The position numbers and the translations under genes were made by a program. 64,000 bases of DNA from Aeromicrobium piscarium (GTDB taxonomy: Bacteria > Actinomycetota > Actinomycetes > Propionibacteriales > Nocardioidaceae). The DNA lies in assembly GCF_007421815.1 (NCBI RefSeq), contig NZ_VLNT01000006.1:119108-183107 (forward strand), written 5' to 3'. The stretch's first letter is position 1. Every line of letters begins with the position of its first letter. Shown piece by piece: positions 1 through 64,000 of the stretch. The notes below the pieces were generated by a model. The model was not told where the DNA came from, did no database searches, and saw only the letters and a list, made by a program, of their open reading frames with translations.

Positions 1-1
1 G

Positions 2-421
2 CTGCCGCTGGTGTGCGCGGTGGTGGTGCTGGGCGGGATCCTGCTCGCGCACTCGCGTCAGCTCGAGCTGCTCCAACTGGGCGACGAGTCCGCCTCGGCC
101 CTCGGCGTGCGGGTCGAGCGCACCCGCCTCGTGGTCATCGTGGCCGCGGTCGGCCTGATCGCCTTCGCCACCGCCGCCGCCGGCCCCATCGCCTTCGTGG
201 CGTTCCTGTCAGGACCGATCGCCGCGCGGCTGGTCGGGCCGACGGGTTCGGTGCTGGTGCCCGCGGCGCTGGTCGGGGCCCTCCTGGTGCTGACCGCCGA
301 TCTCCTCGGTCAGTTCGCCTTCGGCACGCGCTACCCCGTCGGGGTCATCACCGGCGTCCTGGGCGCCCCCTATCTCGTCTATCTGCTGATCCGCACCAAT
401 CGCGCGGGAGGTTCGCTATGA
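2..421 (+). CDS. FecCD-family siderophore ABC permease, C-terminal part
   Basis: This is the last 139 codons of an integral-membrane permease that opens before the window. The visible stretch carries the family signature of an Ala/Gly-rich helix followed by GPIAFVAF and GPIAARL, near the cytoplasmic coupling region of BtuC/FecD-type permeases. It continues through hydrophobic helices to the C-terminal segment with TRYPVGVITGVLGAPYLVYLL, which is diagnostic for the family. The stop overlaps the ATG of the next gene (ATGA), so permease and ATPase are translationally coupled. The family imports ferric siderophores, haem or cobalamin; the neighbouring haem gene and iron box favour iron. Confidence 0.93.
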   Translation: MPLVCAVVVLGGILLAHSRQLELLQLGDESASALGVRVERTRLVVIVAAVGLIAFATAAAGPIAFVAFLSGPIAARLVGPTGSVLVPAALVGALLVLTADLLGQFAFGTRYPVGVITGVLGAPYLVYLLIRTNRAGGSL

Positions 422-1260
422 CCGACGCACATACCCTGCATACCGAGCAGCTGAGCCTGGGGTACGGGGATCGGGTGGTGGTCGACTCGCTCGATCTGAC
501 GATCCCCACGGGACGGATCACGACGATCGTCGGAGCGAACGCCTGCGGCAAATCGACCCTGCTGCGGGCGATGGCGAGGCTGCTCGCTCCCCGGAACGGG
601 CGTGTCGTGCTGGACGGCAAGGACCTGCATCGGCTGCCGACCAAGGAGGTCGCGCGGACACTCGGGCTGTTGCCGCAGTCGCCCATCGCGCCTGAGGGCA
701 TCGCGGTGGCCGATCTCGTGGGCCGTGGGCGGCATCCCCATCAGAAGGTGTTCGCACGGTGGAGCCGCGAGGACGAGGCGGCGGTGCTGTCGGCGCTCGA
801 GGCGACCGGGACCACCGAGCTCGCCGATCGCTCGGTCGACGAGCTGTCCGGAGGGCAGCGCCAGCGGGTGTGGATCGCGATGGCGCTCGCGCAGCAGACG
901 GATCTGCTGCTCCTCGACGAGCCCACGACCTTCCTCGACGTGACCCATCAGATCGAGGTGCTGGATCTGCTGACCGATCTCAATCGGCAGCGCGGCACCA
1001 CCATCGTCATGGTCCTGCACGATCTCAATCTGGCCGCTCGGTACGCCGATCACCTCATCGCGGTCGCCGGGGGTGCGCTGCACGCCGCGGGTTCGCCTGC
1101 CGATGTGTTGACGGCCGCGACGGTGCGGGAGGTCTTCGGGCTGGAGAGCGAGGTGGTGGCCGATCCGACCTCGGGCAAGCCGATGATGCTGCCGATCGGG
1201 CGGTACCACGCCAGGCAGGTCCAGCCCGCGACCGCGACCGCGACTGAGGCGAGCGGCTGA
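418..1260 (+). CDS. Ferric-siderophore (FepC-type) ABC transporter ATPase
   Basis: A 280-residue ABC ATPase. It has a Walker A motif GANACGKST (about residues 39-47, slightly unusual because GPNGCGKST is commoner), a Q-loop at LLPQSP, the signature LSGGQRQR, Walker B LLLLDEP and the switch histidine in VLHDLN. The distance from Walker A to the signature and the C-terminal tail match FepC/FhuC/BtuD-like proteins. The start overlaps the permease stop. It would energise uptake of an iron chelate across the cytoplasmic membrane together with the permease and a binding protein outside the window. Confidence 0.93.
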   Translation: MTDAHTLHTEQLSLGYGDRVVVDSLDLTIPTGRITTIVGANACGKSTLLRAMARLLAPRNGRVVLDGKDLHRLPTKEVARTLGLLPQSPIAPEGIAVADLVGRGRHPHQKVFARWSREDEAAVLSALEATGTTELADRSVDELSGGQRQRVWIAMALAQQTDLLLLDEPTTFLDVTHQIEVLDLLTDLNRQRGTTIVMVLHDLNLAARYADHLIAVAGGALHAAGSPADVLTAATVREVFGLESEVVADPTSGKPMMLPIGRYHARQVQPATATATEASG

Positions 1261-1264
1261 CGAA

Positions 1265-1320
1265 GGGTGTGACTCCGTGGTTGTCCCGGCAGCCGCGGAA
1301 GCACATCCTCCGTGTGTGCC
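1265..1320. repeat. Palindromic repeat, family A, copy 1
   Basis: Imperfect hairpin between the convergent ABC ATPase and HemS-like genes. The right arm contains GGAAGCACATCCTCCG. It aligns over about 50 bp with the hairpin at 4494-4556. It may serve as a bidirectional terminator here. Confidence 0.5.
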
Positions 1321-1326
1321 GAGCGT

Positions 1327-2187
1327 CTAGCTGATGGAGAGCATCGCGGTCAGATGCTCCCAACGGGCCGCGGCGACCGGCTCACGACGACCGGGCTGCG
1401 CGATCGCGAGCACGCAACGGCCGGTGCGGTCGTACAGCTCAAGCGTGGCCGAGCCGTGGCGTGGGCGCACCACCCACCCCTCATGCACGGTGGAGGTGTC
1501 GATACGGACTGTGCCGCCCTCGAGGTGGACGAAGAGGGTATCTGCCGCGCCGCGCAAGCCGGTGACGGCTCCGCCGACGGCCATCACGCAGCCGTCGGTG
1601 GGCACGGCGAGTGTCACGTGGAGGCGATCACGATGGAGGTGATCGAGGGCGTGCAGCGCGAGTGGCGCCGACAGCGCCGAGACCTCGTTCCGTCCCCCGA
1701 GCTGTTCCAGCGCACGTCGGCGCTGGACACCGGCGTCGTGCACGAGGGTGTCGAGATGCGCCTGGGTGTTGAGATCGAGCAAGGCCCCCGCGGCGCAGGG
1801 AGCGTCGCCGTGGGCTGACCAGGGGCTGGTGCCGAGAGTGGTTCCGCAGCGGGAGCGCCGGACGGCGGCAGGTCCACCGAGGGCGACTCGGTGCACCACG
1901 TCGCCGTGGTGGTTGACCACTCGAAGGGTGCGCTCCTGCTCGTCGAGGGCGAAGGCGTCGAGCACGCTGGGGCAGAGGCGCAGGACGACCTCGCCGGCGT
2001 GATGTTGGGGCCACGGTCCGCCCAGCGCGCCGATCCGCGCGTAGCGACCGGGGGCGCTGACTGCGGCGCCGGCGTTGGCGGTGGCGCACAGGGCGGTGTC
2101 GTCGAGAGCGCCGACCAGGGACCCGAAGACCGCGAGGTCGTCGTTCCACAGCTCGGCGGGGGAGACGGAGGCGGGCTCAGCGGTCAT
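1327..2187 (-). CDS. HemS/HmuS-like haem-handling protein
   Basis: A 286-residue cytoplasmic protein resembling the haemin-degrading/haem-trafficking HemS-HmuS-ChuS family. In the N-terminal half, GRYARIG and RTLRVVNHHGDVVHRVAL correspond to the family pattern around GxYxN and SLQFFDxxGxAVHKVYL. The C-terminal half has HEGWVVRPRHGSATLELYD and ends with a conserved-looking W-x-x-L segment. It is shorter than the ~350 residues usual for HmuS, so one repeat may be reduced. Family members bind haem and release iron or pass haem on. A DtxR/IdeR box lies about 145 bp upstream, and the gene faces a siderophore transporter, both consistent with iron-repressed expression. Confidence 0.7.
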   Translation of the reverse strand: MTAEPASVSPAELWNDDLAVFGSLVGALDDTALCATANAGAAVSAPGRYARIGALGGPWPQHHAGEVVLRLCPSVLDAFALDEQERTLRVVNHHGDVVHRVALGGPAAVRRSRCGTTLGTSPWSAHGDAPCAAGALLDLNTQAHLDTLVHDAGVQRRRALEQLGGRNEVSALSAPLALHALDHLHRDRLHVTLAVPTDGCVMAVGGAVTGLRGAADTLFVHLEGGTVRIDTSTVHEGWVVRPRHGSATLELYDRTGRCVLAIAQPGRREPVAAARWEHLTAMLSIS

Positions 2188-2331
2188 CGGCTCTCGATCG
2201 ACGAAGGACGGTCAGGGCTACCCCGGGCCCCGCCGTGGCGTGGACGAGGCCCGGGGTCAGGCCACACGGCACTGTATGAGCCTGGACTGCCGCCGTCCGT
2301 GGGTCGACCGACGAGCGGCAGTACGACTAAC

Positions 2332-2350
2332 TTAGGTCAGGCTTACCTGT
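2332..2350. promoter_or_regulatory. DtxR/IdeR-type iron box
   Basis: The 19-mer TTAGGTCAGGCTTACCTGT matches the established DtxR/IdeR consensus TTAGGTTAGGCTAACCTAA at 15 of 19 positions, including both outer GG/CC cores. It lies upstream of the HemS-like gene (start 2187) and downstream of the rskA stop (2369). The most likely role is Fe(II)-dependent repression of the haem gene. The ~145-nt distance to the start codon implies a sizeable leader. Confidence 0.75.
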
Positions 2351-2368
2351 CTCGTCAAGTGCTCGTCG

Positions 2369-3073
2369 TCAGGTGAATTGGAACAGCGCGATCGGCTCGC
2401 TCGTCGGAGCCGTCACCTCGGGATCGGATTCCACGGTGATGCCCGCCCCGACCGACTCCGTAGCGTCGCCGCGGAGCACCATCGAGGCATCGGACTCGTC
2501 ATCGGGCATGACCCCGGCGGCATGCATCTCCCCGTCCGGGCTCTGGAGCCAGACCACATAGTGGTGGCCTTCGGGCGGCGGAGCCATGTCGCGTGTCTCG
2601 ATCACGGCCCGCCCGATGCTGGCTGAGCGGACCACGGTGGCCTCGCTGCCATCGTCGAAGGACAGCGCGACACGATCGGCGTCCTGAGCCCGGTTGACCT
2701 GTTCGGCTACGGTCAGCTGCTCGGGGGAGGTGTCCCAGGGTTGGGTGACGCCCACCCCGATGACCGCGACGACGGCCGCGGCCGCGGCGATCACCCACCC
2801 CCACCGACGTGTGCGCCGCGATCGCTCGCTCACCAGCGGCGGATCGGGGCGGATCGTCCGGGCGAGGTCGAGCACGTCGCCGCGCAACGACGGCGGCGGT
2901 TCCTCGGCGGTCAACGCTCCCAGCTCGGCGGCTGCCGCTCGGAGGGAGGCGACCTCCTCACGGCATGCCGCGCAGTGCTCGAGATGGTTCTCGAACTGGG
3001 CGCGCTCGACCGCGTCGACCGCGTCGACCGCGTAGGCCCCGGAGAGGCTGTGGATGTCATCGGGCATCGTCAT
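2369..3073 (-). CDS. rskA: Anti-sigma-K factor RskA (membrane, zinc-finger type)
   Basis: A 234-residue anti-sigma factor. The N-terminal cytoplasmic domain holds the zinc-binding anti-sigma motif with HLEHCAAC (about residues 30-37). A single membrane helix lies near residues 91-109 (WGWVIAAAAAVVAVIGVGV). The extracytoplasmic C-terminal domain resembles RskA (ETRDMAPPPEGHHYVVWLQ). Its length is very close to mycobacterial RskA. The start overlaps the sigK stop by 4 bp. In the known system RskA holds SigK at the membrane until regulated proteolysis releases it; how it is triggered here is not visible. Confidence 0.93.
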   Translation of the reverse strand: MTMPDDIHSLSGAYAVDAVDAVERAQFENHLEHCAACREEVASLRAAAAELGALTAEEPPPSLRGDVLDLARTIRPDPPLVSERSRRTRRWGWVIAAAAAVVAVIGVGVTQPWDTSPEQLTVAEQVNRAQDADRVALSFDDGSEATVVRSASIGRAVIETRDMAPPPEGHHYVVWLQSPDGEMHAAGVMPDDESDASMVLRGDATESVGAGITVESDPEVTAPTSEPIALFQFT

Positions 3074-3660
3074 CGTTCTACTCCCAACGCGTCGCGCAGT
3101 CGAATCAGACCGTCGCGGATACGGGTCTTGGCCGTACCGAGGGGGATGTCCAGGAGGGCGGCGACCTCCGTGTGGGTGTAGCCGCCGAAGAAGGCCAGAT
3201 CGACTGCCTCGCGCTGCGTGGTGGTGAGCTGATCGAGGGCCGATCGGACGCGGGTCGCCTCGAGACGGTCCACGACGAGCTCGCTGGTCGCATCGTGCTC
3301 GACCTCGTGGTGGCCATGTCCGTAGGCGATATCGCGGCGGTTGGCTGCGGAGGCCGAGCGGACGCGATCGACGGCGCGGCGGTGCGCGATGGTGAACATC
3401 CAGGAGATCGCGCTCGCACGTGAAGGATCGAAGTGGGCCGCGTGGCGCCAGAGCTCGAGGTAGACCTCCTGGGTCACCTCCTCCGCGTGGGAGGGATCGC
3501 GCACCACACGTCGGACGAGTCCGAAGACGCGAGAGGCGGTGAGGTCGTAGAGCTCTGCGAAGGCTCCCTCGTCACTGCGCGCGCAGCGGGCGAGGAGCCC
3601 CGGTAGCCGATCCGTGCCCTCCGGCTCGGGGCCGGAGGGCACGGGTGTCAGGTGAGTCAC
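3070..3660 (-). CDS. sigK: ECF RNA polymerase sigma factor SigK
   Basis: A 196-residue ECF sigma factor. Region 2 includes ASRVFGLVRRVVRDPSHAEE followed by VTQEVYLELWRHAAHFDPSRA and the HRRAVDRVRS stretch characteristic of SigK. Region 4 includes TTQREAVDLAFFGGYTHTEVA and LDIPLGTAKTRIRDGL, a helix-turn-helix that reads the -35 element. It lies 21 bp after the fasciclin gene and overlaps rskA, giving the order fasciclin-sigK-rskA. A SigK-type promoter upstream of the fasciclin gene makes positive autoregulation likely. Confidence 0.93.
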   Translation of the reverse strand: MTHLTPVPSGPEPEGTDRLPGLLARCARSDEGAFAELYDLTASRVFGLVRRVVRDPSHAEEVTQEVYLELWRHAAHFDPSRASAISWMFTIAHRRAVDRVRSASAANRRDIAYGHGHHEVEHDATSELVVDRLEATRVRSALDQLTTTQREAVDLAFFGGYTHTEVAALLDIPLGTAKTRIRDGLIRLRDALGVER

Positions 3661-3681
3661 GGTACTGAGTCTTCCCGATGG

Positions 3682-4320
3682 TCAGGGCATCAGCACGCTG
3701 TCGACGACATACACCTTGGCGTTCGCTGTGGGCACATTGCCGCAGATCACGCTCGCGTCGCCGACCGTGAAGTCCTCGTCGGAGCCTTCGACGGTGATGG
3801 TGTCGCCCGCCAAGGTCTCGTGCTCGCCGGCGATCTCATCGGGACCGAGCTCCCCGGCCACCACGTGGTGGGTCAGCACGGTCGTCAACTGATCGGTGTC
3901 GGCGAGCAGCGCGTCGAGCTGATCCTGCGGGATCTTCTCGAAGGCGTCATCGGTCGGGGCGAAGACGGTCAGCGACTCCTCGGAGTTCAGGGTGTCGACG
4001 AGACCGGCCTCCGTGACCGCCGAGACGAGCGTCGTCAGCAGCGGGTTGCTGCTGGCTGCTGTGGCGACGGGCTCCTCGGCCATGCCTTCGAGCGATCCGG
4101 CGCCGTCGGATGGGATCGCGGAGCATCCGGGGCCGAAGGCGCCCATCATGTCCATGTCGCTATCGCCCATGTCGTCGGCGCCCGAGGACTCCTCGCTGGT
4201 GGTGGGCTCGGATGCCGCGGGCTCGTCGGAGTCGTCCGACCCGCTGCACGCGGCGAGTCCGAGCGTCAGGGTGAGGGCCGCAGAGGCGAGGCCGGCGCGG
4301 CGAACGATCGTGCTCTTCAT
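3682..4320 (-). CDS. Fasciclin-domain lipoprotein (MPT83/MPB70-like)
   Basis: A 212-residue cell-surface lipoprotein. The signal peptide ends in a lipobox, TLGLAAC, with the lipidated Cys near residue 25. A low-complexity Ser/Glu/Asp linker follows. One fasciclin (FAS1) domain fills the C-terminal two thirds: NPLLTTLVSAVTEAGLVDTL, LTVFAPTDDAFEKIP, LTTVLTHHVVAGEL and KVYVVDSVLMP are the recognisable blocks. Mycobacterial MPT83/MPT70 are the best-known SigK targets, and a SigK-type promoter precedes this gene. FAS1 proteins usually mediate adhesion; the partner is unknown. Confidence 0.92.
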   Translation of the reverse strand: MKSTIVRRAGLASAALTLTLGLAACSGSDDSDEPAASEPTTSEESSGADDMGDSDMDMMGAFGPGCSAIPSDGAGSLEGMAEEPVATAASSNPLLTTLVSAVTEAGLVDTLNSEESLTVFAPTDDAFEKIPQDQLDALLADTDQLTTVLTHHVVAGELGPDEIAGEHETLAGDTITVEGSDEDFTVGDASVICGNVPTANAKVYVVDSVLMP

Positions 4321-4365
4321 GGTGGTGCCTTTCCTCGGTGACGTTCTGTGTGACGTTCATCGGTG

Positions 4366-4392
4366 ATTCGGCGTGGGCGGCGATCCGGATGG
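4366..4392 (-). promoter_or_regulatory. SigK-type promoter for fasciclin-sigK-rskA
   Basis: Reading the minus strand: CCATCC (-35, 4392-4387), a 16-nt spacer, then CGAAT (-10, 4370-4366), about 45 nt before the fasciclin ATG. This matches the published mycobacterial SigK promoter pattern of CCATCC and CGAAT with a 16-17 nt spacer. A similar element precedes the oxidoreductase gene. Confidence 0.75.
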
Positions 4393-4416
4393 GTCGTCTT
4401 CAGGATTTCCGCTGCC

Positions 4417-4475
4417 GGGGGCGGTGGATCATCCCGCACTGGGTCAGGCGCCCTCCTGCGGGATAGCTCACCGAC
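4417..4475. repeat. Palindromic repeat, family B, copy 1
   Basis: GGGGGCGGTGG and AGCTCACCGACG flank an inner stem ATCCCGCA (4431-4438)/TGCGGGAT (4457-4464). The copy at 42989-43089 has the same inner stem and the same GGCGGTGGAT and ATAGCTCACCG edges. It lies in the gap between the oxidoreductase and fasciclin genes. Confidence 0.6.
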
Positions 4476-4493
4476 GAAGGCCGGTGGCTCGCG

Positions 4494-4556
4494 CGGACGA
4501 CGGAGGATGTGCTTCGGTGGTCGCGCTAGCAACCGCAGAAGCACATCCTTCGTCCG
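4494..4556. repeat. Palindromic repeat, family A, copy 2
   Basis: Arms at 4494-4515 and 4538-4556 (core GGATGTGCTTC/GAAGCACATCC, with a 3-nt bulge) form a long hairpin just after the oxidoreductase stop at 4587. It may end that transcript. It is related to 1265-1320. Confidence 0.55.
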
Positions 4557-4586
4557 CAGCAGGATCGGTACAGGGCCTTGAGGTCG

Positions 4587-6089
4587 TCAGCCGACCCGGA
4601 CCACGATGTCGTGGATACCGCTCGACCCGTTCGGGAACGGGCTCGCGCGGTCCGCCGTCTGCACCTCGCCGTCATCGGTGATGCAGCGCGCCTGCACCGT
4701 GTGGCGACCCGAGGTCGCCTTCCACGGCAGATACCACTGGCGCCAGTAGTCCACGCCGGCATCCGGCCCGAGCTCGGCGTCGGTCCAGTCGCCGTCGTCG
4801 ACGCGCACCTGAACGCCCTCGACGCCTCGATGCTGCGCCCAGGCGACACCGGCGATCACCAGATCACCCGGATCGAGCTCCGTGAGACCCCGCGGCGTGT
4901 CGATGCGGGTCGAGATCTTGATCGGACCGTCGATATCCCAGTCGCGCTCGGTCCAGTACGCCCGATCCTCGGCATAGGTGGTCAGGGTCAGCCGCTCCAC
5001 CCACTTCGTGGCGCCGACATAGCCGTAGAGTCCCGGGGTGATGAGCCGCGCCGGAAAGCCGTGCTCACGCGGCAGCGGCTCGCCGTCCATGGCGATCGCG
5101 ACCATCGCATCACGGCCATCGGTCGCGACATCCAGCGGCGTGCTGATGGTGAAGCCGTCGACAGCGGTGCTCAGGATCTGGTCGGCTTCCGAACCGACGC
5201 GAGCACGCTCCAACAGATCCGCCAGCGGCACGCCCAGCCAGCGAGTCGCTCCCACATAGCCGCCGCCGACCTCGTTCGAGACGCAGGTCATCGTGATGTC
5301 CCGCTCGATCATGTCCATCGCGAGCAGCTCGTCCCACGTGATCGTGTAGGGATTCGCGACATCGCCGTCGATGGTCAAGGTCCAGTCATCGACATCGACC
5401 ACCGGCACGCTCAGGTTGACATCGACGCGATAGAAGTCCCCCGTCGGAGTGCGGAACGGGCTGATCCCCTCGATATCGAGCCCGTCGGCGAGCGGGGGAA
5501 GGGGGTCGGCGGGCCGCGGCAGCACGATGTTCCCCAGACGTCTGCCGCCGCGGATGATCGCCTCCCCGGCAGCACCGGCGAGGGCCGCTGCGACGAGAGC
5601 AGCCCCACCGCCCACCAGAAGCCGGCGGCGGGTCGGACCGCCGGTCGCGGTCTCCGCAGCCGGGCGCGCCCGCAGGAGCCACCACAGCACCGCGAGTCCC
5701 GCGACACCGGTGGCGAGAGCGGGAAGCAGATCCGCGACCGTCGCGGCCGGACGTGTGAATGCCGCGACACCTGCCATGGCGACGAGAGCGATGAGAATCA
5801 GCGCACCGATGCTGAAGCGTCGTGCCGCGACGATGCCGCCGAGCGCCGCGAGCACGAGCGTGCCGAGCGCGACCGACCCGATGAGGATGATCTTGTCGGC
5901 GGTGCCGAAGGTGGCGACGGCCCATTCCTTCACCGGAGTGGGAGTCGCGTCGATCACCGTCGATCCGATGGCCAGGACCGGTGACGCGGCGGGAACCGTG
6001 AGGGCCGCGACCAGGTGGCCGATGCCGATACCGGCGGTCGCCGCGATGACGCCGACCGTCGCATCGCGCGGGAGATGATGTGCCGTCAT
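4587..6089 (-). CDS. Membrane-anchored molybdopterin-dependent oxidoreductase (sulfite-oxidase fold)
   Basis: A 500-residue protein. The first ~170 residues hold about five hydrophobic helices, including ADKIILIGSVALGTLVLAAL and LLVGGGAALVAAALAGAAGE. A sulfite-oxidase/YedY-type molybdopterin domain follows. The presumed Mo-coordinating Cys is near residue 269 in ITMTCVSNEVGG, and YVGATRWLGVPLADLLERA is a family block. The C-terminal ~100 residues form the dimerisation-type domain (GVAWAQHRGVEGVQVRVDDG). A SigK-type element directly precedes the start, placing it in the SigK regulon. The substrate is unknown; repair of oxidised methionine or sulfoxides at the cell surface is one possibility. 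Confidence 0.9.
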   Translation of the reverse strand: MTAHHLPRDATVGVIAATAGIGIGHLVAALTVPAASPVLAIGSTVIDATPTPVKEWAVATFGTADKIILIGSVALGTLVLAALGGIVAARRFSIGALILIALVAMAGVAAFTRPAATVADLLPALATGVAGLAVLWWLLRARPAAETATGGPTRRRLLVGGGAALVAAALAGAAGEAIIRGGRRLGNIVLPRPADPLPPLADGLDIEGISPFRTPTGDFYRVDVNLSVPVVDVDDWTLTIDGDVANPYTITWDELLAMDMIERDITMTCVSNEVGGGYVGATRWLGVPLADLLERARVGSEADQILSTAVDGFTISTPLDVATDGRDAMVAIAMDGEPLPREHGFPARLITPGLYGYVGATKWVERLTLTTYAEDRAYWTERDWDIDGPIKISTRIDTPRGLTELDPGDLVIAGVAWAQHRGVEGVQVRVDDGDWTDAELGPDAGVDYWRQWYLPWKATSGRHTVQARCITDDGEVQTADRASPFPNGSSGIHDIVVRVG

Positions 6090-6096
6090 ACCCGGT

Positions 6097-6124
6097 ACTT
6101 CGTTGCCGACGGCGAATCGGATGC
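6097..6124 (-). promoter_or_regulatory. Probable SigK-type promoter for the oxidoreductase
   Basis: Minus strand: GCATCC (6124-6119), a 16-nt spacer, then CGAAGT (6102-6097). Spacer length equals that of the element at 4366-4392, and five of six -35 bases agree. The -10 ends only about 8 nt before the ATG at 6089, implying a leaderless or nearly leaderless mRNA. Confidence 0.6.
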
Positions 6125-6125
6125 G

Positions 6126-8720
6126 TCAGCGCCGCAGACGCACCAGCGCCGCCAGCTCGGCATCGCTCAGCTCGGTGAGCGCCGCCTCCCCGGAATCGAC
6201 GACGGCATCGGCCAGGGCGCGCTTGGCTGAGATGAGCTCGGAGATCGACTGCTCGATGGTGCCCTCGGCGATGAGCCGGTGCACCTGGACGGTCTTGGTC
6301 TGACCGATGCGGTGGGCACGATCCGTGGCCTGATCCTCGACGGCGGGATTCCACCAACGGTCGTAGTGGATCACGTGGTCGGCGCGCGTCAGGTTCAGGC
6401 CGGTGCCGGCCGCCTTGAGCGAGAGGATGAAGACATCGAAATCGCCCTCCCCGAACCGACGGACCATCTCCTCGCGTGTGCGAACGGAGGTGCCGCCGTG
6501 CAGGTACGCGTGGTCGATGCCCTGCGCGGTCAGATGCCGTGACAACAGATGGCCCATCTGGGCGTACTGCGTGAAGACCAGTGACCGGCCGCCCTCGGCG
6601 AGGATCTCCTCGAGCAGGTCGTCGAAGACCTCCAGCTTGCCCGACCGACGCTCGAGCTCGCCCTCGGCCTGCCGCAGGAACTGGGCCGGATGGTTGCAGA
6701 TCTGCTTGAGCTGCGTCAGCAGCTTGACCACCAGGCCGCGGCGCTGGATGCCACGGCTCTCCTCGATCTCCGCCATCGTGCGACGGACGACGGCCTCGTA
6801 CAGGCCGATCTGCTCGCGGGTGAGCTGCACATGATGGTCGGTCTCGATCTTGGGCGGGAGCTCGGGCGCGATGCCCGGATCGCTCTTGCGACGCCGCAGC
6901 ACGAAGGGGCGGATGAGGGTGGAGAGCCGGCCGGCCGTCGCATCGTCGCGGTCGCGCTCGATCGGACGCGACCAGTCGCGACGGAACTGCTCGCGATTGC
7001 CGAGGAGCCCGGGGGTCGTCCAGTCGAGGATCGCCCACAGCTCGGAGAGAGCGTTCTCGACCGGGGTGCCGGTGAGCGCCATCCGGGCATCGGCCTCGAT
7101 GCGCCGCAAAGCCTGGGCGACACCCGAGCCGGCGTTCTTGACGTGCTGGGCCTCGTCGGCCACGACCATGCTCCAGTCGTGCTCGGCGAGCGCGTCCACG
7201 CTCTGCCGCATCGTCGCGTAGGTGGTCACCACGAAGCCGTCCTTGGCCTCGTGCAGGCTACGCCCTGGTCCGTGGAATCGGTGGACGTTCTCGCCTGGTG
7301 CGAACCGCGCGATCTCTCGCTCCCACGTCGCCAGGACCGAGGCGGGACAGACCACGAGGGTCGGTGCGGCCGCCGCGCGGTGCAGGTGCAGCGAGATGAG
7401 GGTGATGGTCTTGCCGAGGCCCATGTCGTCGGCGAGGATGCCGCCGAGCCCGAGATCGACCAGCTGGTTCATCCAGCGCAGGCCGTCCAGCTGGTAGCTG
7501 CGCAGCTCGCCATCGAGCTCCTCGGGCTGGGAGATGTCGCTCGAGCGTTCGCCGAGGCTCGCGAGACGGTCGCGCACGTCCTCGAGCCAGCCGATGGTGT
7601 CGACGCGGACATGTCGTCCGTCGATCTGGAGCTCACCGGTGAGCGCGGCCTGCAGAGCCTCGGAGGCGTCGAGCTCCTGGCCTTCGCCGCGCAGGAGCTC
7701 GTCGATGCGGCGCGGCTCGATGAAGACCCAGCGGTCGCGGAGCCGGACCAGCCCGCTGTGGCTCACGGCGAGCTCGTCGAGCTCGGCCTGAGTGAGCCGC
7801 TCGCCGCCGACGCTCACGCTCCAGTCGAAGCGGAAGAGCTGGTCGCGGCCGAAGGCGCGCGGCCGGTCGCCGAAACCGTCGACACGGCTGACGACCGGTG
7901 TGGCGGTGACATCGCGGACGAGCTCGCTCGGCCAGGTGACCTCGACCCGGTTGGCCATGAGCGAGGTCACCAGGGTCGCCGCGGCGAGAGCGCCGAGCTC
8001 GTCGGCAGTCAGCGCGATGCTGGCCGGAGCCGCGTCGCCACCGGGCAGCAGACGCGCGGCGGGCGGCCAGCTCGCACCCAACCGTTCGAGCATGGCACGC
8101 AGCGCGGTGCGGGACCCCTCGCCGAAGTGGTGGTCCTCGCGGGCGAACACCTCATGGGCGGAGGCCTCGCCCCAGGTGCGGTCGGTCGGGCGGACACGCA
8201 AGGAGGCGGTGGCGATCGTGTCCTCGCCGCGTTCGAAGGCGACGACCAGGCGGTACGCGAAGGTGCGTGGGGGCTCGATCCGCGGGCGCGGCTGCTCCGG
8301 CTCGTGCCCGTGTCGACGCTGCGGGGTGGTGGCCACCGCGGGGGCGTCGACCGCGAGTGCGGCGAGGAACGCGTCGATCAGCGCATGGGCTTCGCGCGCG
8401 GGCATGTCGAGCTGCTCGGCGGCGGCCCGCAACTGCTGCTGGTCGCCATCGGACGGCTGCGCGAGCGAGCCCGACGCCATGAGGCGCAGCGCGATGATCG
8501 CCGGTCCTGCCCAGGCGCGCACGGATGCATGAGCGTTCATCGCCCGAATTCCGCCTGACAGCGGGCCGATGGCCTCATTGGCCGTGGCCTCGATCGGGCC
8601 CTGCGGAGCGTCGAAGACGAAGCGCGAGAGGGCAGGGTCCTCGTGCGCCACGAAGCGCACGGGATGCCGCAGCACGATCATCAGCTGCGTGGGGGTCGGC
8701 ATCCCTCCATTGTCGGGCAT
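6126..8720 (-). CDS. SNF2-family DNA-dependent ATPase
   Basis: An 864-residue Swi2/Snf2 ATPase. The C-terminal half holds motif I LADDMGLGKTITLI, motif II VADEAQHVKN (DEAQ), motif III LTGTPVEN, and in the second RecA lobe GTSVRTREEMVRRF, LKAAGTGLNL and AHRIGQTKTVQVHRL. The N-terminal ~400 residues match the bacterial SNF2-associated region seen in HelZ-like proteins. It translocates on double-stranded DNA; a role in repair or transcription is inferred from the family. The start at 8720 is chosen because GGCGGGAG lies about 10 nt upstream and it does not run into the previous gene; the ATG at 8702 is an alternative. Confidence 0.88.
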   Translation of the reverse strand: MPDNGGMPTPTQLMIVLRHPVRFVAHEDPALSRFVFDAPQGPIEATANEAIGPLSGGIRAMNAHASVRAWAGPAIIALRLMASGSLAQPSDGDQQQLRAAAEQLDMPAREAHALIDAFLAALAVDAPAVATTPQRRHGHEPEQPRPRIEPPRTFAYRLVVAFERGEDTIATASLRVRPTDRTWGEASAHEVFAREDHHFGEGSRTALRAMLERLGASWPPAARLLPGGDAAPASIALTADELGALAAATLVTSLMANRVEVTWPSELVRDVTATPVVSRVDGFGDRPRAFGRDQLFRFDWSVSVGGERLTQAELDELAVSHSGLVRLRDRWVFIEPRRIDELLRGEGQELDASEALQAALTGELQIDGRHVRVDTIGWLEDVRDRLASLGERSSDISQPEELDGELRSYQLDGLRWMNQLVDLGLGGILADDMGLGKTITLISLHLHRAAAAPTLVVCPASVLATWEREIARFAPGENVHRFHGPGRSLHEAKDGFVVTTYATMRQSVDALAEHDWSMVVADEAQHVKNAGSGVAQALRRIEADARMALTGTPVENALSELWAILDWTTPGLLGNREQFRRDWSRPIERDRDDATAGRLSTLIRPFVLRRRKSDPGIAPELPPKIETDHHVQLTREQIGLYEAVVRRTMAEIEESRGIQRRGLVVKLLTQLKQICNHPAQFLRQAEGELERRSGKLEVFDDLLEEILAEGGRSLVFTQYAQMGHLLSRHLTAQGIDHAYLHGGTSVRTREEMVRRFGEGDFDVFILSLKAAGTGLNLTRADHVIHYDRWWNPAVEDQATDRAHRIGQTKTVQVHRLIAEGTIEQSISELISAKRALADAVVDSGEAALTELSDAELAALVRLRR

Positions 8721-8755
8721 GGGCCCAAGACTCCCGCCGCGAGGTCGATGTGATC

Positions 8756-10261
8756 TCACATGTGGCCGGTCTCCACGAACCGCTGGTGCCAGCTGAGGGC
8801 CTCGTCCAGGAGATGCGGCGTGTGACGGGCCTGGGGTCGGGCCGCCTTGGCACGCCCGATGTAGTCGCGGAGCGCCTCGCGATACGACGGATGCGCGCAG
8901 CATTCGATGATGCGGTCGGCGCGATCGGCGGGGGAGAGGCCGCGCAGGTCGGCCAGTCCCTGCTCGGTCACGATGACGTGGACATCGTGTTCGGTGTGGT
9001 CGACGTGGCTGGCCATCGGGACGATGGTGGAGATGGCGCCGTCTTTGGCCGTCGAGGGCGAGAGGAAGAAGTTCAGGTAGGCGTTGCGGGTGAAGTCCCC
9101 GCTGCCGCCGATGCCGTTCATGATCGCCGAGCCCATCACATGGGTCGAGTTCACATGACCGTAGATGTCGGCCTCGATCATCCCGTTCATCGCGATGACG
9201 CCGAGGCGCCGGATGAGTTCGGGGTGATTGGAGATCTCCTCGCTGCGCAACAGGATGCGGCCCTTGTAAGCGTCGATGCGGTCCATGAAGCGGGCGACGC
9301 CCTCGTCGGAGAGTCCGAAGGAGGTGGCGGACGCGGCGCGCAGGGTCCCGGAGTCGAGCAGGTCGAGCATGGCGTCCTGGAGCACCTCGGTGAAGGCCGT
9401 GAGTCCGGTGAACTCGCTGTCGTCCAGTCCCGCGAGGACGGCATTCGCGACATTTCCGACGCCGGACTGCAGCGGGAGCAGCTCCGGGGGCATGCGCCCG
9501 GCTCGGACCTCGTGCCGCAGGAAGTCCAGGAGATGATCCGCGATCGCCCGCGACTCCTCCCCGGGCGGGCTGAAGGGGGAGTTGCGGTCCGGGGCGTCGG
9601 TCTCCACGACGGCGACGACCCGCTCGGGATCGACCCTCAGATAGGGCTCGCCGATGCGTTCCATCGGCCCGGTGAGCTGCAGCGGACGACGATGCGGCGG
9701 CAGGGCGGTGCCGTAGTAGACATCGTGGAAGCCCTCGAACTCACGGGGCTGCCAGCGGTTGACCTCGAGCACGATCCGGTCGGCCTGGTCGAGCCAGGTC
9801 TTGTTGTTGCCCACCGAGCTGCTGGGCACCAGCAGACCGTCCGGCAGCGCGGCGGTCACCTCGACTACGGCGACATTCAGCCGACCGTAGAACCCGAACC
9901 ACATCTGCTGCGCGGTATGGCTCAGATGCGCATCGACGTAGTCGACCTCGCCGGTGTTGATGAGATCGCGCAGGGTGGGATCGGAGTTGTAGGGCAACCG
10001 GGTGGAGATGCCGTGGGCGCGGGCGAGGACGCCGTCGGCGTCCGGGGCCGTCGACGCACCCGTCCACAGGCCGATCCGGAAGTCCTCGCCACGCTCATGC
10101 GCGGCCCGGATCCGCGCGGCGAGCGCCACCGGAACGGCCTTCGGATAGCCCGCTCCGGTGAAGCCGCTCATGCCGACGTTGTCGCCCGGACCGATGTGGG
10201 TGGCGGCTTCGTGGGCGGTCGTCAAGCGGGAACGGAGAACGGGGCAGGACACGCGCGTCAT
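8756..10261 (-). CDS. Acetyl-CoA hydrolase/succinyl-CoA:acetate CoA-transferase
   Basis: A 501-residue class I CoA-transferase of the acetyl-CoA hydrolase type. PLQSGVGNVANAV is the glycine loop that binds CoA. GIGGSGDFTRNAYLNFFLSP and VTEQGLADLRGLSP are strongly conserved blocks near the C-terminus. Members move CoA between succinate or propionate and acetate, or hydrolyse acetyl-CoA. It lies 35 bp upstream of the SNF2 gene but shows no functional link to it. Substrate cannot be fixed from sequence alone. Confidence 0.9.
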   Translation of the reverse strand: MTRVSCPVLRSRLTTAHEAATHIGPGDNVGMSGFTGAGYPKAVPVALAARIRAAHERGEDFRIGLWTGASTAPDADGVLARAHGISTRLPYNSDPTLRDLINTGEVDYVDAHLSHTAQQMWFGFYGRLNVAVVEVTAALPDGLLVPSSSVGNNKTWLDQADRIVLEVNRWQPREFEGFHDVYYGTALPPHRRPLQLTGPMERIGEPYLRVDPERVVAVVETDAPDRNSPFSPPGEESRAIADHLLDFLRHEVRAGRMPPELLPLQSGVGNVANAVLAGLDDSEFTGLTAFTEVLQDAMLDLLDSGTLRAASATSFGLSDEGVARFMDRIDAYKGRILLRSEEISNHPELIRRLGVIAMNGMIEADIYGHVNSTHVMGSAIMNGIGGSGDFTRNAYLNFFLSPSTAKDGAISTIVPMASHVDHTEHDVHVIVTEQGLADLRGLSPADRADRIIECCAHPSYREALRDYIGRAKAARPQARHTPHLLDEALSWHQRFVETGHM

Positions 10262-10322
10262 GTGACGATCGTGCCCTGCCCCGTGGGTCAGCGCGTTCCA
10301 GGGTGACGGAATGCCGGCCGGA

Positions 10323-10697
10323 TCACTCCGGTGTCGCCGCCTGCTGTTCGGCGATCTGGCGCCGCACGTCGTCCATGTCCAGGTCCTTGACCGCGGTGAC
10401 GACCTGGTCGAGAGCCTCGGCCGGCAGCGCGCCGGGCTGGGAGAAGACCAGGATGCCGTCGCGGAAGGCCATGAGGGTCGGGATGGAGCTGATCTGCGCC
10501 GCGGCGGCGAGTTCCTGCTCGGCCTCGGTGTCGATCTTGCCGAACGTGATGTCGGGGTGCTGCTCGCTCGCGGCCTCGAAGACCGGGGCGAACTGCTTGC
10601 ACGGACCGCACCACGAGGCCCACCAGTCGACGAGCGTGATGCCCTCGCCGGTGACGGTCGACTCGAAGGTCTCCTTGGTCAGGTCGATGGTGCTCAT
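10323..10697 (-). CDS. trxA: Thioredoxin
   Basis: A 124-residue thioredoxin with the active site WASWCGPCK (Cys about residues 32 and 35) and the cis-proline loop SSIPTLMAF. The tail has about 15 extra charged residues (DDVRRQIAEQQAATPE) beyond the standard fold. The ATG at 10697 is chosen because MSTIDLTKE is the family N-terminus and GAGAGG precedes it; upstream in-frame codons run into a palindromic repeat. It is a general cytoplasmic disulfide reductase. Confidence 0.93.
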   Translation of the reverse strand: MSTIDLTKETFESTVTGEGITLVDWWASWCGPCKQFAPVFEAASEQHPDITFGKIDTEAEQELAAAAQISSIPTLMAFRDGILVFSQPGALPAEALDQVVTAVKDLDMDDVRRQIAEQQAATPE

Positions 10698-10780
10698 AGA
10701 TACCTCTCGTCGGAAGCGTTCATGGGTACAACGTCGGGGCTCGGCACAACATTCCCCGTCGGTCGCGTCGGTGGGGGACG

Positions 10781-10892
10781 GATGATGATGCATCGCGGTT
10801 GCTATGACGACCCGAAGGCATCGAGTTCCGTGCCGGTTCGAACCGATGATCATGCGTTACGGCGGTCATGACAGCCGTAACGCATCATCATC
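10781..10892. repeat. Composite palindromic element, family C, copy 1
   Basis: 112 bp bounded by GATGATGATGC and GCATCATCATC. It has two units: a first hairpin-like unit (10781-10823) and a second near-perfect hairpin (arms about 19 bp at 10853-10871 and 10882-10892 plus adjoining GCCGTAAC). A nearly same-length copy with the same internal order is at 36938-37050. It sits upstream of trxA and the divergent dehydrogenase. Confidence 0.75.
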
Positions 10893-10994
10893 GGTCACCG
10901 GGGCCTCAGTGTGTCACCGCCGGGCGGGCATCATCGACCTATGGGTGAGCACATCGAGGAATATCGGCTGTCAGCGGCGGGCGAGCACCGGAGG

Positions 10995-12092
10995 ATGAGG
11001 GTTTCCGGCGTGGTCACCGCGTCGTCCCTCGTGATCGCCCTCGCCGCGTGCAGCGCCGGCGAGGAGGACGACCCGGCACCGTCGCCGGCGCCGACCACCG
11101 CCAGCGAGAGCACGGCGTCCACCACGGTGCCGCCGACCGTCGACGCCGCGATCGCCACGGGGGTGAACGTCCCTTGGGGGATGGTCTTCGACGAGGACGG
11201 CACGGCCCTGGTGGCGCAGCGGGACGATGCGTCGATCCTCGCGGTGGAGCCCGACGGCACGGTGACCGATCTCGGTGTCGTGGAGGGCGTGCAGCCCGGT
11301 GGCGAAGGGGGACTGCTCGGTCTGGCGCTGTCACCGGACGGTTCGACGCTCTACGCCTATCTCACCTCGGCCGAGGACAATCGGGTGGTCTCGATGGCGG
11401 TGGAGGACGATTCGCTCGGTCCTGCGGAGCCGGTGCTGACCGGCATCGGCAAGGCGAACAATCACAACGGCGGCGCCCTGCTGTACGACCCCGCCGACGA
11501 TGTCCTGTTCGTCGCGACCGGTGACGCGTTGCAGCCCGACCTCGCTCAGGACTCCTCGGCGCTGGAGGGCAAGATCCTGCGGGTGACCCCCGATGGCGAG
11601 CCCGCCCCCGGCAATCCGTTCGACAACGAGGTCTGGTCGATCGGGCATCGCAATGTCCAGGGACTGGCCTTCGATGACGACGGACGGCTGTGGTCGAGCG
11701 AGTTCGGCGACAAGGGCGCCGACGAGCTGAATCTCATCGAGGCCGGGGGCAACTACGGCTGGCCGGTCGTCGAGGGGGAGAGCGACGACGAGCGGTTCGC
11801 GGCGCCGAAGGTCACCTGGCCGACGGACGAGGCGTCGCCCTCGGGGCTGGCGATCGTGGACGACACCGCCTATCTCGGGGCCCTGCGCGGTCAGCGACTC
11901 TGGACGGTGCCGCTGGACGGCGAGCAGACGGGGGAGCCGGAGGCGCATCTCGTCGAGGAGTACGGGCGGATCCGCGCCGTCGCCGCGGCCCCGGACGGGT
12001 CGCTGTGGATCGGGACGAGCAATACCGACGGTCGAGCCGACCCGGCAGGCGACGACGATCGTCTGCTCCGGCTCACCGTGACACAGCAGTAG
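10995..12092 (+). CDS. PQQ-type glucose/sorbosone dehydrogenase lipoprotein
   Basis: A secreted beta-propeller protein of about 365 residues. A lipobox LVIALAAC places the lipidated Cys near residue 19. Propeller blocks include GVNVPWGMVFDEDG, GGEGGLLGLALSPD, NHNGGALLYDP, KILRVTPDG, WSIGHRNVQGLAFD and ELNLIEAGGNYGWPVVEG, the signature of soluble aldose sugar dehydrogenases. It probably oxidises sugars at the cell surface if PQQ is available. The start is uncertain: GGAGG abuts the ATG at 10995, and an in-frame ATG at 10941 would add a charged 18-residue n-region. Confidence 0.85.
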   Translation: MRVSGVVTASSLVIALAACSAGEEDDPAPSPAPTTASESTASTTVPPTVDAAIATGVNVPWGMVFDEDGTALVAQRDDASILAVEPDGTVTDLGVVEGVQPGGEGGLLGLALSPDGSTLYAYLTSAEDNRVVSMAVEDDSLGPAEPVLTGIGKANNHNGGALLYDPADDVLFVATGDALQPDLAQDSSALEGKILRVTPDGEPAPGNPFDNEVWSIGHRNVQGLAFDDDGRLWSSEFGDKGADELNLIEAGGNYGWPVVEGESDDERFAAPKVTWPTDEASPSGLAIVDDTAYLGALRGQRLWTVPLDGEQTGEPEAHLVEEYGRIRAVAAAPDGSLWIGTSNTDGRADPAGDDDRLLRLTVTQQ

Positions 12093-12244
12093 GGGAGGTC
12101 GTGGGCGCTTGCGCCCGAAAGAACCTGAGGCTATCCTCATGTTCTGGCGATGCCAGGTGGCCCCCACTCACTCCCTCGATGGGCCACATGTGCCGCCGTA
12201 GCGTCACGGCGTCGGCTCCCTCCTGGCGTCGCCCGGCGCTGAAG

Positions 12245-12326
12245 ACGCCCCCGTCCTTCGCGGACGGGGGCGTCGTCGTCACCAGGACGCGACAGCGCCC
12301 CCGTCCGTCGCGGACGGGGGCGCTGT
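12245..12326. terminator. Two tandem hairpins between convergent genes
   Basis: Hairpin 1: perfect 12-bp arms (12245-12256 and 12262-12273) with a 5-nt loop. Hairpin 2: perfect 16-bp arms (12292-12307 and 12311-12326) with a 3-nt loop. Both share the core CGCCCCCGTCC. They lie between the dehydrogenase stop and the cspA stop and probably terminate both transcripts. Confidence 0.8.
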
Positions 12327-12382
12327 GCTGCTCACTCAGCGAGGGCGGCAAGCCGCCTCGGGTCGAGTCAGCTGATGCTCAC

Positions 12383-12586
12383 TCAGAGAGGGCGGATATT
12401 CGCGGCCTGGAGGCCCTTCTGACCCTGCTCGACGTCGAACTCGACCTTCTGGTCCTCGTTCAGCGAGCGGTAGCCCGACGACTGGATCGCCGTGTAGTGA
12501 GCGAAGACGTCCTCGCTGCCGTCGTCGGGGGCGATGAATCCGAAGCCCTTTTCAGCGTTGAACCACTTGACGGTTCCCGTTGCCAT
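12383..12586 (-). CDS. cspA: Cold-shock protein (CspA family)
   Basis: A 67-residue single cold-shock domain. RNP1-type KGFGFI and RNP2-type VFAHY are present, and the protein starts [14 protein letters not shown]. It binds single-stranded RNA/DNA as an RNA chaperone. The ATG at 12586 has GAGGAG at optimal spacing. Upstream in-frame codons belong to the leader, not the protein. Confidence 0.96.
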
Positions 12587-13002
12587 GGTGTTCTCCTCAT
12601 TAACTTTCTTGGCGAAGGCCGCCTCCGGCTGGAGGCGACGGTCGCGACGCACATCCAACCTCGAGAGGAACCACACCCCGAATCAGGACGGGTACTGCAT
12701 TCATCTGGTCCAACGTCGTGCAACTGGCTCCTACCTTATGCCACGGGTGGTGCCGGTGGATACCGCGACCGGCCGACAGCTGTGAACATCTGATGAAATC
12801 AGTGCCGATAGCCCGATAGAACTAGTTCGCTATAACTATTTCTCCAGGAAGTCAAGACTGCCGTTCGGGGTGTGGACGGTCGTAGCGTGACCGGAGGCGC
12901 GGTGACTCACAAGGCCGGCGCGCTGGTGGAGCCGGCGACAGGAGTCGGCCCCTGATCCGGGAGATCCACCACCCATCGGGGGGATCCTCATGAGGAGGAA
13001 TT
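12587..13002. other. Gap with cspA leader and protease upstream region
   Basis: No gene seen. On the minus strand the region next to cspA carries a stable hairpin, CGCCTCC (12620-12626)/GGAGGCG (12631-12637), about 34 nt before the start codon, consistent with the long structured leaders of cold-shock genes. Further right, GAACTAGTTC (12820-12829) is a perfect 10-bp palindrome in AT-rich DNA, a possible promoter or operator for either divergent gene. GAGGAG precedes the protease GTG. Confidence 0.4.
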
Positions 13003-15393
13003 GTGAAACGCATCATGACGAGCCTGGTCGGGCTCGGACTCGTGGCGACCGGCTCACTGGTCGCCGCCGCACCGACGAGCGCTGACCCGGCTCCACCGGC
13101 CTCTCCGGGCCAGGACGGCGCCGCGCCGCGCACCGACGACTTCCCGCATCCGCTGGAGGACAAGCGCCGCGAGCTGCGTGAGGCGGCCGTCTCCCAGGTG
13201 ATCGACGGCGAGCTCACGCCGGAGCAGCGCGAGGGCGGTGCGGTCGCCAAGGTCGGCCAGGCGCCGTCCCCGGCGCAGGCGGCCGCCGAGGCGAACGGCC
13301 ATCCGCAGACGCAGCAGCGGCTGGCGCGAGCGAGTGGCGAACAGGACCAGTACGTCGAACTGGAGCAGGAGCGCGCCGACAAGGTCTTCGTCATCCTCGC
13401 GGAGTTCGATGACGAGCGTCACCCGGACTACCCCGATCAGGACACGGATCCCGACACACCTGGCCCGGAGCGCTTCGACGGGCCGCTGCACAATCAGATC
13501 CCCGAACCGGGACCGAATGACAACTCCACCGTCTGGCAGGAGGACTTCAGCCCCGAGCACTACGACGACATGTACTTCGCCACCGGCCAGAAGACCGAGT
13601 CGGTCAAGACCTACTACGAGACGCAGTCATCCGGGCGATACACCGTGGACGGGCAGGTGTCCGACTGGGTCAAGGTCCCGTACAACCAGGCCCGTTACGG
13701 CCGCGAGGACGCCGGCGCCTGGAATCTCGTGCAGGACGCTGTCAACCAGTGGGTCGAGGATCAGAAGGCCCAGGGCCGCAGCGACGAGGACATCGCCAAG
13801 ACGCTGTCCGAGTACGACCAGTGGGACCGCTACGACTACGACGGTGACGGCGTCTTCGACGAGCCGGACGGCTATATCGATCACTTCCAGATCGTCCACG
13901 CCGGCGGTGGCGAGGAGGACGGCGATCCGACCTACGGCGAGGACGCGATCTGGTCGCACCGCTGGTATGCGTTCGGCACCGATGCCGGTCTGACAGGGCC
14001 GGCGGACAATCCCCTCGGCGGTGCTGAGATCGGCGACACCGGCGTCTGGGTCGGCGACTACACCGTCCAGCCGGAGAACGGCGGACTCTCGGTCTTCGTG
14101 CACGAGTACGGCCACGATCTCGGCCTGCCGGACGGCTACGACACGACAGGTGCCGGCGACAACAGCAACGAGTTCTGGACGCTCATGGCTCAGAGCCGCT
14201 TGAACGCGAAGGGAGAGCCCCTCGGCACACGCCCGGGCGACCTCGGCGCCTGGGAGAAGCTCCAGCTGGGCTGGCTGGACTACGAGGCGCAGACGCACAC
14301 CGAGAAGCGAACACTCGAACTCGGGCCCCAGGAGTACAACAGCGACAAGCCGCAGGGTGCCGTGGTGGTCCTGCCGAAGAAGGAGATCGTCAACGACAAC
14401 GGGGCGCCGGCCTCGGGAGAGAAGCAGTTCTTCTCTGGCGCCGGAGACGATCTGTCGAACACGATGACGACCGAGCTGGACCTCGGCGAGGCTTCCGGGA
14501 CGCAGTTGACGGCGAAGGCCCGGTTCTCGATCGAGGAAGGTTACGACTACGCCTACCTGCAGGCATCGGCGGATGGCACGTCCTGGACCGACCTGGACGC
14601 CACCATCGGAGGTGAGCCGATCGGCGCCGATGCGTCAGGTCGTCCGGCGATCGACGGGGAACAGGAGGACTGGGCCGATCTGGTGGTGCCGCTCGACGCG
14701 TTCGACGGTCAGCAGATCTCCTTCCGGGTGCTGTACCGCACAGACGGCGGCCTGACGATGCCGGGCCTCTTCCTCGACGACATCGTGGTGTCGGCGGGTG
14801 ACACGGAGATCCTGAGCGATGACGCGGAGACCGATTCGGGGGCGTGGACCTTCGACGGCTTCTCGATCGTGGGCGAGACCACGACGACCCAGGCGAGCAA
14901 CTACTACGTCATGGGCCATCGTTCGTACACCGGCTACGACCAGTACCTGAAGACGGGGCCGTACAACTTCGGCTTCATGGACACCAAGCCGGACTGGGTC
15001 GAGCACTACGCCTACCAGACGGGGCTGCTCGTCTCCTACTGGGACACCTCGCAGGCCGATAACAATGTCAGCCAGCACCCGGGTGAGGGCCGCAATCTGA
15101 TCGTCGACGCCAACCCGCGACCGATGATCAATATCGTCACCGGTGAGCCGTGGCGCGCCAGGATCCAGATGTACGATGCGCCCTTCTCGACGCGGAAGTC
15201 CGACTCGATGACCCTGCACACCGACGGTCAGCCCAGTTATATCCGGGGACAGGCGGCCAAGCCGGTGTTCGACGACACGAAGCAGTACTTCTTCGAGGAG
15301 CTGCCGAATCACGGGGTCAAGCTTCCCGCCACGGGCTTCAAGGCCCGGGTGCTGGAGGAGAACGGCACCTCGTTGAAGGTCAGGTTCAACTGA
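13003..15393 (+). CDS. Secreted M6-family metalloprotease (immune inhibitor A-like)
   Basis: A 796-residue secreted zinc protease. The signal peptide ends near TSADPAPP. A propeptide region of roughly 100 residues precedes the catalytic domain. The zinc site HEYGHDLGLPDGYD lies near residues 366-379, the M6 HExxHxxGxPD pattern. DGDGVFDEPDGYIDHF resembles a calcium-binding loop. The C-terminal ~330 residues contain a MAM/jelly-roll-like segment (EEGYDYAYLQASADG and LDDIVVSAGDTEI), as in InhA and PrtV relatives. It starts at GTG with GAGGAG ahead. It probably degrades extracellular proteins. Confidence 0.93.
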   Translation: MKRIMTSLVGLGLVATGSLVAAAPTSADPAPPASPGQDGAAPRTDDFPHPLEDKRRELREAAVSQVIDGELTPEQREGGAVAKVGQAPSPAQAAAEANGHPQTQQRLARASGEQDQYVELEQERADKVFVILAEFDDERHPDYPDQDTDPDTPGPERFDGPLHNQIPEPGPNDNSTVWQEDFSPEHYDDMYFATGQKTESVKTYYETQSSGRYTVDGQVSDWVKVPYNQARYGREDAGAWNLVQDAVNQWVEDQKAQGRSDEDIAKTLSEYDQWDRYDYDGDGVFDEPDGYIDHFQIVHAGGGEEDGDPTYGEDAIWSHRWYAFGTDAGLTGPADNPLGGAEIGDTGVWVGDYTVQPENGGLSVFVHEYGHDLGLPDGYDTTGAGDNSNEFWTLMAQSRLNAKGEPLGTRPGDLGAWEKLQLGWLDYEAQTHTEKRTLELGPQEYNSDKPQGAVVVLPKKEIVNDNGAPASGEKQFFSGAGDDLSNTMTTELDLGEASGTQLTAKARFSIEEGYDYAYLQASADGTSWTDLDATIGGEPIGADASGRPAIDGEQEDWADLVVPLDAFDGQQISFRVLYRTDGGLTMPGLFLDDIVVSAGDTEILSDDAETDSGAWTFDGFSIVGETTTTQASNYYVMGHRSYTGYDQYLKTGPYNFGFMDTKPDWVEHYAYQTGLLVSYWDTSQADNNVSQHPGEGRNLIVDANPRPMINIVTGEPWRARIQMYDAPFSTRKSDSMTLHTDGQPSYIRGQAAKPVFDDTKQYFFEELPNHGVKLPATGFKARVLEENGTSLKVRFN

Positions 15394-15403
15394 CCCACCA
15401 GAC

Positions 15404-15443
15404 CGAAGGGGGCGCGCATCCGGGGGACAGCGCGCCCCCTTCG
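15404..15443 (+). terminator. Hairpin terminator after the M6 protease
   Basis: Perfect 14-bp arms CGAAGGGGGCGCGC/GCGCGCCCCCTTCG with a 12-nt loop, starting about 10 nt after the stop codon. Confidence 0.8.
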
Positions 15444-15550
15444 CCATGTCTCGGGGCGGGGGAGGTGAACTCGCTCCGTAACGGCTATGCCTTCGTGTCA
15501 CGGCTCCGTTGCCACGTGCTCGCAGGGTTCGCCGTGCCTCCGACCTCGGT

Positions 15551-15678
15551 GGTCGAGTAGCCAAAGGCCGTTCGCGGCCGACGCGATGGAGCTAGCGCAG
15601 GAGGGGCGTAGCCGCGTTGGAGCGAGGCCACGCTCGGGGAGGTGATCTCGTGACGCCGCTTCCGCGGGCTACTCGACC
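15551..15678. repeat. MITE-like element with 12-bp terminal inverted repeats
   Basis: GGTCGAGTAGCC (15551-15562) and GGCTACTCGACC (15667-15678) are perfect inverted ends of a 128-bp GC-rich non-coding segment between the convergent protease and MFS genes. No ORF inside. The rest of the gap (15444-15550, 15679-15704) shows nothing recognisable. Confidence 0.55.
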
Positions 15679-15704
15679 CGGTGCCGACCCGGCACCTTGA
15701 CGCG

Positions 15705-17000
15705 TCAGCGGCGGAGGTGCAGTTCCTCGTCGATCGCGCCCGGGGCGCCGCCGAACTCGTCGGCGACCTCGGACGCGATCTCGTCCTCGGATTCGATGAT
15801 CTCGTGGCCGTCCTCGTCGAGTCCGGCATCGGCCGCGGCGATGATCCGATGGGCGCTGGCCAGGACGCCGATCGCGAGGACGACGGCTACGGCACCGACC
15901 GCGAAGGGCACGTGCACGCTGAAGGCCGCCGCGAGGTGGCCGGCGGCGAACGGGGCGAGGCCGCCGCCGATGAAACGCACGAAACCGTAGGCCGCCGACG
16001 CCACGGGGCGTTCGACGGGCGAGACCAGCATGACCGCCTGGGTCACGAGCGTGTTGATGATGCCGATGAAGATGCCGGAGGCGACCACGCAGGCAATCAT
16101 GACCGGTGCCGTCGTGGTGAAGGCCGCCATGAGGGCGAGGTCGACAGCGAACAGCGCGAAGGCCGCGTACAGCGTCGGCGCGGTGCCGAAGGCCGCCTGC
16201 AGGCGCGGTGCGCCAACGACCGAGAAGAAGGCGACCAGCAGTCCCCAGCCGAAGAACACCCAGCCGAGCTCCATGATGCCGAGCTCGAGCGGGAACGGGG
16301 CGTAGCCGAGCATCGTGAAGAAGCCCCAGTTGTAGAGCAGGGCGGCGATGCTGACGGTGAGCAACCCACGGTGCGAGAGCGCCTTGATGGGGGCGAGCAG
16401 CGACGTGGTGTGATGGGGACGAGGCGTGGCCGGCAGCAGGAACACGATGGCGATGAGCGCGATCGTCATCAGTCCGGCGACGCCGTAGAAGGGTCCGCGC
16501 CAGCTGATGCTGCCGAGGGAGCCGCCGACGAGGGGGCCGGCGGCGATGCCCAGGCCCAGGGCGGCCTCGTACAGGATGATGGCGCCGGCGAATCCGCCCC
16601 GGGCGCTGGAGACGATCGCCGACAGCGAGGTCGCGATGAAGAGGGCGTTGCCGAGCCCCCAGCCGGCGCGGAAGGCCACGATGCCGTCGATCGACGATGC
16701 CGATCCGGCGAGGGCGGAGAAGACCACGATGATGATCAGCCCGGTGATGAGCGTCTTCTTGGCGCCGAGGCGGCTGGAGACGGCATTGGTGACGAGCATC
16801 GCGAAGGCGGTGACGACCAGATAGCTGGTGAAGAGCAGCGTCACCTGGCTCTCGGTCGCGTCGAGCTGGCTCTTGAGCGCCGGGAGGATCGGGTCGACCA
16901 GGCCGATGCCCATGAAGGACACGACGCAGGCGAAGGCGACGGCATACACGGCCCGGGGCTGCCGGAACATATCGGTGAAGGAATGGTCAGTGGAAGTCAT
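15705..17000 (-). CDS. MFS efflux transporter
   Basis: A 431-residue major facilitator with about twelve hydrophobic helices. VSFMGIGLVDPILPALKSQL is the helix-1 signature of drug-efflux (DHA1) members, and SRLGAKKTLITGL is the conserved loop 2-3 motif. The C-terminal tail is acidic. It overlaps the marR gene by 14 bp, so the pair forms an operon; export of a toxic compound sensed by the regulator is the natural inference. Confidence 0.9.
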   Translation of the reverse strand: MTSTDHSFTDMFRQPRAVYAVAFACVVSFMGIGLVDPILPALKSQLDATESQVTLLFTSYLVVTAFAMLVTNAVSSRLGAKKTLITGLIIIVVFSALAGSASSIDGIVAFRAGWGLGNALFIATSLSAIVSSARGGFAGAIILYEAALGLGIAAGPLVGGSLGSISWRGPFYGVAGLMTIALIAIVFLLPATPRPHHTTSLLAPIKALSHRGLLTVSIAALLYNWGFFTMLGYAPFPLELGIMELGWVFFGWGLLVAFFSVVGAPRLQAAFGTAPTLYAAFALFAVDLALMAAFTTTAPVMIACVVASGIFIGIINTLVTQAVMLVSPVERPVASAAYGFVRFIGGGLAPFAAGHLAAAFSVHVPFAVGAVAVVLAIGVLASAHRIIAAADAGLDEDGHEIIESEDEIASEVADEFGGAPGAIDEELHLRR

Positions 17001-17406
17001 AGGTCCTGACGAAGTTCTCGAGTGCGGGGAGTGCGGCGGCGATCGAGGCCCGGTCGTCGTCGGAGAGTCGATCGAGCGCCTCGCCGATCAACTTGTCGTA
17101 CTGGGCGAGGCGCTCGTGGAGGGTCGCGCGTCCTTGCTCGGTGATGCTGATGCGGGTCGCCCGCGCGTCCTCGGCGTCCGCGTGGCGCGTCACCAGGCCC
17201 GCGTTCTCCAGGCGGCGCACGAGCGCCGTCATGGCGGGCTGGCTCACGGCCTCGCGCTCGGCGAGGGCGGTGATCCTCTCCGGACCGTGGTCGTCGAGAC
17301 GCGCCAGGCTGCTGGCTGCGGCTCGACTGAGTGAGCCGCGGGGTGTCCGGCGCACGATGGCATGGGCCACCTGGCGTAGAACGATCTCGCTGCCGGCGTT
17401 TCGCAT
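16987..17406 (-). CDS. MarR-family transcriptional regulator
   Basis: A 139-residue winged-helix repressor. The recognition helix lies in LAEREAVSQPAMTALVRRLENAGLVTR, and the wing includes DARATRISITEQGRA. It is transcribed first in the marR-MFS operon. The promoter overlaps an AT-rich tract, so autorepression is likely. A TATAAT element ends about 6 nt before the ATG, which suggests a leaderless transcript. Confidence 0.92.
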   Translation of the reverse strand: MRNAGSEIVLRQVAHAIVRRTPRGSLSRAAASSLARLDDHGPERITALAEREAVSQPAMTALVRRLENAGLVTRHADAEDARATRISITEQGRATLHERLAQYDKLIGEALDRLSDDDRASIAAALPALENFVRTYDFH

Positions 17407-17438
17407 AACGTCATTATATCATGTAGTTATATATATGA
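17407..17438 (-). promoter_or_regulatory. AT-rich promoter/operator of marR-MFS
   Basis: A consensus -10 TATAAT (17418-17413) lies within a stretch almost free of G/C, unlike the surrounding DNA. The weak dyad TATATCATG..TTATATATA is a plausible MarR binding site. The spacing puts transcription start at or next to the ATG. Confidence 0.55.
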
Positions 17439-17487
17439 GCCGAACGAGGCCCCCGCCACGACGACGGGGGCCTCGACGGTGCGGACC

Positions 17488-18303
17488 TCAGCCGGCGACG
17501 ACACCTCCGGTGAGGCGGCGGAAGGCATAGGTGATGAACAGCCCGCCGATCGGGGCGGTGAACAGCACGCCGATGAAACACGCGATCACACCGACGCCCG
17601 CGATGATGCCACCCAGCAGCACGCCGACCAGCGCCATGCCGAAGTTGGTCTGGTAGACGCCGAAACTGGCCTTGATCGACTCCCATGGGGAGAGGCCGCG
17701 GTCGGCCATCATGTAGGTCGCATAGGCCGCGCCGAAGACGAAGATCAGCCCCGGGATGATGCACAGGACGAGACCGACCATCGTCAGCACCCAGGTCAGC
17801 AGGCCGAGCAGGATGGCCGGACCGAGGAGATCGGTCTTGAACAGATCGCCGATATCGGCACGGCGCCCGTCGGCGATCGCCAGGAACATGCGCACCAGGT
17901 TCAGCGAGAGCGGCGCGACGATGATCGCCGTCAGTAAGCCGCCCACGATATTCCAGACACCGGTGGCGGCGCTGAAGCGCAGAGCATCACCCGTCGTCAT
18001 CGTCGAGGAGTCCTGGCCCAGGGTGGGCAGGGTGGTGGCCCCGCTGATCGCACCGGAGATCGCGGTGATGATCAGCACGCTGATGACCAGAGGGCCGAGA
18101 TTCTGCTTGAACCGCTCCCACGCCCAGGAGAACGCGGCCCCGACCTCGTAACTGCCGGACGGGGGCGGGTAGCCCGCGGCCGGGTCATGGGGCGGGTAAC
18201 CACCGCCGGGAGGCAGCGGGTAGCCGCCGGGTGGTGCCTCTGGCGGCTGGTCCCCGGGGCGCTCCGCGCCGGGATCGTCGGGCGGCGGATAGTGGCCGGA
18301 CAT
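17488..18303 (-). CDS. Integral membrane protein with proline-rich N-terminus
   Basis: A 271-residue protein. The first ~50 residues are a Gly/Pro/Tyr-rich cytoplasmic tail (repeats like GGYPLPPGGGYPPHDPAAGY). About five to six membrane helices follow, e.g. LGPLVISVLIITAISGAISG, ILLGLLTWVLTMVGLVLCII and GMALVGVLLGGIIAGVGVIA. The ALDGRRADIGDLFK-like loop recalls DUF975/DUF4013-type proteins. Function unknown. A single-gene unit. Confidence 0.8.
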   Translation of the reverse strand: MSGHYPPPDDPGAERPGDQPPEAPPGGYPLPPGGGYPPHDPAAGYPPPSGSYEVGAAFSWAWERFKQNLGPLVISVLIITAISGAISGATTLPTLGQDSSTMTTGDALRFSAATGVWNIVGGLLTAIIVAPLSLNLVRMFLAIADGRRADIGDLFKTDLLGPAILLGLLTWVLTMVGLVLCIIPGLIFVFGAAYATYMMADRGLSPWESIKASFGVYQTNFGMALVGVLLGGIIAGVGVIACFIGVLFTAPIGGLFITYAFRRLTGGVVAG

Positions 18304-18386
18304 GCGCTCGTCCTCTCGGTCGATCGTTGCTCTACCACAATCTAGAACAGATCAGACCGTGATGTCATCCGAGCCCGAAGGGCGCG

Positions 18387-19211
18387 TCAGAACTCCTCGT
18401 GGGTGGCCGGGTCGCCGCCGATGCGCCCGTCGCGATCGAGCGCGGAGATCCGCTGCAGGTCCTCGTTGTCGAGCTCGAAGGAGAAGATCGCCAGGTTCCC
18501 GGCGAATCGCTCGGGTGTCGCCGACTTGGGGATGGGCGCGGCGCCGATCTGCACGTGCCAGCGCAGGACGACCTGGCCGGCATCGACATCGTGTTTCGCC
18601 GCGATCTCGGTGATCGTGGGGTTCTCCAACAGGTCCGAGCCCCGTCCGAGCGGGCTCCACGACTGGGTCACGATGCCCAGGCGCGCGTCGATCTCCCGCT
18701 GCTGGGACTGCGGGAAGTAGGGGTGCAGCTCGATCTGGTTGACCGCCGGGGTCACGCCGGTCTCGGCGATGATCCGGTCGAGATGCTCGGACTGGAAGTT
18801 CGAGACGCCGATCGACCGGGTGAGACCCTGCTCGCGCAGCTCGATCATGGCCTTCCAGGTGTCGACATAGCGGTCGAGCCGCGGCAGCGGCCAGTGGATG
18901 AGATAGAGATCGACGTAGTCCAGCCCGAGACGCTCCAGCGAGCCCTCCAGCGATGCGATCGTCGAGTCATATCCCTGGTCGTCCCCGGGCACCTTGGTGG
19001 TGACGAAGAGCTCCTCGCGCGGCACGGACGACGCGGTGATGCCTTGTCCGACGGACTCCTCGTTCTCGTACCGCTTGGCGGTGTCCAGCAGCCGGTAGCC
19101 GACGTCGATGGCGGCATCGAAGATTCCCGGATCGTGGATCGAGTAGGTGCCGAAGCCCAGCTGCGGCATCCGGTGTCCGTCGTTCAGCTCGAGTACGGGA
19201 GAGAGGGTCAT
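18387..19211 (-). CDS. Aldo/keto reductase
   Basis: A 274-residue TIM-barrel NADPH reductase. It shows LGFGTYSI at strand 1, the catalytic Asp and Tyr in GYRLLDTAKRYENEE, LYLIHWP with the catalytic-site His, GVSNFQSEHLDRII, and the cofactor motif IPKSATPERFAGNLAIF near the C-terminus. It resembles 2,5-diketo-D-gluconate reductase-type AKR5 members. The ATG at 19211 is preferred (GGAGA upstream; MTLSPVLELNDG is a typical N-terminus) over one 14 codons upstream. Physiological substrate unknown. Confidence 0.92.
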   Translation of the reverse strand: MTLSPVLELNDGHRMPQLGFGTYSIHDPGIFDAAIDVGYRLLDTAKRYENEESVGQGITASSVPREELFVTTKVPGDDQGYDSTIASLEGSLERLGLDYVDLYLIHWPLPRLDRYVDTWKAMIELREQGLTRSIGVSNFQSEHLDRIIAETGVTPAVNQIELHPYFPQSQQREIDARLGIVTQSWSPLGRGSDLLENPTITEIAAKHDVDAGQVVLRWHVQIGAAPIPKSATPERFAGNLAIFSFELDNEDLQRISALDRDGRIGGDPATHEEF

Positions 19212-19307
19212 GTCTCCACGGTACTTCGCTATCTGAGCGCTGCTGCGGTACATTCAGGCCGAGCAATTCTGAGAAGGCGCTAAGAGAAGATAAGAAGAGG
19301 TACCACT

Positions 19308-19778
19308 GTGGATCTGAAGAACGTGAGCCCGTTCAGCCTGGGCGCACTCGGTGCGGGCATCGTGGCCTTCATCCTGTCACTGTTCGATAGCTATGTGACG
19401 GTGTCGGCCGGGGGATTCGGCTCCGCGGGGACCAACGCGTGGACGAGCTTCGCCACTCTCGGCATGCTGCTGGTCATCGCCGCGACCGCGCTGATCGCCG
19501 TCCGGGTGTTCGCGGGTCAGGTCCTGCCGCCGGTGGCGCCTTGGTTCCTCGTCGGCGCCGTACTGGCCGGTGTGGGCACCTTCCTGCTCATCCTGCGCGC
19601 CTTGACCGGCGGTGGCAGCGTGCCGGCGGGCCTGGACGTCAACATCGGCCCCGGATGGTCGGGCTGGCTGCTGTTCGTGGCCGGTATCGTCCTGACGGTG
19701 TGCGCCGTGCTCGACTCGCGCGCCACGGGCGAGAAGCTCCCCGACTTCAGCGGTCAGAAGCCCGCCGACGGCAACTGA
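19308..19778 (+). CDS. Small four-helix membrane protein, unknown function
   Basis: A 156-residue protein with four predicted membrane helices (GALGAGIVAFILSLFDSYVTV, FATLGMLLVIAATALIAVRV, LVGAVLAGVGTFLLILRALT and WLLFVAGIVLTVCAVLD) and a polar C-terminal tail. A GTG start is preceded by AAGAAGAGG at 7 nt. It faces away from the aldo/keto reductase gene. I do not recognise the family. Confidence 0.8.
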   Translation: MDLKNVSPFSLGALGAGIVAFILSLFDSYVTVSAGGFGSAGTNAWTSFATLGMLLVIAATALIAVRVFAGQVLPPVAPWFLVGAVLAGVGTFLLILRALTGGGSVPAGLDVNIGPGWSGWLLFVAGIVLTVCAVLDSRATGEKLPDFSGQKPADGN

Positions 19779-19797
19779 GCTGAGTCCGTCCGACGGC

Positions 19798-19852
19798 ACA
19801 CACACCGCCCTTCGCCGGTCAGCCGGTGGAGGGCGGTCGTGTGTCCAGGGCG
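19798..19852 (+). terminator. Hairpin built on a duplicated gene end
   Basis: Hairpin of about 20-bp imperfect arms just after the membrane protein gene. Its right arm (19819-19852) repeats 33 of 34 bases of 20043-20076, the last codons and stop of the geranylgeranyl reductase gene. Confidence 0.6.
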
Positions 19853-19907
19853 GGGCGGTGAGTGGTCAACCACGTCCATTGCCAGGCCATCTCACCGTGC
19901 GCGCTTG

Positions 19908-20000
19908 CGTGAGCGGTGACCTAGGCACCTCTCACCCGCGTCGAGAGGTGCCTAGGTCACCGTCCATCACGGCCGAGAGGTGTCTATCTCACCGCTCACG
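19908..20000. repeat. Palindromic repeat, family B, copy 2
   Basis: Outer 12-bp inverted ends CGTGAGCGGTGA (19908-19919)/TCACCGCTCACG (19989-20000). Inside is a perfect 20-bp hairpin (19914-19933 and 19943-19962) with a 9-nt loop, and a third degenerate half-unit GAGAGGTGTCTATCTCACCG. It lies between convergent genes. Confidence 0.75.
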
Positions 20001-20042
20001 TGCGGGACGCGCCTCAGCCCGCGAAAGAACCAGCTGCGTCAC

Positions 20043-21287
20043 TCAGCCGGTGAAGGGCGGTCGTGTGTCCAGGGCGACCGAGCGGCGGCCGGCCCAGCGC
20101 CAGATCCGTGCGACGGCGTCCCGGTCGTCCTCGGTGACCAGGTTGCCCATGACGCGCAGCGCGATCGTCATGAGCACGTGACTGCGCATGCCGATCGGCC
20201 CGAGTGCGGGCAGCAGCCCGGGCACCGTGATGAGTCCGGCGAGCCTCCGGGCGATGGAGAACGCCTCGCCGTAGCGCGAGGTGAGCAGAGCCGGCCACGT
20301 GGTGTGCGGGTCATCGCCGAGGACGAGTATCTCGGCGGCCTCGCGGCCGGTCTCCAGGCCGTAGTCGATGCCCTCACCGTTGAGGGGGTTGACGCAGCCG
20401 GCCGCGTCGCCGACGAGCATCCAGTTCGGTCCGGCGACCCCTGAGACCGCACCGCCCATCGGCAGCAGCGCCGAGGTCGGCAGCCGTAGCTCGGCGCCGA
20501 GATCCCATTCCTGGCGACGGAGCCCCGCGTAGTACTCCATCAACGGGCGGATCTGCAGACTCGTCGGACGCTTGGACGTCGCGAGCGCTCCGACACCGAG
20601 ATTCACCTCGCCGTCGCCCAACGGGAAGATCCACCCGTAACCGGGAAGGAGTTCGTGGTCCTCGCCGCGTAGCTCGAGATGTGAGGAGATCCAGGGGTCG
20701 TCGGAGTGACCGGACTTGACGTAGCTGCGTCCGGCGATGCCATAGGCCGTCTCCCGGTGCCACTCCCGGCCGAGAACGCGGCCGAGCGGTGAGCGCACGC
20801 CGTCGGCGACGATGACACGACGGCAGGCCACGGTGTGCTCGGTCTTGTCCGGGCCGACCCGGAAGACGACGCCGTCGACAGCGCCGGTTGACCAGGTCAC
20901 ATCCACCGCGCGGGCGTTCTCCAGGGGGCGGGCACCGGCGTCCACCGCGGCACGGAAGATGCGATCGTCCAGCTCGGTGCGTGGGACGGCGGACCCGTGG
21001 TCGGGTAGCGAGCCTCCCGGCCACGGGAGGAGGAGCTGCTGACCGAAGCCGTTGGCGCGCAGGCCCCGGTTGACGGTGTGCCCGCGGACCCAGTCGCCGA
21101 GACCCAGCCGGTCGAGCTCGGCGATCGCGCGAGGCGTCAGGCCGTCGCCGCAGGTCTTGTCGCGGGGGAAGCTGGCGGCGTCGGCGAGCACGACATCGAG
21201 TCCCAGGCGCGCGGCCCAGGCCGCCGCCGCGGATCCGGCCGGTCCGGCGCCGACGACGAGCACATCGGTGGAAGCGGGCAGCGTCAT
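20043..21287 (-). CDS. Geranylgeranyl reductase-family flavoprotein (MenJ-like)
   Basis: A 414-residue FAD oxidoreductase. The N-terminal dinucleotide fold is DVLVVGAGPAGSAAAAWAA, followed by DKTCGDGLTPRAIAELDRLGL, typical of geranylgeranyl reductases. GDAAGCVNPLNGEGIDYGLETGR is the second FAD motif. Actinobacterial members such as MenJ reduce an isoprene unit of menaquinone. That role is likely but not proven here. It is transcribed alone; part of its 3' end is duplicated in the neighbouring gap. Confidence 0.9.
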   Translation of the reverse strand: MTLPASTDVLVVGAGPAGSAAAAWAARLGLDVVLADAASFPRDKTCGDGLTPRAIAELDRLGLGDWVRGHTVNRGLRANGFGQQLLLPWPGGSLPDHGSAVPRTELDDRIFRAAVDAGARPLENARAVDVTWSTGAVDGVVFRVGPDKTEHTVACRRVIVADGVRSPLGRVLGREWHRETAYGIAGRSYVKSGHSDDPWISSHLELRGEDHELLPGYGWIFPLGDGEVNLGVGALATSKRPTSLQIRPLMEYYAGLRRQEWDLGAELRLPTSALLPMGGAVSGVAGPNWMLVGDAAGCVNPLNGEGIDYGLETGREAAEILVLGDDPHTTWPALLTSRYGEAFSIARRLAGLITVPGLLPALGPIGMRSHVLMTIALRVMGNLVTEDDRDAVARIWRWAGRRSVALDTRPPFTG

Positions 21288-21318
21288 GGCCTCATTCTCC
21301 CATCCGCCGCCAGCCCCC

Positions 21319-21380
21319 GCGTGGGCGGTGAGGAGGCGTCCGTATCTCCGATCGGATGGACGGTTGTCTCACCGCCCGCC
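21319..21380. repeat. Palindromic repeat, family B, copy 3
   Basis: GCGTGGGCGGTGAG (21319-21332) and CTCACCGCCCGCC (21368-21380) are inverted ends. An inner palindrome TCCGATCGGA sits at the centre. It lies between the queuosine transporter stop and the reductase start. Confidence 0.65.
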
Positions 21381-21383
21381 GGC

Positions 21384-22097
21384 TCAGTAGGTCGGCTCGC
21401 GGCGCTTCAGTTGGCCGATCACGGTCAGCGTGAGGGGCAGCACGATGATCTCGACCAGCACCTTGAAGACCACGCCGACGATGAAGTAGTTGAGGAAGAC
21501 GCCGAAGGAGGTGATGCCGATGGCGGTGGCGGCGATGGCGCAGAAGATCAGGGTATCGGCGGTCTCACCGACTCCCGTCGAGGCGATCAGGCGGGCGACG
21601 AGCCCGCGCTCGGCGGTGCGCTGCTTCAACTTCACGAGCACCCAGGCGTTGAGGAACTGACCGACGAGGTACCCCGCGAGGCTCGCGACGACGATCTGTC
21701 CGACCGGTCCTGCGACTGCCTCGAAGGCTGCCTGGTTCTCATAGAAGGAGGCGGCGGGCGCGTGTTGGACGAGCCAGAAGGTCACGGCCGTGAGGATCGC
21801 CATCGCGAAACCGACGATGATCGCCCGGCGGGCGGCCTTGAAGCCGTAGACCTCGCTGATGACGTCGCCGAGGATGTACGCGACCGGGAACAGGATCGCG
21901 CCGCCGTCGGTGACGATGGGCCACAGCTGGACGGCGCCGATCGAGAACTCGCCCGAGCCGATCTCGATGCCCTTCGTGGCGGCGATATTCGAGACCACGA
22001 GCACCACGCAGAACATGGCGATCGCGATATCGAAATAGGAGGAACCGCGCGAGGCGAAGCGCACGGCAGGTTGTGGCGAGGTTGCCTGCGGGGTCAT
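21384..22097 (-). CDS. Queuosine precursor transporter (YhhQ/VUT family)
   Basis: A 237-residue membrane protein with six or more helices. Family blocks are VVSNIAATKGIEIG, DGGAILFPVAYILGDVISEVYGFKAARRAI, SLAGYLVGQFLNAWVLVKLK and RLIASTGVGETADTLIF. YhhQ proteins import queuine or preQ1/preQ0. It is on the same strand as, and downstream of, tgt. Together they suggest queuosine salvage or import of a 7-deazaguanine precursor. Confidence 0.93.
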   Translation of the reverse strand: MTPQATSPQPAVRFASRGSSYFDIAIAMFCVVLVVSNIAATKGIEIGSGEFSIGAVQLWPIVTDGGAILFPVAYILGDVISEVYGFKAARRAIIVGFAMAILTAVTFWLVQHAPAASFYENQAAFEAVAGPVGQIVVASLAGYLVGQFLNAWVLVKLKQRTAERGLVARLIASTGVGETADTLIFCAIAATAIGITSFGVFLNYFIVGVVFKVLVEIIVLPLTLTVIGQLKRREPTY

Positions 22098-22199
22098 GCC
22101 GCCGCCTGCCAGGAAGACCGACGATGGGCAGGTATCGGCATGACGTACCTGATGATTCGCTCGCTGCGCTCGCTCATGATGGAATCGATCCTCTCACGG

Positions 22200-23685
<1,486 letters not shown>

Positions 23686-24357
23686 TCACCAGGGCCGTCC
23701 GGCGCCGCCGAGGGCGCCGAGCCAGCAGATGTAGCCGCAGACCGCGGCCACCACGATGAACAGCGCGTTCCAGACGACCGATGGCAGAACGGTCAGCCGG
23801 GCCAGTACGGCGGCATCACTGGACACATCGCGTCCACGCCGCCGGCTCACGGCCAGCTCGATCGTGGCGCGCAGACCGCCGAGCACGAGGAACCAGGCCA
23901 CCGCGTAGCCCACTAGGCGAGCCCACTCCGGGTCGTCGACGCGGGTCTGCAACAGCCAGACGCCGCCTCCGCAGACCAGCAGCACGAGGAGCCCGAACCA
24001 GTTCCGGATGACCAGCACCATCGCGGCCAGCACACCCAGGACGGCCCACCAGGCCCACACCTCGCGCTCGGCGAGGACCAGCAGCATCATCGACACGCCG
24101 ATCAGCGGTGGAGCGGTGTAGCCGGCGAAGGCCGTCACGATCATGCCCGGCCCGTGGGGGCGACCGATCGACTCGGTGATGCCGGAGGTGTCGCGATGGA
24201 GCCTGATCGCACGGACCTTACGTCCGGTAGCCAGGGCTACCGCGGCGTGGCCGGCCTCGTGCACCAACGTGACGACGTGACGTGTCATCCGCCACGCCGG
24301 TGGCACGAGGACGGCCAACACAGCGACCGCCGCGCCGATCCACACCGGATCGGGCAC
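23686..24357 (-). CDS. M50B-like membrane metallopeptidase
   Basis: A 223-residue protein, mostly membrane helices. HEAGHAAVAL near residue 34 is a zinc HExxH motif, and the GRKVRAIRLHRDTSG and FAGYTAPPLIGVSM segments match the peptidase M50B-like family of actinobacteria. A classic site-2 protease PDZ domain is absent. Substrate unknown. It ends the gene cluster 24766-23686 and follows the TPR gene by only a few bases, so the two are probably co-transcribed. Confidence 0.85.
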   Translation of the reverse strand: MPDPVWIGAAVAVLAVLVPPAWRMTRHVVTLVHEAGHAAVALATGRKVRAIRLHRDTSGITESIGRPHGPGMIVTAFAGYTAPPLIGVSMMLLVLAEREVWAWWAVLGVLAAMVLVIRNWFGLLVLLVCGGGVWLLQTRVDDPEWARLVGYAVAWFLVLGGLRATIELAVSRRRGRDVSSDAAVLARLTVLPSVVWNALFIVVAAVCGYICWLGALGGAGRPW

Positions 24358-24361
24358 GGAC

Positions 24362-24766
24362 TCAGTCGCTCGGACGATCGACGAGCTCGACGCGGGTCGC
24401 GTCGCGGTCGCTGGCCCCCATCGCCGCCGCCATGCGGTGATGCGCGGCCCCCTCGCGATGGCGGCTCTGGCGGTCGAGGGTCAGGCCGAGGGCCGTCTGC
24501 GCCCACGCGCTCGTCGGCTCCAGCTCGACGAGACGCCGGAAGGCGTCCTCGGCAGGCTTGAGCAGGGCGGCGGCGAACTGGGCGCGTCCGTACAGCTCCC
24601 ATGCGGCCGCATTGCCGGGCTCCGCCTCCAGCACAGGCGCGAGCACTCGCCCCGCCTCGCGCGGGAAGCGCGAGTCGAGCAGTTCCTCGGCCAGCCGGAA
24701 GGCCTCGAGAAGGTCCATCGCCGCGATCATGTCGTCGGTCAACGTGGGCTTCATGTAGATGGTCAC
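24362..24766 (-). CDS. Tetratricopeptide-repeat protein
   Basis: A 134-residue soluble protein with about three TPR-like helical pairs (FPREAGRVLAPVLEAEPGNAA, LYGRAQFAAALLKPAEDAF and SAWAQTALGLTLDRQ). The GTG at 24766 is chosen because AAGGAGG lies 4-5 nt upstream; codons further upstream are low-complexity arginine/proline from the wrong frame. It stands between a Ser/Thr-rich membrane protein and the M50B-like gene on the same strand. A protein-interaction role is inferred. Confidence 0.82.
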   Translation of the reverse strand: MTIYMKPTLTDDMIAAMDLLEAFRLAEELLDSRFPREAGRVLAPVLEAEPGNAAAWELYGRAQFAAALLKPAEDAFRRLVELEPTSAWAQTALGLTLDRQSRHREGAAHHRMAAAMGASDRDATRVELVDRPSD

Positions 24767-24797
24767 AGCGCCTCCTTCGGTCGCACCGGTCCCAACG

Positions 24798-25466
24798 TCA
24801 TTCGGCGGGCGCTGATTCCCCGCCCTCATTGGGCTGTGCCGGCTGCGTGGGGGCCTCGGTGGTGGGAGCCGCGGTCGTCGGCGCGGTGGCGGACGGAGCC
24901 TGCGTCGTCGGAGCGCTCTCGGTGGGCGCAGTGGACGTCGGATCCGCGGACGGATCCGTGTCGTCCTGTCCCGGCTCCGGGGTGCGCTCGCCACCACCGC
25001 CGGAGGAGCTGACCGGCACGATGGTGGGATTCGAGGAATTGCCGTAGGACTTGCCCGTGGACACCTCGTAGACCCCGATGATGACGACGGCGGCGAGCAG
25101 CGCCGCTCCGCTCGCGAGGGCGATCGAGCGCCAGTTGAGGCGCTGCAGCCGCTCCTTCCAGGAGGCCGAGTCCGTCTGTGCGGTCACGACCTCGCTGCCG
25201 TGCTCGCCCGCGGCCGAGTCATCGCTCGCGCTCTCGACCACGCTGCCCTGTTCGGTCAGCAACGTCTTACTGCGCTGGACACCGCGCTCCAGGCTCGAAC
25301 GGTAGAGCGCGGTAGCGATACCGGCGACGATGCTGCCGACCGCGGCGCCGATGAGCGTCCCGGCGACTCCGAGCCAGGAGGCCATCCAGGCGGACGTCAT
25401 CGCGGCGAGCGCACCGGCCACGAGCTGCAGACCGGAGAGATCGGCAAGGGGTCCTGTGCGAGGCAT
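24798..25466 (-). CDS. Membrane protein with Thr/Pro/Ala-rich extracytoplasmic tail
   Basis: A 222-residue protein. Two N-terminal hydrophobic helices (GLQLVAGALAAMTSAWMAS and VAGTLIGAAVGSIVAGIATAL) and one central helix (SIALASGAALLAAVVIIGVYEV) are visible. The last ~75 residues are a low-complexity, glycosylation-like tail (repeats such as TTQAPSATAPTTAAPTTEAP) that ends in SAPAE. No catalytic motif. Function unknown. Confidence 0.75.
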   Translation of the reverse strand: MPRTGPLADLSGLQLVAGALAAMTSAWMASWLGVAGTLIGAAVGSIVAGIATALYRSSLERGVQRSKTLLTEQGSVVESASDDSAAGEHGSEVVTAQTDSASWKERLQRLNWRSIALASGAALLAAVVIIGVYEVSTGKSYGNSSNPTIVPVSSSGGGGERTPEPGQDDTDPSADPTSTAPTESAPTTQAPSATAPTTAAPTTEAPTQPAQPNEGGESAPAE

Positions 25467-25579
25467 GCTCTCGATGCTACCGAGCGGTACCGCTGGAGCT
25501 AAGTGACGCCGATGACACTCCCGGGGCGCCCTCGTGGTGTCGGCCGAGTTCTGTCGGCGATGCTCGTTATCGTCGAGAC

Positions 25580-26707
25580 ATGCGATTCGTGGCCACTGCC
25601 GACTGGCAGCTCGGCATGCCCGGATCGTTCCTGCCCGATGAGGCCCGCGCGCGGTTCGCGCAGGCCCGGATCGACGTAGTGCGGCGCATCGGCGAGGTCG
25701 CGGCGGAGCAGCAGGCGGATTTCGTCGTGGTGGCCGGGGACGTCTTCGACTCCAATCAGCTGCACCGTTCGGTGGTGGCGCGGGCCTTCGACGCCCTCGC
25801 TGACTGGTCGGTGCCGGTCTATCTCCTGCCCGGCAACCACGACTGCCTCGACGCCGCCTCGATCTATCGCTCCGCGGAGTTCACCGGAGCGGTCCCCGAC
25901 GGTGTCCAGGTGCTGGACGCGCCCGGCGTCTATCCGGTGACCTCGGAGGTGGAGCTGGTGGCGGCGCCGTGGTTCGGCAAGCGACCGCTCACCGACCTGG
26001 TCGCCGACGTGCTCGCCGACCTCCCCGAGTCCTCCGGCCGTCGCCGGGTGCTCGTCGGTCACGGGGGTCTGCTCGGCATCGACCGCGACGACCCGGCCGC
26101 GATCGATCTCTCGACCCTGACAGGAGCGCTGGCCGACCGCCGCATCGATGTCGCCATCCTGGGAGACCGCCACTCCACCACCGAGGCCGCCGATCGTCTC
26201 TGGTATCCCGGGGCCCCGGAGGTGACGCGGCATCGCGAGACGGACCCGGGCCAGGTGCTGGTGGTGGATCTGGACGAGCGCACCGGCGGTGTCGAGGTCA
26301 CGCCGGTACGGGTCGGCAGGTGGACCTTCCTCACCCACGGGGCGCCGCTGAACGGCGATGCTGACCTCGACGACCTGGAGCGCGACCTGGACCGCGTGCC
26401 GGACAAGCACCTCACCGTCGTGCGGTTGACGCTGACCGGCACGTTGACGATCCCGCAGCGCGCGAGACTGGACGATCTGCTGGAGCGTGCGGCCGACCGA
26501 TTCGCCCACATCTTCGTCTGGCAGCGGCGCAGCGAGTTGGCCGTTCGCGGCGAGGCGGCCGATTTCGGGGAGCTGGGGCTCACGGGCTTCGCCGCGGAAG
26601 CCGTGGCCGAGCTCACCGAGGAGCTGAGCGGCCCGGAGGCCGAGGAGGCGGCGGACGCCCTCGGACTCCTCTACCGGCTCACCGGTGCCGCGGAGATGAG
26701 CCGATGA
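25580..26707 (+). CDS. SbcD/Mre11-like DNA repair exonuclease
   Basis: A 375-residue calcineurin-like phosphoesterase. Metal-binding motifs run in order: TADWQLG (Asp/Gln in place of the usual DxH, so the histidine is missing), VVVAGDVFDSN, LLPGNHDCLD, LVGHGGLLG and ILGDRHSTT. The altered first motif (DWQ) is characteristic of some actinobacterial YhaO-like members. The gene overlaps the next by ATGA, as in SbcDC and YhaO-YhaN pairs. It likely processes DNA ends. Confidence 0.87.
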   Translation: MRFVATADWQLGMPGSFLPDEARARFAQARIDVVRRIGEVAAEQQADFVVVAGDVFDSNQLHRSVVARAFDALADWSVPVYLLPGNHDCLDAASIYRSAEFTGAVPDGVQVLDAPGVYPVTSEVELVAAPWFGKRPLTDLVADVLADLPESSGRRRVLVGHGGLLGIDRDDPAAIDLSTLTGALADRRIDVAILGDRHSTTEAADRLWYPGAPEVTRHRETDPGQVLVVDLDERTGGVEVTPVRVGRWTFLTHGAPLNGDADLDDLERDLDRVPDKHLTVVRLTLTGTLTIPQRARLDDLLERAADRFAHIFVWQRRSELAVRGEAADFGELGLTGFAAEAVAELTEELSGPEAEEAADALGLLYRLTGAAEMSR

Positions 26708-29289
26708 GGCTGCTCCGCATGCGGCTCGAGCACTTCGCCGGCATCGACGGGCCCTTGGACGTCGACTTCGCCGAGCAGGGGATCACCCTCATCGAGGGCC
26801 CCAACGAGACCGGCAAGTCCTCGATCGTGGACGCTCTACGACTCGTCCGCGATTTCAAGGCCTCCTCGCAGGCCGCTGAGGTGCGCGCCGTGCGGCCCAC
26901 CCACGTCCAGGCCGATCCTTCCGTCGAGATCGAGTTGCGCACCGGGCCCTACCACCTCACGTATGCCAAGGCCTTCGCCCGGAAGGGCACCACGCAGCTG
27001 ACCGTGCATGCGCCCGTGGCTGAGAGCCTCACCGGCGATGCCGCCCACGATCGCGCCACGGCGATCTTCGCCGAGACCACCGACCTCGCGCTGTGGTCGG
27101 CGCTGCAGGCGACCCAGGGGGAGCCGCTCGCGCAACCGGTGCTCGCCGCGCTGGTGCCCCTGCACAGCGCCTTGGCGTCCATCGGCGGCGAGGATGCCGC
27201 GGGCGGCCACGATGAGCTGATGCAACGGGTCGAGGCCGAGTACCTGACCTATTACACCCCGACCGGCCGGCCGACGGGCGAGCACGCCAAGCTGGCCGGG
27301 GAGCTGGCCGAAGCCGAGGCCCGGGCGAGCGAGGCGGAGGGCGCCCTCGCCGACATCGCCCGCCTCGCCGAGAGCCATGAGCGTCTCGTTCTGCGCCGCG
27401 AGGAGCTGACCGGCTCCATCGTCACGCAGCGCAAGGAGGTCACCACGCTCGCCGAGCGGTGTGCCGAGCTGGACCAGCTGCGCCAGGAGCTGCACGAGGC
27501 TCAGCGCATCGCCGAGGGGGCTGGCCAGACACTGGCCATCCGGCAGGAGGCCGCCGAGCGCCGAGCCCAGCTCGTCGCCGAGCTCGACGAGGCCGATCGA
27601 GCCCGCCGCGAGGCCGAGCTCGAACAGGCCGAGGCCGCGACCGCGGTGGAGGAGCACGAGGCACAGGCGGGGCCGGAGGACCCAGACACCGCCATCGACG
27701 CCGCCAGGACGGAGCTGGATCGAGCGACGGTCGAGCAGGAGCGTGCTCGCGCCCAGCAGGAGCTGGAGCAGGCGCTGCGGCGTCTCGGCGAGGCGCGCGC
27801 GGCGCACACGGCTCGGGAGGAAGCCCGCGCTGCTCTCCGCGACAATGCCGTCGACGAGGAGGCCGTCCAGCGCCTCCAGGACGACCACCTGCGCTGGCAG
27901 ACGGCGGCCGCTCGCAGCGCTGCCGCTGCTCCGACGGTGACCCTCGAGCGATTGGGCGATCAGCCCGTGCTGCTCGACGGGCAGGAGAGCGAGGTCCACG
28001 AGCATCCTGTGGTCCGGCCGGTCGTCGTCGAGGTTCCGGGTGCCGCGCGGGTCACGATCAGCCCGCCTGCGCCGCTGGCCGACGAGGTCGCCGAGGGTGA
28101 TCGTCTGCGCCGTGAGTACCACCGTGCCTGTGAGGCTCTGGGGGTCGCCGACCTGGAGGAGGCACGAACCCTCGCACGGCTGCGCTCGGAGCAGGAGCGG
28201 ATCCTGGCCGACAGTACGGCCGAGCTGCGGCGGGCGCTCGGTGAGGATGAATCGCTGGCCCAGCTGGAGGAGCGGGTCGAGCACTGCAGGGAACGCGTCG
28301 GCGCGGGTGAGCCACCCGACCCGGAGACCGCGGCCCAGCGGCACCGGACCGCCGCAGACGCCTATCAGCGCGTGGTGAACGCGGCCGAGGAGTCGCGGGC
28401 CGAGCGCCGCCGAGCCTTCGAGATCGGTCAGCAGCTGCGCGAGCGGCTGGTGCGCGCCGGCACCGCTGCCGAGCACGTGTGCGCCCGCGCCGAACGTGCC
28501 GCCGCCACTCTGGCCGCCGACCGGGCCCAGGCCGATGACGCGACCGTCACTGCCGCGGTCGAGGAGGCTCGAGAGGCCTCGACCCGGGCGATCGCCGCGG
28601 TAGCACGGGTCGAGGGCGTGCTCAGCGAGCGCGGCGCCGACGAACTCGCCTCGGAGGTCGATGCCCGCACCGACGCCCTGGAGACCGCCGAGCGTCGACT
28701 ACGCGAGCTGGACAATGAGATCATCGCCGTGGAGGCCACCCTGGAGGTCCGTGGCGGCGAAGGTCTGCAGGACGCAGCCAACCGCGCCGCCGAGGCGGCC
28801 GCCGATCTGCGTCGGCGCTGGATATCGGTCGACACCCGTGCTCGCGCCGCGCGTCGCCTGCAGCAGACCCTGACCGATCATGCCCACCGCGCACGCCGCC
28901 GCTATGTCGGACCTTTCCGCACTGCCATCGCCGAGCTCGGGCGGACCGTCTTCGGCTCCGGCTTCGATGTCGAGATCGGCGAGGATCTGAGCATCCTGAC
29001 CCGCACTCTCGACGGCCGGACGGTCCCCTTCGTCTCCCTGTCCGGGGGTGCCAAGGAACAGCTCGGCGTCCTCGGACGGGTCGCCACGGCCCGGCTGGTG
29101 GGCGGCGACGACGGTGCGCCGGTGATCCTCGATGACATCCTCGGCTATGCCGATCCGCTGCGCCGCCAGCGCGTGCTGGCGATGCTGCGTCAGGTCGCGC
29201 GCGAGGGTCAGGTGCAGATCATCGTGCTCACCTGCGAGCCGAGCCGCTTCGATCTCCTGGTCCCCGACGTCTCCCGACGCCTGGAGTAG
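26704..29289 (+). CDS. SbcC/Rad50-like (YhaN-type) ATPase
   Basis: An 861-residue SMC-like ATPase. The N-terminal Walker A is EGPNETGKSS near residue 34. A long Glu/Ala/Arg-rich coiled-coil spans roughly residues 180-730. The C-terminal half-site holds the signature LSGGAKEQLG and Walker B PVILDDILGYADP. A zinc-hook CxxC is not obvious in the central region, as in YhaN/RecN-like relatives. It pairs with the upstream nuclease to open and process double-strand breaks. Confidence 0.88.
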   Translation: MRLLRMRLEHFAGIDGPLDVDFAEQGITLIEGPNETGKSSIVDALRLVRDFKASSQAAEVRAVRPTHVQADPSVEIELRTGPYHLTYAKAFARKGTTQLTVHAPVAESLTGDAAHDRATAIFAETTDLALWSALQATQGEPLAQPVLAALVPLHSALASIGGEDAAGGHDELMQRVEAEYLTYYTPTGRPTGEHAKLAGELAEAEARASEAEGALADIARLAESHERLVLRREELTGSIVTQRKEVTTLAERCAELDQLRQELHEAQRIAEGAGQTLAIRQEAAERRAQLVAELDEADRARREAELEQAEAATAVEEHEAQAGPEDPDTAIDAARTELDRATVEQERARAQQELEQALRRLGEARAAHTAREEARAALRDNAVDEEAVQRLQDDHLRWQTAAARSAAAAPTVTLERLGDQPVLLDGQESEVHEHPVVRPVVVEVPGAARVTISPPAPLADEVAEGDRLRREYHRACEALGVADLEEARTLARLRSEQERILADSTAELRRALGEDESLAQLEERVEHCRERVGAGEPPDPETAAQRHRTAADAYQRVVNAAEESRAERRRAFEIGQQLRERLVRAGTAAEHVCARAERAAATLAADRAQADDATVTAAVEEAREASTRAIAAVARVEGVLSERGADELASEVDARTDALETAERRLRELDNEIIAVEATLEVRGGEGLQDAANRAAEAAADLRRRWISVDTRARAARRLQQTLTDHAHRARRRYVGPFRTAIAELGRTVFGSGFDVEIGEDLSILTRTLDGRTVPFVSLSGGAKEQLGVLGRVATARLVGGDDGAPVILDDILGYADPLRRQRVLAMLRQVAREGQVQIIVLTCEPSRFDLLVPDVSRRLE

Positions 29290-29301
29290 AGGGTCGGGGA
29301 G

Positions 29302-30096
29302 TCACTGCGCCAGTGGCGTGCACTGGCCGACGGCGTTGCGGCCGACCTGATTGCCGTACCCGAAAACGCCGGGCTTCACGCCGACACAGGTGAGGCTCCG
29401 GTCGATCCGATTGCGCACCACGAAGAGGTCGTTGGCTCCGCTGCCGGAGGCGTCGTCGGTGCCCGTGAAGGTCAGACCCGTCAGGGTGACATTGCCGGCG
29501 ATGGTGTTGAAGTTGATGCCGAGCCAGTCGGTGGTCACGCCGGTCATCGTGAGGTCTCCGCCGATGGTGGAGTTCTTGACCGTCCAGGGCACGGGCGAGC
29601 CGCCGCCGGTCACGGTGACGTTCTGGTCGACATCGATGCCGTTGAGCATGACCGCGAAGGGAGCGTTGAGCATGACCGCGAAGGGAGCGTTGAGCGTGAC
29701 ATTGCCGCCGACCGCGATATCGGAGCGTCCCTGCGGATTCTCCGCGCACGGATGGGCGGAGTTCCCCGTGTCCGCCGGCGACTGGCAGCCGAGACCGACG
29801 AAGGAGCCCTTCGCCGCGGTCACATTGCCCTTCACAGTGACGGTGGCCGGGGCGCTTTGGGCATCCAGTGCCGCGCCGGCGAGGACCGTCACATTGCCCG
29901 AGACCCGCACCATGGCGTCGGCCGCCACACGGCAGTCGCCCTTCACCGTGAGGCTCGAGTACGAGCCCGAGGCGATGGCGCCGCCGGAGCAGACATAGGG
30001 CGCCGGACTGGGCGCGGCCGTCGCTGCTGGGAGGGCGATGAAGGTGAGGGAGCCGGCGGCTGCCACGGTCCCGAGGATTCTCTGCCAGGTGTTCAT
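29302..30096 (-). CDS. Secreted repeat protein, unknown function
   Basis: A 264-residue exported protein. The signal peptide ends about ATAAPSPAP. The mature part has repeating short beta-rich motifs of the type GNVTV/GNVTL followed by small residues (SGNVTVLAGAALDAQ, KGNVTAAKGSFVG, GGNVTLNAPFAV and AGNVTLTGLTF), suggesting a right-handed beta-helix or filamentous fold. Four cysteines are visible. An exact 24-bp in-frame tandem duplication encodes a repeated LNAPFAVM block. No family recognised; a cell-surface role is inferred. Confidence 0.75.
   Translation of the reverse strand: MNTWQRILGTVAAAGSLTFIALPAATAAPSPAPYVCSGGAIASGSYSSLTVKGDCRVAADAMVRVSGNVTVLAGAALDAQSAPATVTVKGNVTAAKGSFVGLGCQSPADTGNSAHPCAENPQGRSDIAVGGNVTLNAPFAVMLNAPFAVMLNGIDVDQNVTVTGGGSPVPWTVKNSTIGGDLTMTGVTTDWLGINFNTIAGNVTLTGLTFTGTDDASGSGANDLFVVRNRIDRSLTCVGVKPGVFGYGNQVGRNAVGQCTPLAQ
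29641..29688. repeat. Exact 24-bp tandem duplication inside the secreted protein gene
   Basis: Two identical 24-bp units (29641-29664, 29665-29688), followed by a partial third. They add eight residues in frame. Confidence 0.9.
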
Positions 30097-30284
30097 GGTC
30101 CTGCCCTTTCAGCTCCGCCGAACGGCACGATTCGTCAGGGGACGAGCAGGGGGCGGTGATCTGAAAGGGAACGTACTCCGACCCGCTCGGCGCGACAATC
30201 GTCACACCGAGCGGGGGAATCAGGGGAGGGGACCCCGTTGGGGGCGGCCAGGGGGACGAGTCGGGTGACAGAACCCGTTGTGGG

Positions 30285-31454
30285 TCAGGCCAGGGCTTGC
30301 TCGATATCGGCGAGGAGGTCGCGTTGGTCCTCGATGCCGACCGACAGCCGCACGAGGTCGTCGGGAACCTCCAGCGCCGATCCGGCGGTCGAGGCATGGG
30401 TCATGGCCCCGGGATGTTCGATGAGCGACTCGATACCGCCGAGGCTCTCGGCCAGCGTGAAGATCCGCGTCCGCGAGCAGAAGTCCAGCGCCGCCGCACG
30501 GCCACCGGCGAGCCGGACCGAGATCATGCCGCCGTAGCGACGCATCTGCCGCTGTGCCGCCTCGTGCCCCGGATGATCAGGGAGCCCGGGGTAGAGCACC
30601 TGGCTCACGGCGGCGTGTCCGAGCAGCAGATCGACGATCGTCTCGGCGTTGTCGCAGTGCCGATCCATCCGCAAGGCGAGCGTCTTGGCGCCACGCATCG
30701 TCAGATAGGCGTCGAACGGCCCCGGCACGCCGCCGGCACCGTTCTGCAGGAAGGCGAAACCGGAGTCCAGCTCCTCGTCGTCGGTGACCAGCGCGCCACC
30801 GACGACATCGGAGTGACCGCCGATGTACTTGGTGGTCGAGTGCAGCACGATATCCGCGCCCAGGGAGAGCGGCTGCTGCAGATAGGGGGAGGCGAAGGTG
30901 TTGTCCACCACGAGCCGGATGCCGGCGGATCGGGTGATCTCGGCGATCGCCGAGATGTCGCCGATGTTGAGCAGCGGATTGGTGGGCGTCTCGATCCAGA
31001 CCGCCTTGGTGTCCGTCGTGATGGCAGCGCGCACGGCGTCGACGTCGTTGACGGCCACGGGGGTGTAGGTGACGCCCCACTGCGTGAAGACCTTGTCGAT
31101 CAACCGGAAGGTGCCGCCGTACGCGTCATCGGGGATGACCAGGTGGTCACCGGGCTTCAACAGCGTTCGCAGGGCGGTGTCGGTGGCGGCCATACCGGAG
31201 CTGAATCCACGCCCGTATCGCCCGTTCTCCAGGGAAGCGAGGTTCGCCTCGAGCGCCGCACGGGTGGGATTGCCCGTGCGGGCGTACTCGTACCCGCCGC
31301 GCATGCCGCCGACCCCGTCCTGGGCGAAGGTCGAGCTGGCATAGATCGGCACATTGACGGCGCCGTTCTCGGCATTCGGCTCATAGCCGGCGTGGATCGC
31401 CCGGGTCGTGAAGCCGTGCCCGGTGTTGTTGGTTCCCTCGTTGCGTTCGCTCAT
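30285..31454 (-). CDS. metB: Cystathionine gamma-synthase/gamma-lyase (PLP)
   Basis: A 389-residue Cys/Met-metabolism PLP enzyme. YEYARTGNPTRAALEANLASLE and the PLP-lysine loop LHSTTKYIGGHSDVVGG (Lys near residue 208) are diagnostic; SLGGIESLIEHPGAMTHAS is a C-terminal block. Members make cystathionine from O-acyl-homoserine or split cystathionine to cysteine. The gene overlaps cbs by 4 bp, so a reverse-transsulfuration role (homocysteine to cysteine) with the upstream enzyme is likely. Sequence alone cannot separate the gamma-synthase from the gamma-lyase. Confidence 0.92.
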   Translation of the reverse strand: MSERNEGTNNTGHGFTTRAIHAGYEPNAENGAVNVPIYASSTFAQDGVGGMRGGYEYARTGNPTRAALEANLASLENGRYGRGFSSGMAATDTALRTLLKPGDHLVIPDDAYGGTFRLIDKVFTQWGVTYTPVAVNDVDAVRAAITTDTKAVWIETPTNPLLNIGDISAIAEITRSAGIRLVVDNTFASPYLQQPLSLGADIVLHSTTKYIGGHSDVVGGALVTDDEELDSGFAFLQNGAGGVPGPFDAYLTMRGAKTLALRMDRHCDNAETIVDLLLGHAAVSQVLYPGLPDHPGHEAAQRQMRRYGGMISVRLAGGRAAALDFCSRTRIFTLAESLGGIESLIEHPGAMTHASTAGSALEVPDDLVRLSVGIEDQRDLLADIEQALA

Positions 31455-32824
31455 ACGTGTGCTCCCAACAGGTCGAGGCGGGTGAGGACGCCGAGAGGGG
31501 TGCCCTCGTCGATGACGAGCAGCGCGTCCCGCTCGCTCAGGGCGGACAGCCCGGCGGTGAGGTCCTCGCCGGCACCGATGAGGGGCAGCGAGGGCTCCAT
31601 GTGATCGGCGACCGCATCGGTCAGCTGGGCGCGACCCTCGAAGACGGCGCTGACGAGCTCGCGCTCGCTCACGCTGCCGGCGACCTCGCCGATGACGATC
31701 GGCGGCTCCGGTCCGACCACGGGCATCTGGGAGACGCCGTACTCGCGCATGATCTCGATCGCATCGCGCACGGTCTCCGAGGGATGCGTGTGGACGAGGG
31801 CGGGGATGCTTCCGGACTTGCGACGCAGGATGTCGCCGATCGACGTCTGCGTGCTCTCCCCGCTCAGCGGCGTGCGCAGGAAGCCGTAGGAGGCCATCCA
31901 GTCGTCATTGAAGATCTTGGTGAGGTAGCCACGGCCGCCGTCGGGCAGCAGCACGACCACGATGTCGTCGGGGTCGGCCTTCTCGGCGACGCGGATCGCC
32001 GCGACGACCGCCATGCCGCAGGAGCCGCCGACGAGCAGGCCTTCTTCGCGGGCCAGGCGGCGGGTCATCTCGAAGGAGTCGGCGTCGGAGACCGCGATGA
32101 TCTCATCGGGCACCGAGGGATCGTAGGCCGTGGGCCAGAAATCCTCGCCCACGCCTTCCACGAGATAGGGACGGCCCGTGCCGCCGGAGTACACCGAGCC
32201 GACGGGATCGGCACCGATGACCTTGATGGCCGGGTTCTGTTCCTTCAGATAGCGTCCGGCGCCGCTGATCGTGCCGCCTGTGCCGACTCCGGCGACGAAG
32301 TGGGTGACGCGGCCGTCGGTGTCGTCCCAGATCTCCGGGCCGGTGGTCTCGTAGTGCGAGGCCGGGCCGGCCGGATTCGAGTACTGATCGGGCTTCCAGG
32401 CACCCTCGGTCTCGCGGACCAGCCGATCGGAGACCGAGTAGTAGGAGTCGGGGTGCTCGGGTGGCACCGCGGTGGGGCAGACGACGACCTCCGCGCCGTA
32501 TGCGCGAAGGACATTGCGCTTGTCCTCGCTCACCTTGTCGGGGCAGACGAACACGCAGTGATAGCCGCGTTGCTGCGCGACGAGGGCGAGCCCGACTCCG
32601 GTGTTGCCCGAGGTGGGCTCGACGATCGTGCCACCCGGCTGCAGCGCCCCGCTCGCCTCGGCCTCGTCGACCATCTTGACGGCGATCCGGTCCTTGGCGC
32701 TCCCGCCCGGGTTCAGGTACTCGATCTTGGCGGCGATGGTGGCGCCACCGGTGGGGGAGACGGAGTTGAGTCGGACCAGGGGAGTGCCCCCGATGAGGTC
32801 GACGACGTGGTCTGCGATGGGCAT
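31451..32824 (-). CDS. cbs: Cystathionine beta-synthase
   Basis: A 457-residue enzyme. The N-terminal PLP domain has the Schiff-base lysine in NPGGSAKDRIAVKM (about residue 44) and the phosphate-binding GTGGTISGAGR. TSGNTGVGLALVAQQRGY is also typical. Two CBS domains fill the C-terminal ~130 residues (SIPALVHTHPSETVRDAIEIM and SALSERDALLVIDEGTPLGV) and would bind adenosyl ligands for regulation. It condenses homocysteine with serine. Confidence 0.93.
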   Translation of the reverse strand: MPIADHVVDLIGGTPLVRLNSVSPTGGATIAAKIEYLNPGGSAKDRIAVKMVDEAEASGALQPGGTIVEPTSGNTGVGLALVAQQRGYHCVFVCPDKVSEDKRNVLRAYGAEVVVCPTAVPPEHPDSYYSVSDRLVRETEGAWKPDQYSNPAGPASHYETTGPEIWDDTDGRVTHFVAGVGTGGTISGAGRYLKEQNPAIKVIGADPVGSVYSGGTGRPYLVEGVGEDFWPTAYDPSVPDEIIAVSDADSFEMTRRLAREEGLLVGGSCGMAVVAAIRVAEKADPDDIVVVLLPDGGRGYLTKIFNDDWMASYGFLRTPLSGESTQTSIGDILRRKSGSIPALVHTHPSETVRDAIEIMREYGVSQMPVVGPEPPIVIGEVAGSVSERELVSAVFEGRAQLTDAVADHMEPSLPLIGAGEDLTAGLSALSERDALLVIDEGTPLGVLTRLDLLGAHV

Positions 32825-32864
32825 ACCACCATTGTGTCAGCCTCGTGGTCCGTCCGGTCCGGGG

Positions 32865-33185
32865 TCAGGACCGCAGCGGCCGTCCGTACTCGTCGGTCGG
32901 ACGGCCGACGAGGATGAGGATGCCGTCGATGAACGGCCACAGCGCCCCGATGCCACAGGTGACGAGGGTGACGACGAGCTGGATCACACCCAGGCTCACA
33001 TCGCCCATGTACATCCGGCCGATGCCGAGCGGGACGAGGATCTGCAGCAGTCCGGCGATGATCTTGGACCGCTCCGAGTAAGGGGCGCCCGTCGAGGGCT
33101 CACGCCCGTACGGTGCGTCCGGTGACGGCCCCCACCAGCCCGGTCCGCCGGGACCGGGCTGGTGGGGAGGAGGTGGATAGGACAT
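32865..33185 (-). CDS. TM2-domain protein
   Basis: A 106-residue protein. A Pro/Gly-rich cytoplasmic N-terminus (about 40 residues) precedes a TM2 domain: two helices around KIIAGLLQILVPLGIGRMYMG and GVIQLVVTLVTCGIGALWPFIDGI, with the conserved D-G-I-L turn. Function unknown. It abuts secDF (1-bp overlap) on the same strand, so it may be co-transcribed. Confidence 0.88.
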   Translation of the reverse strand: MSYPPPPHQPGPGGPGWWGPSPDAPYGREPSTGAPYSERSKIIAGLLQILVPLGIGRMYMGDVSLGVIQLVVTLVTCGIGALWPFIDGILILVGRPTDEYGRPLRS

Positions 33186-35485
33186 CAGACGACCGCTCCA
33201 TCGCCCCGGCCGTTGTCGATCGCCGAGTACGGGTCGACGGCACGCTTCTGCGCGTCCTTCTCGGGATTGAAGGGGAACCGCTCCTCCAACAGCACCGCGA
33301 GTGAGGTGGCCGTGAAGATCGTCGACAGCACGCCCAAAGACAGGCCGATGATGATCGCCAAGGAGAAGTCGGTGAGCGAGTCACCGCCGATCGCGGCCAG
33401 CGCCCCGAGGATGAACAACGCGCTCAGGGTGGTGTTGATCGTACGGGGGATGGTTTGCAGCACCGCGTCGTTGACGAGTTGTCGCAGATTCGGCTGGGCT
33501 CTCAGGCCGGTGTTCTCGCGGATGCGGTCGAAGACGACGATGGTGTCGTTGACCACCAGTCCGATGATCGACAGGATCGCGGCGAGGAAGACGCTGTCGA
33601 TCGTCTTGCCCCACCAGGCGAAGATGCCCACCACCATGAGCACGACGGAGGCCATGGAGATCTGCGCGGCGAGGGCCCAGGTCCAGCGGAACCGCCAGCC
33701 CAGGTAGACCAGCTGGGCGGCCACCGCGATCGCGAAGGCGAGCAGCGCCTTGTTGCGCAGTTCGGTGCCGAGGCTCGGGCCGACCTGTTCGTCGCGGATC
33801 TGTTCGACGTCCCCGCCGACGGAGACGACGGCGTCGCGGATCTGGCCGACCTGCTCGTCGTCGACATCCTCCGTGCGGACCGTGATGTTCTCACCGCCGC
33901 CGTCGCTGGAGGACTCCTGCACGACTGCGTTCGGGAAGCCGGCATCGCTGACGGCTTCGCGCACGGTCTCGGCGTCGACCGTCTGTGTCGTGGAGTACTC
34001 GATGATGCGACCGCCGGTGAAGTCGACGCCGAGGTTCAGCCCCTTGCCGAAGACGCCGACGAGCGCCACCATCGCGATGCCCGCCGTGACGACGATCCAG
34101 ACGCCGGCGCGCTTGACGATGAAGGGGCCACGCTCGTTGATGAACGCGCGAACCCGGCCGGTTCCGGCGATGCCGCTGATTCGCGGACGGTTGGTCACGA
34201 AGCGCCGCCGGACGGCCCATTCGGCGAGGACGCGTGCCACCACGAGGGCGGAGATCATCGAGGCGAGGACACCGATCGTCAGCGTCACACCGAAGCCGCG
34301 GACGGAGCCGGTCGCCAGGAAGAACAGCAGCATCGCGGCGAGGATGGTGGTGATATTGGAGTCGATGATCGCCGACCAGGCCTTGTTGAAGCCCGTGGTG
34401 AGCGCCGGACTGAGGCCGGCCTTGGGGTGTTCCTCGTACTCCTCCCGCGCTCGTTCGTAGACGAGGACATTCGCGTCGATCGCCAGGCCGATGGCGAGCA
34501 CGAAGCCTGCCAGCCCGGGCAGGGTCAGGGTGGCACCGAGCCACACGAGGATGCCGTAGGCGATGAGTGTGTAGGTGCCCAGCGCGAGGGTGGCCATGAA
34601 GCCGACGAGGCGATACACGAAGACGATGAACAGTGCGGTCAGGGCGAGGCCGATGATCGCGGCAGTGACCGAGGCGTCGATCGCGGCGGCGCCGAGGGTC
34701 GGGCCGATGGTGCGCTGCTCGATGGTGTCGACCGGGACGGGCAGAGCGCCGCCCTTGATCAGCACGGCGAGGTCGTCAGCCTCGGACTGGGAGAAGTCAC
34801 CGGTGATGCTCGTGCTGCTGCCGCCCCCGGACTGGCACAGGCTGGGTTGGATCTGCGGGGCCGAGATGATGCCGTCGTCCAGGACGATGGCGATACGCTG
34901 ACCGCCGGCGGTGTTGGCACACGCGGACTGCACGAGTTGGCCCCACGGCCCGCGGCCCTCGCCGCTGAAGTCGACATTCACGACCCACTGACCGATGCCG
35001 CCCTCGGGCTGTGCGGCGGTAGCGTCGCTGATGCCGTTGCCGTCGAAGGCGACCGGGCTCAGCAACAGCTCCTGGCCTGATTCGTCGGGCAGAACCGTCT
35101 GTCCTTCCTCCGGCTCGATGCCCTCGGTGGCGGGGGAGACGACCTCGCGGAATTCCAAGGTCGCGGTCTGGCCGATGACCTCGGCGGCCTGCTCGGGGTC
35201 TTGGACGCCTGGAAGCTCAACGATGATGCGGTTCTCGCCGGAGCGGGCGAGGGTGGGCTCGGAGACGCCCAGGGCGTCGACACGGCCGCGGATGACCTCC
35301 AGGGCCCGGTCGGTGGCGTCGCTGTCGGCATCGACGCGGTCGGTGGATTGGGCCTCGAGGACGATCTGCGTGCCACCACGCAGATCGAGGCCGAGATTCG
35401 GCGGGAAGTGCCACGCCGAGAATCCGGCGAGGACGACGACGAAGAACGCGGCGACGGCGCGCCAGCGTGACGGGGTCATGGTCAT
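33185..35485 (-). CDS. secDF: Fused protein-export membrane protein SecD-SecF
   Basis: A 766-residue fusion. The SecD part has helix 1, the P1-domain entry GLDLRGGTQIVLEAQ and the TM4-type IDANVLVYERAREEY. The SecF part begins near residue 460 (NLGVDFTGGRIIEYS), ending with NDTIVVFDRIREN (TM10-like) and LGVLSTIFTATSLAVLLEERF. SecDF uses proton flow to help pull exported proteins out of SecYEG. Many actinobacteria encode secD and secF separately, so the fusion is mildly notable. No yajC nearby. Confidence 0.95.
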   Translation of the reverse strand: MTMTPSRWRAVAAFFVVVLAGFSAWHFPPNLGLDLRGGTQIVLEAQSTDRVDADSDATDRALEVIRGRVDALGVSEPTLARSGENRIIVELPGVQDPEQAAEVIGQTATLEFREVVSPATEGIEPEEGQTVLPDESGQELLLSPVAFDGNGISDATAAQPEGGIGQWVVNVDFSGEGRGPWGQLVQSACANTAGGQRIAIVLDDGIISAPQIQPSLCQSGGGSSTSITGDFSQSEADDLAVLIKGGALPVPVDTIEQRTIGPTLGAAAIDASVTAAIIGLALTALFIVFVYRLVGFMATLALGTYTLIAYGILVWLGATLTLPGLAGFVLAIGLAIDANVLVYERAREEYEEHPKAGLSPALTTGFNKAWSAIIDSNITTILAAMLLFFLATGSVRGFGVTLTIGVLASMISALVVARVLAEWAVRRRFVTNRPRISGIAGTGRVRAFINERGPFIVKRAGVWIVVTAGIAMVALVGVFGKGLNLGVDFTGGRIIEYSTTQTVDAETVREAVSDAGFPNAVVQESSSDGGGENITVRTEDVDDEQVGQIRDAVVSVGGDVEQIRDEQVGPSLGTELRNKALLAFAIAVAAQLVYLGWRFRWTWALAAQISMASVVLMVVGIFAWWGKTIDSVFLAAILSIIGLVVNDTIVVFDRIRENTGLRAQPNLRQLVNDAVLQTIPRTINTTLSALFILGALAAIGGDSLTDFSLAIIIGLSLGVLSTIFTATSLAVLLEERFPFNPEKDAQKRAVDPYSAIDNGRGDGAVV

Positions 35486-35523
35486 GGAGGGCTTTCAGAT
35501 GGGCGGGGCAGGACGGCGCGGGT

Positions 35524-35883
35524 TCAACAGAACGCCGGAGGTGCTCGTCCGGCCCTGGCCCGTACCCGTCGTGCGACCTCGGCGCTGTGTTCCCCCCGCG
35601 ACAGCAATGCCGTCGTCACCATGAGGAGCACGACCGCCGTCAGCACGGCCAACGGCAGATGGTCGGTCATGGCGGGAGCGTGATCGTCGGCGACGGTGGC
35701 CTGAGGCAGTGTCGCCCTGCTCGTCGTCGCCGTCCGGTCACCGGTCGCCACGGACGCGGCGGTGCCGCTGGTGCTCCGGGTCGGTGCGCCGGACTGGGTC
35801 AGCGCGGTGGCGCCCAGCAGTGCCACGAGGATCGCCGCGCAGCTCGCGATGATCCCCCAGACGGCGGGGCGGTTGTGACGCAC
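35524..35883 (-). CDS. Small two-helix membrane protein, unknown function
   Basis: A 119-residue candidate starting at GTG 35883 (VRHNRPAVWG). Helix 1 is AVWGIIASCAAILVALLGATAL and helix 2 is LPLAVLTAVVLLMVTTALLS; the linker is Ser/Thr-rich, and the tail is Arg-rich. It lies 38 bp upstream of secDF on the same strand. The ribosome site is weak, and codons upstream of 35883 are a shadow of the aldo/keto reductase gene, so the start is tentative. Confidence 0.5.
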   Translation of the reverse strand: MRHNRPAVWGIIASCAAILVALLGATALTQSGAPTRSTSGTAASVATGDRTATTSRATLPQATVADDHAPAMTDHLPLAVLTAVVLLMVTTALLSRGEHSAEVARRVRARAGRAPPAFC

Positions 35884-35961
35884 TCGGCGAGTGTAACGGC
35901 CGGTGAGCCCGCGCGGGGGCGCGCCGGGCGGATCCGCGTGGTCGGTCGCTAGCGTGGAGTC

Positions 35962-36930
35962 ATGACCGCAGGGATTCTGGGAACCAGTGGGATCGATGTC
36001 AGCGTCGTGGGGCTCGGCTGCAATGCCTTCGGCGCCCGCATCGACGCCGAGCGCACGCAGCAGGTGGTCGACGCCTGCTTCGAACAGGGCGTGACCTTCT
36101 TCGACACGGCCGATGTCTATGGCCTCGGCCAGAGCGAGGAGCTGCTGGGGCGGGCGCTGGGCAGCCGTCGCGATGACGTGGTGGTGGCGACCAAGTTCGG
36201 CATGGACCTGCAGGGTCTCAACGGCGACGATGGCGGATCGAGGGGCCGGCCGGAGTATGTGCGGCGGGCCTGTGAGGCGAGCCTGCGGCGACTCGGGACC
36301 GACGTGATCGACCTGTACCAGCTCCACACCCCGGATCCGTCGACGCCGATCGAGGAGACGCTCGGCGCGCTGGACGATCTCGTCCGCGAGGGCAAGGTGC
36401 GGGCGATCGGCTGCTCGAACTTCCAGGCGTGGCAGCTGGTGGACGCGCACTGGGTGTCGCGGACGCGCGATCTGGCCTCGTTCGCCACGGCGCAGAACGA
36501 GTACTCCCTCTACAACCGGACGGCGGAGGTGGAGCTCACGCCCGCCTGCGCCGAGCTGGGCGTGGGGCTGCTGCCCTATTTCCCGCTCGCTTACGGGCTG
36601 CTGACCGGTAAGTACCGCCGTGACACTCCGCCCGACGAGGGCACCCGGCTCGCCGAGGAGAACCAGCGCCGTCGTTATGACGCCGCTGACTGGGACACGA
36701 TCGAGGCGCTCCAGAGCTTCGCCGATGCGCGGGGGATCTCGCTGCTCGACGTCGCGATCGGTGGCCTCGCCGCACAGCCGCAGGTGGCGAGTGTGATCGC
36801 GGGAGCGACCCGGCCCGAGCAGATCGCCGCCAATGTAGCGGCCGGTCGGTGGGCACCGAGCGACGCCGATCGCGAGGAGCTCGACCAGATCGGCCGTCCC
36901 CGGCACAGCTACACCACCTTCGCCCCCTGA
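35962..36930 (+). CDS. Aldo/keto reductase (AKR11/12-like)
   Basis: A 322-residue TIM-barrel oxidoreductase. It has the VVGLGCNAFGARID start, the catalytic Asp and Tyr in VTFFDTADVYGLGQSEELLG, IDLYQLHTPD with the third active-site residue, GCSNFQAWQL, and the cofactor segment VIAGATRPEQIAANV. It differs clearly from the reductase at 18387-19211 and belongs to the YajO/Tas-like group. Substrate unknown. Confidence 0.92.
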   Translation: MTAGILGTSGIDVSVVGLGCNAFGARIDAERTQQVVDACFEQGVTFFDTADVYGLGQSEELLGRALGSRRDDVVVATKFGMDLQGLNGDDGGSRGRPEYVRRACEASLRRLGTDVIDLYQLHTPDPSTPIEETLGALDDLVREGKVRAIGCSNFQAWQLVDAHWVSRTRDLASFATAQNEYSLYNRTAEVELTPACAELGVGLLPYFPLAYGLLTGKYRRDTPPDEGTRLAEENQRRRYDAADWDTIEALQSFADARGISLLDVAIGGLAAQPQVASVIAGATRPEQIAANVAAGRWAPSDADREELDQIGRPRHSYTTFAP

Positions 36931-36937
36931 AGGGACT

Positions 36938-37050
36938 GATGATGATGCGTTGTGGTCGTCATAGCGACCTCAATGCATCGACTTTCGAGTGGGCTCGGAA
37001 CTGATGATGATGCGTTGCGGCTGCCATAGCGACCCCAATGCATCATCATC
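36938..37050. repeat. Composite palindromic element, family C, copy 2
   Basis: 113 bp. Unit 1 begins GATGATGATGCGTTG (36938) and ends near GCATCGACTTTCGAG; unit 2 is a near-perfect 18-bp hairpin from ACTGATGATGATGC (37011) to GCATCATCATCAGT (37053). Same order, length and spacing as 10781-10892. The rest of the gap to 37260 holds no recognisable gene. Confidence 0.75.
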
Positions 37051-37260
37051 AGTCCCCGGACGACGCACAAATCCCAGCGGAGCTGGGGAGAGAAGATGGT
37101 GCGCCGGGTTGGGAAGCGCCTCACGGCGCGTGGCCGCTCGTAGCGGCTTATGTTGGGACCCGGGGCTTGCCGCAACCCGGCGCAGTCACCAGCGTATCGG
37201 CCATGGGGCCATGATCAAGCGCAGCGGACGTGGTCCATCGCACGCGATTCCCGCGGTCGT

Positions 37261-37854
37261 CTACTGCAGGGCACCGGCGCGCTCGAGTTCGGCTGCGTGG
37301 CGCAGATCGCGTGCGGTCTCCACCAGACGTGCCCCGCTGAGCGCGTCGCCGTCCTCGCACTGTCCGCGCCCCACACCCACGATGTGCGCGAAGGCCGCGG
37401 CACGGTCGAGGGTGATGTCCAGATGCTCGCCGACGATGCCGCGCACGACGATGTCGACCAGCCGGACGACCTCTTCGGGGCTCGGCGGCTCCACGACCCC
37501 GGCCAGCACCTCCTGGACCGGCGCGTAGGTCTTGCCGATCGCGAACTCGTGCGCCGCCCGCACGGGTTCGCGATGTACCCAGGTGCGCAGGACGTAGAGC
37601 CGCCAGAGCGCACCGGCGAGGGAGTCGGGCGATGCGAGGGACCACAGCTCGGCGATCGTGCCGATGCCCTCGGAATCAGCCAGGTGGAGCACTCGCTCGA
37701 CCAGATCGGCATCCTCGTGGTCGCGCGGGCCACGGACGAGGAGGTGCGCCACGCGGTGTCCTGCCGCGGTGACCTCGGCGGGATCGGGGCGATCATCGGG
37801 TTGCGCCTCGAACAGACCGGCGCCCGGCAACGCCGGCTTATCGAAGTCCGCCAT
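37261..37854 (-). CDS. Conserved cytoplasmic protein, unknown function
   Basis: A 197-residue, mostly helical, soluble protein with no signal or membrane segment. VLRTWVHREPVRAAHEFAIGK followed by PPSPEEVVRLVDIVVRGIV is the most family-like stretch. I recall similar actinobacterial proteins near RNase D but not a proven function. No catalytic motif seen. Confidence 0.75.
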   Translation of the reverse strand: MADFDKPALPGAGLFEAQPDDRPDPAEVTAAGHRVAHLLVRGPRDHEDADLVERVLHLADSEGIGTIAELWSLASPDSLAGALWRLYVLRTWVHREPVRAAHEFAIGKTYAPVQEVLAGVVEPPSPEEVVRLVDIVVRGIVGEHLDITLDRAAAFAHIVGVGRGQCEDGDALSGARLVETARDLRHAAELERAGALQ

Positions 37855-37990
37855 CGATGTCCTCCCTTCGGCAGGGGGACGACATTAGCCAACCGGTCAA
37901 GGCGGAATCGGAACGCCGCGACTCCGCGCCGATCTCGACGCCTGACGAGGCGTCGAGAGAGGGCAGCGTGCCGGGAGCCACCCGGACAGC

Positions 37991-39217
37991 CTAGTTCCCG
38001 GACATGGCGGCGGCGACAGGCGCGGCGACGATGCCCACCTGCCACGAGCGCGCTCCTTGCTCCAGGAGAGCGTCGCCGACGGACACCGCGTCGATGTGCG
38101 CGGGCGGGTCCCAGGCGAGTTGACGGATGAGTCCGGGGGAGATGAGGTTCTCGCTGGGCAGGTCGTGCTGTTCGGCGAGCTCGGTCACCACCGGCTTGGC
38201 CCGGGCGAGGCGTTCGGCCGCCTCGGGCCGCTTCTCGGCCCAGGCGCGCGGCGGTGGAGGACCGTCGTGGCGCTGTGAACTCGTCGGCAGATCCTTCTCG
38301 TCGAGTGCGAGGGCCTCCTCGACGGCGGCGTGCCAGTCGTCGAAGAAGCGACGGGGGCCGCGCCCGCGCATGGCTCGCGTCTCGCGCAGCGCCGTACGAG
38401 AGGTGGGGGCCTCGGCAGCGATCTCCAGGATCGCCGAGTCGGGCAGGATGCGCCCGGGGGTGACATCGCGTGCCGCGGCGATGCGGTCGCGGGTGTACCA
38501 GAGGGAACGGACGATGGCGAGCGACCGGCGGCCGCGCGCCTTGTGGAGGCCCGACGTACGGCGCCACGGCTCGCTGCGCTCGGGAGGTCCCGTGAACGCG
38601 AGCAGCGACTCGAACTCCTCTTGCGCCCAGGCGACCTTGCCGGTGCGTTCGAGGTCCGCCTCCACCATCGCGCGCAGCTCGACGAGGACCTCGACGTCGA
38701 GGGCGGCGTATTCCAGCCACGGCTCGGGCAGCGGGCGCGTGGACCAGTCGGCGGCGGAGAACTCCTTGGCGAGGCTCATCTGCAGATAGTGCTCGACGAG
38801 ACCGGCGAGTCCGACCCGCGGCAGGTTGAGCAGCCGCCCCGCCAGCTCGGTGTCGAAGAGTGCGGAGGGACGCAGTCCCACCTCCGCGAGGCAGGGGAGG
38901 TCCTGGGTGGCGGCGTGCAGGATCCATTCGGCATCGCCGAAGGCTTCGTCGAGGGAGGTCAGATCGTCGAAGGCGGTCGGGTCGACGAGGAAGGTGCCGG
39001 CGCCCTCGCGGCGGATCTGCACGAGGTAGGCCCGTTGGGAGTAGCGGTAGCCGGAGGCGCGCTCGGCGTCGAGCGCGACCGGTCCGTAAGCCAGGGACAG
39101 TTCTGCCACGGCGCGGGCCAGTTCGTCATCGTCGTCGATCACGTGGCCGAGCGGCTCACGCAGGCCCAGTCGCGGCAGAGCGGGCTCGGCCACGGTCTCA
39201 GGGACGTCGTCGGTCAC
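37991..39217 (-). CDS. rnd: Ribonuclease D
   Basis: A 408-residue DEDD exonuclease. Exo motif I is VALDAERASGYRYSQRAYLVQI, motif II is in ILHAATQDLPCLAE, and motif III is EYAALDVEVLVEL. An HRDC domain follows around residues 210-300 (YTRDRIAARDVTPGRILPD-like), and an actinobacterial C-terminal extension completes it. It trims RNA 3' ends. It overlaps the DUF3000 gene by 4 bp. Confidence 0.93.
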   Translation of the reverse strand: MTDDVPETVAEPALPRLGLREPLGHVIDDDDELARAVAELSLAYGPVALDAERASGYRYSQRAYLVQIRREGAGTFLVDPTAFDDLTSLDEAFGDAEWILHAATQDLPCLAEVGLRPSALFDTELAGRLLNLPRVGLAGLVEHYLQMSLAKEFSAADWSTRPLPEPWLEYAALDVEVLVELRAMVEADLERTGKVAWAQEEFESLLAFTGPPERSEPWRRTSGLHKARGRRSLAIVRSLWYTRDRIAAARDVTPGRILPDSAILEIAAEAPTSRTALRETRAMRGRGPRRFFDDWHAAVEEALALDEKDLPTSSQRHDGPPPPRAWAEKRPEAAERLARAKPVVTELAEQHDLPSENLISPGLIRQLAWDPPAHIDAVSVGDALLEQGARSWQVGIVAAPVAAAMSGN

Positions 39218-39813
39218 CTGTGAGACCCCCGTCGGTCATGGGCGGTACGGCGCAGGGGGATGACCCCCGGTGTCAGCGGTGGAAGCCCGGCGAGCTCGGC
39301 CAGCAGGTGCATCCAGGCCTGTGCGTGACATCCGGCGTCGGTGTCGGGATCGGGGGACCAGGAGGCGCGGACCTCGACCTGGGCCGAGCTGCCGTCCTCG
39401 GCCATCTGGCCGAAGCTGTCGGTGCGCACGACGGTGACGCTGCCGCTCGCGGCGTGGTAGCCGGCGCCCCCGGCGTCGAGGGCGTCGGTCAGCCAGCTCC
39501 AGCCGACCTCGGTCAGCATCGGGTCCGAGGCCATCTCCGGCTCGATATCGGCCTTGGCGAAGGTCACACAGCGGAAGCTACCCTCCCAGGCCTCGTGGCC
39601 CGCGGGATCGTACAGGCAGATGAAGCGGCCGGTGGCGACATCGTCCCCGGCGACCGCGAGATCGCCGCTGATCGCATAGGCGTATGGCGCGATGCGCTGC
39701 GGCGGAGGCATCACATGGATGGTCAGCTCCGGGCGGGCATCGACGCGCATGATCTGCTCGACCGCCCGCGTGAATGCTGCGGGCGTGCCGTCGACCTCGG
39801 TTCGCGCAGCCAC
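39214..39813 (-). CDS. DUF3000 protein
   Basis: A 199-residue protein of an actinobacteria-restricted family with no known activity. [56 protein letters not shown] and [19 protein letters not shown] are visible family blocks. The GTG at 39813 is chosen because upstream codons extend into the hemE promoter. It pairs with rnd and faces hemE. Confidence 0.88.
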
Positions 39814-39886
39814 ACCGGTGATCCTAGGTGGAAAGAGGCCGACCTCGGGTCTTCGACACGCGGCGACACCTGACAGACTCGATACC

Positions 39887-40924
39887 GTGACCACCTCGAT
39901 GCCCGTCAGTCCGTTCCTGCAAGCCTGCCGGGGTGAGCGTCCCGCGCACACGCCCGTGTGGTTCATGCGTCAGGCGGGCCGCTCGTTGCCGGAGTATCGA
40001 GCGGTCCGTGCCGAGGTGCCGATGCTCGAATCGTGCTTCCGCACCGATCTGGTCGTGGAGATCACGATGCAGCCGGTGCGTCGCTACGGAGTCGACGCCG
40101 CGATCTTCTTCTCCGACATCGTGGTGCCGCTCAAGGCGATCGGGGTGGATCTGGACATCGTCCCGGGGACCGGTCCCGTGGTCGCCGAGCCGATTCGTTC
40201 GGCGGAGCAGCTCACCGCGCTGCGCGATCTGGAGCCCGACGATGTCGGCACCATCACCGCTGCGGTCGAGGCGCTCGTCGACGAGCTCGGGGACACGCCC
40301 CTCATCGGCTTCGCCGGTGCCCCCTTCACCTTGGCCTCCTATCTCATCGAGGGCGGTCCGTCGCGCGATCACCGGCGCACCAAGCAGCTCATGTACAGCG
40401 ACCCGGACCTGTGGCACGCGCTCCTCGGACGCATCGCGCGGATCGGCGGGCAGTTCCTGCGCCTGCAGGTGCAGCACGGGGCCCGGGCGATCCAGCTCTT
40501 CGACTCGTGGGCGGGAGCGTTGTCGTTGGAGGAGTACCAGACCTTCGTGCAGCCCCACTCGGCCGCGGTGCTCGCGGAGGTCGCCGATCTCGGCGTGCCG
40601 CGCATCCACTTCGGGGTCGGCACGGGCGAGCTGCTCGGCGCCATGGGCGAGGCGGGCGCCGATGTCGTCGGTGTCGACTGGCGGGTGCCGCTCGACGCGG
40701 CGACGCGGCGCATCGGTCCTGAACGCGCCGTGCAGGGCAACCTCGATCCCACGGTGGTCTTCGCACCGACCGAGGTCGTGCACGAGCGTGCGGCCCGGGT
40801 CATCGCGGCCGGCAAGGCCGCGCCGGGTCATATCTTCAATCTGGGCCACGGCGTGCTGCCGGACACCGATCCGGACGCACTCGCGCGGCTGGTCGACTTC
40901 GTGCACGAGTATCCGGTCGGCTGA
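39887..40924 (+). CDS. hemE: Uroporphyrinogen decarboxylase
   Basis: A 345-residue enzyme. [16 protein letters not shown] is the N-terminal signature with the substrate-binding arginines, and [17 protein letters not shown] and [13 protein letters not shown] are further family signatures. It converts uroporphyrinogen III to coproporphyrinogen III. The GTG at 39887 or the ATG at 39899 may be the true start; neither has a strong ribosome site. It overlaps cgoX by 1 bp. Confidence 0.96.
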
Positions 40925-42279
40925 TGCGCGTCGGTGTCGTCGGGGCGGGGATCGCAGGGCTGACCTGTGCTCACGCGCTGCGCGAGGCGGGCGCCGAGGT
41001 CGTGGTCTGGGAGGCCGGCGACCGTGTGGGCGGCAAGCTGCGGCTCGAGGACATCGGGGGTCTGACCCTGGACCAGGGTGCCGAGTCGATGCTGGCCCGT
41101 CGTCCCGAGGGTCTGGAGCTGGTCGGGCGTCTCGGCCTCGGTGATCGGTTGGTGCATCCCGAGCCGGCGCCCGCGACGCTGTGGACCCGCGGTGCCCTGC
41201 GGCCGATGCCGCCGACCGTGATGGGGATTCCCTCGGATCTCGAGGCGCTGGAGGCGTCCGGGGTCCTGGAGGGGGCGGTGGAGCGCCACGACGTGCCCGT
41301 GCCCGGGGAGGACGTGCCCGTGGCCGACTTCGTCGCCCAGCGGGCCGGACGCGAGGTCGTCGACCGGCTCGTGGAGCCTCTTCTCGGGGGCGTCTACGCG
41401 GGGCACGCCGACCGGTTGTCGTTGCGGGCCACGGCGCCGATGATCGGCGCCCTCGGGTCCGACCCGATCGGCGCCGCGATCGCGCGCCGTGCCGAACAGC
41501 TCGCCGCCGGCCCCGCGGAGCCCGTGCTCGCCGGACTCGACGGCGGCATGGGGAGTCTGCCGGTGGCGCTCGCCGAAGACCTCGACATCCGGCTGAACTC
41601 CACCGTCCGCGGAGTGCGGCGAGAGAACGACGGGGGCTGGACGCTCGTGGTCGGTCCGACGACTCGCGCCGTGCGCGAGCGGTGCGACGCACTGGTGCTG
41701 GCCGTCCCGGCGCCAGCCGCGTCGCGCCTGCTCGGCGACATCGCGCCGGCTGCCTCCTTCGCTCTCGCTGGCATCGACTACGCCTCGATGGCGCTCGTCA
41801 CCCTCGTGCTCGACGGCGCGGAGCTGCCCGAGGGATCGGGTTTTCTCGTGCCCCCTGTCGACGGGCGATCGATCAAGGCGGCGACCTTCGCCACCAACAA
41901 GTGGGCGTGGCTGGCGCGCGACGCCCAGGGAGCGAGCATCGTGCGCACCTCTCTGGGACGTGCGGGCGACGCCACGGCACTGCAGCGCTCCGATGACGAG
42001 CTCGTGACACTCGCGATCGCCGATCTAGAGTCCGCGCTCGCCGGAGTCGGCACGCTCGGCACCGTCGCCGCCTCGCGCGTTCAGCGGTGGGGAGGGGGGC
42101 TTCCGCAGTACGACGTGGGCCATCAGGAGCTGGTGGCGCGGATCGAGGCCGATATCGCCTCGGTGCCCGGCCTCGCCGTCTGCGGAGCGGCCTATCACGG
42201 GGTCGGCATCCCGGCGGTGATCGCCACCGCCCACCAGGCTGCCCGCGCCATCACGACGGAAGGGACAATGGACATATGA
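40924..42279 (+). CDS. cgoX: Coproporphyrinogen III oxidase (HemY-type)
   Basis: A 451-residue FAD enzyme. The N-terminal fold is [21 protein letters not shown] followed by [30 protein letters not shown] and [18 protein letters not shown] lie in mid and C-terminal FAD-binding regions. In actinobacteria this protein oxidises coproporphyrinogen III to coproporphyrin III in the coproporphyrin-dependent route, which fits its position between hemE and chdC. Confidence 0.95.
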
Positions 42280-42980
42280 GCGTGCCGAATCAGGGGAAGC
42301 TGGCCAAGGAGATCAACGAGACGATCCGGTACACCATGTGGTCGGTGTTTCGCCTGGATCGTCCGCTGGGCTCGGATGACCGCGGGGCCGAGGCCGTGGA
42401 GGTCGAGGAGCTCGTGGCACGGCTCGCTGGGGACGATGTCGTGGTGCGAGGCGCCTATGACGTCAGCGGCATGCGTGCGGACGCCGATCTGATGATCTGG
42501 TGGCATGCGCCGACGGCCGAAGCACTGCAGGTGGCGTACAACTCCTTCCGGCGCACGGCCCTCGGCTCGCGGATGGTCCCCGTGTGGTCGCAGACGGCGC
42601 TGCACCGGCCGGCCGAGTTCAATCGTTCGCACATCCCGGCCTTCATGGCCGAGGAGGAGGTGCGCGACTGGGTCTGCGTGTATCCCTTCGTGCGATCCTA
42701 TGAGTGGTACCTGTTACCCGAGGACGAGCGCCGCGACATGCTGCGCGAGCACGGCATGCAGGCCCGGCCCTACCCGGATGTACGCGCCAACACGGTGGCG
42801 TCCTTCGCGCTCGGTGACTATGAGTGGATGCTGGCCTTCGAGGCCGACGAGCTGCACCGCATCGTCGACCTGATGCGAGAGCTCCGCGCGAGCCGGGCGC
42901 GTCGTCACGTGCGCGAGGAGACGCCCTTCTACACCGGCCGCAAGCGCACCTGGACCGAGCTCACCGACCTCTGGCCCTGA
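42276..42980 (+). CDS. chdC: Coproheme decarboxylase
   Basis: A 234-residue chlorite-dismutase-fold protein (HemQ). [30 protein letters not shown] and [25 protein letters not shown] are characteristic; the last likely contains the catalytic Tyr and the proximal His. It decarboxylates coproheme III to haem b using peroxide. The ATG overlaps the cgoX stop (ATGA). hemH is not seen in this window. Confidence 0.95.
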
Positions 42981-42988
42981 GTCCCCCT

Positions 42989-43089
42989 GCGTGAGCGGTG
43001 AGCCACGCACCCCTCAAGCCCGCTTTCGTCTGGGCGGTGGATTATCCCGCACTCGAACGGTCGAAGTGCGGGATAGCTCACCGCCCGCG
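42989..43089. repeat. Palindromic repeat, family B, copy 4
   Basis: Outer ends GCGTGAGCGGTGA (42989-43001) and TCACCGCCCGCG (43078-43089). An inner 11-bp stem TATCCCGCACT (43043-43053)/AGTGCGGGATA (43065-43075) matches copy 1. It lies between the convergent chdC and msrB genes. Confidence 0.7.
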
Positions 43090-43101
43090 GAGGGGAACCG
43101 G

Positions 43102-43524
43102 TCAGTCGGCCTGGAGGTCGAGGGCGATGCCGTTGATGCAGTAGCGCTGGTCGGTCGGGGTGTCGTAGCCCTCGCCGCCGAAGACATGGCCCAGGTGCGA
43201 TCCGCAGTTGGCGCAGCGGACCTCGGTGCGCAGCATGCCCATCGAACGGTCCTCGATGTACTCGACGCGATCCTCGGCGAGGGGCGCGTAGAAGGCGGGC
43301 CAGCCGCAGTGGGCGTCGAACTTGGTCTCGCTGCGGAACAGCTCGCTCCCGCAGGCGCGGCAACGGTAGATGCCGACCGTCGGATCGGTCTCATAGGAGC
43401 TGGAGAAAGGCCGTTCGGTGCCGCCCTGGCGCAGCACGTGGAACTCGGCGGCGCTGAGCTCCTCGCGCCACTGGTCGTCGGACTTCGCGACCTCGTAGTC
43501 GCGGCTCGCGTCGGGTGCGGACAT
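43102..43524 (-). CDS. msrB: Peptide-methionine (R)-S-oxide reductase
   Basis: A 140-residue MsrB. Two CxxC zinc pairs (CRACGSELF and CANCGSHLGHVFG) and RYCINGIALDL, with the catalytic Cys, are intact. GWPAFYAP is conserved. It reduces methionine-R-sulfoxide using thioredoxin. It starts 5 bp after the upstream small gene. Confidence 0.96.
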   Translation of the reverse strand: MSAPDASRDYEVAKSDDQWREELSAAEFHVLRQGGTERPFSSSYETDPTVGIYRCRACGSELFRSETKFDAHCGWPAFYAPLAEDRVEYIEDRSMGMLRTEVRCANCGSHLGHVFGGEGYDTPTDQRYCINGIALDLQAD

Positions 43525-43529
43525 GGGGA

Positions 43530-44027
43530 TCAGATCTCCGTCTGTGCTTCGAAGGGCAGGTGCTCGAGCAGGTGCAAGGTGGGGACGTCGAGGGAGCGTC
43601 GGGCCCGTGAGGTCCAGTCCAGTTTGAGGAACTCGCGGACGAGGTGCGGCTCGGTGAGGATGATGACCTCGTCGGCCGAGGTCTCGGTCACCAGCTCCTT
43701 GAGCGCGTCGATCGGGTCGAGATCGGTGAGGCGGGCGGTCACCTGCTGACCGCGATCGCGCAACAGCCGGGCGCTTTCGTCGAGCTCGGCCTCGCCGGCC
43801 TGGTGGAGCTCCTGATCGACGACCGCCATGGTGTCCGGTTCGGTCATGGGCACGAACTGCCCACCGCCGAGGGCGCTCATCGACGATCCGAGGACCGCCG
43901 CCGAGCTCTCGATGGGCAGCAGGAGATGGTAGGTGACATCGTCATCGACGCCCTCCTGCAACGACACGATCTGGTTCGCGTCCAGTTCGATCAGCTGACG
44001 TTCGATCAACAGCACCACGTTGTACAT
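43530..44027 (-). CDS. USP-like small protein, unknown function
   Basis: A 165-residue soluble protein. LLIERQLIELDANQ and the C-terminal half SADEVIILTEPHLVREFLKLDW with LDVPTLHLLEH look like the alpha/beta fold of universal-stress or nucleotide-binding proteins. No Walker-like ATP loop. It lies just upstream of msrB and 9 bp after the BenE-like gene. Function unknown. Confidence 0.7.
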   Translation of the reverse strand: MYNVVLLIERQLIELDANQIVSLQEGVDDDVTYHLLLPIESSAAVLGSSMSALGGGQFVPMTEPDTMAVVDQELHQAGEAELDESARLLRDRGQQVTARLTDLDPIDALKELVTETSADEVIILTEPHLVREFLKLDWTSRARRSLDVPTLHLLEHLPFEAQTEI

Positions 44028-44036
44028 ATACCGATC

Positions 44037-45326
44037 CTAGTCGGCGGTGGTCGTCTCCTGCTCACGAGCGCGGAAGTCCTTCGGTTCGAGCAGCAGCGAT
44101 GCGAGGACACCGCCGATCAGCGACCAGAACGGTGCCGAGATGTTGAAGACCGTGACGCCGCTCATGGCGATGATGAGGGCGAAGAAGGCTCCCAGCTGGA
44201 AACGGCTCGCCGAGAAGCTCTCCTGGAAGGACCGCACCAGCACGCCGATCATCGCCAGACCGGCGACGGTGGCGATCAGCTCCGGCGGCAGGATCGTCAC
44301 TAGCGCGACCGTGACCCCGGCGAAGACTCCGAACAGCCCGAAGAGGGTGCCGTTGACGACCGATGCGGCATACCGGCCCGAACGGTCCTCGCCTGCCTGG
44401 TCCGAGGAGCAGATCGCCGTCATCGGACCGGCGATATTGGCATTGTGGCCGCCGAAGACCGGGGCGAGCAGACCACCGATGCCGCTGATGATGGTCATGA
44501 CGTTGAAAGGCGGCCGGTACTTCTCTGCCATGAGGACACCCATCGATTGGGCGTTCTCCGCCCCGATGACCAGCAGTGCGAGGGGGATCGCCACAGCGAA
44601 CATCGCACCGAGATCGAAGGACGGCGCGATCAGCACAGGTGTGCTGAACCCGACTCCGCCGTCGAGGGTGCCGAAGTCGCCGAGAATGGCCGTGACGAGC
44701 ACCCCGAGGGCCAGCGCGCCGACCACGCCAGGGACCCTCGGAAGGAAGCGGCTCAGGAGCACATAGCCGACGAGCGTCGCCCCAACGATGACCGGGGCGG
44801 CGACGGCGGAGTTGACGATGTCGATACCGAAGCGGATCAGCGCGCCGGCGATCATCGCCATGACGATGGGGAACGGTATCCAGTCGGCGAGTTTGCGCAC
44901 CAGTCCGCTCATGCCGATCACCAAAACGATCAGACCGGCCATGAGGAATGCGCCGACCATCTCCGCGAAGCTGAAGTTCGGCAGAGCGGCCACGACCAGA
45001 GCGGCTCCCGGAATGGAGAAGGCCCCGCTGATGGGCTGCTGGTAGTAGAGGGCCAGCACGATGGAGATCAAGCCGCCGAAGAAGTAGATCCCGAAGATCC
45101 ACGAGGCGATGACCTCGGCGCTGAGACCGGCGGCGCCGGCTCCACTGATGACGATCAGTGCGGGACCGGTGCAGCCGAAAATGGTCGCGATGACACCGGC
45201 GCCGATGGTCGCCGGGTTGAGATGGCGAGGAAGATCGCGCAGACCTGAGCGGAAGCCGGGGCCTCGCTCCATGAGTGGTCGTTTCGTCTCCGGCTCGACC
45301 CTGCCGGTGTTATCGGATGTGACCAT
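44037..45326 (-). CDS. BenE-family aromatic-acid/benzoate transporter
   Basis: A 429-residue permease with about twelve helices. GAGVIATIFGCTGPALIV, YYQQPISGAFSIPGAALV, PPFNVMTIISGIGGLLAPVFGGHNANIAGPMTAIC and LLRSF-like C-terminal blocks match BenE. BenE proteins import benzoate or related carboxylates. It directly follows the acyl-CoA ligase on the same strand, so it may bring in the acid that the ligase activates. Confidence 0.88.
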   Translation of the reverse strand: MVTSDNTGRVEPETKRPLMERGPGFRSGLRDLPRHLNPATIGAGVIATIFGCTGPALIVISGAGAAGLSAEVIASWIFGIYFFGGLISIVLALYYQQPISGAFSIPGAALVVAALPNFSFAEMVGAFLMAGLIVLVIGMSGLVRKLADWIPFPIVMAMIAGALIRFGIDIVNSAVAAPVIVGATLVGYVLLSRFLPRVPGVVGALALGVLVTAILGDFGTLDGGVGFSTPVLIAPSFDLGAMFAVAIPLALLVIGAENAQSMGVLMAEKYRPPFNVMTIISGIGGLLAPVFGGHNANIAGPMTAICSSDQAGEDRSGRYAASVVNGTLFGLFGVFAGVTVALVTILPPELIATVAGLAMIGVLVRSFQESFSASRFQLGAFFALIIAMSGVTVFNISAPFWSLIGGVLASLLLEPKDFRAREQETTTAD

Positions 45327-45370
45327 GATGACTCATCTCTGTTGACGGCCTCTTCGCTGGGCCGCGGTGC

Positions 45371-46954
45371 TCAGGTGACGATCGGAGTAGGGGAGTTCGC
45401 GCCGGTCGTGACTGCTAGGTCGTAGTCGCCTGCGACGAGCTTGCGGCGCAAGATCTTGCCCACGGGGGACTTGGGGATCGCCTCGATGACGATGACCCGC
45501 TTGGGACGTTTGTAGGGGGAGAGCGGCGCCTCGCTGCGGACCCAGTCCTTGACGCGAGCGGCCACGGTCTCGGGATCCTCGTCGTCTCGTGTGGGAACGA
45601 TGAAGGCGGTGACGGCCTGGCCCCACTTCTCGTCGGGGAGGCCGACGACGCTGACCTCCGCTATATCGTGATGGCGGACGAGGATGTCCTCGACCTCGAC
45701 CGGATGCACGTTCTCGCCACCGGTGACGATCATGTCGTCGACCCGGCCCTCGACCCACAGATCGCCGTCCTCGTCGACCCGGCCGATATCGCCGGTGTGG
45801 TACCAGCCGTGGCGGATCGACTTCGCATCCGCATCGGGCCGCTGCCAATAGCCGGAGAAGGCCTCATCGGAGCGCAGGTCCACAGCGATCTCACCCTCCT
45901 GGCCTGGCGGCAGCGGCTCGTGGACCTCGTCGCTGGACGGGTCGACGACACGCCAGCGGCCGAACACACCGGGACGGCCCGCCGCGCCGGGCTTGGCCGC
46001 GGCGTCGTCGGCGATGGAGAAGGTGTAGACCTCGCTGGAGCCGTAGTGGTTGATGAACACCTCGGGCTGGAGGTGTTCGACCAGCTGCTCACACAGCGAG
46101 GAGGTCATCGGCGCGCCGGCGAAGGCCAGCTTGCGGACACTGCGTGCCACCCGTTCCATGTCGCCGCCGCCGTTGACCACGGACCAGAAGGCCGTGGGCA
46201 CCAGGTAGAGCGCCGTGACCGACTCCTGTTCGATGAGGTCGACCGCCTCATCGGGGCGGAACACGGGCTGGACGACGAAGGTCCCACCGACCACGATCAT
46301 CGACAGCAGCGAGCGCAGGCCCATCGTGTGATACATCGGCATGGCACCGAGCGTGATCTCGCCGGGCTGGTAGCGGGCTTGGACGACGTGGGCGACGGAG
46401 GCGGCATGCTCATTGCGCTGCGTGCGGGGGACTCCCTTGGGGCGCCCGGTGGTTCCGCTGGTGTAGAGCATCACGCTGAGGTCATCGGGTCCGACCTCGA
46501 TGCCGGGGGTGGAGATGTCCGCCGCGAGGACGGACTCCTCGAAGTCGAGGCTGTCCGCGATAGCGCAGTCGCCGACGGTGAGCACTGCCGGTCGGGCCGG
46601 GGCCTCGGCGAGCACGGTGCGGGCCAGGTCCGCCGCCACCGTGTCCACGACAACCACCTTGGGGGCGGAGTCGGTCAGACAGTGCGTCAGCTCGGGCACG
46701 CCGAGCCGGATGTTGTAGGGCGTCGACATGACGCCGAGCTTCTGGAGGGCCAGATGGGTCGACGCCATCTCCTCGCTGTTGGAGAGGAAGAGCCCCACGC
46801 GATCGCCGCGTTCCACGCCGAGCGAGGTCATCAGATTCGCGATCTGATTGGTGCGCCGGTCGAGCTCGCGGTAGGTCAGTCGTCGCTGGCCGGCGAAGGC
46901 GAGCCGTTCGGGGAAACGTTCGGCCGTCCAGGTGAGGGTCGTGCCGAGGTCCAT
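45371..46954 (-). CDS. Acyl/aryl-CoA ligase (ANL superfamily)
   Basis: A 527-residue AMP-forming ligase. The P-loop is VMLYTSGTTGRPKGVPRTQ, followed by NHYGSSEVYTFS, HTGDIGRVDEDGDLWVEGRVDDMIVTGGENVHP, and the catalytic lysine in LSPYKRPKRVIVIEAIPKSPVGKILRR (A10 PVGKI). It resembles benzoate/phenolic-acid and long-chain acyl ligases. The ATG at 46954 has GGAAGGA upstream, 2 bp after the CoxS-CoxG stop. It would activate an acid imported by the BenE-like permease. Confidence 0.9.
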   Translation of the reverse strand: MDLGTTLTWTAERFPERLAFAGQRRLTYRELDRRTNQIANLMTSLGVERGDRVGLFLSNSEEMASTHLALQKLGVMSTPYNIRLGVPELTHCLTDSAPKVVVVDTVAADLARTVLAEAPARPAVLTVGDCAIADSLDFEESVLAADISTPGIEVGPDDLSVMLYTSGTTGRPKGVPRTQRNEHAASVAHVVQARYQPGEITLGAMPMYHTMGLRSLLSMIVVGGTFVVQPVFRPDEAVDLIEQESVTALYLVPTAFWSVVNGGGDMERVARSVRKLAFAGAPMTSSLCEQLVEHLQPEVFINHYGSSEVYTFSIADDAAAKPGAAGRPGVFGRWRVVDPSSDEVHEPLPPGQEGEIAVDLRSDEAFSGYWQRPDADAKSIRHGWYHTGDIGRVDEDGDLWVEGRVDDMIVTGGENVHPVEVEDILVRHHDIAEVSVVGLPDEKWGQAVTAFIVPTRDDEDPETVAARVKDWVRSEAPLSPYKRPKRVIVIEAIPKSPVGKILRRKLVAGDYDLAVTTGANSPTPIVT

Positions 46955-46956
46955 GA

Positions 46957-48216
46957 TCAGTTCCTTCCGAGGACCCGGCGCACCAGCGTCCGGATCCGGG
47001 ATCGAATGAGGGTGAACATGATAGAGAGCGCGCTCGCGGGGGCTGCCTCGACGGGAGCCTCGCCCCGGGAGGCGGCGTCGATATTGGCCGCGAACTGGTG
47101 GAACATGTCGGTGCTGACGTCGTTGACGAGGCCGCGCCCGAATTGGGCGATGCGGCCGACCATGTGCAGTTCGGCGACCGCGCGCAGATCGGTGCCGCCG
47201 TCCTGTCGAGACTCCGCCGTGAGGTCGACGACCGCGGCCACGTCTCCGGACGAGGCATCGGCGGCCTGGCCGATGACCTTCACCCGGTGGGTGGTCTCGT
47301 CGCGTTCGAGGATCTTGACATCGCCGAGGAAGGCGAGGCGGACGGGTCCCAGGCTGACGCGCATGCGGCCCTTGTACTGGTCGTCGCCGAAGTCGGCGAT
47401 GATCTCGGCTCCCGGCAGGCAGGTCGCCAAGGTCTGAGTGTCCTCGATGATCTCCCAGATGTCCTCGATGGGAGCCTCGGCGCGGGTGTCGACGACCACG
47501 ATCGCCGTCGGCTCGCCGGAGGGGACGGCGATATCGGCCGGACCCGAGGCCGCCTCGGCCGATTCCAGCTGGGCGGGCGTCCCGGGGCCGCCGAGGCTCG
47601 CGCGGGGGAGCCTCGGTTCTGCGTGGCCGCAGTTCCTGGGGCCCGGTACGCCCTGCGGGAACTGCTCGGCGATATCGGCGACCGCGTCGACGATATTGCG
47701 GTAACCGGTGCAGCGGCACAGGACGCCGGAGAGCCGGTCGGGGAGTTCTTCGGCCTCGATACCGGGTTCGGAGCTGAGCAGGTCGTAGGCACTCATGATC
47801 TGACCCGGTGTGCAGAAGCCGCATTGCAACGCGTGATGCGCGCCGAAGGACTCCTGGAGCGGATGGAGGTCGGTGGGTGTTCCCATGCCCTCGACCGTCA
47901 CGATCTCCGAGCCGTCCACCTGGCAGGCGAGGATCAGGCAGGAGCGTGCGGCGTCGCCGTCGACCATGACCGTGCACAGGCCGCAGACGCCGTGTTCGCA
48001 ACCGAGGTGCGTGCCGGTGAGGCCGAGGTGATCGCGCAGGGCGTCCGCGAGCGTCACCCGGGGAGCGACGTGCACGGTGGCGGGGCGGCCGTTGACGGTG
48101 AGGTCGACCCGGAGCAGCTCATCGGCCTCGCACCGGGTGACCGCGGAGTCCGTGTTCTCGCGACGTCGTCGCCAGCGGTCGACGACCGAGGCCGCCTGAT
48201 CGAGGAGCAGGGTCAT
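46957..48216 (-). CDS. Fused Mo-hydroxylase iron-sulfur subunit (CoxS) and CoxG
   Basis: A 419-residue fusion. Residues ~37-190 are a CoxS-type protein with a plant-type [2Fe-2S] site (C73, C78, C81, C93) and a second cluster (C132, C135, C167, C169, including CGFCTPG and CRCTGY). Residues ~228-400 are a SRPBCC CoxG domain (IEDIWEIIEDTQTLATCLPGAEI and QFGRGLVNDVS). The C-terminal SALSIMFTLIRSRIRT could associate with membrane. The two functions are usually encoded by separate genes. It overlaps coxM by 4 bp. Confidence 0.9.
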   Translation of the reverse strand: MTLLLDQAASVVDRWRRRRENTDSAVTRCEADELLRVDLTVNGRPATVHVAPRVTLADALRDHLGLTGTHLGCEHGVCGLCTVMVDGDAARSCLILACQVDGSEIVTVEGMGTPTDLHPLQESFGAHHALQCGFCTPGQIMSAYDLLSSEPGIEAEELPDRLSGVLCRCTGYRNIVDAVADIAEQFPQGVPGPRNCGHAEPRLPRASLGGPGTPAQLESAEAASGPADIAVPSGEPTAIVVVDTRAEAPIEDIWEIIEDTQTLATCLPGAEIIADFGDDQYKGRMRVSLGPVRLAFLGDVKILERDETTHRVKVIGQAADASSGDVAAVVDLTAESRQDGGTDLRAVAELHMVGRIAQFGRGLVNDVSTDMFHQFAANIDAASRGEAPVEAAPASALSIMFTLIRSRIRTLVRRVLGRN

Positions 48217-49103
48217 CGGGATTGTCCTTTCCTGCTGTCGTGGAAGGCGGCGACGAGTTCGCGACCGCCCAGAACGCGGACCAGGCGGCGGCGGTATCCC
48301 GCGCTCGCGTGCTTGTCGCCGCCGGTGGTGACGAGTTCGCGGGCCGCGTCGGTGAGAGCTTCGGCGACCGCTGCGGGGGCGTCGGTATCGGCCGCCGTGC
48401 GCAGCGGCTCGGCGACGATCTCGGTGACATCGAGGAGCCGGGGACGATCCGCCACCCCGAAGGCGCCGAGCAGCGCCTGCACGACCCGGTCACCCTCGGT
48501 CTGCACCATCGTGGTGATGCCGACGAGGGCGAAGTCGCCGTGTCGGCGGGCCATCTCGGCGAAGCCGAAACCCTGACCGCGGCGGGCGCGGGGCACGGTG
48601 ACATATCGCAGCACCTCGCCGGGTTCCAGGGCGGTGGTCATGGCGCCCCGGAAGAACTCCTCGGCGAGTAGTTCACGGTCACCCGCCGGTCCGGTGATCC
48701 CGAGCCGGGCGCCCAGCGTCAGCATCACGGCCGGCAGTTCCGAGGCGGGATCGGCGTGGGCGAGTGAGCCGCACACCGTGCCCCGGCTGCGGATCTCCCG
48801 GTGCCCGATCCAGGGCAAGGCCCGCGACAGCAGGGGCACCCGCAGATCCGGGTGACGCTCCACGGCGCGCTGACGTACGGCTGTCCCGATCCGCACCACG
48901 TGCGCGCCGACCTCGATGTGCTGCCAGGCCGGGACCCGTGAGATGTCCACGAGGGTCGGCGGGCGGCCGAGGCGCATCGCCAGCACCGGCATCAGCGACT
49001 GACCGCCGGCGATGATCTTGGCCTCTCCCTGTGCGAGTGAGAGTTCGGCGAGCACCCCCTCCGGCGAGGTCGGGCGCACATAGGAGAACGGGGCAGCCTT
49101 CAT
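48213..49103 (-). CDS. Mo-hydroxylase FAD subunit (CoxM/XdhB-like)
   Basis: A 296-residue flavoprotein. AKIIAGGQSLMPVLAMRLGRP and the FAD-binding GSLAHADPASELPAVMLTLGA are clear. The C-terminal domain RLVRVLGGRELVAAF closes the fold. ATG 49103 follows the upstream stop by 1 bp. It passes electrons from the Mo site via the [2Fe-2S] subunit to FAD. Confidence 0.93.
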   Translation of the reverse strand: MKAAPFSYVRPTSPEGVLAELSLAQGEAKIIAGGQSLMPVLAMRLGRPPTLVDISRVPAWQHIEVGAHVVRIGTAVRQRAVERHPDLRVPLLSRALPWIGHREIRSRGTVCGSLAHADPASELPAVMLTLGARLGITGPAGDRELLAEEFFRGAMTTALEPGEVLRYVTVPRARRGQGFGFAEMARRHGDFALVGITTMVQTEGDRVVQALLGAFGVADRPRLLDVTEIVAEPLRTAADTDAPAAVAEALTDAARELVTTGGDKHASAGYRRRLVRVLGGRELVAAFHDSRKGQSR

Positions 49104-49104
49104 G

Positions 49105-49884
49105 TCAGCGGTCCCGGAACTGCGGCGTGCGCTTCTCGCCGAAGGCGGCCACGCCCTCGGCGAAGTCCTCGGTGGCGCGCAGCATCGAGTACGCCTTGCG
49201 CTCCAGCTCCACACCGGTCGCGAGGGGTCCGTCCACGCCGCGGTCGAGGACTTCCTTGGCGGTGCGCAAGGACACTGCCGAGAAGCCCAGCAGCGTGGTC
49301 ACGACGCGCTCGACCTCGCTCTCCAGGCCGTCGCGGTCCTCCGGTGCGCTGGCGACGAGGCCCCAGTCGAGGGCCTGCTGTGCGCTGAAGCGTTCACCGG
49401 TGAGGATGTGGTACTTGGCACGCGAGAGGCCGATGAGGCGCGAGAGCCGCTGGGTGCCTCCCGAGCCGGGCATCATGCCCAGCTTCATCTCCGGCAGCGC
49501 GAAGGAGGAGCGCTGCGTGGCCAGGCGGATATCGGTGGAGAGGACGAGCTCGAGGCCGACGCCGAAGCAGTAGCCGTCGATCGCGGCGATCACGGGCTTC
49601 TGCGAGCGCGAGGCCGCGGTGATGTCGTGGCCGAGATCGGTGAGGTCGAAGGGAGCGACCTCCATGAACCCGGCGATATCGCCGCCGGAGGTGAAGTGCT
49701 CGCCGTCGCCGCGGATCACGACGACGCGGATGTCCCGGTCGGCGTCGATCTCGGCGAAACGCTCGGCCATCAGGGCGCGCATCTCCATCGTCACGACATT
49801 GAGACGTCCGTGGTCGAGCGTCAGATTCGCCACGCGGCCGTCGTGGCTGCGCTCGAGGTGGATGGTGCCTCCGGTGGTGGGCAT
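49105..49884 (-). CDS. Enoyl-CoA hydratase/isomerase
   Basis: A 259-residue crotonase. The oxyanion-hole loop is GEHFTSGGDIAGF; both catalytic glutamates of hydratases are in place, in FGVGLELVLSTD and LPEMKLGMMPGSGGTQRL. The ATG at 49884 has GAAAGGA upstream. It lies inside the Mo-hydroxylase operon, between the large and FAD subunits, which is unusual and argues for a shared pathway on a CoA thioester. Confidence 0.92.
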   Translation of the reverse strand: MPTTGGTIHLERSHDGRVANLTLDHGRLNVVTMEMRALMAERFAEIDADRDIRVVVIRGDGEHFTSGGDIAGFMEVAPFDLTDLGHDITAASRSQKPVIAAIDGYCFGVGLELVLSTDIRLATQRSSFALPEMKLGMMPGSGGTQRLSRLIGLSRAKYHILTGERFSAQQALDWGLVASAPEDRDGLESEVERVVTTLLGFSAVSLRTAKEVLDRGVDGPLATGVELERKAYSMLRATEDFAEGVAAFGEKRTPQFRDR

Positions 49885-49894
49885 GCTGGTCCTT

Positions 49895-52288
49895 TCAGTC
49901 GTTGAGATGCAGCAGATCGTGCAGGACATTCGGGTGGAGCGGCAGCGAGTCGATCCGGACCCCCCGGTGGCGCAAGGCATCCTCGACCGCATTGGCGAAG
50001 GCGACCGGGAAGCTCATGCTCGCGCCCTCGCCGGCTCCCTTCGCGCCGAGCCGCGTCATCGGTGACGGGGTCTCGATATGCGCCATCGTGAGGGGGAACA
50101 TCGACTCCGCCGTAGTGGGGATCAGGTAGTCCATGAAGGTCGACACCGGCTGGCCGGCATCGGAGTAGGCCATCTCCTCGTACATGGCGCCTCCCAAGGC
50201 CTGGACCATCGCCCCGTGCACCTGCCCCTCGAACAGAGTCGGGTTCAGGATCGTCCCCGGATCGTGGATGCTGACCACATCGTCGATCGTGATGTCGAGG
50301 GTCTCCGGGTCGATCCGCACGCTGACGAGATCGGCGACGAAGCCGTAGCAGAGTGACGAGTTGACCTGATCGGTGCGCGAGGGCGCCTTCGCCTGCGGGG
50401 GAGTGAAGGCGACATTGACCTCGAGGGTGGCGTCCTCGCCCTCGGGCAGTCGGCCCGGATCCCAGTGGACCAGGCCGGCCGCGTGCTTGAACAGCACGGA
50501 CGTGTCGGGGTCGTCGATGATCCGTACGCTGCCCTGGTGCAGCTCCAGGCGGTCGGGGCTGGTGTCCAGGATCACCGCGGCGGCCTTCGTGATGCGGTGG
50601 GCGATCTCGCGTGAGGCATCGACCAGTGCCGAGGTGAGCAGCGGGGAGAAACGTGAGGAGTAGCTGCCTGAGGTGATCGTCCAGGCGGTGGTCGCGGTGT
50701 CCATCTCGACGGTGGGGATCACCTGCTCCTCGGGCAGGTCGAGCTCTTTGGCGACCACCTGCCGCGCGACGGTGGCATGTCCCTGACCTTGCGGCACGGT
50801 GCCGAGGGTGATCCCGACGATGCCCTGGGGGTCGACGCTGAGGTGCACGTGCTCGGTGGAGCCGGACTTGCCGCGTCCCGGGGGACGGTTCTCGGCCGGG
50901 GTCGCGAGGCCGACATAGCCGATATTCGTCCCCGAGGGCTCGACGATGAGGGCGACACCGGTCCCGACGAGTTCGCCGCGGGCTCGCGCCTCCTCCTGCC
51001 GTGCGAGCAGGGCGCGGTAGTCCGAGCGCTCCTCGAGCAGTTCGACCACACGCTGGTAGTCGCCGGAGTCGTAGATACCGCCGGTCGGGGTGGCGTAGGG
51101 GAAGGCATCGGCATGGATCAGATTGCGCTTGCGGAAGTCGAGCCGGTCCATGCCCACGGTGCGCGCGGCGGTGTCCATGATCCGCTCCAGCGCGAAGTAG
51201 AGCTGCTGCCCGCCGAATCCCCGGTTCAGTCCCGTGGGGCACTTGTTGGTGACGACGGCACGTGAACGGAGCCGCACGGTGTCGATGCGATAGGCGCCGG
51301 TCATGTTGCCGAAGCACCGGTAGAGCGTGGCGGGCTCCGGGGGCCGTAGGTAGGCGCCGACATTCTCGACGAAGTCGATGTCGATGGCCTCGATGATCCC
51401 GTCCGCGTCGACAGCGGCGCGCACCTTCATGTGCCGGTCGGATCCCGACGAGCTGGACAGCAGATGCTCCGAGCGATCCTCGGACCACCGCACGGGGCGC
51501 TGGGCGTGGCGCGATGCGAGTGCCATGAGCGCCATATAGGGATAGATCCCGGACTTGATGCCGAACGAGCCTCCGTTGTCGGCCGGGACATGCAGTCGCA
51601 GTTGGGAGGTGGTGACGCCGAGCGCGCCGCACAGGACCGGGACCATCGAGAACGGTCCGTGGAAGTTGGACCAGATCTCGACCTCGGGTCGCTCGGGATC
51701 GTCGATCCAGGTGGCCACGACGCTGTAGCACTCCATCGGAGTTGAGGAGTATCGAGGGAAGTAGTAGTCGCCCTCCACGATGTGCTCGGCAGCGGCGAAG
51801 GCATCGTCCACCTCGCCGAAGACGAAGGTGCGGTCGCTGGCCACATTGGTGCCGGCGTTCTCGTGCAGCAGGGGTGCCTCCGCGGTGGTGGCCTCGAGCG
51901 CATCGACCACGACCGGGTGGAGGTCGTAGGCGATGTCCACCAGCTCCGCGGCGTCCTCGGCGGTGTAGCGATCGGTGGCGACCACGACGGCCACCGGTTC
52001 TCCGACATAGCGCACCTTGTCGGTGCCGGTGGGGTAGTAGTCCATCGGTGCGCGCAGCGAGAGCGGGAAGGGACTCAAGGCCGCGGCGACCTCCTCAGGC
52101 CCGATCACGGCCGCGACACCCGGGTGTGCGCGTGCGCGGGTGAGATCGATCGAGGTGATGGAGGCGTGAGCATGGGGACTGCGGACCACGGTGGCCACCA
52201 GCGTGCCCGGCAAGGGGTCCAGATCGTCGAGGAACGCGCCCTTGCCGGTGACGAGTCGAGCGTCCTCGAGCCTGGCCATCGTGCTCAC
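49895..52288 (-). CDS. Mo-hydroxylase large subunit (xanthine-oxidase family)
   Basis: A 797-residue molybdenum subunit. The protein begins TMARLEDARLVTGKGAFLDDL and ends in a typical FANAVEDALRHRGV block with GEGASMSFPVAF and the catalytic-site Glu in GAKGAGEGAS. The active-site loop near residue 355 reads GLNRGFGGQQ, not the AYRCSFR of true CO dehydrogenase form I nor AYRGAGR of form II; it resembles GALRGYG of aldehyde/xanthine oxidases. The GTG at 52288 has GGAGGAGAACCC before it. It hydroxylates or oxidises an organic substrate, not CO. Confidence 0.9.
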   Translation of the reverse strand: MSTMARLEDARLVTGKGAFLDDLDPLPGTLVATVVRSPHAHASITSIDLTRARAHPGVAAVIGPEEVAAALSPFPLSLRAPMDYYPTGTDKVRYVGEPVAVVVATDRYTAEDAAELVDIAYDLHPVVVDALEATTAEAPLLHENAGTNVASDRTFVFGEVDDAFAAAEHIVEGDYYFPRYSSTPMECYSVVATWIDDPERPEVEIWSNFHGPFSMVPVLCGALGVTTSQLRLHVPADNGGSFGIKSGIYPYMALMALASRHAQRPVRWSEDRSEHLLSSSSGSDRHMKVRAAVDADGIIEAIDIDFVENVGAYLRPPEPATLYRCFGNMTGAYRIDTVRLRSRAVVTNKCPTGLNRGFGGQQLYFALERIMDTAARTVGMDRLDFRKRNLIHADAFPYATPTGGIYDSGDYQRVVELLEERSDYRALLARQEEARARGELVGTGVALIVEPSGTNIGYVGLATPAENRPPGRGKSGSTEHVHLSVDPQGIVGITLGTVPQGQGHATVARQVVAKELDLPEEQVIPTVEMDTATTAWTITSGSYSSRFSPLLTSALVDASREIAHRITKAAAVILDTSPDRLELHQGSVRIIDDPDTSVLFKHAAGLVHWDPGRLPEGEDATLEVNVAFTPPQAKAPSRTDQVNSSLCYGFVADLVSVRIDPETLDITIDDVVSIHDPGTILNPTLFEGQVHGAMVQALGGAMYEEMAYSDAGQPVSTFMDYLIPTTAESMFPLTMAHIETPSPMTRLGAKGAGEGASMSFPVAFANAVEDALRHRGVRIDSLPLHPNVLHDLLHLND

Positions 52289-52322
52289 GGGTTCTCCTCC
52301 ATCGCCTGACAGTTCTAAATGG

Positions 52323-52341
52323 ACCGTATGAAACATACGGT
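52323..52341. promoter_or_regulatory. Probable PadR operator dyad
   Basis: ACCGTATG AAA CATACGGT is a perfect 8-bp-arm dyad in the 84-bp gap between the divergent padR-like and Mo-hydroxylase genes. A further half site ACCGTAGG begins at 52351. The position suits repression of both units. Confidence 0.7.
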
Positions 52342-52372
52342 GTGAACAAGACCGTAGGCCTAGGATGGTGCT

Positions 52373-52918
52373 ATGTCAAGGGAACGCCTCAGCGCCACCT
52401 CGTTCGTGGTCCTGGGCTTGATCGCATTGCGCGGGCCGTCCACGTCCTACGACCTGAAGCGGGCCACTGGCCACTCGATCGGCTACTTCTGGCCGTTTCC
52501 GCACGCTCAGCTGTATTCCGAGCCACGTCGCCTGGTCGAGGCGGGCCTGCTGACCGTGCAGGAGGAATCCGACGGCCGGCGACGACGCACGTTCTCGATC
52601 ACCGCCGAGGGTCGTGAGGCCCTGGCGGAGTGGCTCGATCAGCCCATCACGGAGCCCATGCAGATCCGCGACGTCGCCGAGCTCAAGCTGTTCTTCAGCG
52701 AGCTGCTGAGCCTCGATACCAAGCGCCGGATGGCACGCGACCAGATCCGCCAGCACACGGAGCGGTTGGAGGAGTACCACGCGATCCAGAAGCGGTTCGG
52801 CGGACGTGAGGACATCGCTCCTCGCCTCGTGCCGCTGGACCTCGGTATCGCGATGACCGAGGCGGCCCTGGCGTTCTGGGACGAGTTCGCGGAACGGCTG
52901 GACGCGGAGCGGGATTGA
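52373..52918 (+). CDS. PadR-family transcriptional regulator
   Basis: A 181-residue winged-helix regulator. LIALRGPSTSYDLKRATGHS and FPHAQLYSEPRRLVEAGLLT with RRTFSITAEGREALAEWL are the PadR DNA-binding domain. The C-terminal ~90 residues are the helical dimerisation (Vir_act_alpha_C-like) region. PadR proteins commonly sense phenolic acids. It faces the Mo-hydroxylase operon across a perfect dyad, so it probably represses that operon. Confidence 0.92.
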   Translation: MSRERLSATSFVVLGLIALRGPSTSYDLKRATGHSIGYFWPFPHAQLYSEPRRLVEAGLLTVQEESDGRRRRTFSITAEGREALAEWLDQPITEPMQIRDVAELKLFFSELLSLDTKRRMARDQIRQHTERLEEYHAIQKRFGGREDIAPRLVPLDLGIAMTEAALAFWDEFAERLDAERD

Positions 52919-52933
52919 CCGTCGGTCGTGGGG

Positions 52934-53635
52934 TCAGCTGCGGGCGCGGAGCCAGCGGGTCAGCAGCACGTCGTCGACCTCCAGCAGGTGGCCGAGTGAC
53001 AGCGACCGTCCGGCGAAGTGGTCCGAGTGCGCGATGCGGGGCCCGTGACCGGCGGTGAGCAGGGGAGCGATCGTCAGGCACAGCTCGTCGACGAGATCGT
53101 CGGCGGTGAGTGCGCCGTGCAGGGACGGTCCGCCCTCGCAGAGGACGCGTCGTAGGCCGCGGTCGTGCAAGGCCGCCAGTGCGGTCGGCAGGTGGACCGC
53201 CTCTTCGCCGGCGACGACGACCTCCATCACCTCGGCCAGTTCCGCGCGGCGTTCGGGAGGCGAAGCGGCCGAGGTGATAACGATCTGCCCGGGTGCCACC
53301 AGGGCCTCGGGAAGATCGAGGCTGCGGCTCACGACGGCAATCGGGGGCACGGGGTCGAGACCGAGCCCGGCCCTGATCTCGGTGTGGACCTCGTCGGCCT
53401 CGACCGGGGCGTAGCCTTCCGCCCGCGCTGTCCCGGCGGCCACGAGAACGACATCGCACAGCGAGCGCAGGACCGCGAAGACGGTGGCATCGGGGTCGCC
53501 GCCGAGTGCGCCGGACAGCCCGTCCTCGGCCGTGGCCGAGCCATCGACGGAGGCGGCGAAGTTCATCCGGACCCAGGGCCGGTCCAGGTCATCGGGGTAC
53601 GCGTAGCGGCGTGCCAGATCGGCCGTGTCGAGCAT
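52934..53635 (-). CDS. RibD C-terminal/pyrimidine reductase-family protein
   Basis: A 233-residue NADPH-binding reductase. RPWVRMNFAASVDGSATAEDG and GDPDATVFAVLRSLCDVVLVAAGTARAEGY are RibD-C signatures, with CEGGPSLHGAL and LCLTIAPLLTAGHGPR near the C-terminus. No deaminase domain. It resembles 5-amino-6-(5-phosphoribosylamino)uracil reductases or DHFR-like relatives. The 31-bp repeat array lies just upstream of its start. Confidence 0.9.
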   Translation of the reverse strand: MLDTADLARRYAYPDDLDRPWVRMNFAASVDGSATAEDGLSGALGGDPDATVFAVLRSLCDVVLVAAGTARAEGYAPVEADEVHTEIRAGLGLDPVPPIAVVSRSLDLPEALVAPGQIVITSAASPPERRAELAEVMEVVVAGEEAVHLPTALAALHDRGLRRVLCEGGPSLHGALTADDLVDELCLTIAPLLTAGHGPRIAHSDHFAGRSLSLGHLLEVDDVLLTRWLRARS

Positions 53636-53665
53636 GTGAACAGCCTAGGGCGCCGACAGCCGCCA

Positions 53666-53812
53666 GGTGGCGGTACGTGGCCAACGCTACGTCCCGGGTG
53701 GCGGTACGTGGCCAACGCTACGTCCCGGGTGGCGGTAGGTGGTCAACGTTTTCGGCGTGGTTGGGGTTGATGAGGTACCGCTGCTCGGAGGGTGAGGTTG
53801 ATGAGGTACCGC
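53666..53812. repeat. 31-bp repeat array with direct and inverted units
   Basis: Three direct units begin at 53666, 53697 and 53728 (GGTGGCGGTACGTGGCCAACG; the third diverges). Two further units begin at 53765 and 53796 (GGTTGATGAGGTACCGC), also 31 bp apart, and are inverted relatives: GCGGTAGGTGGTCAAC versus the complement GCGGTACCTCATCAAC. It fills the promoter region of the RibD-C gene at 53635. Confidence 0.75.
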
Positions 53813-53842
53813 CCACGCGAGGGTTGGGGGATGACTTACGGG

Positions 53843-54874
53843 TCAACGGCGGCGCAGGAACCAGGCGAAGATCGGCGCGCCGGCCAGGATCATGAGCAGC
53901 CGGACGAGCTGGGCCGCCGTGACGAAGGTGAGATCGCCGCCGGTCGTCGTCGCGATCGCCAGCACGGCGGAGAAGCCCCCCGGGGTCGTGGCGAGATAGC
54001 CGTCGAGAGGGCTGAGATCGGTGACATGCGCGAGCCAGGCGCCGAGTGCCGCGCACATGATCATGACGATGACGATGTTCAGCAGAGCAAGCGGTAGCAG
54101 GGACCGGATCGTCGCGAAGGCCGCGCGGGTGAACCGCAGTCCCACGGAGAGCCCGATCAGCACGAAGGCCGCCTGCTGGAGCGCATTCGGCACACCCACG
54201 GCGCCGAACCAGCCGTGCACGATCGCGGCGACGAGCATCGGCCCGAAGACTCCTCCCGCGGGCAGGCGGGCGAGACGCCCGAGCACCAGCCCCACGGCCA
54301 CGCTGAATGCGGTGAAGAGGAGTGCCGGCAAGAGGTGCTCGGTGCTAGCGATTCGGGCCGAGCCTCCCGAGTCTGAAGGATGGAACACGAGATTCACGAT
54401 GAACGGCAGCGACGCCACGATGATGACGACCCGCAGGTACTGCAGGACGGTCACCACGCGGTCGTCGGCCCCCAGGTCGCGCGACATGACGGTGAGGCCA
54501 GAGGCGCCGCCGGGTACGGAGGAGAAGACCGCCGTCTCGCGGGTGATGGTGCCGCGGGCGCTCAGCATGAGCCCGAGGACGACGCTGCCGAGGATCGTGG
54601 CTACGCTCACGAGCAGGACGACCGGCCAGTCGCCGCCGATGCTGCGCAAGGTGTCCAGGTCGATGCTGGCCCCGATGGAGGCCCCGAGCATCGCCTGTCC
54701 CAGCAGATAGAGCGGCTCGGGGAACCGCAGCTCCTGGCGCAGGACCAAGGAGAAGGCGAGTGCACCGGCGAGGGAGCCGATCAGCGTGGCCGCGGAGACG
54801 TGCAGGAGCTCCAAAACACCGATGAGCACTGCGACGATCGCCGCGAGCAACAGTACCCTCCCGGCGCGTCTCAC
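53843..54874 (-). CDS. AbrB-family membrane protein (COG3180-like)
   Basis: A 343-residue protein of about ten helices. LLGQAMLGASIGASID, VFSSVPGGASGLTVMSRDLGADDRVV and LQYLRVVIIVASLPFIV are family blocks, with TTPGGFSAVLAIATTTGGDLTFVTAAQ as the duplicated half. Members are called ammonia monooxygenase-like or AbrB, but are putative transporters of unknown substrate. It does not contain the AbrB DNA-binding fold. Confidence 0.88.
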   Translation of the reverse strand: MRRAGRVLLLAAIVAVLIGVLELLHVSAATLIGSLAGALAFSLVLRQELRFPEPLYLLGQAMLGASIGASIDLDTLRSIGGDWPVVLLVSVATILGSVVLGLMLSARGTITRETAVFSSVPGGASGLTVMSRDLGADDRVVTVLQYLRVVIIVASLPFIVNLVFHPSDSGGSARIASTEHLLPALLFTAFSVAVGLVLGRLARLPAGGVFGPMLVAAIVHGWFGAVGVPNALQQAAFVLIGLSVGLRFTRAAFATIRSLLPLALLNIVIVMIMCAALGAWLAHVTDLSPLDGYLATTPGGFSAVLAIATTTGGDLTFVTAAQLVRLLMILAGAPIFAWFLRRR

Positions 54875-54887
54875 CCGTTGAAACTAG

Positions 54888-54933
54888 CGAACCCGTCATG
54901 TCGGGGCACAGGTGCCCCGACATGACGGGTTCG
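54888..54933. terminator. Perfect 22-bp inverted repeat
   Basis: Arms 54888-54909 and 54912-54933 are perfectly complementary with a 2-nt loop. It lies just after the sulfite-reductase operon (chelatase stop 54946) and just before the AbrB-family gene start (54874). Confidence 0.75.
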
Positions 54934-54945
54934 GTGCGGAACCTC

Positions 54946-55704
54946 TCAGGCGAACATGGCCTCCAGGGGGACCAACTCCACGGCACCGACGGCGTAGCGG
55001 GCCAGGAGGACCTGAGCGATCTCCTGCTCGGCTCCGAGTGGCTCCGCGACCGCGACGGCCCCAGCCTCGGTGGCCAGCTCCGCGACGCGATCGGGCAGGA
55101 CGCCCGGTGCGAGGAACAGCATGCCGACCGCGATGTGACGGCGTCCGTCCGCACGATGCTGGCGCACGGCCTCGCCGGCGGCGGGCGGCACACTCGACGC
55201 GAAGGCGGCGATCGTGGGCAGGCGGTGGTGGGCGCCCCACGCTCGCGCGGCTCGCGAGATCATCGCATTGGCGAGCGGATCGGAGGAGCCGGCACCGGCC
55301 AGCACGAGCGCGTCGAGCTCGCGGACCCGGTTCTCCCGCAACGACTCGCGCAGGCGGCGGTCGAGCACGTTGAAGAAGGCCGACTCGATGCCGAGCACCT
55401 TCGTGACGTGGACGGACAGTCCGCTGTGCCGCTCGGTGGCGGCCTGCGCGGCCTGGGGTACGTCGACCTTGGCGTGATAGGCCTCGGTCAGCAGCAACGG
55501 GACGACCACGATCTCGGAGTAGCCCTCGGCGACAAGACCGTCGACGACCTCGTCGAAACCGGGCTCGCAGAGGTCGAGGAATGCCGTCTCGATGCGGAGA
55601 TCGGGACGCATGCAGCGCGCGAGCTCCGTCAGGGCATTGATCGTGGCGGCCGATCGAGGATCGCGGCTGCCGTGGGCAAGAGCAACGAGTGCTGGTGCGG
55701 TCAT
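54946..55704 (-). CDS. Sirohydrochlorin ferrochelatase (CbiX/SirB-like)
   Basis: A 252-residue two-half chelatase. LVALAHGSRDPRSA supplies the metal-binding His; EIVVVPLLLTEAYHAKVDVP gives the second. The C-terminal half repeats the fold in weaker form (RHIAVGMLFLAPGVLPDRV). The ATG at 55704 has GGAAGGAGGG ahead and overlaps the microprotein stop. It inserts iron into sirohydrochlorin to make sirohaem for the sulfite reductase. Confidence 0.93.
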   Translation of the reverse strand: MTAPALVALAHGSRDPRSAATINALTELARCMRPDLRIETAFLDLCEPGFDEVVDGLVAEGYSEIVVVPLLLTEAYHAKVDVPQAAQAATERHSGLSVHVTKVLGIESAFFNVLDRRLRESLRENRVRELDALVLAGAGSSDPLANAMISRAARAWGAHHRLPTIAAFASSVPPAAGEAVRQHRADGRRHIAVGMLFLAPGVLPDRVAELATEAGAVAVAEPLGAEQEIAQVLLARYAVGAVELVPLEAMFA

Positions 55705-55880
55705 GCTTCCCTCCTTCCGGGATGGGTGGTGATGGTGGCGGGGTTGAGTTGGCCGATGAACTTCAGGCTGAAGGCGCGCAGGCAGCTGCGACACTCCCAG
55801 GCTCCGTGGGTCTCGCCGTGCGGACGAAGGTCTTCATCGGCGCAGTACGGGCAGTGGTACGGCATGGCCCTCGCGCTCAT
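55701..55880 (-). CDS. 59-residue zinc-ribbon microprotein
   Basis: Starts ATG at 55880 (MSARAMPYHCPYCADED) and ends at 55701, overlapping the chelatase ATG by 4 bp and the sulfite reductase stop by 4 bp. Two CxxC pairs, CPYC and CRSC, form a zinc ribbon; GAWECRSCLRAFSLKFIG is the second half. It is below many length cut-offs, but position, overlaps and cysteines support it. I recall similar small proteins next to actinobacterial sulfite reductase genes; the role is unknown. Confidence 0.8.
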   Translation of the reverse strand: MSARAMPYHCPYCADEDLRPHGETHGAWECRSCLRAFSLKFIGQLNPATITTHPGRREA

Positions 55881-57562
55881 CGGAGGAGCTCCTCATCGGC
55901 GCGGGCGACCCAGCCGGCGAAGGTCTCGTCGCCGTCGCGCTGCTCCAGATAGGTGCGCGCGAGCTTCTCGACGTAGTCGGGGAGCTGATCCGCGGTGACC
56001 TTGTGGGCTCGCAGCTTGCGGCCGAAGCTCGCGTCGAGCCCGAGCGCCCCGCCCAGGTGCACCTGGAAGCCCTCGACCTGATCGCCGTTCTCGTCGACGA
56101 CGAGCTGGCCCTTGAGGCCGATATCGGCGGTCTGGATGCGGGCGCAGGAGTTCGGGCAGCCGTTGACGTTGACCGTGATGGGGCTGTCCAGCTCGGGTAC
56201 GCGGTCCTCGAGCTCGGTCACGAGCTCGGCGGCGCGCTGCTTGGTCTCGACGATCGCGAGCTTGCAGTATTCGATGCCGGTGCAGGCCATCGTGTTGCGG
56301 CGCCACTGCGACGGGCGGGCCCGCATGCCGAGCTCGTCGAGGGCCGCGACGAGGGACTCGACTCGGTCCTCCTCGACGTCGAGCACGAGGATCTTCTGCA
56401 TCGGCGTCGTCGCGAGGCGGTTCGAGCCGTGGGCCTCGGCGACGTCGGCGATCTGACGCAGCAGCGTGCCGGATACACGGCCCACGCTCGGTGCGGCGCC
56501 GACGTAGTAGCGTCCGTCCGTCTGCTGGTGGACGCCGACGTGGTCCGAGGGCGTGGTGGGGGCACCGGGATCGTCGAGGTCGATGAGCTCGCGCTTCAGG
56601 TACTCGTCCTGCAGCACCTCGCGGAACTTCTCGATGCCCCAGTCGGCGAGGAGGAACTTCAGCCGGGCACGCGAGCGCAGGCGGCGGTATCCGTAGTCGC
56701 GGAAGATGCTGGTGACGCCCTCCCACACTTCGGGGACCTCGTCGAGCGGCACCCAGACGCCGAGCCGCTTGGCGAGCATCGGATTGGTGGAGAGGCCCCC
56801 GCCGACCCACAGGTCGAAGCCGGGCCCGTACTCGGGATGGACGGCGCCGATGAAGGCGATGTCGTTGATCTGCGGCACGACATCGTGCCCGGGATGGCCG
56901 CTGATCGCGGACTTGAACTTGCGCGGCAGGTTCGAGAAGGCCTGATCGCCGATGTAGCGGCTCTCGATCGCGTCGATCGCGGGCCGTCCGTCGATGATCT
57001 CGTCGGCGGCGACGCCGGCGACGGGGCTGCCGAGGATGACGCGAGGGCAGTCACCGCAGGCCTCCTGGGTGGACAGGCCGACGGCCTCCAGCTCCTGCCA
57101 GATCGTGGGCACGTCGCGGACGTCGATCCAGTGGAACTGGACGTTCTGGCGGTCGGTGAGGTCGGCGGTGTCGCGGGCGTAGCGCGTCGACAGGTCGGCG
57201 ATGGTGCGCAGCTGGGCGACCGTGAGCTGGCCGCCGTCGATGCGCACGCGCAGCATGAAGTAGCGGTCGTCGAGCTGTTCCGGCTCGAGGGTCGCGGTCT
57301 TTCCGCCGTCGATACCGGGCTTGCGCTGCGTGTAGAGGCCCCACCAGCGGAAGCGTCCGCGCAGATCGCCCGGGTCGATGGAGTCGAAGCCGCGGTGCGC
57401 GTAGATGTTCTCGATGCGAGCGCGGACGTTGAGCGGGTTGTCGTCCTTCTTGGACTGCTCGTTGGCGTTCAGGGGCTCGCGGTAGCCGAGGGCCCACTGG
57501 CCCTCGCCGCGCTTGCGGCGGGGCGTGCGGGGCCGGGTGTCGGTGCCGGATGCAGATGCCAT
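55877..57562 (-). CDS. sir: Ferredoxin-dependent sulfite reductase
   Basis: A 561-residue assimilatory sulfite/nitrite reductase. The sirohaem-[4Fe-4S] site is seen as ACTGIEYCKLAI and NVNGCPNSCARIQTADIG (four cysteines, CxxxxxC and CxxxC). The two ferredoxin-like half domains have QNVQFHWIDVRDVPTIW and GRYYVGAAPSVGRVSGTL. ETRQ-like and KPGIDGGKTATLE segments match NirA/SirA of actinobacteria. It reduces sulfite to sulfide with six electrons. cysH is not adjacent. Confidence 0.95.
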   Translation of the reverse strand: MASASGTDTRPRTPRRKRGEGQWALGYREPLNANEQSKKDDNPLNVRARIENIYAHRGFDSIDPGDLRGRFRWWGLYTQRKPGIDGGKTATLEPEQLDDRYFMLRVRIDGGQLTVAQLRTIADLSTRYARDTADLTDRQNVQFHWIDVRDVPTIWQELEAVGLSTQEACGDCPRVILGSPVAGVAADEIIDGRPAIDAIESRYIGDQAFSNLPRKFKSAISGHPGHDVVPQINDIAFIGAVHPEYGPGFDLWVGGGLSTNPMLAKRLGVWVPLDEVPEVWEGVTSIFRDYGYRRLRSRARLKFLLADWGIEKFREVLQDEYLKRELIDLDDPGAPTTPSDHVGVHQQTDGRYYVGAAPSVGRVSGTLLRQIADVAEAHGSNRLATTPMQKILVLDVEEDRVESLVAALDELGMRARPSQWRRNTMACTGIEYCKLAIVETKQRAAELVTELEDRVPELDSPITVNVNGCPNSCARIQTADIGLKGQLVVDENGDQVEGFQVHLGGALGLDASFGRKLRAHKVTADQLPDYVEKLARTYLEQRDGDETFAGWVARADEELLR

Positions 57563-57655
57563 GAGTCTCTTTCGGGACAGGAGCGCACGGCAGGGCTCAG
57601 ACGCGGGGAGATGCCGCGCGACCGGTTTGCGGGGAGGCAGAAGGGGTCGCTGGTA

Positions 57656-57736
57656 TCAGCGACACATCATCGAACGCGCACGACCGAGGTCCACGTGGAG
57701 GCGTTCCACGAGCCAGACGGTCTGTGCGGTGAGCAT
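57656..57736 (-). CDS. Candidate leader peptide of the sulfite-reductase operon
   Basis: A 26-codon ORF (MLTAQTVWLVERLHVDLG then RARSMMCR, stop) sits about 93 nt before the sir start. LVxRxHVDLxR...C-R matches a family of short actinobacterial leader peptides that I recall upstream of sulfur-assimilation genes. In mycobacteria, Cys-coding short ORFs are established cysteine-responsive attenuators upstream of similar operons. Here the Cys codon lies one codon before the stop. No good ribosome site, so it may be leaderless. Confidence 0.65.
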   Translation of the reverse strand: MLTAQTVWLVERLHVDLGRARSMMCR

Positions 57737-57780
57737 GGAACCAGCATGCTGCTGGGGAGAGTCCGACACAAACTCCAATC

Positions 57781-58458
57781 TCACAATGTGGATGTAGTGT
57801 CCGAGGAGTGAGATAAGTCGGCTGCCTCGGGTGCCACGAGGGAGATCGCGAAGGCGGCTGCGGCGGTCACGGCGAGGAGCGCGATGGCGGCCCCCGCGGC
57901 GATGGCCCAGGGCACCAGTCCGGCCGCCGCCGCACCCAGTGTGACAGCCGGATTCGCTGCGATGACGAGGACGATCGAGGTTCCGGAGCCGGCGGCGACG
58001 ACCGGGACCGCGATGAGCCCCTCGGCCCCCGCGCCGTCGACCGCCAGGACCGCCCAGGCCGTGAGCACCCCGGTGAGCACTGTGACCAGCGCCACATGGG
58101 TCCAGCTGGGTTCCGCGAACAACAACGGCTCGCCGATCCGTGCGCCGAGGGCCGAAGCGCCGAAACCCGCCACCAAGGCTGTCGCGAGTTGCACCACCAG
58201 GGTCGGCAGGAACTCGGCGAAACGGGCCCGGCCGACCAGGGCCAGGGGGAGTGCCCACGCGGCGTTGACCTCCGCCAGGCCGGAGTGCTCCGTACTGCTC
58301 GCGCTGCGCCCGAACCAGGCGAGCAGCACGGTGGTCGCGGCGACGGCTGCCACCGCGAGCACTGCCGAGGAGGCGTGCAACGCCAGGATCGCGGCGATCG
58401 TGAGCACGAAGGAGGTCGTGCCCGCCATCAGAAGCCGGCGGCCGAGCGGCGGGGTCAT
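57781..58458 (-). CDS. Aquaporin-like (MIP fold) membrane protein, degenerate
   Basis: A 225-residue protein of about six helices. In the second half, LVIAANPAVTLGAAAAGLV carries an intact NPA motif, and in the first, AEVNAAWALPLALVGR is the equivalent position with NPA changed to NAA. Pattern ALVGRARFAEFLPTLVVQLATALVAG resembles the MIP segment AxxGRxxxxExxxYxxAQ. It may therefore be a diverged MIP channel or pseudo-channel. The ATG at 58458 or GTG at 58518 may start it. Confidence 0.55.
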   Translation of the reverse strand: MTPPLGRRLLMAGTTSFVLTIAAILALHASSAVLAVAAVAATTVLLAWFGRSASSTEHSGLAEVNAAWALPLALVGRARFAEFLPTLVVQLATALVAGFGASALGARIGEPLLFAEPSWTHVALVTVLTGVLTAWAVLAVDGAGAEGLIAVPVVAAGSGTSIVLVIAANPAVTLGAAAAGLVPWAIAAGAAIALLAVTAAAAFAISLVAPEAADLSHSSDTTSTL

Positions 58459-58600
58459 GCGCGGACCACCCGCGACGAGCGGCTCGGGAGACAGTGGAGC
58501 TGGATGTCCATACCGCACACGGTAGACGGCCCGCGCGCTGTGGCGCGTGAACGAATCGCGCCTGCCGCCCTCGCGCTCCTCGCCTCGCTACCGTGGGGGC

Positions 58601-59491
58601 ATGGCCACCAACGACTCGGTCGGCCGCCCGGGTGTGGTGGACGAGCTCAAGCGTGTGGTCGCGCGTACTTTCGCCGCGTGCATCCGTTACCGGGTCACCG
58701 GGATGGCGGCAGAGGCGGCGTTCTTCGCGATCCTGTCGCTGCCGCCGCTGATCTTCGGCCTCGCCGGGTCGATCGGCTTCATCGCCGCACGGTATGACGT
58801 GGCGCAGCTGGACCTGTTCCGTCAGCGGATCATCGACCTGACTTCGCAGGCGCTCAATGACGCGACGGTGGACGCGATCATCGTCCCGACCCTCGACGAG
58901 GTGCTCAGCGGGGGAGGGCGCATCGATGTCATCTCGGTGGGCTTCGTGTTGGCGCTGTAGTCGGGCTCGCGAGCGCTGAACGTGTTCATCGACACCATCT
59001 CGATCATGTACGGGCTCGGCGGTCACCGGGGGATCGTCAAGACCCGCGTGCTCTCCTTCAGCCTCTACATCGTCGCCTTGGCGATCGGGATCGTCCTGGT
59101 GCCGCTCGTGCTGGTCGGGCCGGTGCTGGTGGGTCAGTGGATACCGGAGAACTGGCGCTGGCTGAGCGTCCTCTATTGGCCGGGTGTCCTCCTGCTGTCG
59201 ACGGGATTCCTCGCGATGCTCTACCACGTCTCGGTGCCCGTGCGGCAGCCGTGGCGCATGGCGCTTCCCGGTGCGGTGTTCACCGTCGCGATGTGGATCC
59301 TGGGGAGCTGGCTGGTGCGCTGGGTGCTGGACTTCAGCGATGGAGGCATGTCGATCTTCGGGCCGCTTGCGGCACCGATCGCGTTGCTGCTGTGGCTGTT
59401 CGTCATCGCGATCTCGGTACTTATCGGTGCGGCGCTCAACGCCTCGGTGGCCGGAATCCTGCGCGAGCGCGCCGATCCCGCCCCCACCTGA
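58601..59491 (+). pseudogene. YihY/BrkB-family membrane protein, amber-interrupted
   Basis: The reading frame is intact except for a TAG at 58958-58960. It opens with MATNDSVGRPGVVDELK and continues in the same frame after the stop as SGSRALNVFIDTISIMYGL, the motif that in YihY proteins reads ALWSGSRALN. A TGG-to-TAG (W to stop) G-to-A change explains it. The first half has AAEAAFFAILSLPPLIFGL, the second about five helices. It is a recent pseudogene, or a sequencing error. Confidence 0.85.
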
Positions 59492-59516
59492 CCCTCCCGG
59501 TCCGAGATTTGGCCGG

Positions 59517-59552
59517 TTGTGGCCCGTTACTCACGAGGAGAACGGGCCACAA
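59517..59552. terminator. Bidirectional hairpin terminator
   Basis: Perfect 12-bp arms TTGTGGCCCGTT/AACGGGCCACAA with a 12-nt loop, between the convergent brkB-like and ybaK-like genes. Confidence 0.8.
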
Positions 59553-59579
59553 GTGGACAAAAGTCGCGCGTCCGCGGGA

Positions 59580-60056
59580 TCACTCCGGGAGCTTGGAGAC
59601 GGTCACCCAGGGAGCGCCGTCGGTGACCTTCTCGAGCTCCTCGCAGGTGAGCTCGATCGCGGAGTTCCCCGTGCCGCAGGCGGGGAAGACGCTCGGGAAG
59701 CGCCGCATAGAGGTATCGAGGTAGACCGTCGCGGAGTCCGGATTGCCGAAGGGGCACACGCCGCCAGGCTCATGGCCGGTGAGGCGCTCCACGTCGTCGC
59801 CCTTGAGCATCGACGCCTTCAGCCCGAACTCGCGCTTGAACGCGGAATTGTCGAGGCGTGCGTCGCCGGCCATCACCACGAGGACCGCGGTGTCCGGCTC
59901 GGGACCGCGGAAGCTCAACGTCTTGGCGATCCGGGCGGGCTCGACCCCGAGAGCGGCCGCGGCCAGCTCGACCGTCGCACTGGACTCGGTGGTGACGACG
60001 ATGTCCTCGGCGCGTCCGTGGGCGGCCAGGTGGGCGCGGGCGATCTCCAATGACAT
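59580..60056 (-). CDS. YbaK/EbsC-type aminoacyl-tRNA deacylase
   Basis: A 158-residue editing domain. AKTLSFRGPEPDTAVLVVMAGD carries the conserved lysine, and LTGHEPGGVCPFGNPD, with the Gly-x-Cys-Pro motif, is diagnostic. It hydrolyses mischarged tRNA such as Cys-tRNA-Pro. It is transcribed alone toward a strong terminator. Confidence 0.93.
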   Translation of the reverse strand: MSLEIARAHLAAHGRAEDIVVTTESSATVELAAAALGVEPARIAKTLSFRGPEPDTAVLVVMAGDARLDNSAFKREFGLKASMLKGDDVERLTGHEPGGVCPFGNPDSATVYLDTSMRRFPSVFPACGTGNSAIELTCEELEKVTDGAPWVTVSKLPE

Positions 60057-60074
60057 GGCTCGATCGTACGAGTG

Positions 60075-60245
60075 TCAGGACGACGCGGATGCTGTGGAGG
60101 CACTCTCCGGATCATCGAGGAAGTCGAGGGTGGGCACGTAGAACAGGCTTCCGGTCACGGCCGTGGAGAAGTCGAGGATGCGGTCGTGGTTGCCCGGCGG
60201 ATCGCCTACGGTGACTCGCCACGGGGCAATCAGAAGATCCAAATC
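60075..60245 (-). pseudogene. C-terminal remnant of a Dyp-type peroxidase
   Basis: The minus-strand frame, open from 60245 to a TGA at 60077-60075, reads GDPPGNHDRILDFSTAVTG then SLFYVPTLDFLDDPESAS, the conserved C-terminal end of Dyp-type haem peroxidases. Codons before GDPPGN (DLDLLIAPWRVTV) are unrelated, and a TAA follows at 60248-60246. The rest of the gene is missing. The segment 60246-60497 shows nothing recognisable. Confidence 0.7.
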
Positions 60246-60497
60246 TTAGGCGTAACGGCCGCCTTGCCCGCATATGACAAGCCCGGGCGTGTCACCGCAA
60301 CCGGGTCAGAAGTTCGACATGGTCTCAATATCGAGAACAGAAACCCCGACCGTCGGGTGATCCCGAGACCGAGGTCTCTGGCGCGTTACTTGGGGAAGTG
60401 CGGCGCACCGGAGACGATACCTCTGGGGAGTGGGTCCACATCACCCCCTCCAGAAGTGGCGGCCAAAGCTGGAGTCGCAGCAAGAGAGGCCACCCAC

Positions 60498-60587
60498 ATG
60501 GCTACTCGTCGACAGACGCGCACCATTCGCCGTGGCGGTGTGACGGTCCGTGTTACGACCACGACCACCACCGCCCCGGCCAGGTGA
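60498..60587 (+). CDS. Candidate 29-residue Arg/Thr-rich ORF
   Basis: ATG (MATRRQTRTIRRGGVTVRV, then a run of Thr, APAR) with AGAGG 8 nt upstream, followed by a 10-bp hairpin. Just after the stop another frame reads VTIKRTIR, so a frameshift could have shortened it. No family known; only a candidate. Confidence 0.3.
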   Translation: MATRRQTRTIRRGGVTVRVTTTTTTAPAR

Positions 60588-60625
60588 CCATCAAACGCAC
60601 CATCCGCTAGCCGGATGAGCGCGAG

Positions 60626-60656
60626 AACGGGCGAGGAGATGTGGCTCTCGCCCGTT
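60626..60656 (+). terminator. Hairpin terminator
   Basis: Arms AACGGGCGAG (60626-60635)/CTCGCCCGTT (60647-60656) followed by TTCCC. Confidence 0.65.
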
Positions 60657-60709
60657 TCCCGTCCAAGGGGTATGTGCGCGTTCCACAGTGGCGTGAGGCG
60701 AGATGAGAA

Positions 60710-60737
60710 GAGGCCCCCGGATGAATCCGGGGGCCTC
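60710..60737. terminator. Terminator next to the tRNA fragment
   Basis: Perfect 13-bp arms (60710-60722 and 60725-60737) with a 2-nt loop. On the minus strand it directly follows the tRNA 3' end at 60742, as expected for the original tRNA terminator. Confidence 0.75.
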
Positions 60738-60741
60738 TCGA

Positions 60742-60769
60742 TGGTGGGCGATACTGGGTTTGAACCAGA
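60742..60769 (-). other. tRNA 3'-end fragment (attachment site)
   Basis: Minus strand: the T-arm CTGG-TTCAAAC-CCAG followed by TATCGCCC and ACCA (with the encoded CCA). No matching acceptor 5' half, D-arm or anticodon arm precedes it. It is the piece left when an element integrates into a tRNA gene. The sequence resembles valine tRNA ends of actinobacteria; that assignment is a guess. Confidence 0.75.
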
Positions 60770-60885
60770 AATCTGGCGTTTCGCGGATAGCGCCTAGCGC
60801 CATCCTCGCATCATGATTTAGACTGAAATAGCAGTCAATAATGCGATGGACATGAGTGGACAGTTCTGCCCAACTTGGACCGTTC

Positions 60886-60927
60886 AAGGACTACGCAAGG
60901 ACTACGAAGGACTACGCAAGGACTACG
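60886..60927 (+). repeat. Four direct repeats before the integrase gene
   Basis: AAGGACTACG at 60886, 60897, 60907 and 60918, in a 10/11-bp rhythm, so about one helical turn apart. They lie between the att fragment and the integrase start, a typical place for integrase arm-type or excisionase sites. Confidence 0.7.
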
Positions 60928-60958
60928 AAATCGGGGGGCGGCTGGAGTGTCGCGCAGT

Positions 60959-62176
60959 ATGGAGAAGAGAGCCTTCGGTCAGATCTCGAAACTGGCGAGC
61001 GGCCGCTTCCAAGCACGCTACGCCGATCCTGACGGGCGAACCTCCGCGACGGGGACCCGACTGCGGCACAAGGCACCGCACACGTTCGAATCGCGCGTGG
61101 ACGCCGAGGCGTGGCTCGCGGACGAGCGTCGTTTGATCTCGAGTGGGGAGTGGACGCCACCGTCGGTCCGCTCCTCGATGCGACGGACGCCGGGTTTGAC
61201 GCTGGGGGAGTACGCACCTCGATGGTTGGCGAATCGTCGAGTCAAGGGCCAGCCGCTGGCGGACCGGACGCGTGATCACTATCAAGACCTGCTCGACCGC
61301 TTCATCCTGCCCTTCTTCGGGCGAACGGCGCTTCGCGAGATCACGCCGGAGATGGTGAGCGATTGGTACGACACTGCGGCGCCGGACCGGCCCACGTACC
61401 AGGCGCACTCCTACTCATTGCTGCGAGCCATCCTGCGCACGGCGGCCGATCCGGCCAAGAACAACGGCCGTCCGCTGATCCCCTTCAACCCGTGCGGCAT
61501 CTCCGGTGGCGGTTCGTCCGGCGCGAAGCGTCGGGTGAGCCCGGCAACTGCCGAGGAGATCGCGGTCATCGTCGCGAACATGCCCGACCGCCATCGCTTG
61601 ATGATCCTCTTGGCCGACGGGTGCGCCTTGCGTTTTGGCGAGTTGGCGGAGCTCCGGCGTCACGACATCGACGTGAAGAACGCGGTGATCAGGGTCCGAC
61701 GGGGAGTGGTGCGCTCACGCTCGGCCGGTGTGGTGGCGAAGGCGCCGAAGAGCGATGCCGGCATCCGTGACGTCCCGATCCCGCCTGACATTGTTGACGC
61801 TGTTGCGGAGCATCTACGTGCCTTCGCTGCGCCTGGCCGCGACGGGCTGGTCTTCCCTGGCGCGAACGGCCATCATCTGTCGCCGAGTGCGTTCTACGGC
61901 AAGGTTTCCAAGAAGCGACGAGGGCAACCGGATATCGGGGGCTACGGCTGGTACGAGGCTCGCCTGATCGCTGGCCGCTCGGATCTGAGGTTCCACGATC
62001 TGCGCCACGGTGCGCTCACCGAAGCCGCACGGCACGGAGCCACGCTGGCGGAGCTGATGGCACTTGGAGGTCACTCCACGAGCCAAGCCGCAATGCGATA
62101 CCAGCAAGCGGCGTCCGATCGGCTCGCGCAGATCGCGCGAAAGCGCGCCGAGGCCCGAGGCTGGGCCGCGAACTGA
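60959..62176 (+). CDS. int: Phage-type tyrosine integrase
   Basis: A 405-residue site-specific recombinase. The N-terminal AP2-like arm-binding region (GRFQARYADPDG) and the SAM-like core-binding domain precede the catalytic domain. Catalytic residues: Arg in GCALRFGELAEL, His-x-x-Arg in FHDLRHGALT, His in LGGHST and the Tyr nucleophile in AMRYQQA. The ATG at 60959 or GTG at 60947 may start it. It stands next to the tRNA fragment and direct repeats, so it probably catalysed the integration. Confidence 0.95.
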   Translation: MEKRAFGQISKLASGRFQARYADPDGRTSATGTRLRHKAPHTFESRVDAEAWLADERRLISSGEWTPPSVRSSMRRTPGLTLGEYAPRWLANRRVKGQPLADRTRDHYQDLLDRFILPFFGRTALREITPEMVSDWYDTAAPDRPTYQAHSYSLLRAILRTAADPAKNNGRPLIPFNPCGISGGGSSGAKRRVSPATAEEIAVIVANMPDRHRLMILLADGCALRFGELAELRRHDIDVKNAVIRVRRGVVRSRSAGVVAKAPKSDAGIRDVPIPPDIVDAVAEHLRAFAAPGRDGLVFPGANGHHLSPSAFYGKVSKKRRGQPDIGGYGWYEARLIAGRSDLRFHDLRHGALTEAARHGATLAELMALGGHSTSQAAMRYQQAASDRLAQIARKRAEARGWAAN

Positions 62177-62716
62177 GGCGCTTGGTATCGGACGACCTCG
62201 TACGCTCGGGTATGACAGTGCCGCGTGTTCTCTGGGGCAAGGACGATCGGCCGCTTTCTCACTGAAGCCTCAGAGCGCTTCCGGGTACCCGTTAGCGCAG
62301 GTCAGCGCCCACGCGGTCGCGGTGAAGGACCTCGCAAGGGCATTGGTGGACCAGGCTCGGCGCCGGGGCTGGGGTCTCCTTTCTGATCTGGCGTCACCAC
62401 GCCCGGAGCTGCGGGCCGAGCGGTGACGTGTCAGCCTCGGTGCTCCACGGGCGAGAACCCTGAAATCGCAATGGTCGAGGGCGCTTGCCGTCCGTGGCCC
62501 AACGAGGGCGTGAGGCCTCACGTAGGCGATTCATGGCTGCGCGACAACTCGGCATTGCAGTCCACTATCCCCGCCAGCGAACGCGAGAAGATCTGGCTAT
62601 CACCCTCATAGGGCTTCGGGGCTACCCATCTGCCTGCCATCACGAGAACACTCATGCCTTAGTGTGACGCTCAACACAACCCATTAGGCGTTGCTCACGA
62701 GGAAAGGCTTACGGAC
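62177..62716. other. Gap between integrase and transporter genes
   Basis: 540 bp. Several short ORFs are open but none shows a convincing ribosome site, length or motif (e.g. the one at 62485-62667 is Arg/His-rich noise). A decayed gene is possible: the + frame ending at 62426 reads HAVAVKDLARALVDQARRRG then a stop. Near the transporter, GAGGAAAGG precedes its ATG. No riboswitch recognised. Confidence 0.35.
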
Positions 62717-63754
62717 ATGAATCTGCTCTCAAAGCGTCTCTCCGCCCTTGCGGGAGCGGTGGTTCTCGCGAGTGCGCTGGCGGGCTGTGGGTCGGAATCT
62801 TCGGCTGCCGACGGTGAACTCAAGGAGTTCCGGTCGGTGATCTTCCCCGGCGAGACCTATGCCCTGGACTACATCGCCCAGGAAAAGGGATTCTTCACCG
62901 ATCACGGTTTGAAGGTCTCGTACCTCTCACCGCAGAGCGGATCCTCGGCCGTTCAGATGCTCGCTGCAGGGGAGGTCGATGGCTGGTCCACGGCTCCCTC
63001 GATCATCTACAACGCGAACTCGCAGGGTCAACCAGTCCAGATGGCCGGCCTCATTCCGAGCTACACGGCCTACGAAGTGGTGGTGGACGCCAAGGCCGAT
63101 TGGCCCGCGGCTGCGGAATCTCCCGAGGACGGGCTGAAGGCACTCAAGGGTAAGACGATCGGTGTCTCCGGTCTGTCAGCGGGCACCGACCTCTCGCTGC
63201 TCGCTGCCTTGAACTCGGTCGACCTGGGCGAAAAGGATGTGAAACGTCTCGGTGTCGGCACCACGTTGAACGGCTTGGGCCAGTTGAAGGCAGGTGTGAT
63301 CGACGCGTACGTCGAGTTCACGGGGTCTGGCGCACGTGTGATCGAGAACTCCGGGGCCGGAAAGCGTTACATCCCCCTGTACGGCGAGTCTGCGTCCCCC
63401 GAGGCGGACGCGCTCTCGGACCTCGCGCTCGCCGTCAACGGTGACACTGCGAAGGCGAAGCCGGATCTCTACGACTCGTGGATCGCGGCCCTCGAGGACG
63501 CCCGAGAGTGGTTGCAGGACCCGTCGAACCTCGACGAGGCCTCCAAGATCATCGCCGAGGCCAGCTACAAGGGCGAGTACGAGGCGGAGGTCAAGGAATC
63601 GCTCGGGGCGCTGGCGGAGACGCTTTCGAGCACCGAGTCCGGATTCTCCACGTCGCCGGAGCGCGTGCAGCTCCAGATCGACGTCCTCAAGAAGATCGGC
63701 GGTCTCAAGGCCGATGCCGAGGTGTCCCCCGACGCGGTGCTGCTGAAGCGCTGA
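62717..63754 (+). CDS. ABC substrate-binding lipoprotein (SsuA/TauA/NMT1-like)
   Basis: A 345-residue lipoprotein. The lipobox is SALAGC with Cys near residue 24. TYALDYIAQEKGFFTDHGLKVSYL and QMLAAGEVDGWSTAPSII are the NMT1/THI5-like blocks, then LKGKTIGVSGLSAGTDLSLL. It binds sulfonates, taurine, nitrate or a thiamine precursor. It is followed after 36 bp by the matching ATPase gene. GGAAAGG precedes the start. Confidence 0.92.
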   Translation: MNLLSKRLSALAGAVVLASALAGCGSESSAADGELKEFRSVIFPGETYALDYIAQEKGFFTDHGLKVSYLSPQSGSSAVQMLAAGEVDGWSTAPSIIYNANSQGQPVQMAGLIPSYTAYEVVVDAKADWPAAAESPEDGLKALKGKTIGVSGLSAGTDLSLLAALNSVDLGEKDVKRLGVGTTLNGLGQLKAGVIDAYVEFTGSGARVIENSGAGKRYIPLYGESASPEADALSDLALAVNGDTAKAKPDLYDSWIAALEDAREWLQDPSNLDEASKIIAEASYKGEYEAEVKESLGALAETLSSTESGFSTSPERVQLQIDVLKKIGGLKADAEVSPDAVLLKR

Positions 63755-63790
63755 GACCGGGCGAGACCAAAGAGAACGAGGAGACAGACC

Positions 63791-64000
63791 ATGACGTCGC
63801 CAGCGACCGTAACCGCTTCACCCGATGCGCTGACCTCAGGTGCGCAGATCGACCTGACGAACATTCACCACGGATTCTTCCACCGGGATACGTTCGTGCG
63901 AGCCGTCTGGGACCTGTCCCTGACGATCAACTCCGGCGAAATCGTCTCCGTCGTCGGCCCCTCCGGGTGCGGCAAAACGACTCTTCTGGGGATGATCTCA
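63791..64000 (+). CDS. ABC transporter ATPase, N-terminal part
   Basis: The first 70 codons ([14 protein letters not shown]) lead into Walker [15 protein letters not shown] at the window edge. NHHGF-like N-terminus and [15 protein letters not shown] are typical of SsuB/TauB/NrtD. The gene continues beyond the window and pairs with the substrate-binding protein; the permease is expected next. Confidence 0.93.

What the first reader, a model, noticed from the sequence alone, without database searches (positions are those of the whole stretch)
43530..52918. PadR-controlled cluster combining a Mo-hydroxylase, CoA ligase, enoyl-CoA hydratase and BenE transporter
Six co-directional, nearly abutting genes face a PadR regulator. 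The hydratase lies inside the hydroxylase subunit genes, which is unusual. A ligase and hydratase could shorten a phenolic-acid side chain as in hydroxycinnamate pathways, with the Mo enzyme oxidising the resulting aldehyde or a ring. The large-subunit loop GLNRGFGG excludes true CO dehydrogenase. Parts are seen; pathway is inference. No ring-cleavage gene is in the window.
Basis: partly seen in the sequence, partly recalled or inferred. Interest (0 to 1): 0.78.

Follow-up and report, generated by a model that had tools for sequence, protein, structure and literature searches.

The report
Actinobacterial furoate-degradation operon, rearranged
A block of seven genes in an actinobacterium looks like its version of the known bacterial pathway that turns furoic acid, a product of plant-biomass toxins, into a common metabolite, with the genes in another order and one accessory domain attached to a different subunit than in the well-studied Proteobacteria.

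Summary
The genes are real. The 43530-44027 gene in the given range is not part of it: in 21 of 28 sister-genome loci it lies within about 50 bp of the ribD-like gene, with no cluster between.

The set does not look like a phenolic-acid pathway. It matches hmfABCDE, the furoate operon (furoyl-CoA, Mo-hydroxylation at C5, lactone opening, 2-oxoglutarate). Large subunit, hydratase and, less stringently, ligase group with Hmf-type loci. All 79 hydratases recovered at such loci share FGVG...LPE. This pathway needs no ring-cleavage dioxygenase.

It is a distinct actinobacterial version: order A-E-B-C-D here, D-A-E-B-C in most relatives; a padR gene in 21 of 23 named loci; CoxG on the small subunit (on the large subunit in Proteobacteria, a separate gene in Bacillota). 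The CoxG tree rejects a single origin (post hoc), so CoxG was probably recruited twice. Furoate itself is inferred from orthology (about 45% identity); other heteroaryl acids are not excluded.

The parts
52373..52918 (+). PadR-family regulator with C-terminal Vir_act_alpha_C domain, divergent from the operon
   Evidence: PF03551 E 3.1e-10, PF10400 E 1.8e-9; homologue present in 21 of 23 named S-CoxG loci, divergent in 20 and on the operon strand in L102; in the two without it, L104 and L112, the large subunit lies 249 and 636 bases from the start of the held stretch
52323..52341 (.). perfect palindrome ACCGTATG-TTT-CATACGGT, putative PadR operator
   Evidence: only zero-mismatch site in the window; of 26 rows not used to derive the pattern, 5 have at most 1 mismatch, 3 have 2, 6 have 3 and 12 have 4 or 5
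49895..52288 (-). Mo-hydroxylase large subunit (HmfA-like, no CoxG domain); likely GTG start at 52288
   Evidence: PF01315, PF02738, PF20256; 44-48% identity to L of the six plasmid loci against 28-39% to other large subunits of this genome; trees; loop GLNRGFGG
49105..49884 (-). crotonase-fold protein, HmfE-like
   Evidence: PF00378 E 4.8e-50; groups with hydratases of Hmf-type plasmid loci 100/100; FGVG...LPE signature in 79 of 79
48213..49103 (-). FAD subunit (HmfB-like by position)
   Evidence: PF00941 E 8.5e-40; 36-44% to FAD subunits of five Hmf-type plasmid loci, 30% to the archaeal one; not discriminating, since paralogues in this genome reach 38%
46957..48216 (-). [2Fe-2S] subunit (HmfC-like by position) fused to a C-terminal CoxG domain and a basic tail
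   Evidence: PF00111, PF01799, PF06240; the fusion is seen in all 23 named actinobacterial loci of this clade and in the six same-family relatives. Identity of the [2Fe-2S] part does not discriminate (Hmf-type 47-59%, own paralogues up to 56%)
45371..46954 (-). acyl-CoA ligase (HmfD-like)
   Evidence: PF00501 E 1.1e-74; 45-47% to the operon ligases of L005, L006, L007 and L009; ligase tree
44037..45326 (-). BenE-family transporter, probable furoate uptake
   Evidence: PF03594 E 1e-85, NCBIfam benE 217.2 over cut-off 203.4; benE seen in 23 of 80 related named loci; benE reported downstream of hmfABCDE in P. pseudoalcaligenes (PMC6678421, passages)

Best explanation
The cluster is an actinobacterial furoate catabolic operon, orthologous in its key enzymes to hmfABCDE but rebuilt. 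Proposed mechanism: BenE imports 2-furoate; the ligase makes 2-furoyl-CoA; the L/M/S Mo-hydroxylase hydroxylates C5; electrons pass from Mo over [2Fe-2S] and FAD on to quinone, with the CoxG domain tethering the complex to the membrane or carrying quinone; the tautomerised product, an enol lactone, is opened and the thioester cleaved with the help of the crotonase-fold protein, giving 2-oxoglutarate. PadR represses from the palindrome in front of the operon until furoate or furoyl-CoA binds. Shown here: gene content, domain fusion, grouping of L, ECH and ligase with Hmf-type loci, recurrence of the layout, presence of the block between ribD and usp in 2 of 49 genus genomes. Inferred: substrate, chemistry, electron acceptor, repression, effector, transporter specificity.
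For: The five enzyme genes match those of the plasmid loci L005, L006, L007 and L009; L008 lacks the ligase and L010 the ECH. Trees: L, ECH, ligase. L005 (Cupriavidus pinatubonensis) against seven gammaproteobacterial loci gives HmfA 60-64, B 57-66, C 67-75, D 60-62, E 71-75%, near the published 64/59/77/61/80% between C. basilensis HMF14 and P. pseudoalcaligenes (PMC6678421, passages), so L005 is a fair stand-in for true Hmf. ECH signature in 79 of 79 recovered hmf-type ECHs, in none of the 22 other own ECHs looked at and none of 13 family decoys. benE follows hmfABCDE in P. pseudoalcaligenes. An XdhC gene is in the genome.
Against: About 45% identity to the proteobacterial set leaves room for another substrate. 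PadR, gene order and CoxG placement differ from the hmf operons whose description I saw. Identities of M and S do not discriminate from paralogues in this genome, and I built no tree for them. No NCBIfam Mo-hydroxylase model passes its cut-off, and the best models for M and S are those of glyceraldehyde dehydrogenase (188.9 of 350 and 194.2 of 290). The ligase tree had few decoys. No UbiD homologue in the genome, so the known FDCA-to-furoate step is absent. The nearest relative outside the genus, Janibacter (L098), has 4 mismatches to the operator pattern. The S. acidocaldarius study found CoxG an anchor rather than an electron carrier (PMC11962113, passages). Nothing was assayed.
Confidence: 0.78

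Rival explanations
1. Same chemistry on another five-membered heteroaryl acid (thiophene-2- or pyrrole-2-carboxylate): ligase, C5 hydroxylation as CoA ester, ring opening.
For: The actinobacterial L and ligase form their own clades, and L is about 45% identical to the proteobacterial ones; the transporter family does not fix the substrate.
Against: The gene set and the crotonase signature are shared with Hmf-type loci; the characterised system with this gene set that I found described is furoate (passages).
Confidence: 0.14
2. One reading: CoA-dependent side-chain shortening of hydroxycinnamates, the Mo enzyme oxidising the aldehyde, PadR sensing phenolic acids.
For: PadR family and BenE are often tied to phenolic and benzoic acids (recalled).
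Against: The hydratase belongs to the Hmf-type clade; no hydroxycinnamoyl-CoA hydratase/lyase model among its 25 best NCBIfam hits of 73 (the other 48 not shown); the five-gene set recurs in 71 of 80 loci.
Confidence: 0.03
3. A benzoyl- or hydroxybenzoyl-CoA type ring-modifying Mo enzyme (like 4-hydroxybenzoyl-CoA reductase).
For: Same enzyme superfamily; ligase and BenE would fit; 4-HBCR models match all three subunits.
Against: Scores far below curated cut-offs (alpha 372 against 994.55, beta 76.9 against 404.55, gamma 144.6 against 257.8); no benzoyl-CoA pathway enzyme named among the cluster genes scanned.
Confidence: 0.03

Closest known systems
hmfABCDE furoate operon (Cupriavidus basilensis HMF14; Pseudomonas pseudoalcaligenes CECT 5344 with benE)
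   Same: Five matching enzyme genes; benE-type transporter in the latter; ring opened without a dioxygenase
   Different: Order A-E-B-C-D (D-A-E-B-C in most of the clade); CoxG on the small subunit and of another CoxG lineage; PadR instead of LysR/AraC. Compared through stand-ins (L005, L009, L157 and others), as the HMF14 sequences themselves were not held
Bacillota relatives (Geobacillus kaustophilus pHTA426, L006; ten named loci such as Fictibacillus, Brevibacillus, Bacillus)
   Same: L, M, S, ligase, ECH, often a transporter
   Different: CoxG a separate gene (between L and M in 8 of 10 named loci), usually PucR-like regulator, XdhC and MobA upstream, ligase and ECH last
Aerobic Mo-Cu CO dehydrogenase CoxLMS with CoxG
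   Same: Superfamily and accessory CoxG; Glu770 (numbered from ATG 52336) aligns with the Glu of the GxGE stretch of CoxL
   Different: No Cys in the active-site loop; scores below CODH model cut-offs

Membership tests
hmf (furoyl-CoA) catabolic system | L, M, S Mo-hydroxylase + acyl-CoA ligase + crotonase protein in one operon-like run | tested here: met
hmf (furoyl-CoA) catabolic system | large subunit and crotonase group with those of Hmf-type loci, apart from paralogues | tested here: met
   L 13 rows 100/99 against 8 own paralogues; ECH 12 rows 100/100 against 21 own ECHs and 13 decoys
hmf (furoyl-CoA) catabolic system | ligase groups with Hmf-type ligases | tested here: met
   86 rows, SH-aLRT 99, only four ligases outside, and the 86 include second ligases of some loci: a weak test
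hmf (furoyl-CoA) catabolic system | M and S subunits closer to Hmf than to paralogues | tested here: inconclusive
   identities overlap with own paralogues; no tree built
hmf (furoyl-CoA) catabolic system | crotonase signature FGVG...LPE (defined here) | tested here: met
   79 of 79 recovered ECHs, 10 of 89 loci gave none; no FGVG in 22 own ECHs, in 6 of which my pattern matched nothing
hmf (furoyl-CoA) catabolic system | gene order A-B-C-D-E, called highly conserved in a review | tested here: not met
   A-E-B-C-D here; review passage. An arrangement, not an enzyme-defining feature; hence filed as a variant
hmf (furoyl-CoA) catabolic system | CoxG domain on HmfA (as in proteobacterial loci L005 and L009) | tested here: not met
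   CoxG is on the small subunit; free in Bacillota too, so not defining
hmf (furoyl-CoA) catabolic system | activity on furoate/furoyl-CoA, growth on furoate | not testable with these tools
   needs assays
Aerobic CO dehydrogenase | Cys in the active-site loop (recalled motif); scores over CODH models | tested here: not met
   loop GLNRGFGG; 469.8 against 950 and 419.3 against 991.15
4-hydroxybenzoyl-CoA reductase | scores over TIGR03193/03194/03195 cut-offs | tested here: not met
   144.6/257.8, 372/994.55, 76.9/404.55
Hydroxycinnamoyl-CoA hydratase/lyase | match to a hydratase/lyase model | tested here: inconclusive
   none among the 25 best of 73 NCBIfam hits; the other 48 were not shown

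The most novel reading that the evidence does not exclude
The complex is a furoyl-CoA:menaquinone oxidoreductase in which a CoxG domain, captured independently of the proteobacterial one, was fused to the [2Fe-2S] subunit. The same tethering or quinone-carrying part was thus wired convergently to different subunits of one enzyme, and the crotonase protein alone does both lactone opening and thioester cleavage.
Probability: 0.35. Interest if true: 0.6.

Novelty: new variant of a known kind. Interest (0 to 1): 0.45.

Why it matters
Furfural and furoate arise in biomass hydrolysates. By record title the actinobacterial version occurs in Nocardioides, Amycolatopsis, Streptomyces, Pseudonocardia and others, and it offers Gram-positive parts for a pathway described mostly in Proteobacteria in the papers I saw. 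The repeated attachment of CoxG to different subunits is a natural experiment on how Mo hydroxylases hand electrons to the respiratory chain. The invariant crotonase signature makes the unassigned lactone-opening step (PMC6678421, passages) directly testable.

Tried and rejected
Considered and rejected: CO dehydrogenase, 4-hydroxybenzoyl-CoA reductase, hydroxycinnamate side-chain pathway (see membership test). GC content does not mark the block as foreign: 67.9% against 69.9% and 67.7% in 10 kb flanks. The C-terminal tail of the fusion is basic with a hydrophobic stretch, but its hydrophobic moment is not exceptional (best tail window ranks 11 of 402), so I claim no amphipathic anchor. My clustering of ORFs in actinobacterial loci is confused by overlapping high-GC frames; I take from it only that the core recurs in all 27 loci given (two duplicate genomes left out) and padR in 25. 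It does not prove that no other hydrolase is conserved. The operator pattern was read off the window and L111, so those two are no tests; 12 of the other 26 rows have 4 or 5 mismatches. A count of loci with all five genes used a crude text match; I recounted it by reading and got the same 71. Searches of the held open-access library (listings only, apart from the papers cited) showed me no description of an actinobacterial hmf operon or of an S-CoxG fusion. The papers most likely to hold one (Koopman 2010, Wierckx 2011, Donoso 2021) are not held, so this is no proof of absence. Structure prediction was not used.

Full report
What is there. The window lies on contig C43 of a 3.76 Mb genome. The genus is Aeromicrobium by inference: genome G007 of the same genus has a contig of 3,629,239 bases, the size printed for A. 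erythreum NRRL B-3381 (PMC4841140, abstract in the search listing). The family includes Nocardioides: contig lengths of G130 and G149 equal those of N. currus and N. baculatus. From the promoter side the minus-strand genes are L (52288-49895), ECH (49884-49105), M (49103-48213), S-CoxG (48216-46957), ligase (46954-45371) and BenE (45326-44037); padR (52373-52918) faces them. L/ECH, ECH/M, M/S and S/ligase are 10, 1, -4 and 2 bases apart; ligase/BenE 44.

Boundaries. In the same genus, 43 of 49 genomes have the 43530-44027 protein. Of the 30 fetched loci, two (window and G023) carry benE and the ligase beside it. Of the other 28, 21 have the ribD-like gene within about 50 bp upstream, one (L207) about 0.9 kb off, and six show none in the fetched 1.5 kb. 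The simplest reading is that the block from padR to benE was inserted between ribD and usp. The sequence before usp in two sister genomes (CTAGGATTG...ATG) resembles that at the benE stop in the window (CTAGGATCGG...ATG), which places the right edge near the benE stop. 2 of 49 genus genomes have the full-length S-CoxG protein; 7 of 197 family genomes have the ECH at 71% identity or more, the next best being about 40%; 11 of 394 class genomes have an S-CoxG match at E 1e-60 or better, some of them partial or with a stop inside. The best named large subunit is that of Janibacter indicus (85%), against 68-69% in Nocardioides (records very near the window may be left out there). This patchiness suggests horizontal movement, which I did not test.

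What it is. tblastn of L in plasmids gave, among the 30 best rows, Cupriavidus, Paraburkholderia, Rhizobium, Geobacillus, Priestia and haloarchaeal loci at 43-48%. L005 reads LysR, then L, M, S, ligase, ECH, MFS and XdhC, the order of hmfA-E. The genome has 10 matches to the large-subunit domain PF02738; the other large subunits are 28-39% identical to L. L groups with the six plasmid loci (13 rows, 100/99) apart from 8 own paralogues. The ECH groups with five plasmid ones (12 rows, 100/100) apart from 21 other own ECHs and 13 family decoys. In the ligase tree 86 of 90 rows form one group (SH-aLRT 99), with four distant ligases outside, three of them 5 kb or more from L; the 86 include second ligases of some loci, so this test is weak. 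M and S identities overlap with own paralogues (M up to 38%, S up to 56%), so they say little. As a check on the stand-in, L005 against seven gammaproteobacterial loci gives 60-64, 57-66, 67-75, 60-62 and 71-75% for A to E; the published values for C. basilensis against P. pseudoalcaligenes are 64/59/77/61/80% (PMC6678421, passages). The pathway, with HmfD ligase, HmfABC dehydrogenase and HmfE, is described in PMC6604932 (passages) and tabulated in PMC12064950 (passages). [quoted passage not shown]

The survey. All five genes were found in 71 of 80. Of the nine others, L127, L139, L146, L163 and L164 are cut short by a contig end near the cluster, and L138, L145, L153 and L160 lack ECH or more; in L129 and L134, counted among the 71, some of the genes lie in other places or on the other strand. 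Three layouts appear. Actinomycetota, 23 loci: L-ECH-M-S=CoxG with the ligase before L or after CoxG, padR in 21 (divergent in 20, on the same strand in L102). Forty loci, 39 of them proteobacterial by title and one (L171) titled Terriglobia: L=CoxG-M-S, followed by ligase and ECH where the contig reaches, often with AraC or LysR and benE or MFS. Bacillota, ten loci: free CoxG, in eight of them between L and M, usually with PucR, XdhC and MobA. Seventeen of 80 loci fall outside the two fused classes, the ten Bacillota included. A review says that the hmfABCDE order is highly conserved; the actinobacterial loci break that order.

CoxG. The large subunits of S=CoxG loci are one side of one branch (28 rows, SH-aLRT 100); those of L=CoxG loci would be too but for L149, where no CoxG was detected. 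In the CoxG-domain tree (49 rows) the actinobacterial fused domains lie with three of the four stand-alone CoxG proteins of this genome that entered the tree and two of L103; the fourth (L065) falls on the other side, with the L-fused and Bacillota domains. Holding the 40 hmf CoxG domains together is rejected, p-AU 5.5e-7, and 9.6e-4 with three divergent rows left out. The group was named after seeing the tree and few unrelated CoxG proteins were available, so these p-values are optimistic. CoxG is reported as a membrane anchor for a glycerol-3-phosphate dehydrogenase (PMC11962113, passages) and as a menaquinone-binding carrier in CO dehydrogenase (PMC13240472, passages citing Kropp 2025, which was not held). 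Which applies here is open.

HmfE. ECH was recovered from 79 of 89 loci searched, and all 79 carry FGVG before the first conserved Glu and LPE for the second. These two Glu align with Glu residues of the solved crotonase-fold proteins 5zai and 9qwv; their catalytic role is recalled. The 13 family decoys have GGG there; of 22 own ECHs none has FGVG, one has AGVG, and in six my pattern matched nothing. PMC6678421 states that no gene is assigned to lactone hydrolysis. ECH is the only hydrolase-like gene that I recognised in the conserved block, so a dual role is a fair hypothesis, not shown.

Regulation. The palindrome ACCGTATG-TTT-CATACGGT lies between padR and L and is the only exact site in the window; at up to three mismatches the window holds 2 sites, 0.56 expected, and 10 of 100 shuffles reach 2. 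In one search (28 rows, two genomes present twice), apart from the window and L111, from which the pattern was read, five rows have one mismatch (L059 sister genome, L103, L113, L117, L118), three have two (L061 and L105 are one genome; L116), six have three and twelve have four or five, Janibacter (L098) among the last.

Limits. No function was measured. The genome has one XdhC gene but no UbiD match, so HMF-derived FDCA is unlikely to feed the pathway by the known route.

Noticed in passing
window 43530-44027: 165-aa protein without Pfam or NCBIfam match at E 0.001, found in 43 of 49 genus genomes; all 30 fetched loci have msrB beside it and 22 of 30 show a ribD-like gene in the fetched stretch. 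Function unknown.
   Followed up: partly
own genome, C34 and C1, C7, C12, C17 (L065-L072): The genome has 10 matches to the Mo-hydroxylase large-subunit domain PF02738, five of them on contig C34, two of those next to each other; only one XdhC match.
   Followed up: partly
L072 (own genome C17:1-20000): Another Mo hydroxylase with M, S and CoxG about 6.5 kb from another BenE gene.
   Followed up: no
L134, L145, L160: Related large subunits with loop letters NRGY-C (GPNRGYGC, SPNRGYTC, GPNRGYAC) and incomplete or rearranged sets; possibly sister enzymes for another substrate.
   Followed up: no
L006, Geobacillus kaustophilus pHTA426: Hmf-type operon on a 48 kb plasmid together with a UbiD-family gene, a molybdate permease and moaA: a plasmid-borne Mo-enzyme package.
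   Followed up: no
L008 and L010: Priestia and Halorussus loci carry a hotdog-domain or PaaI-family thioesterase; no ECH was found in the Halorussus stretch, a possible replacement for the HmfE-like step.
   Followed up: no
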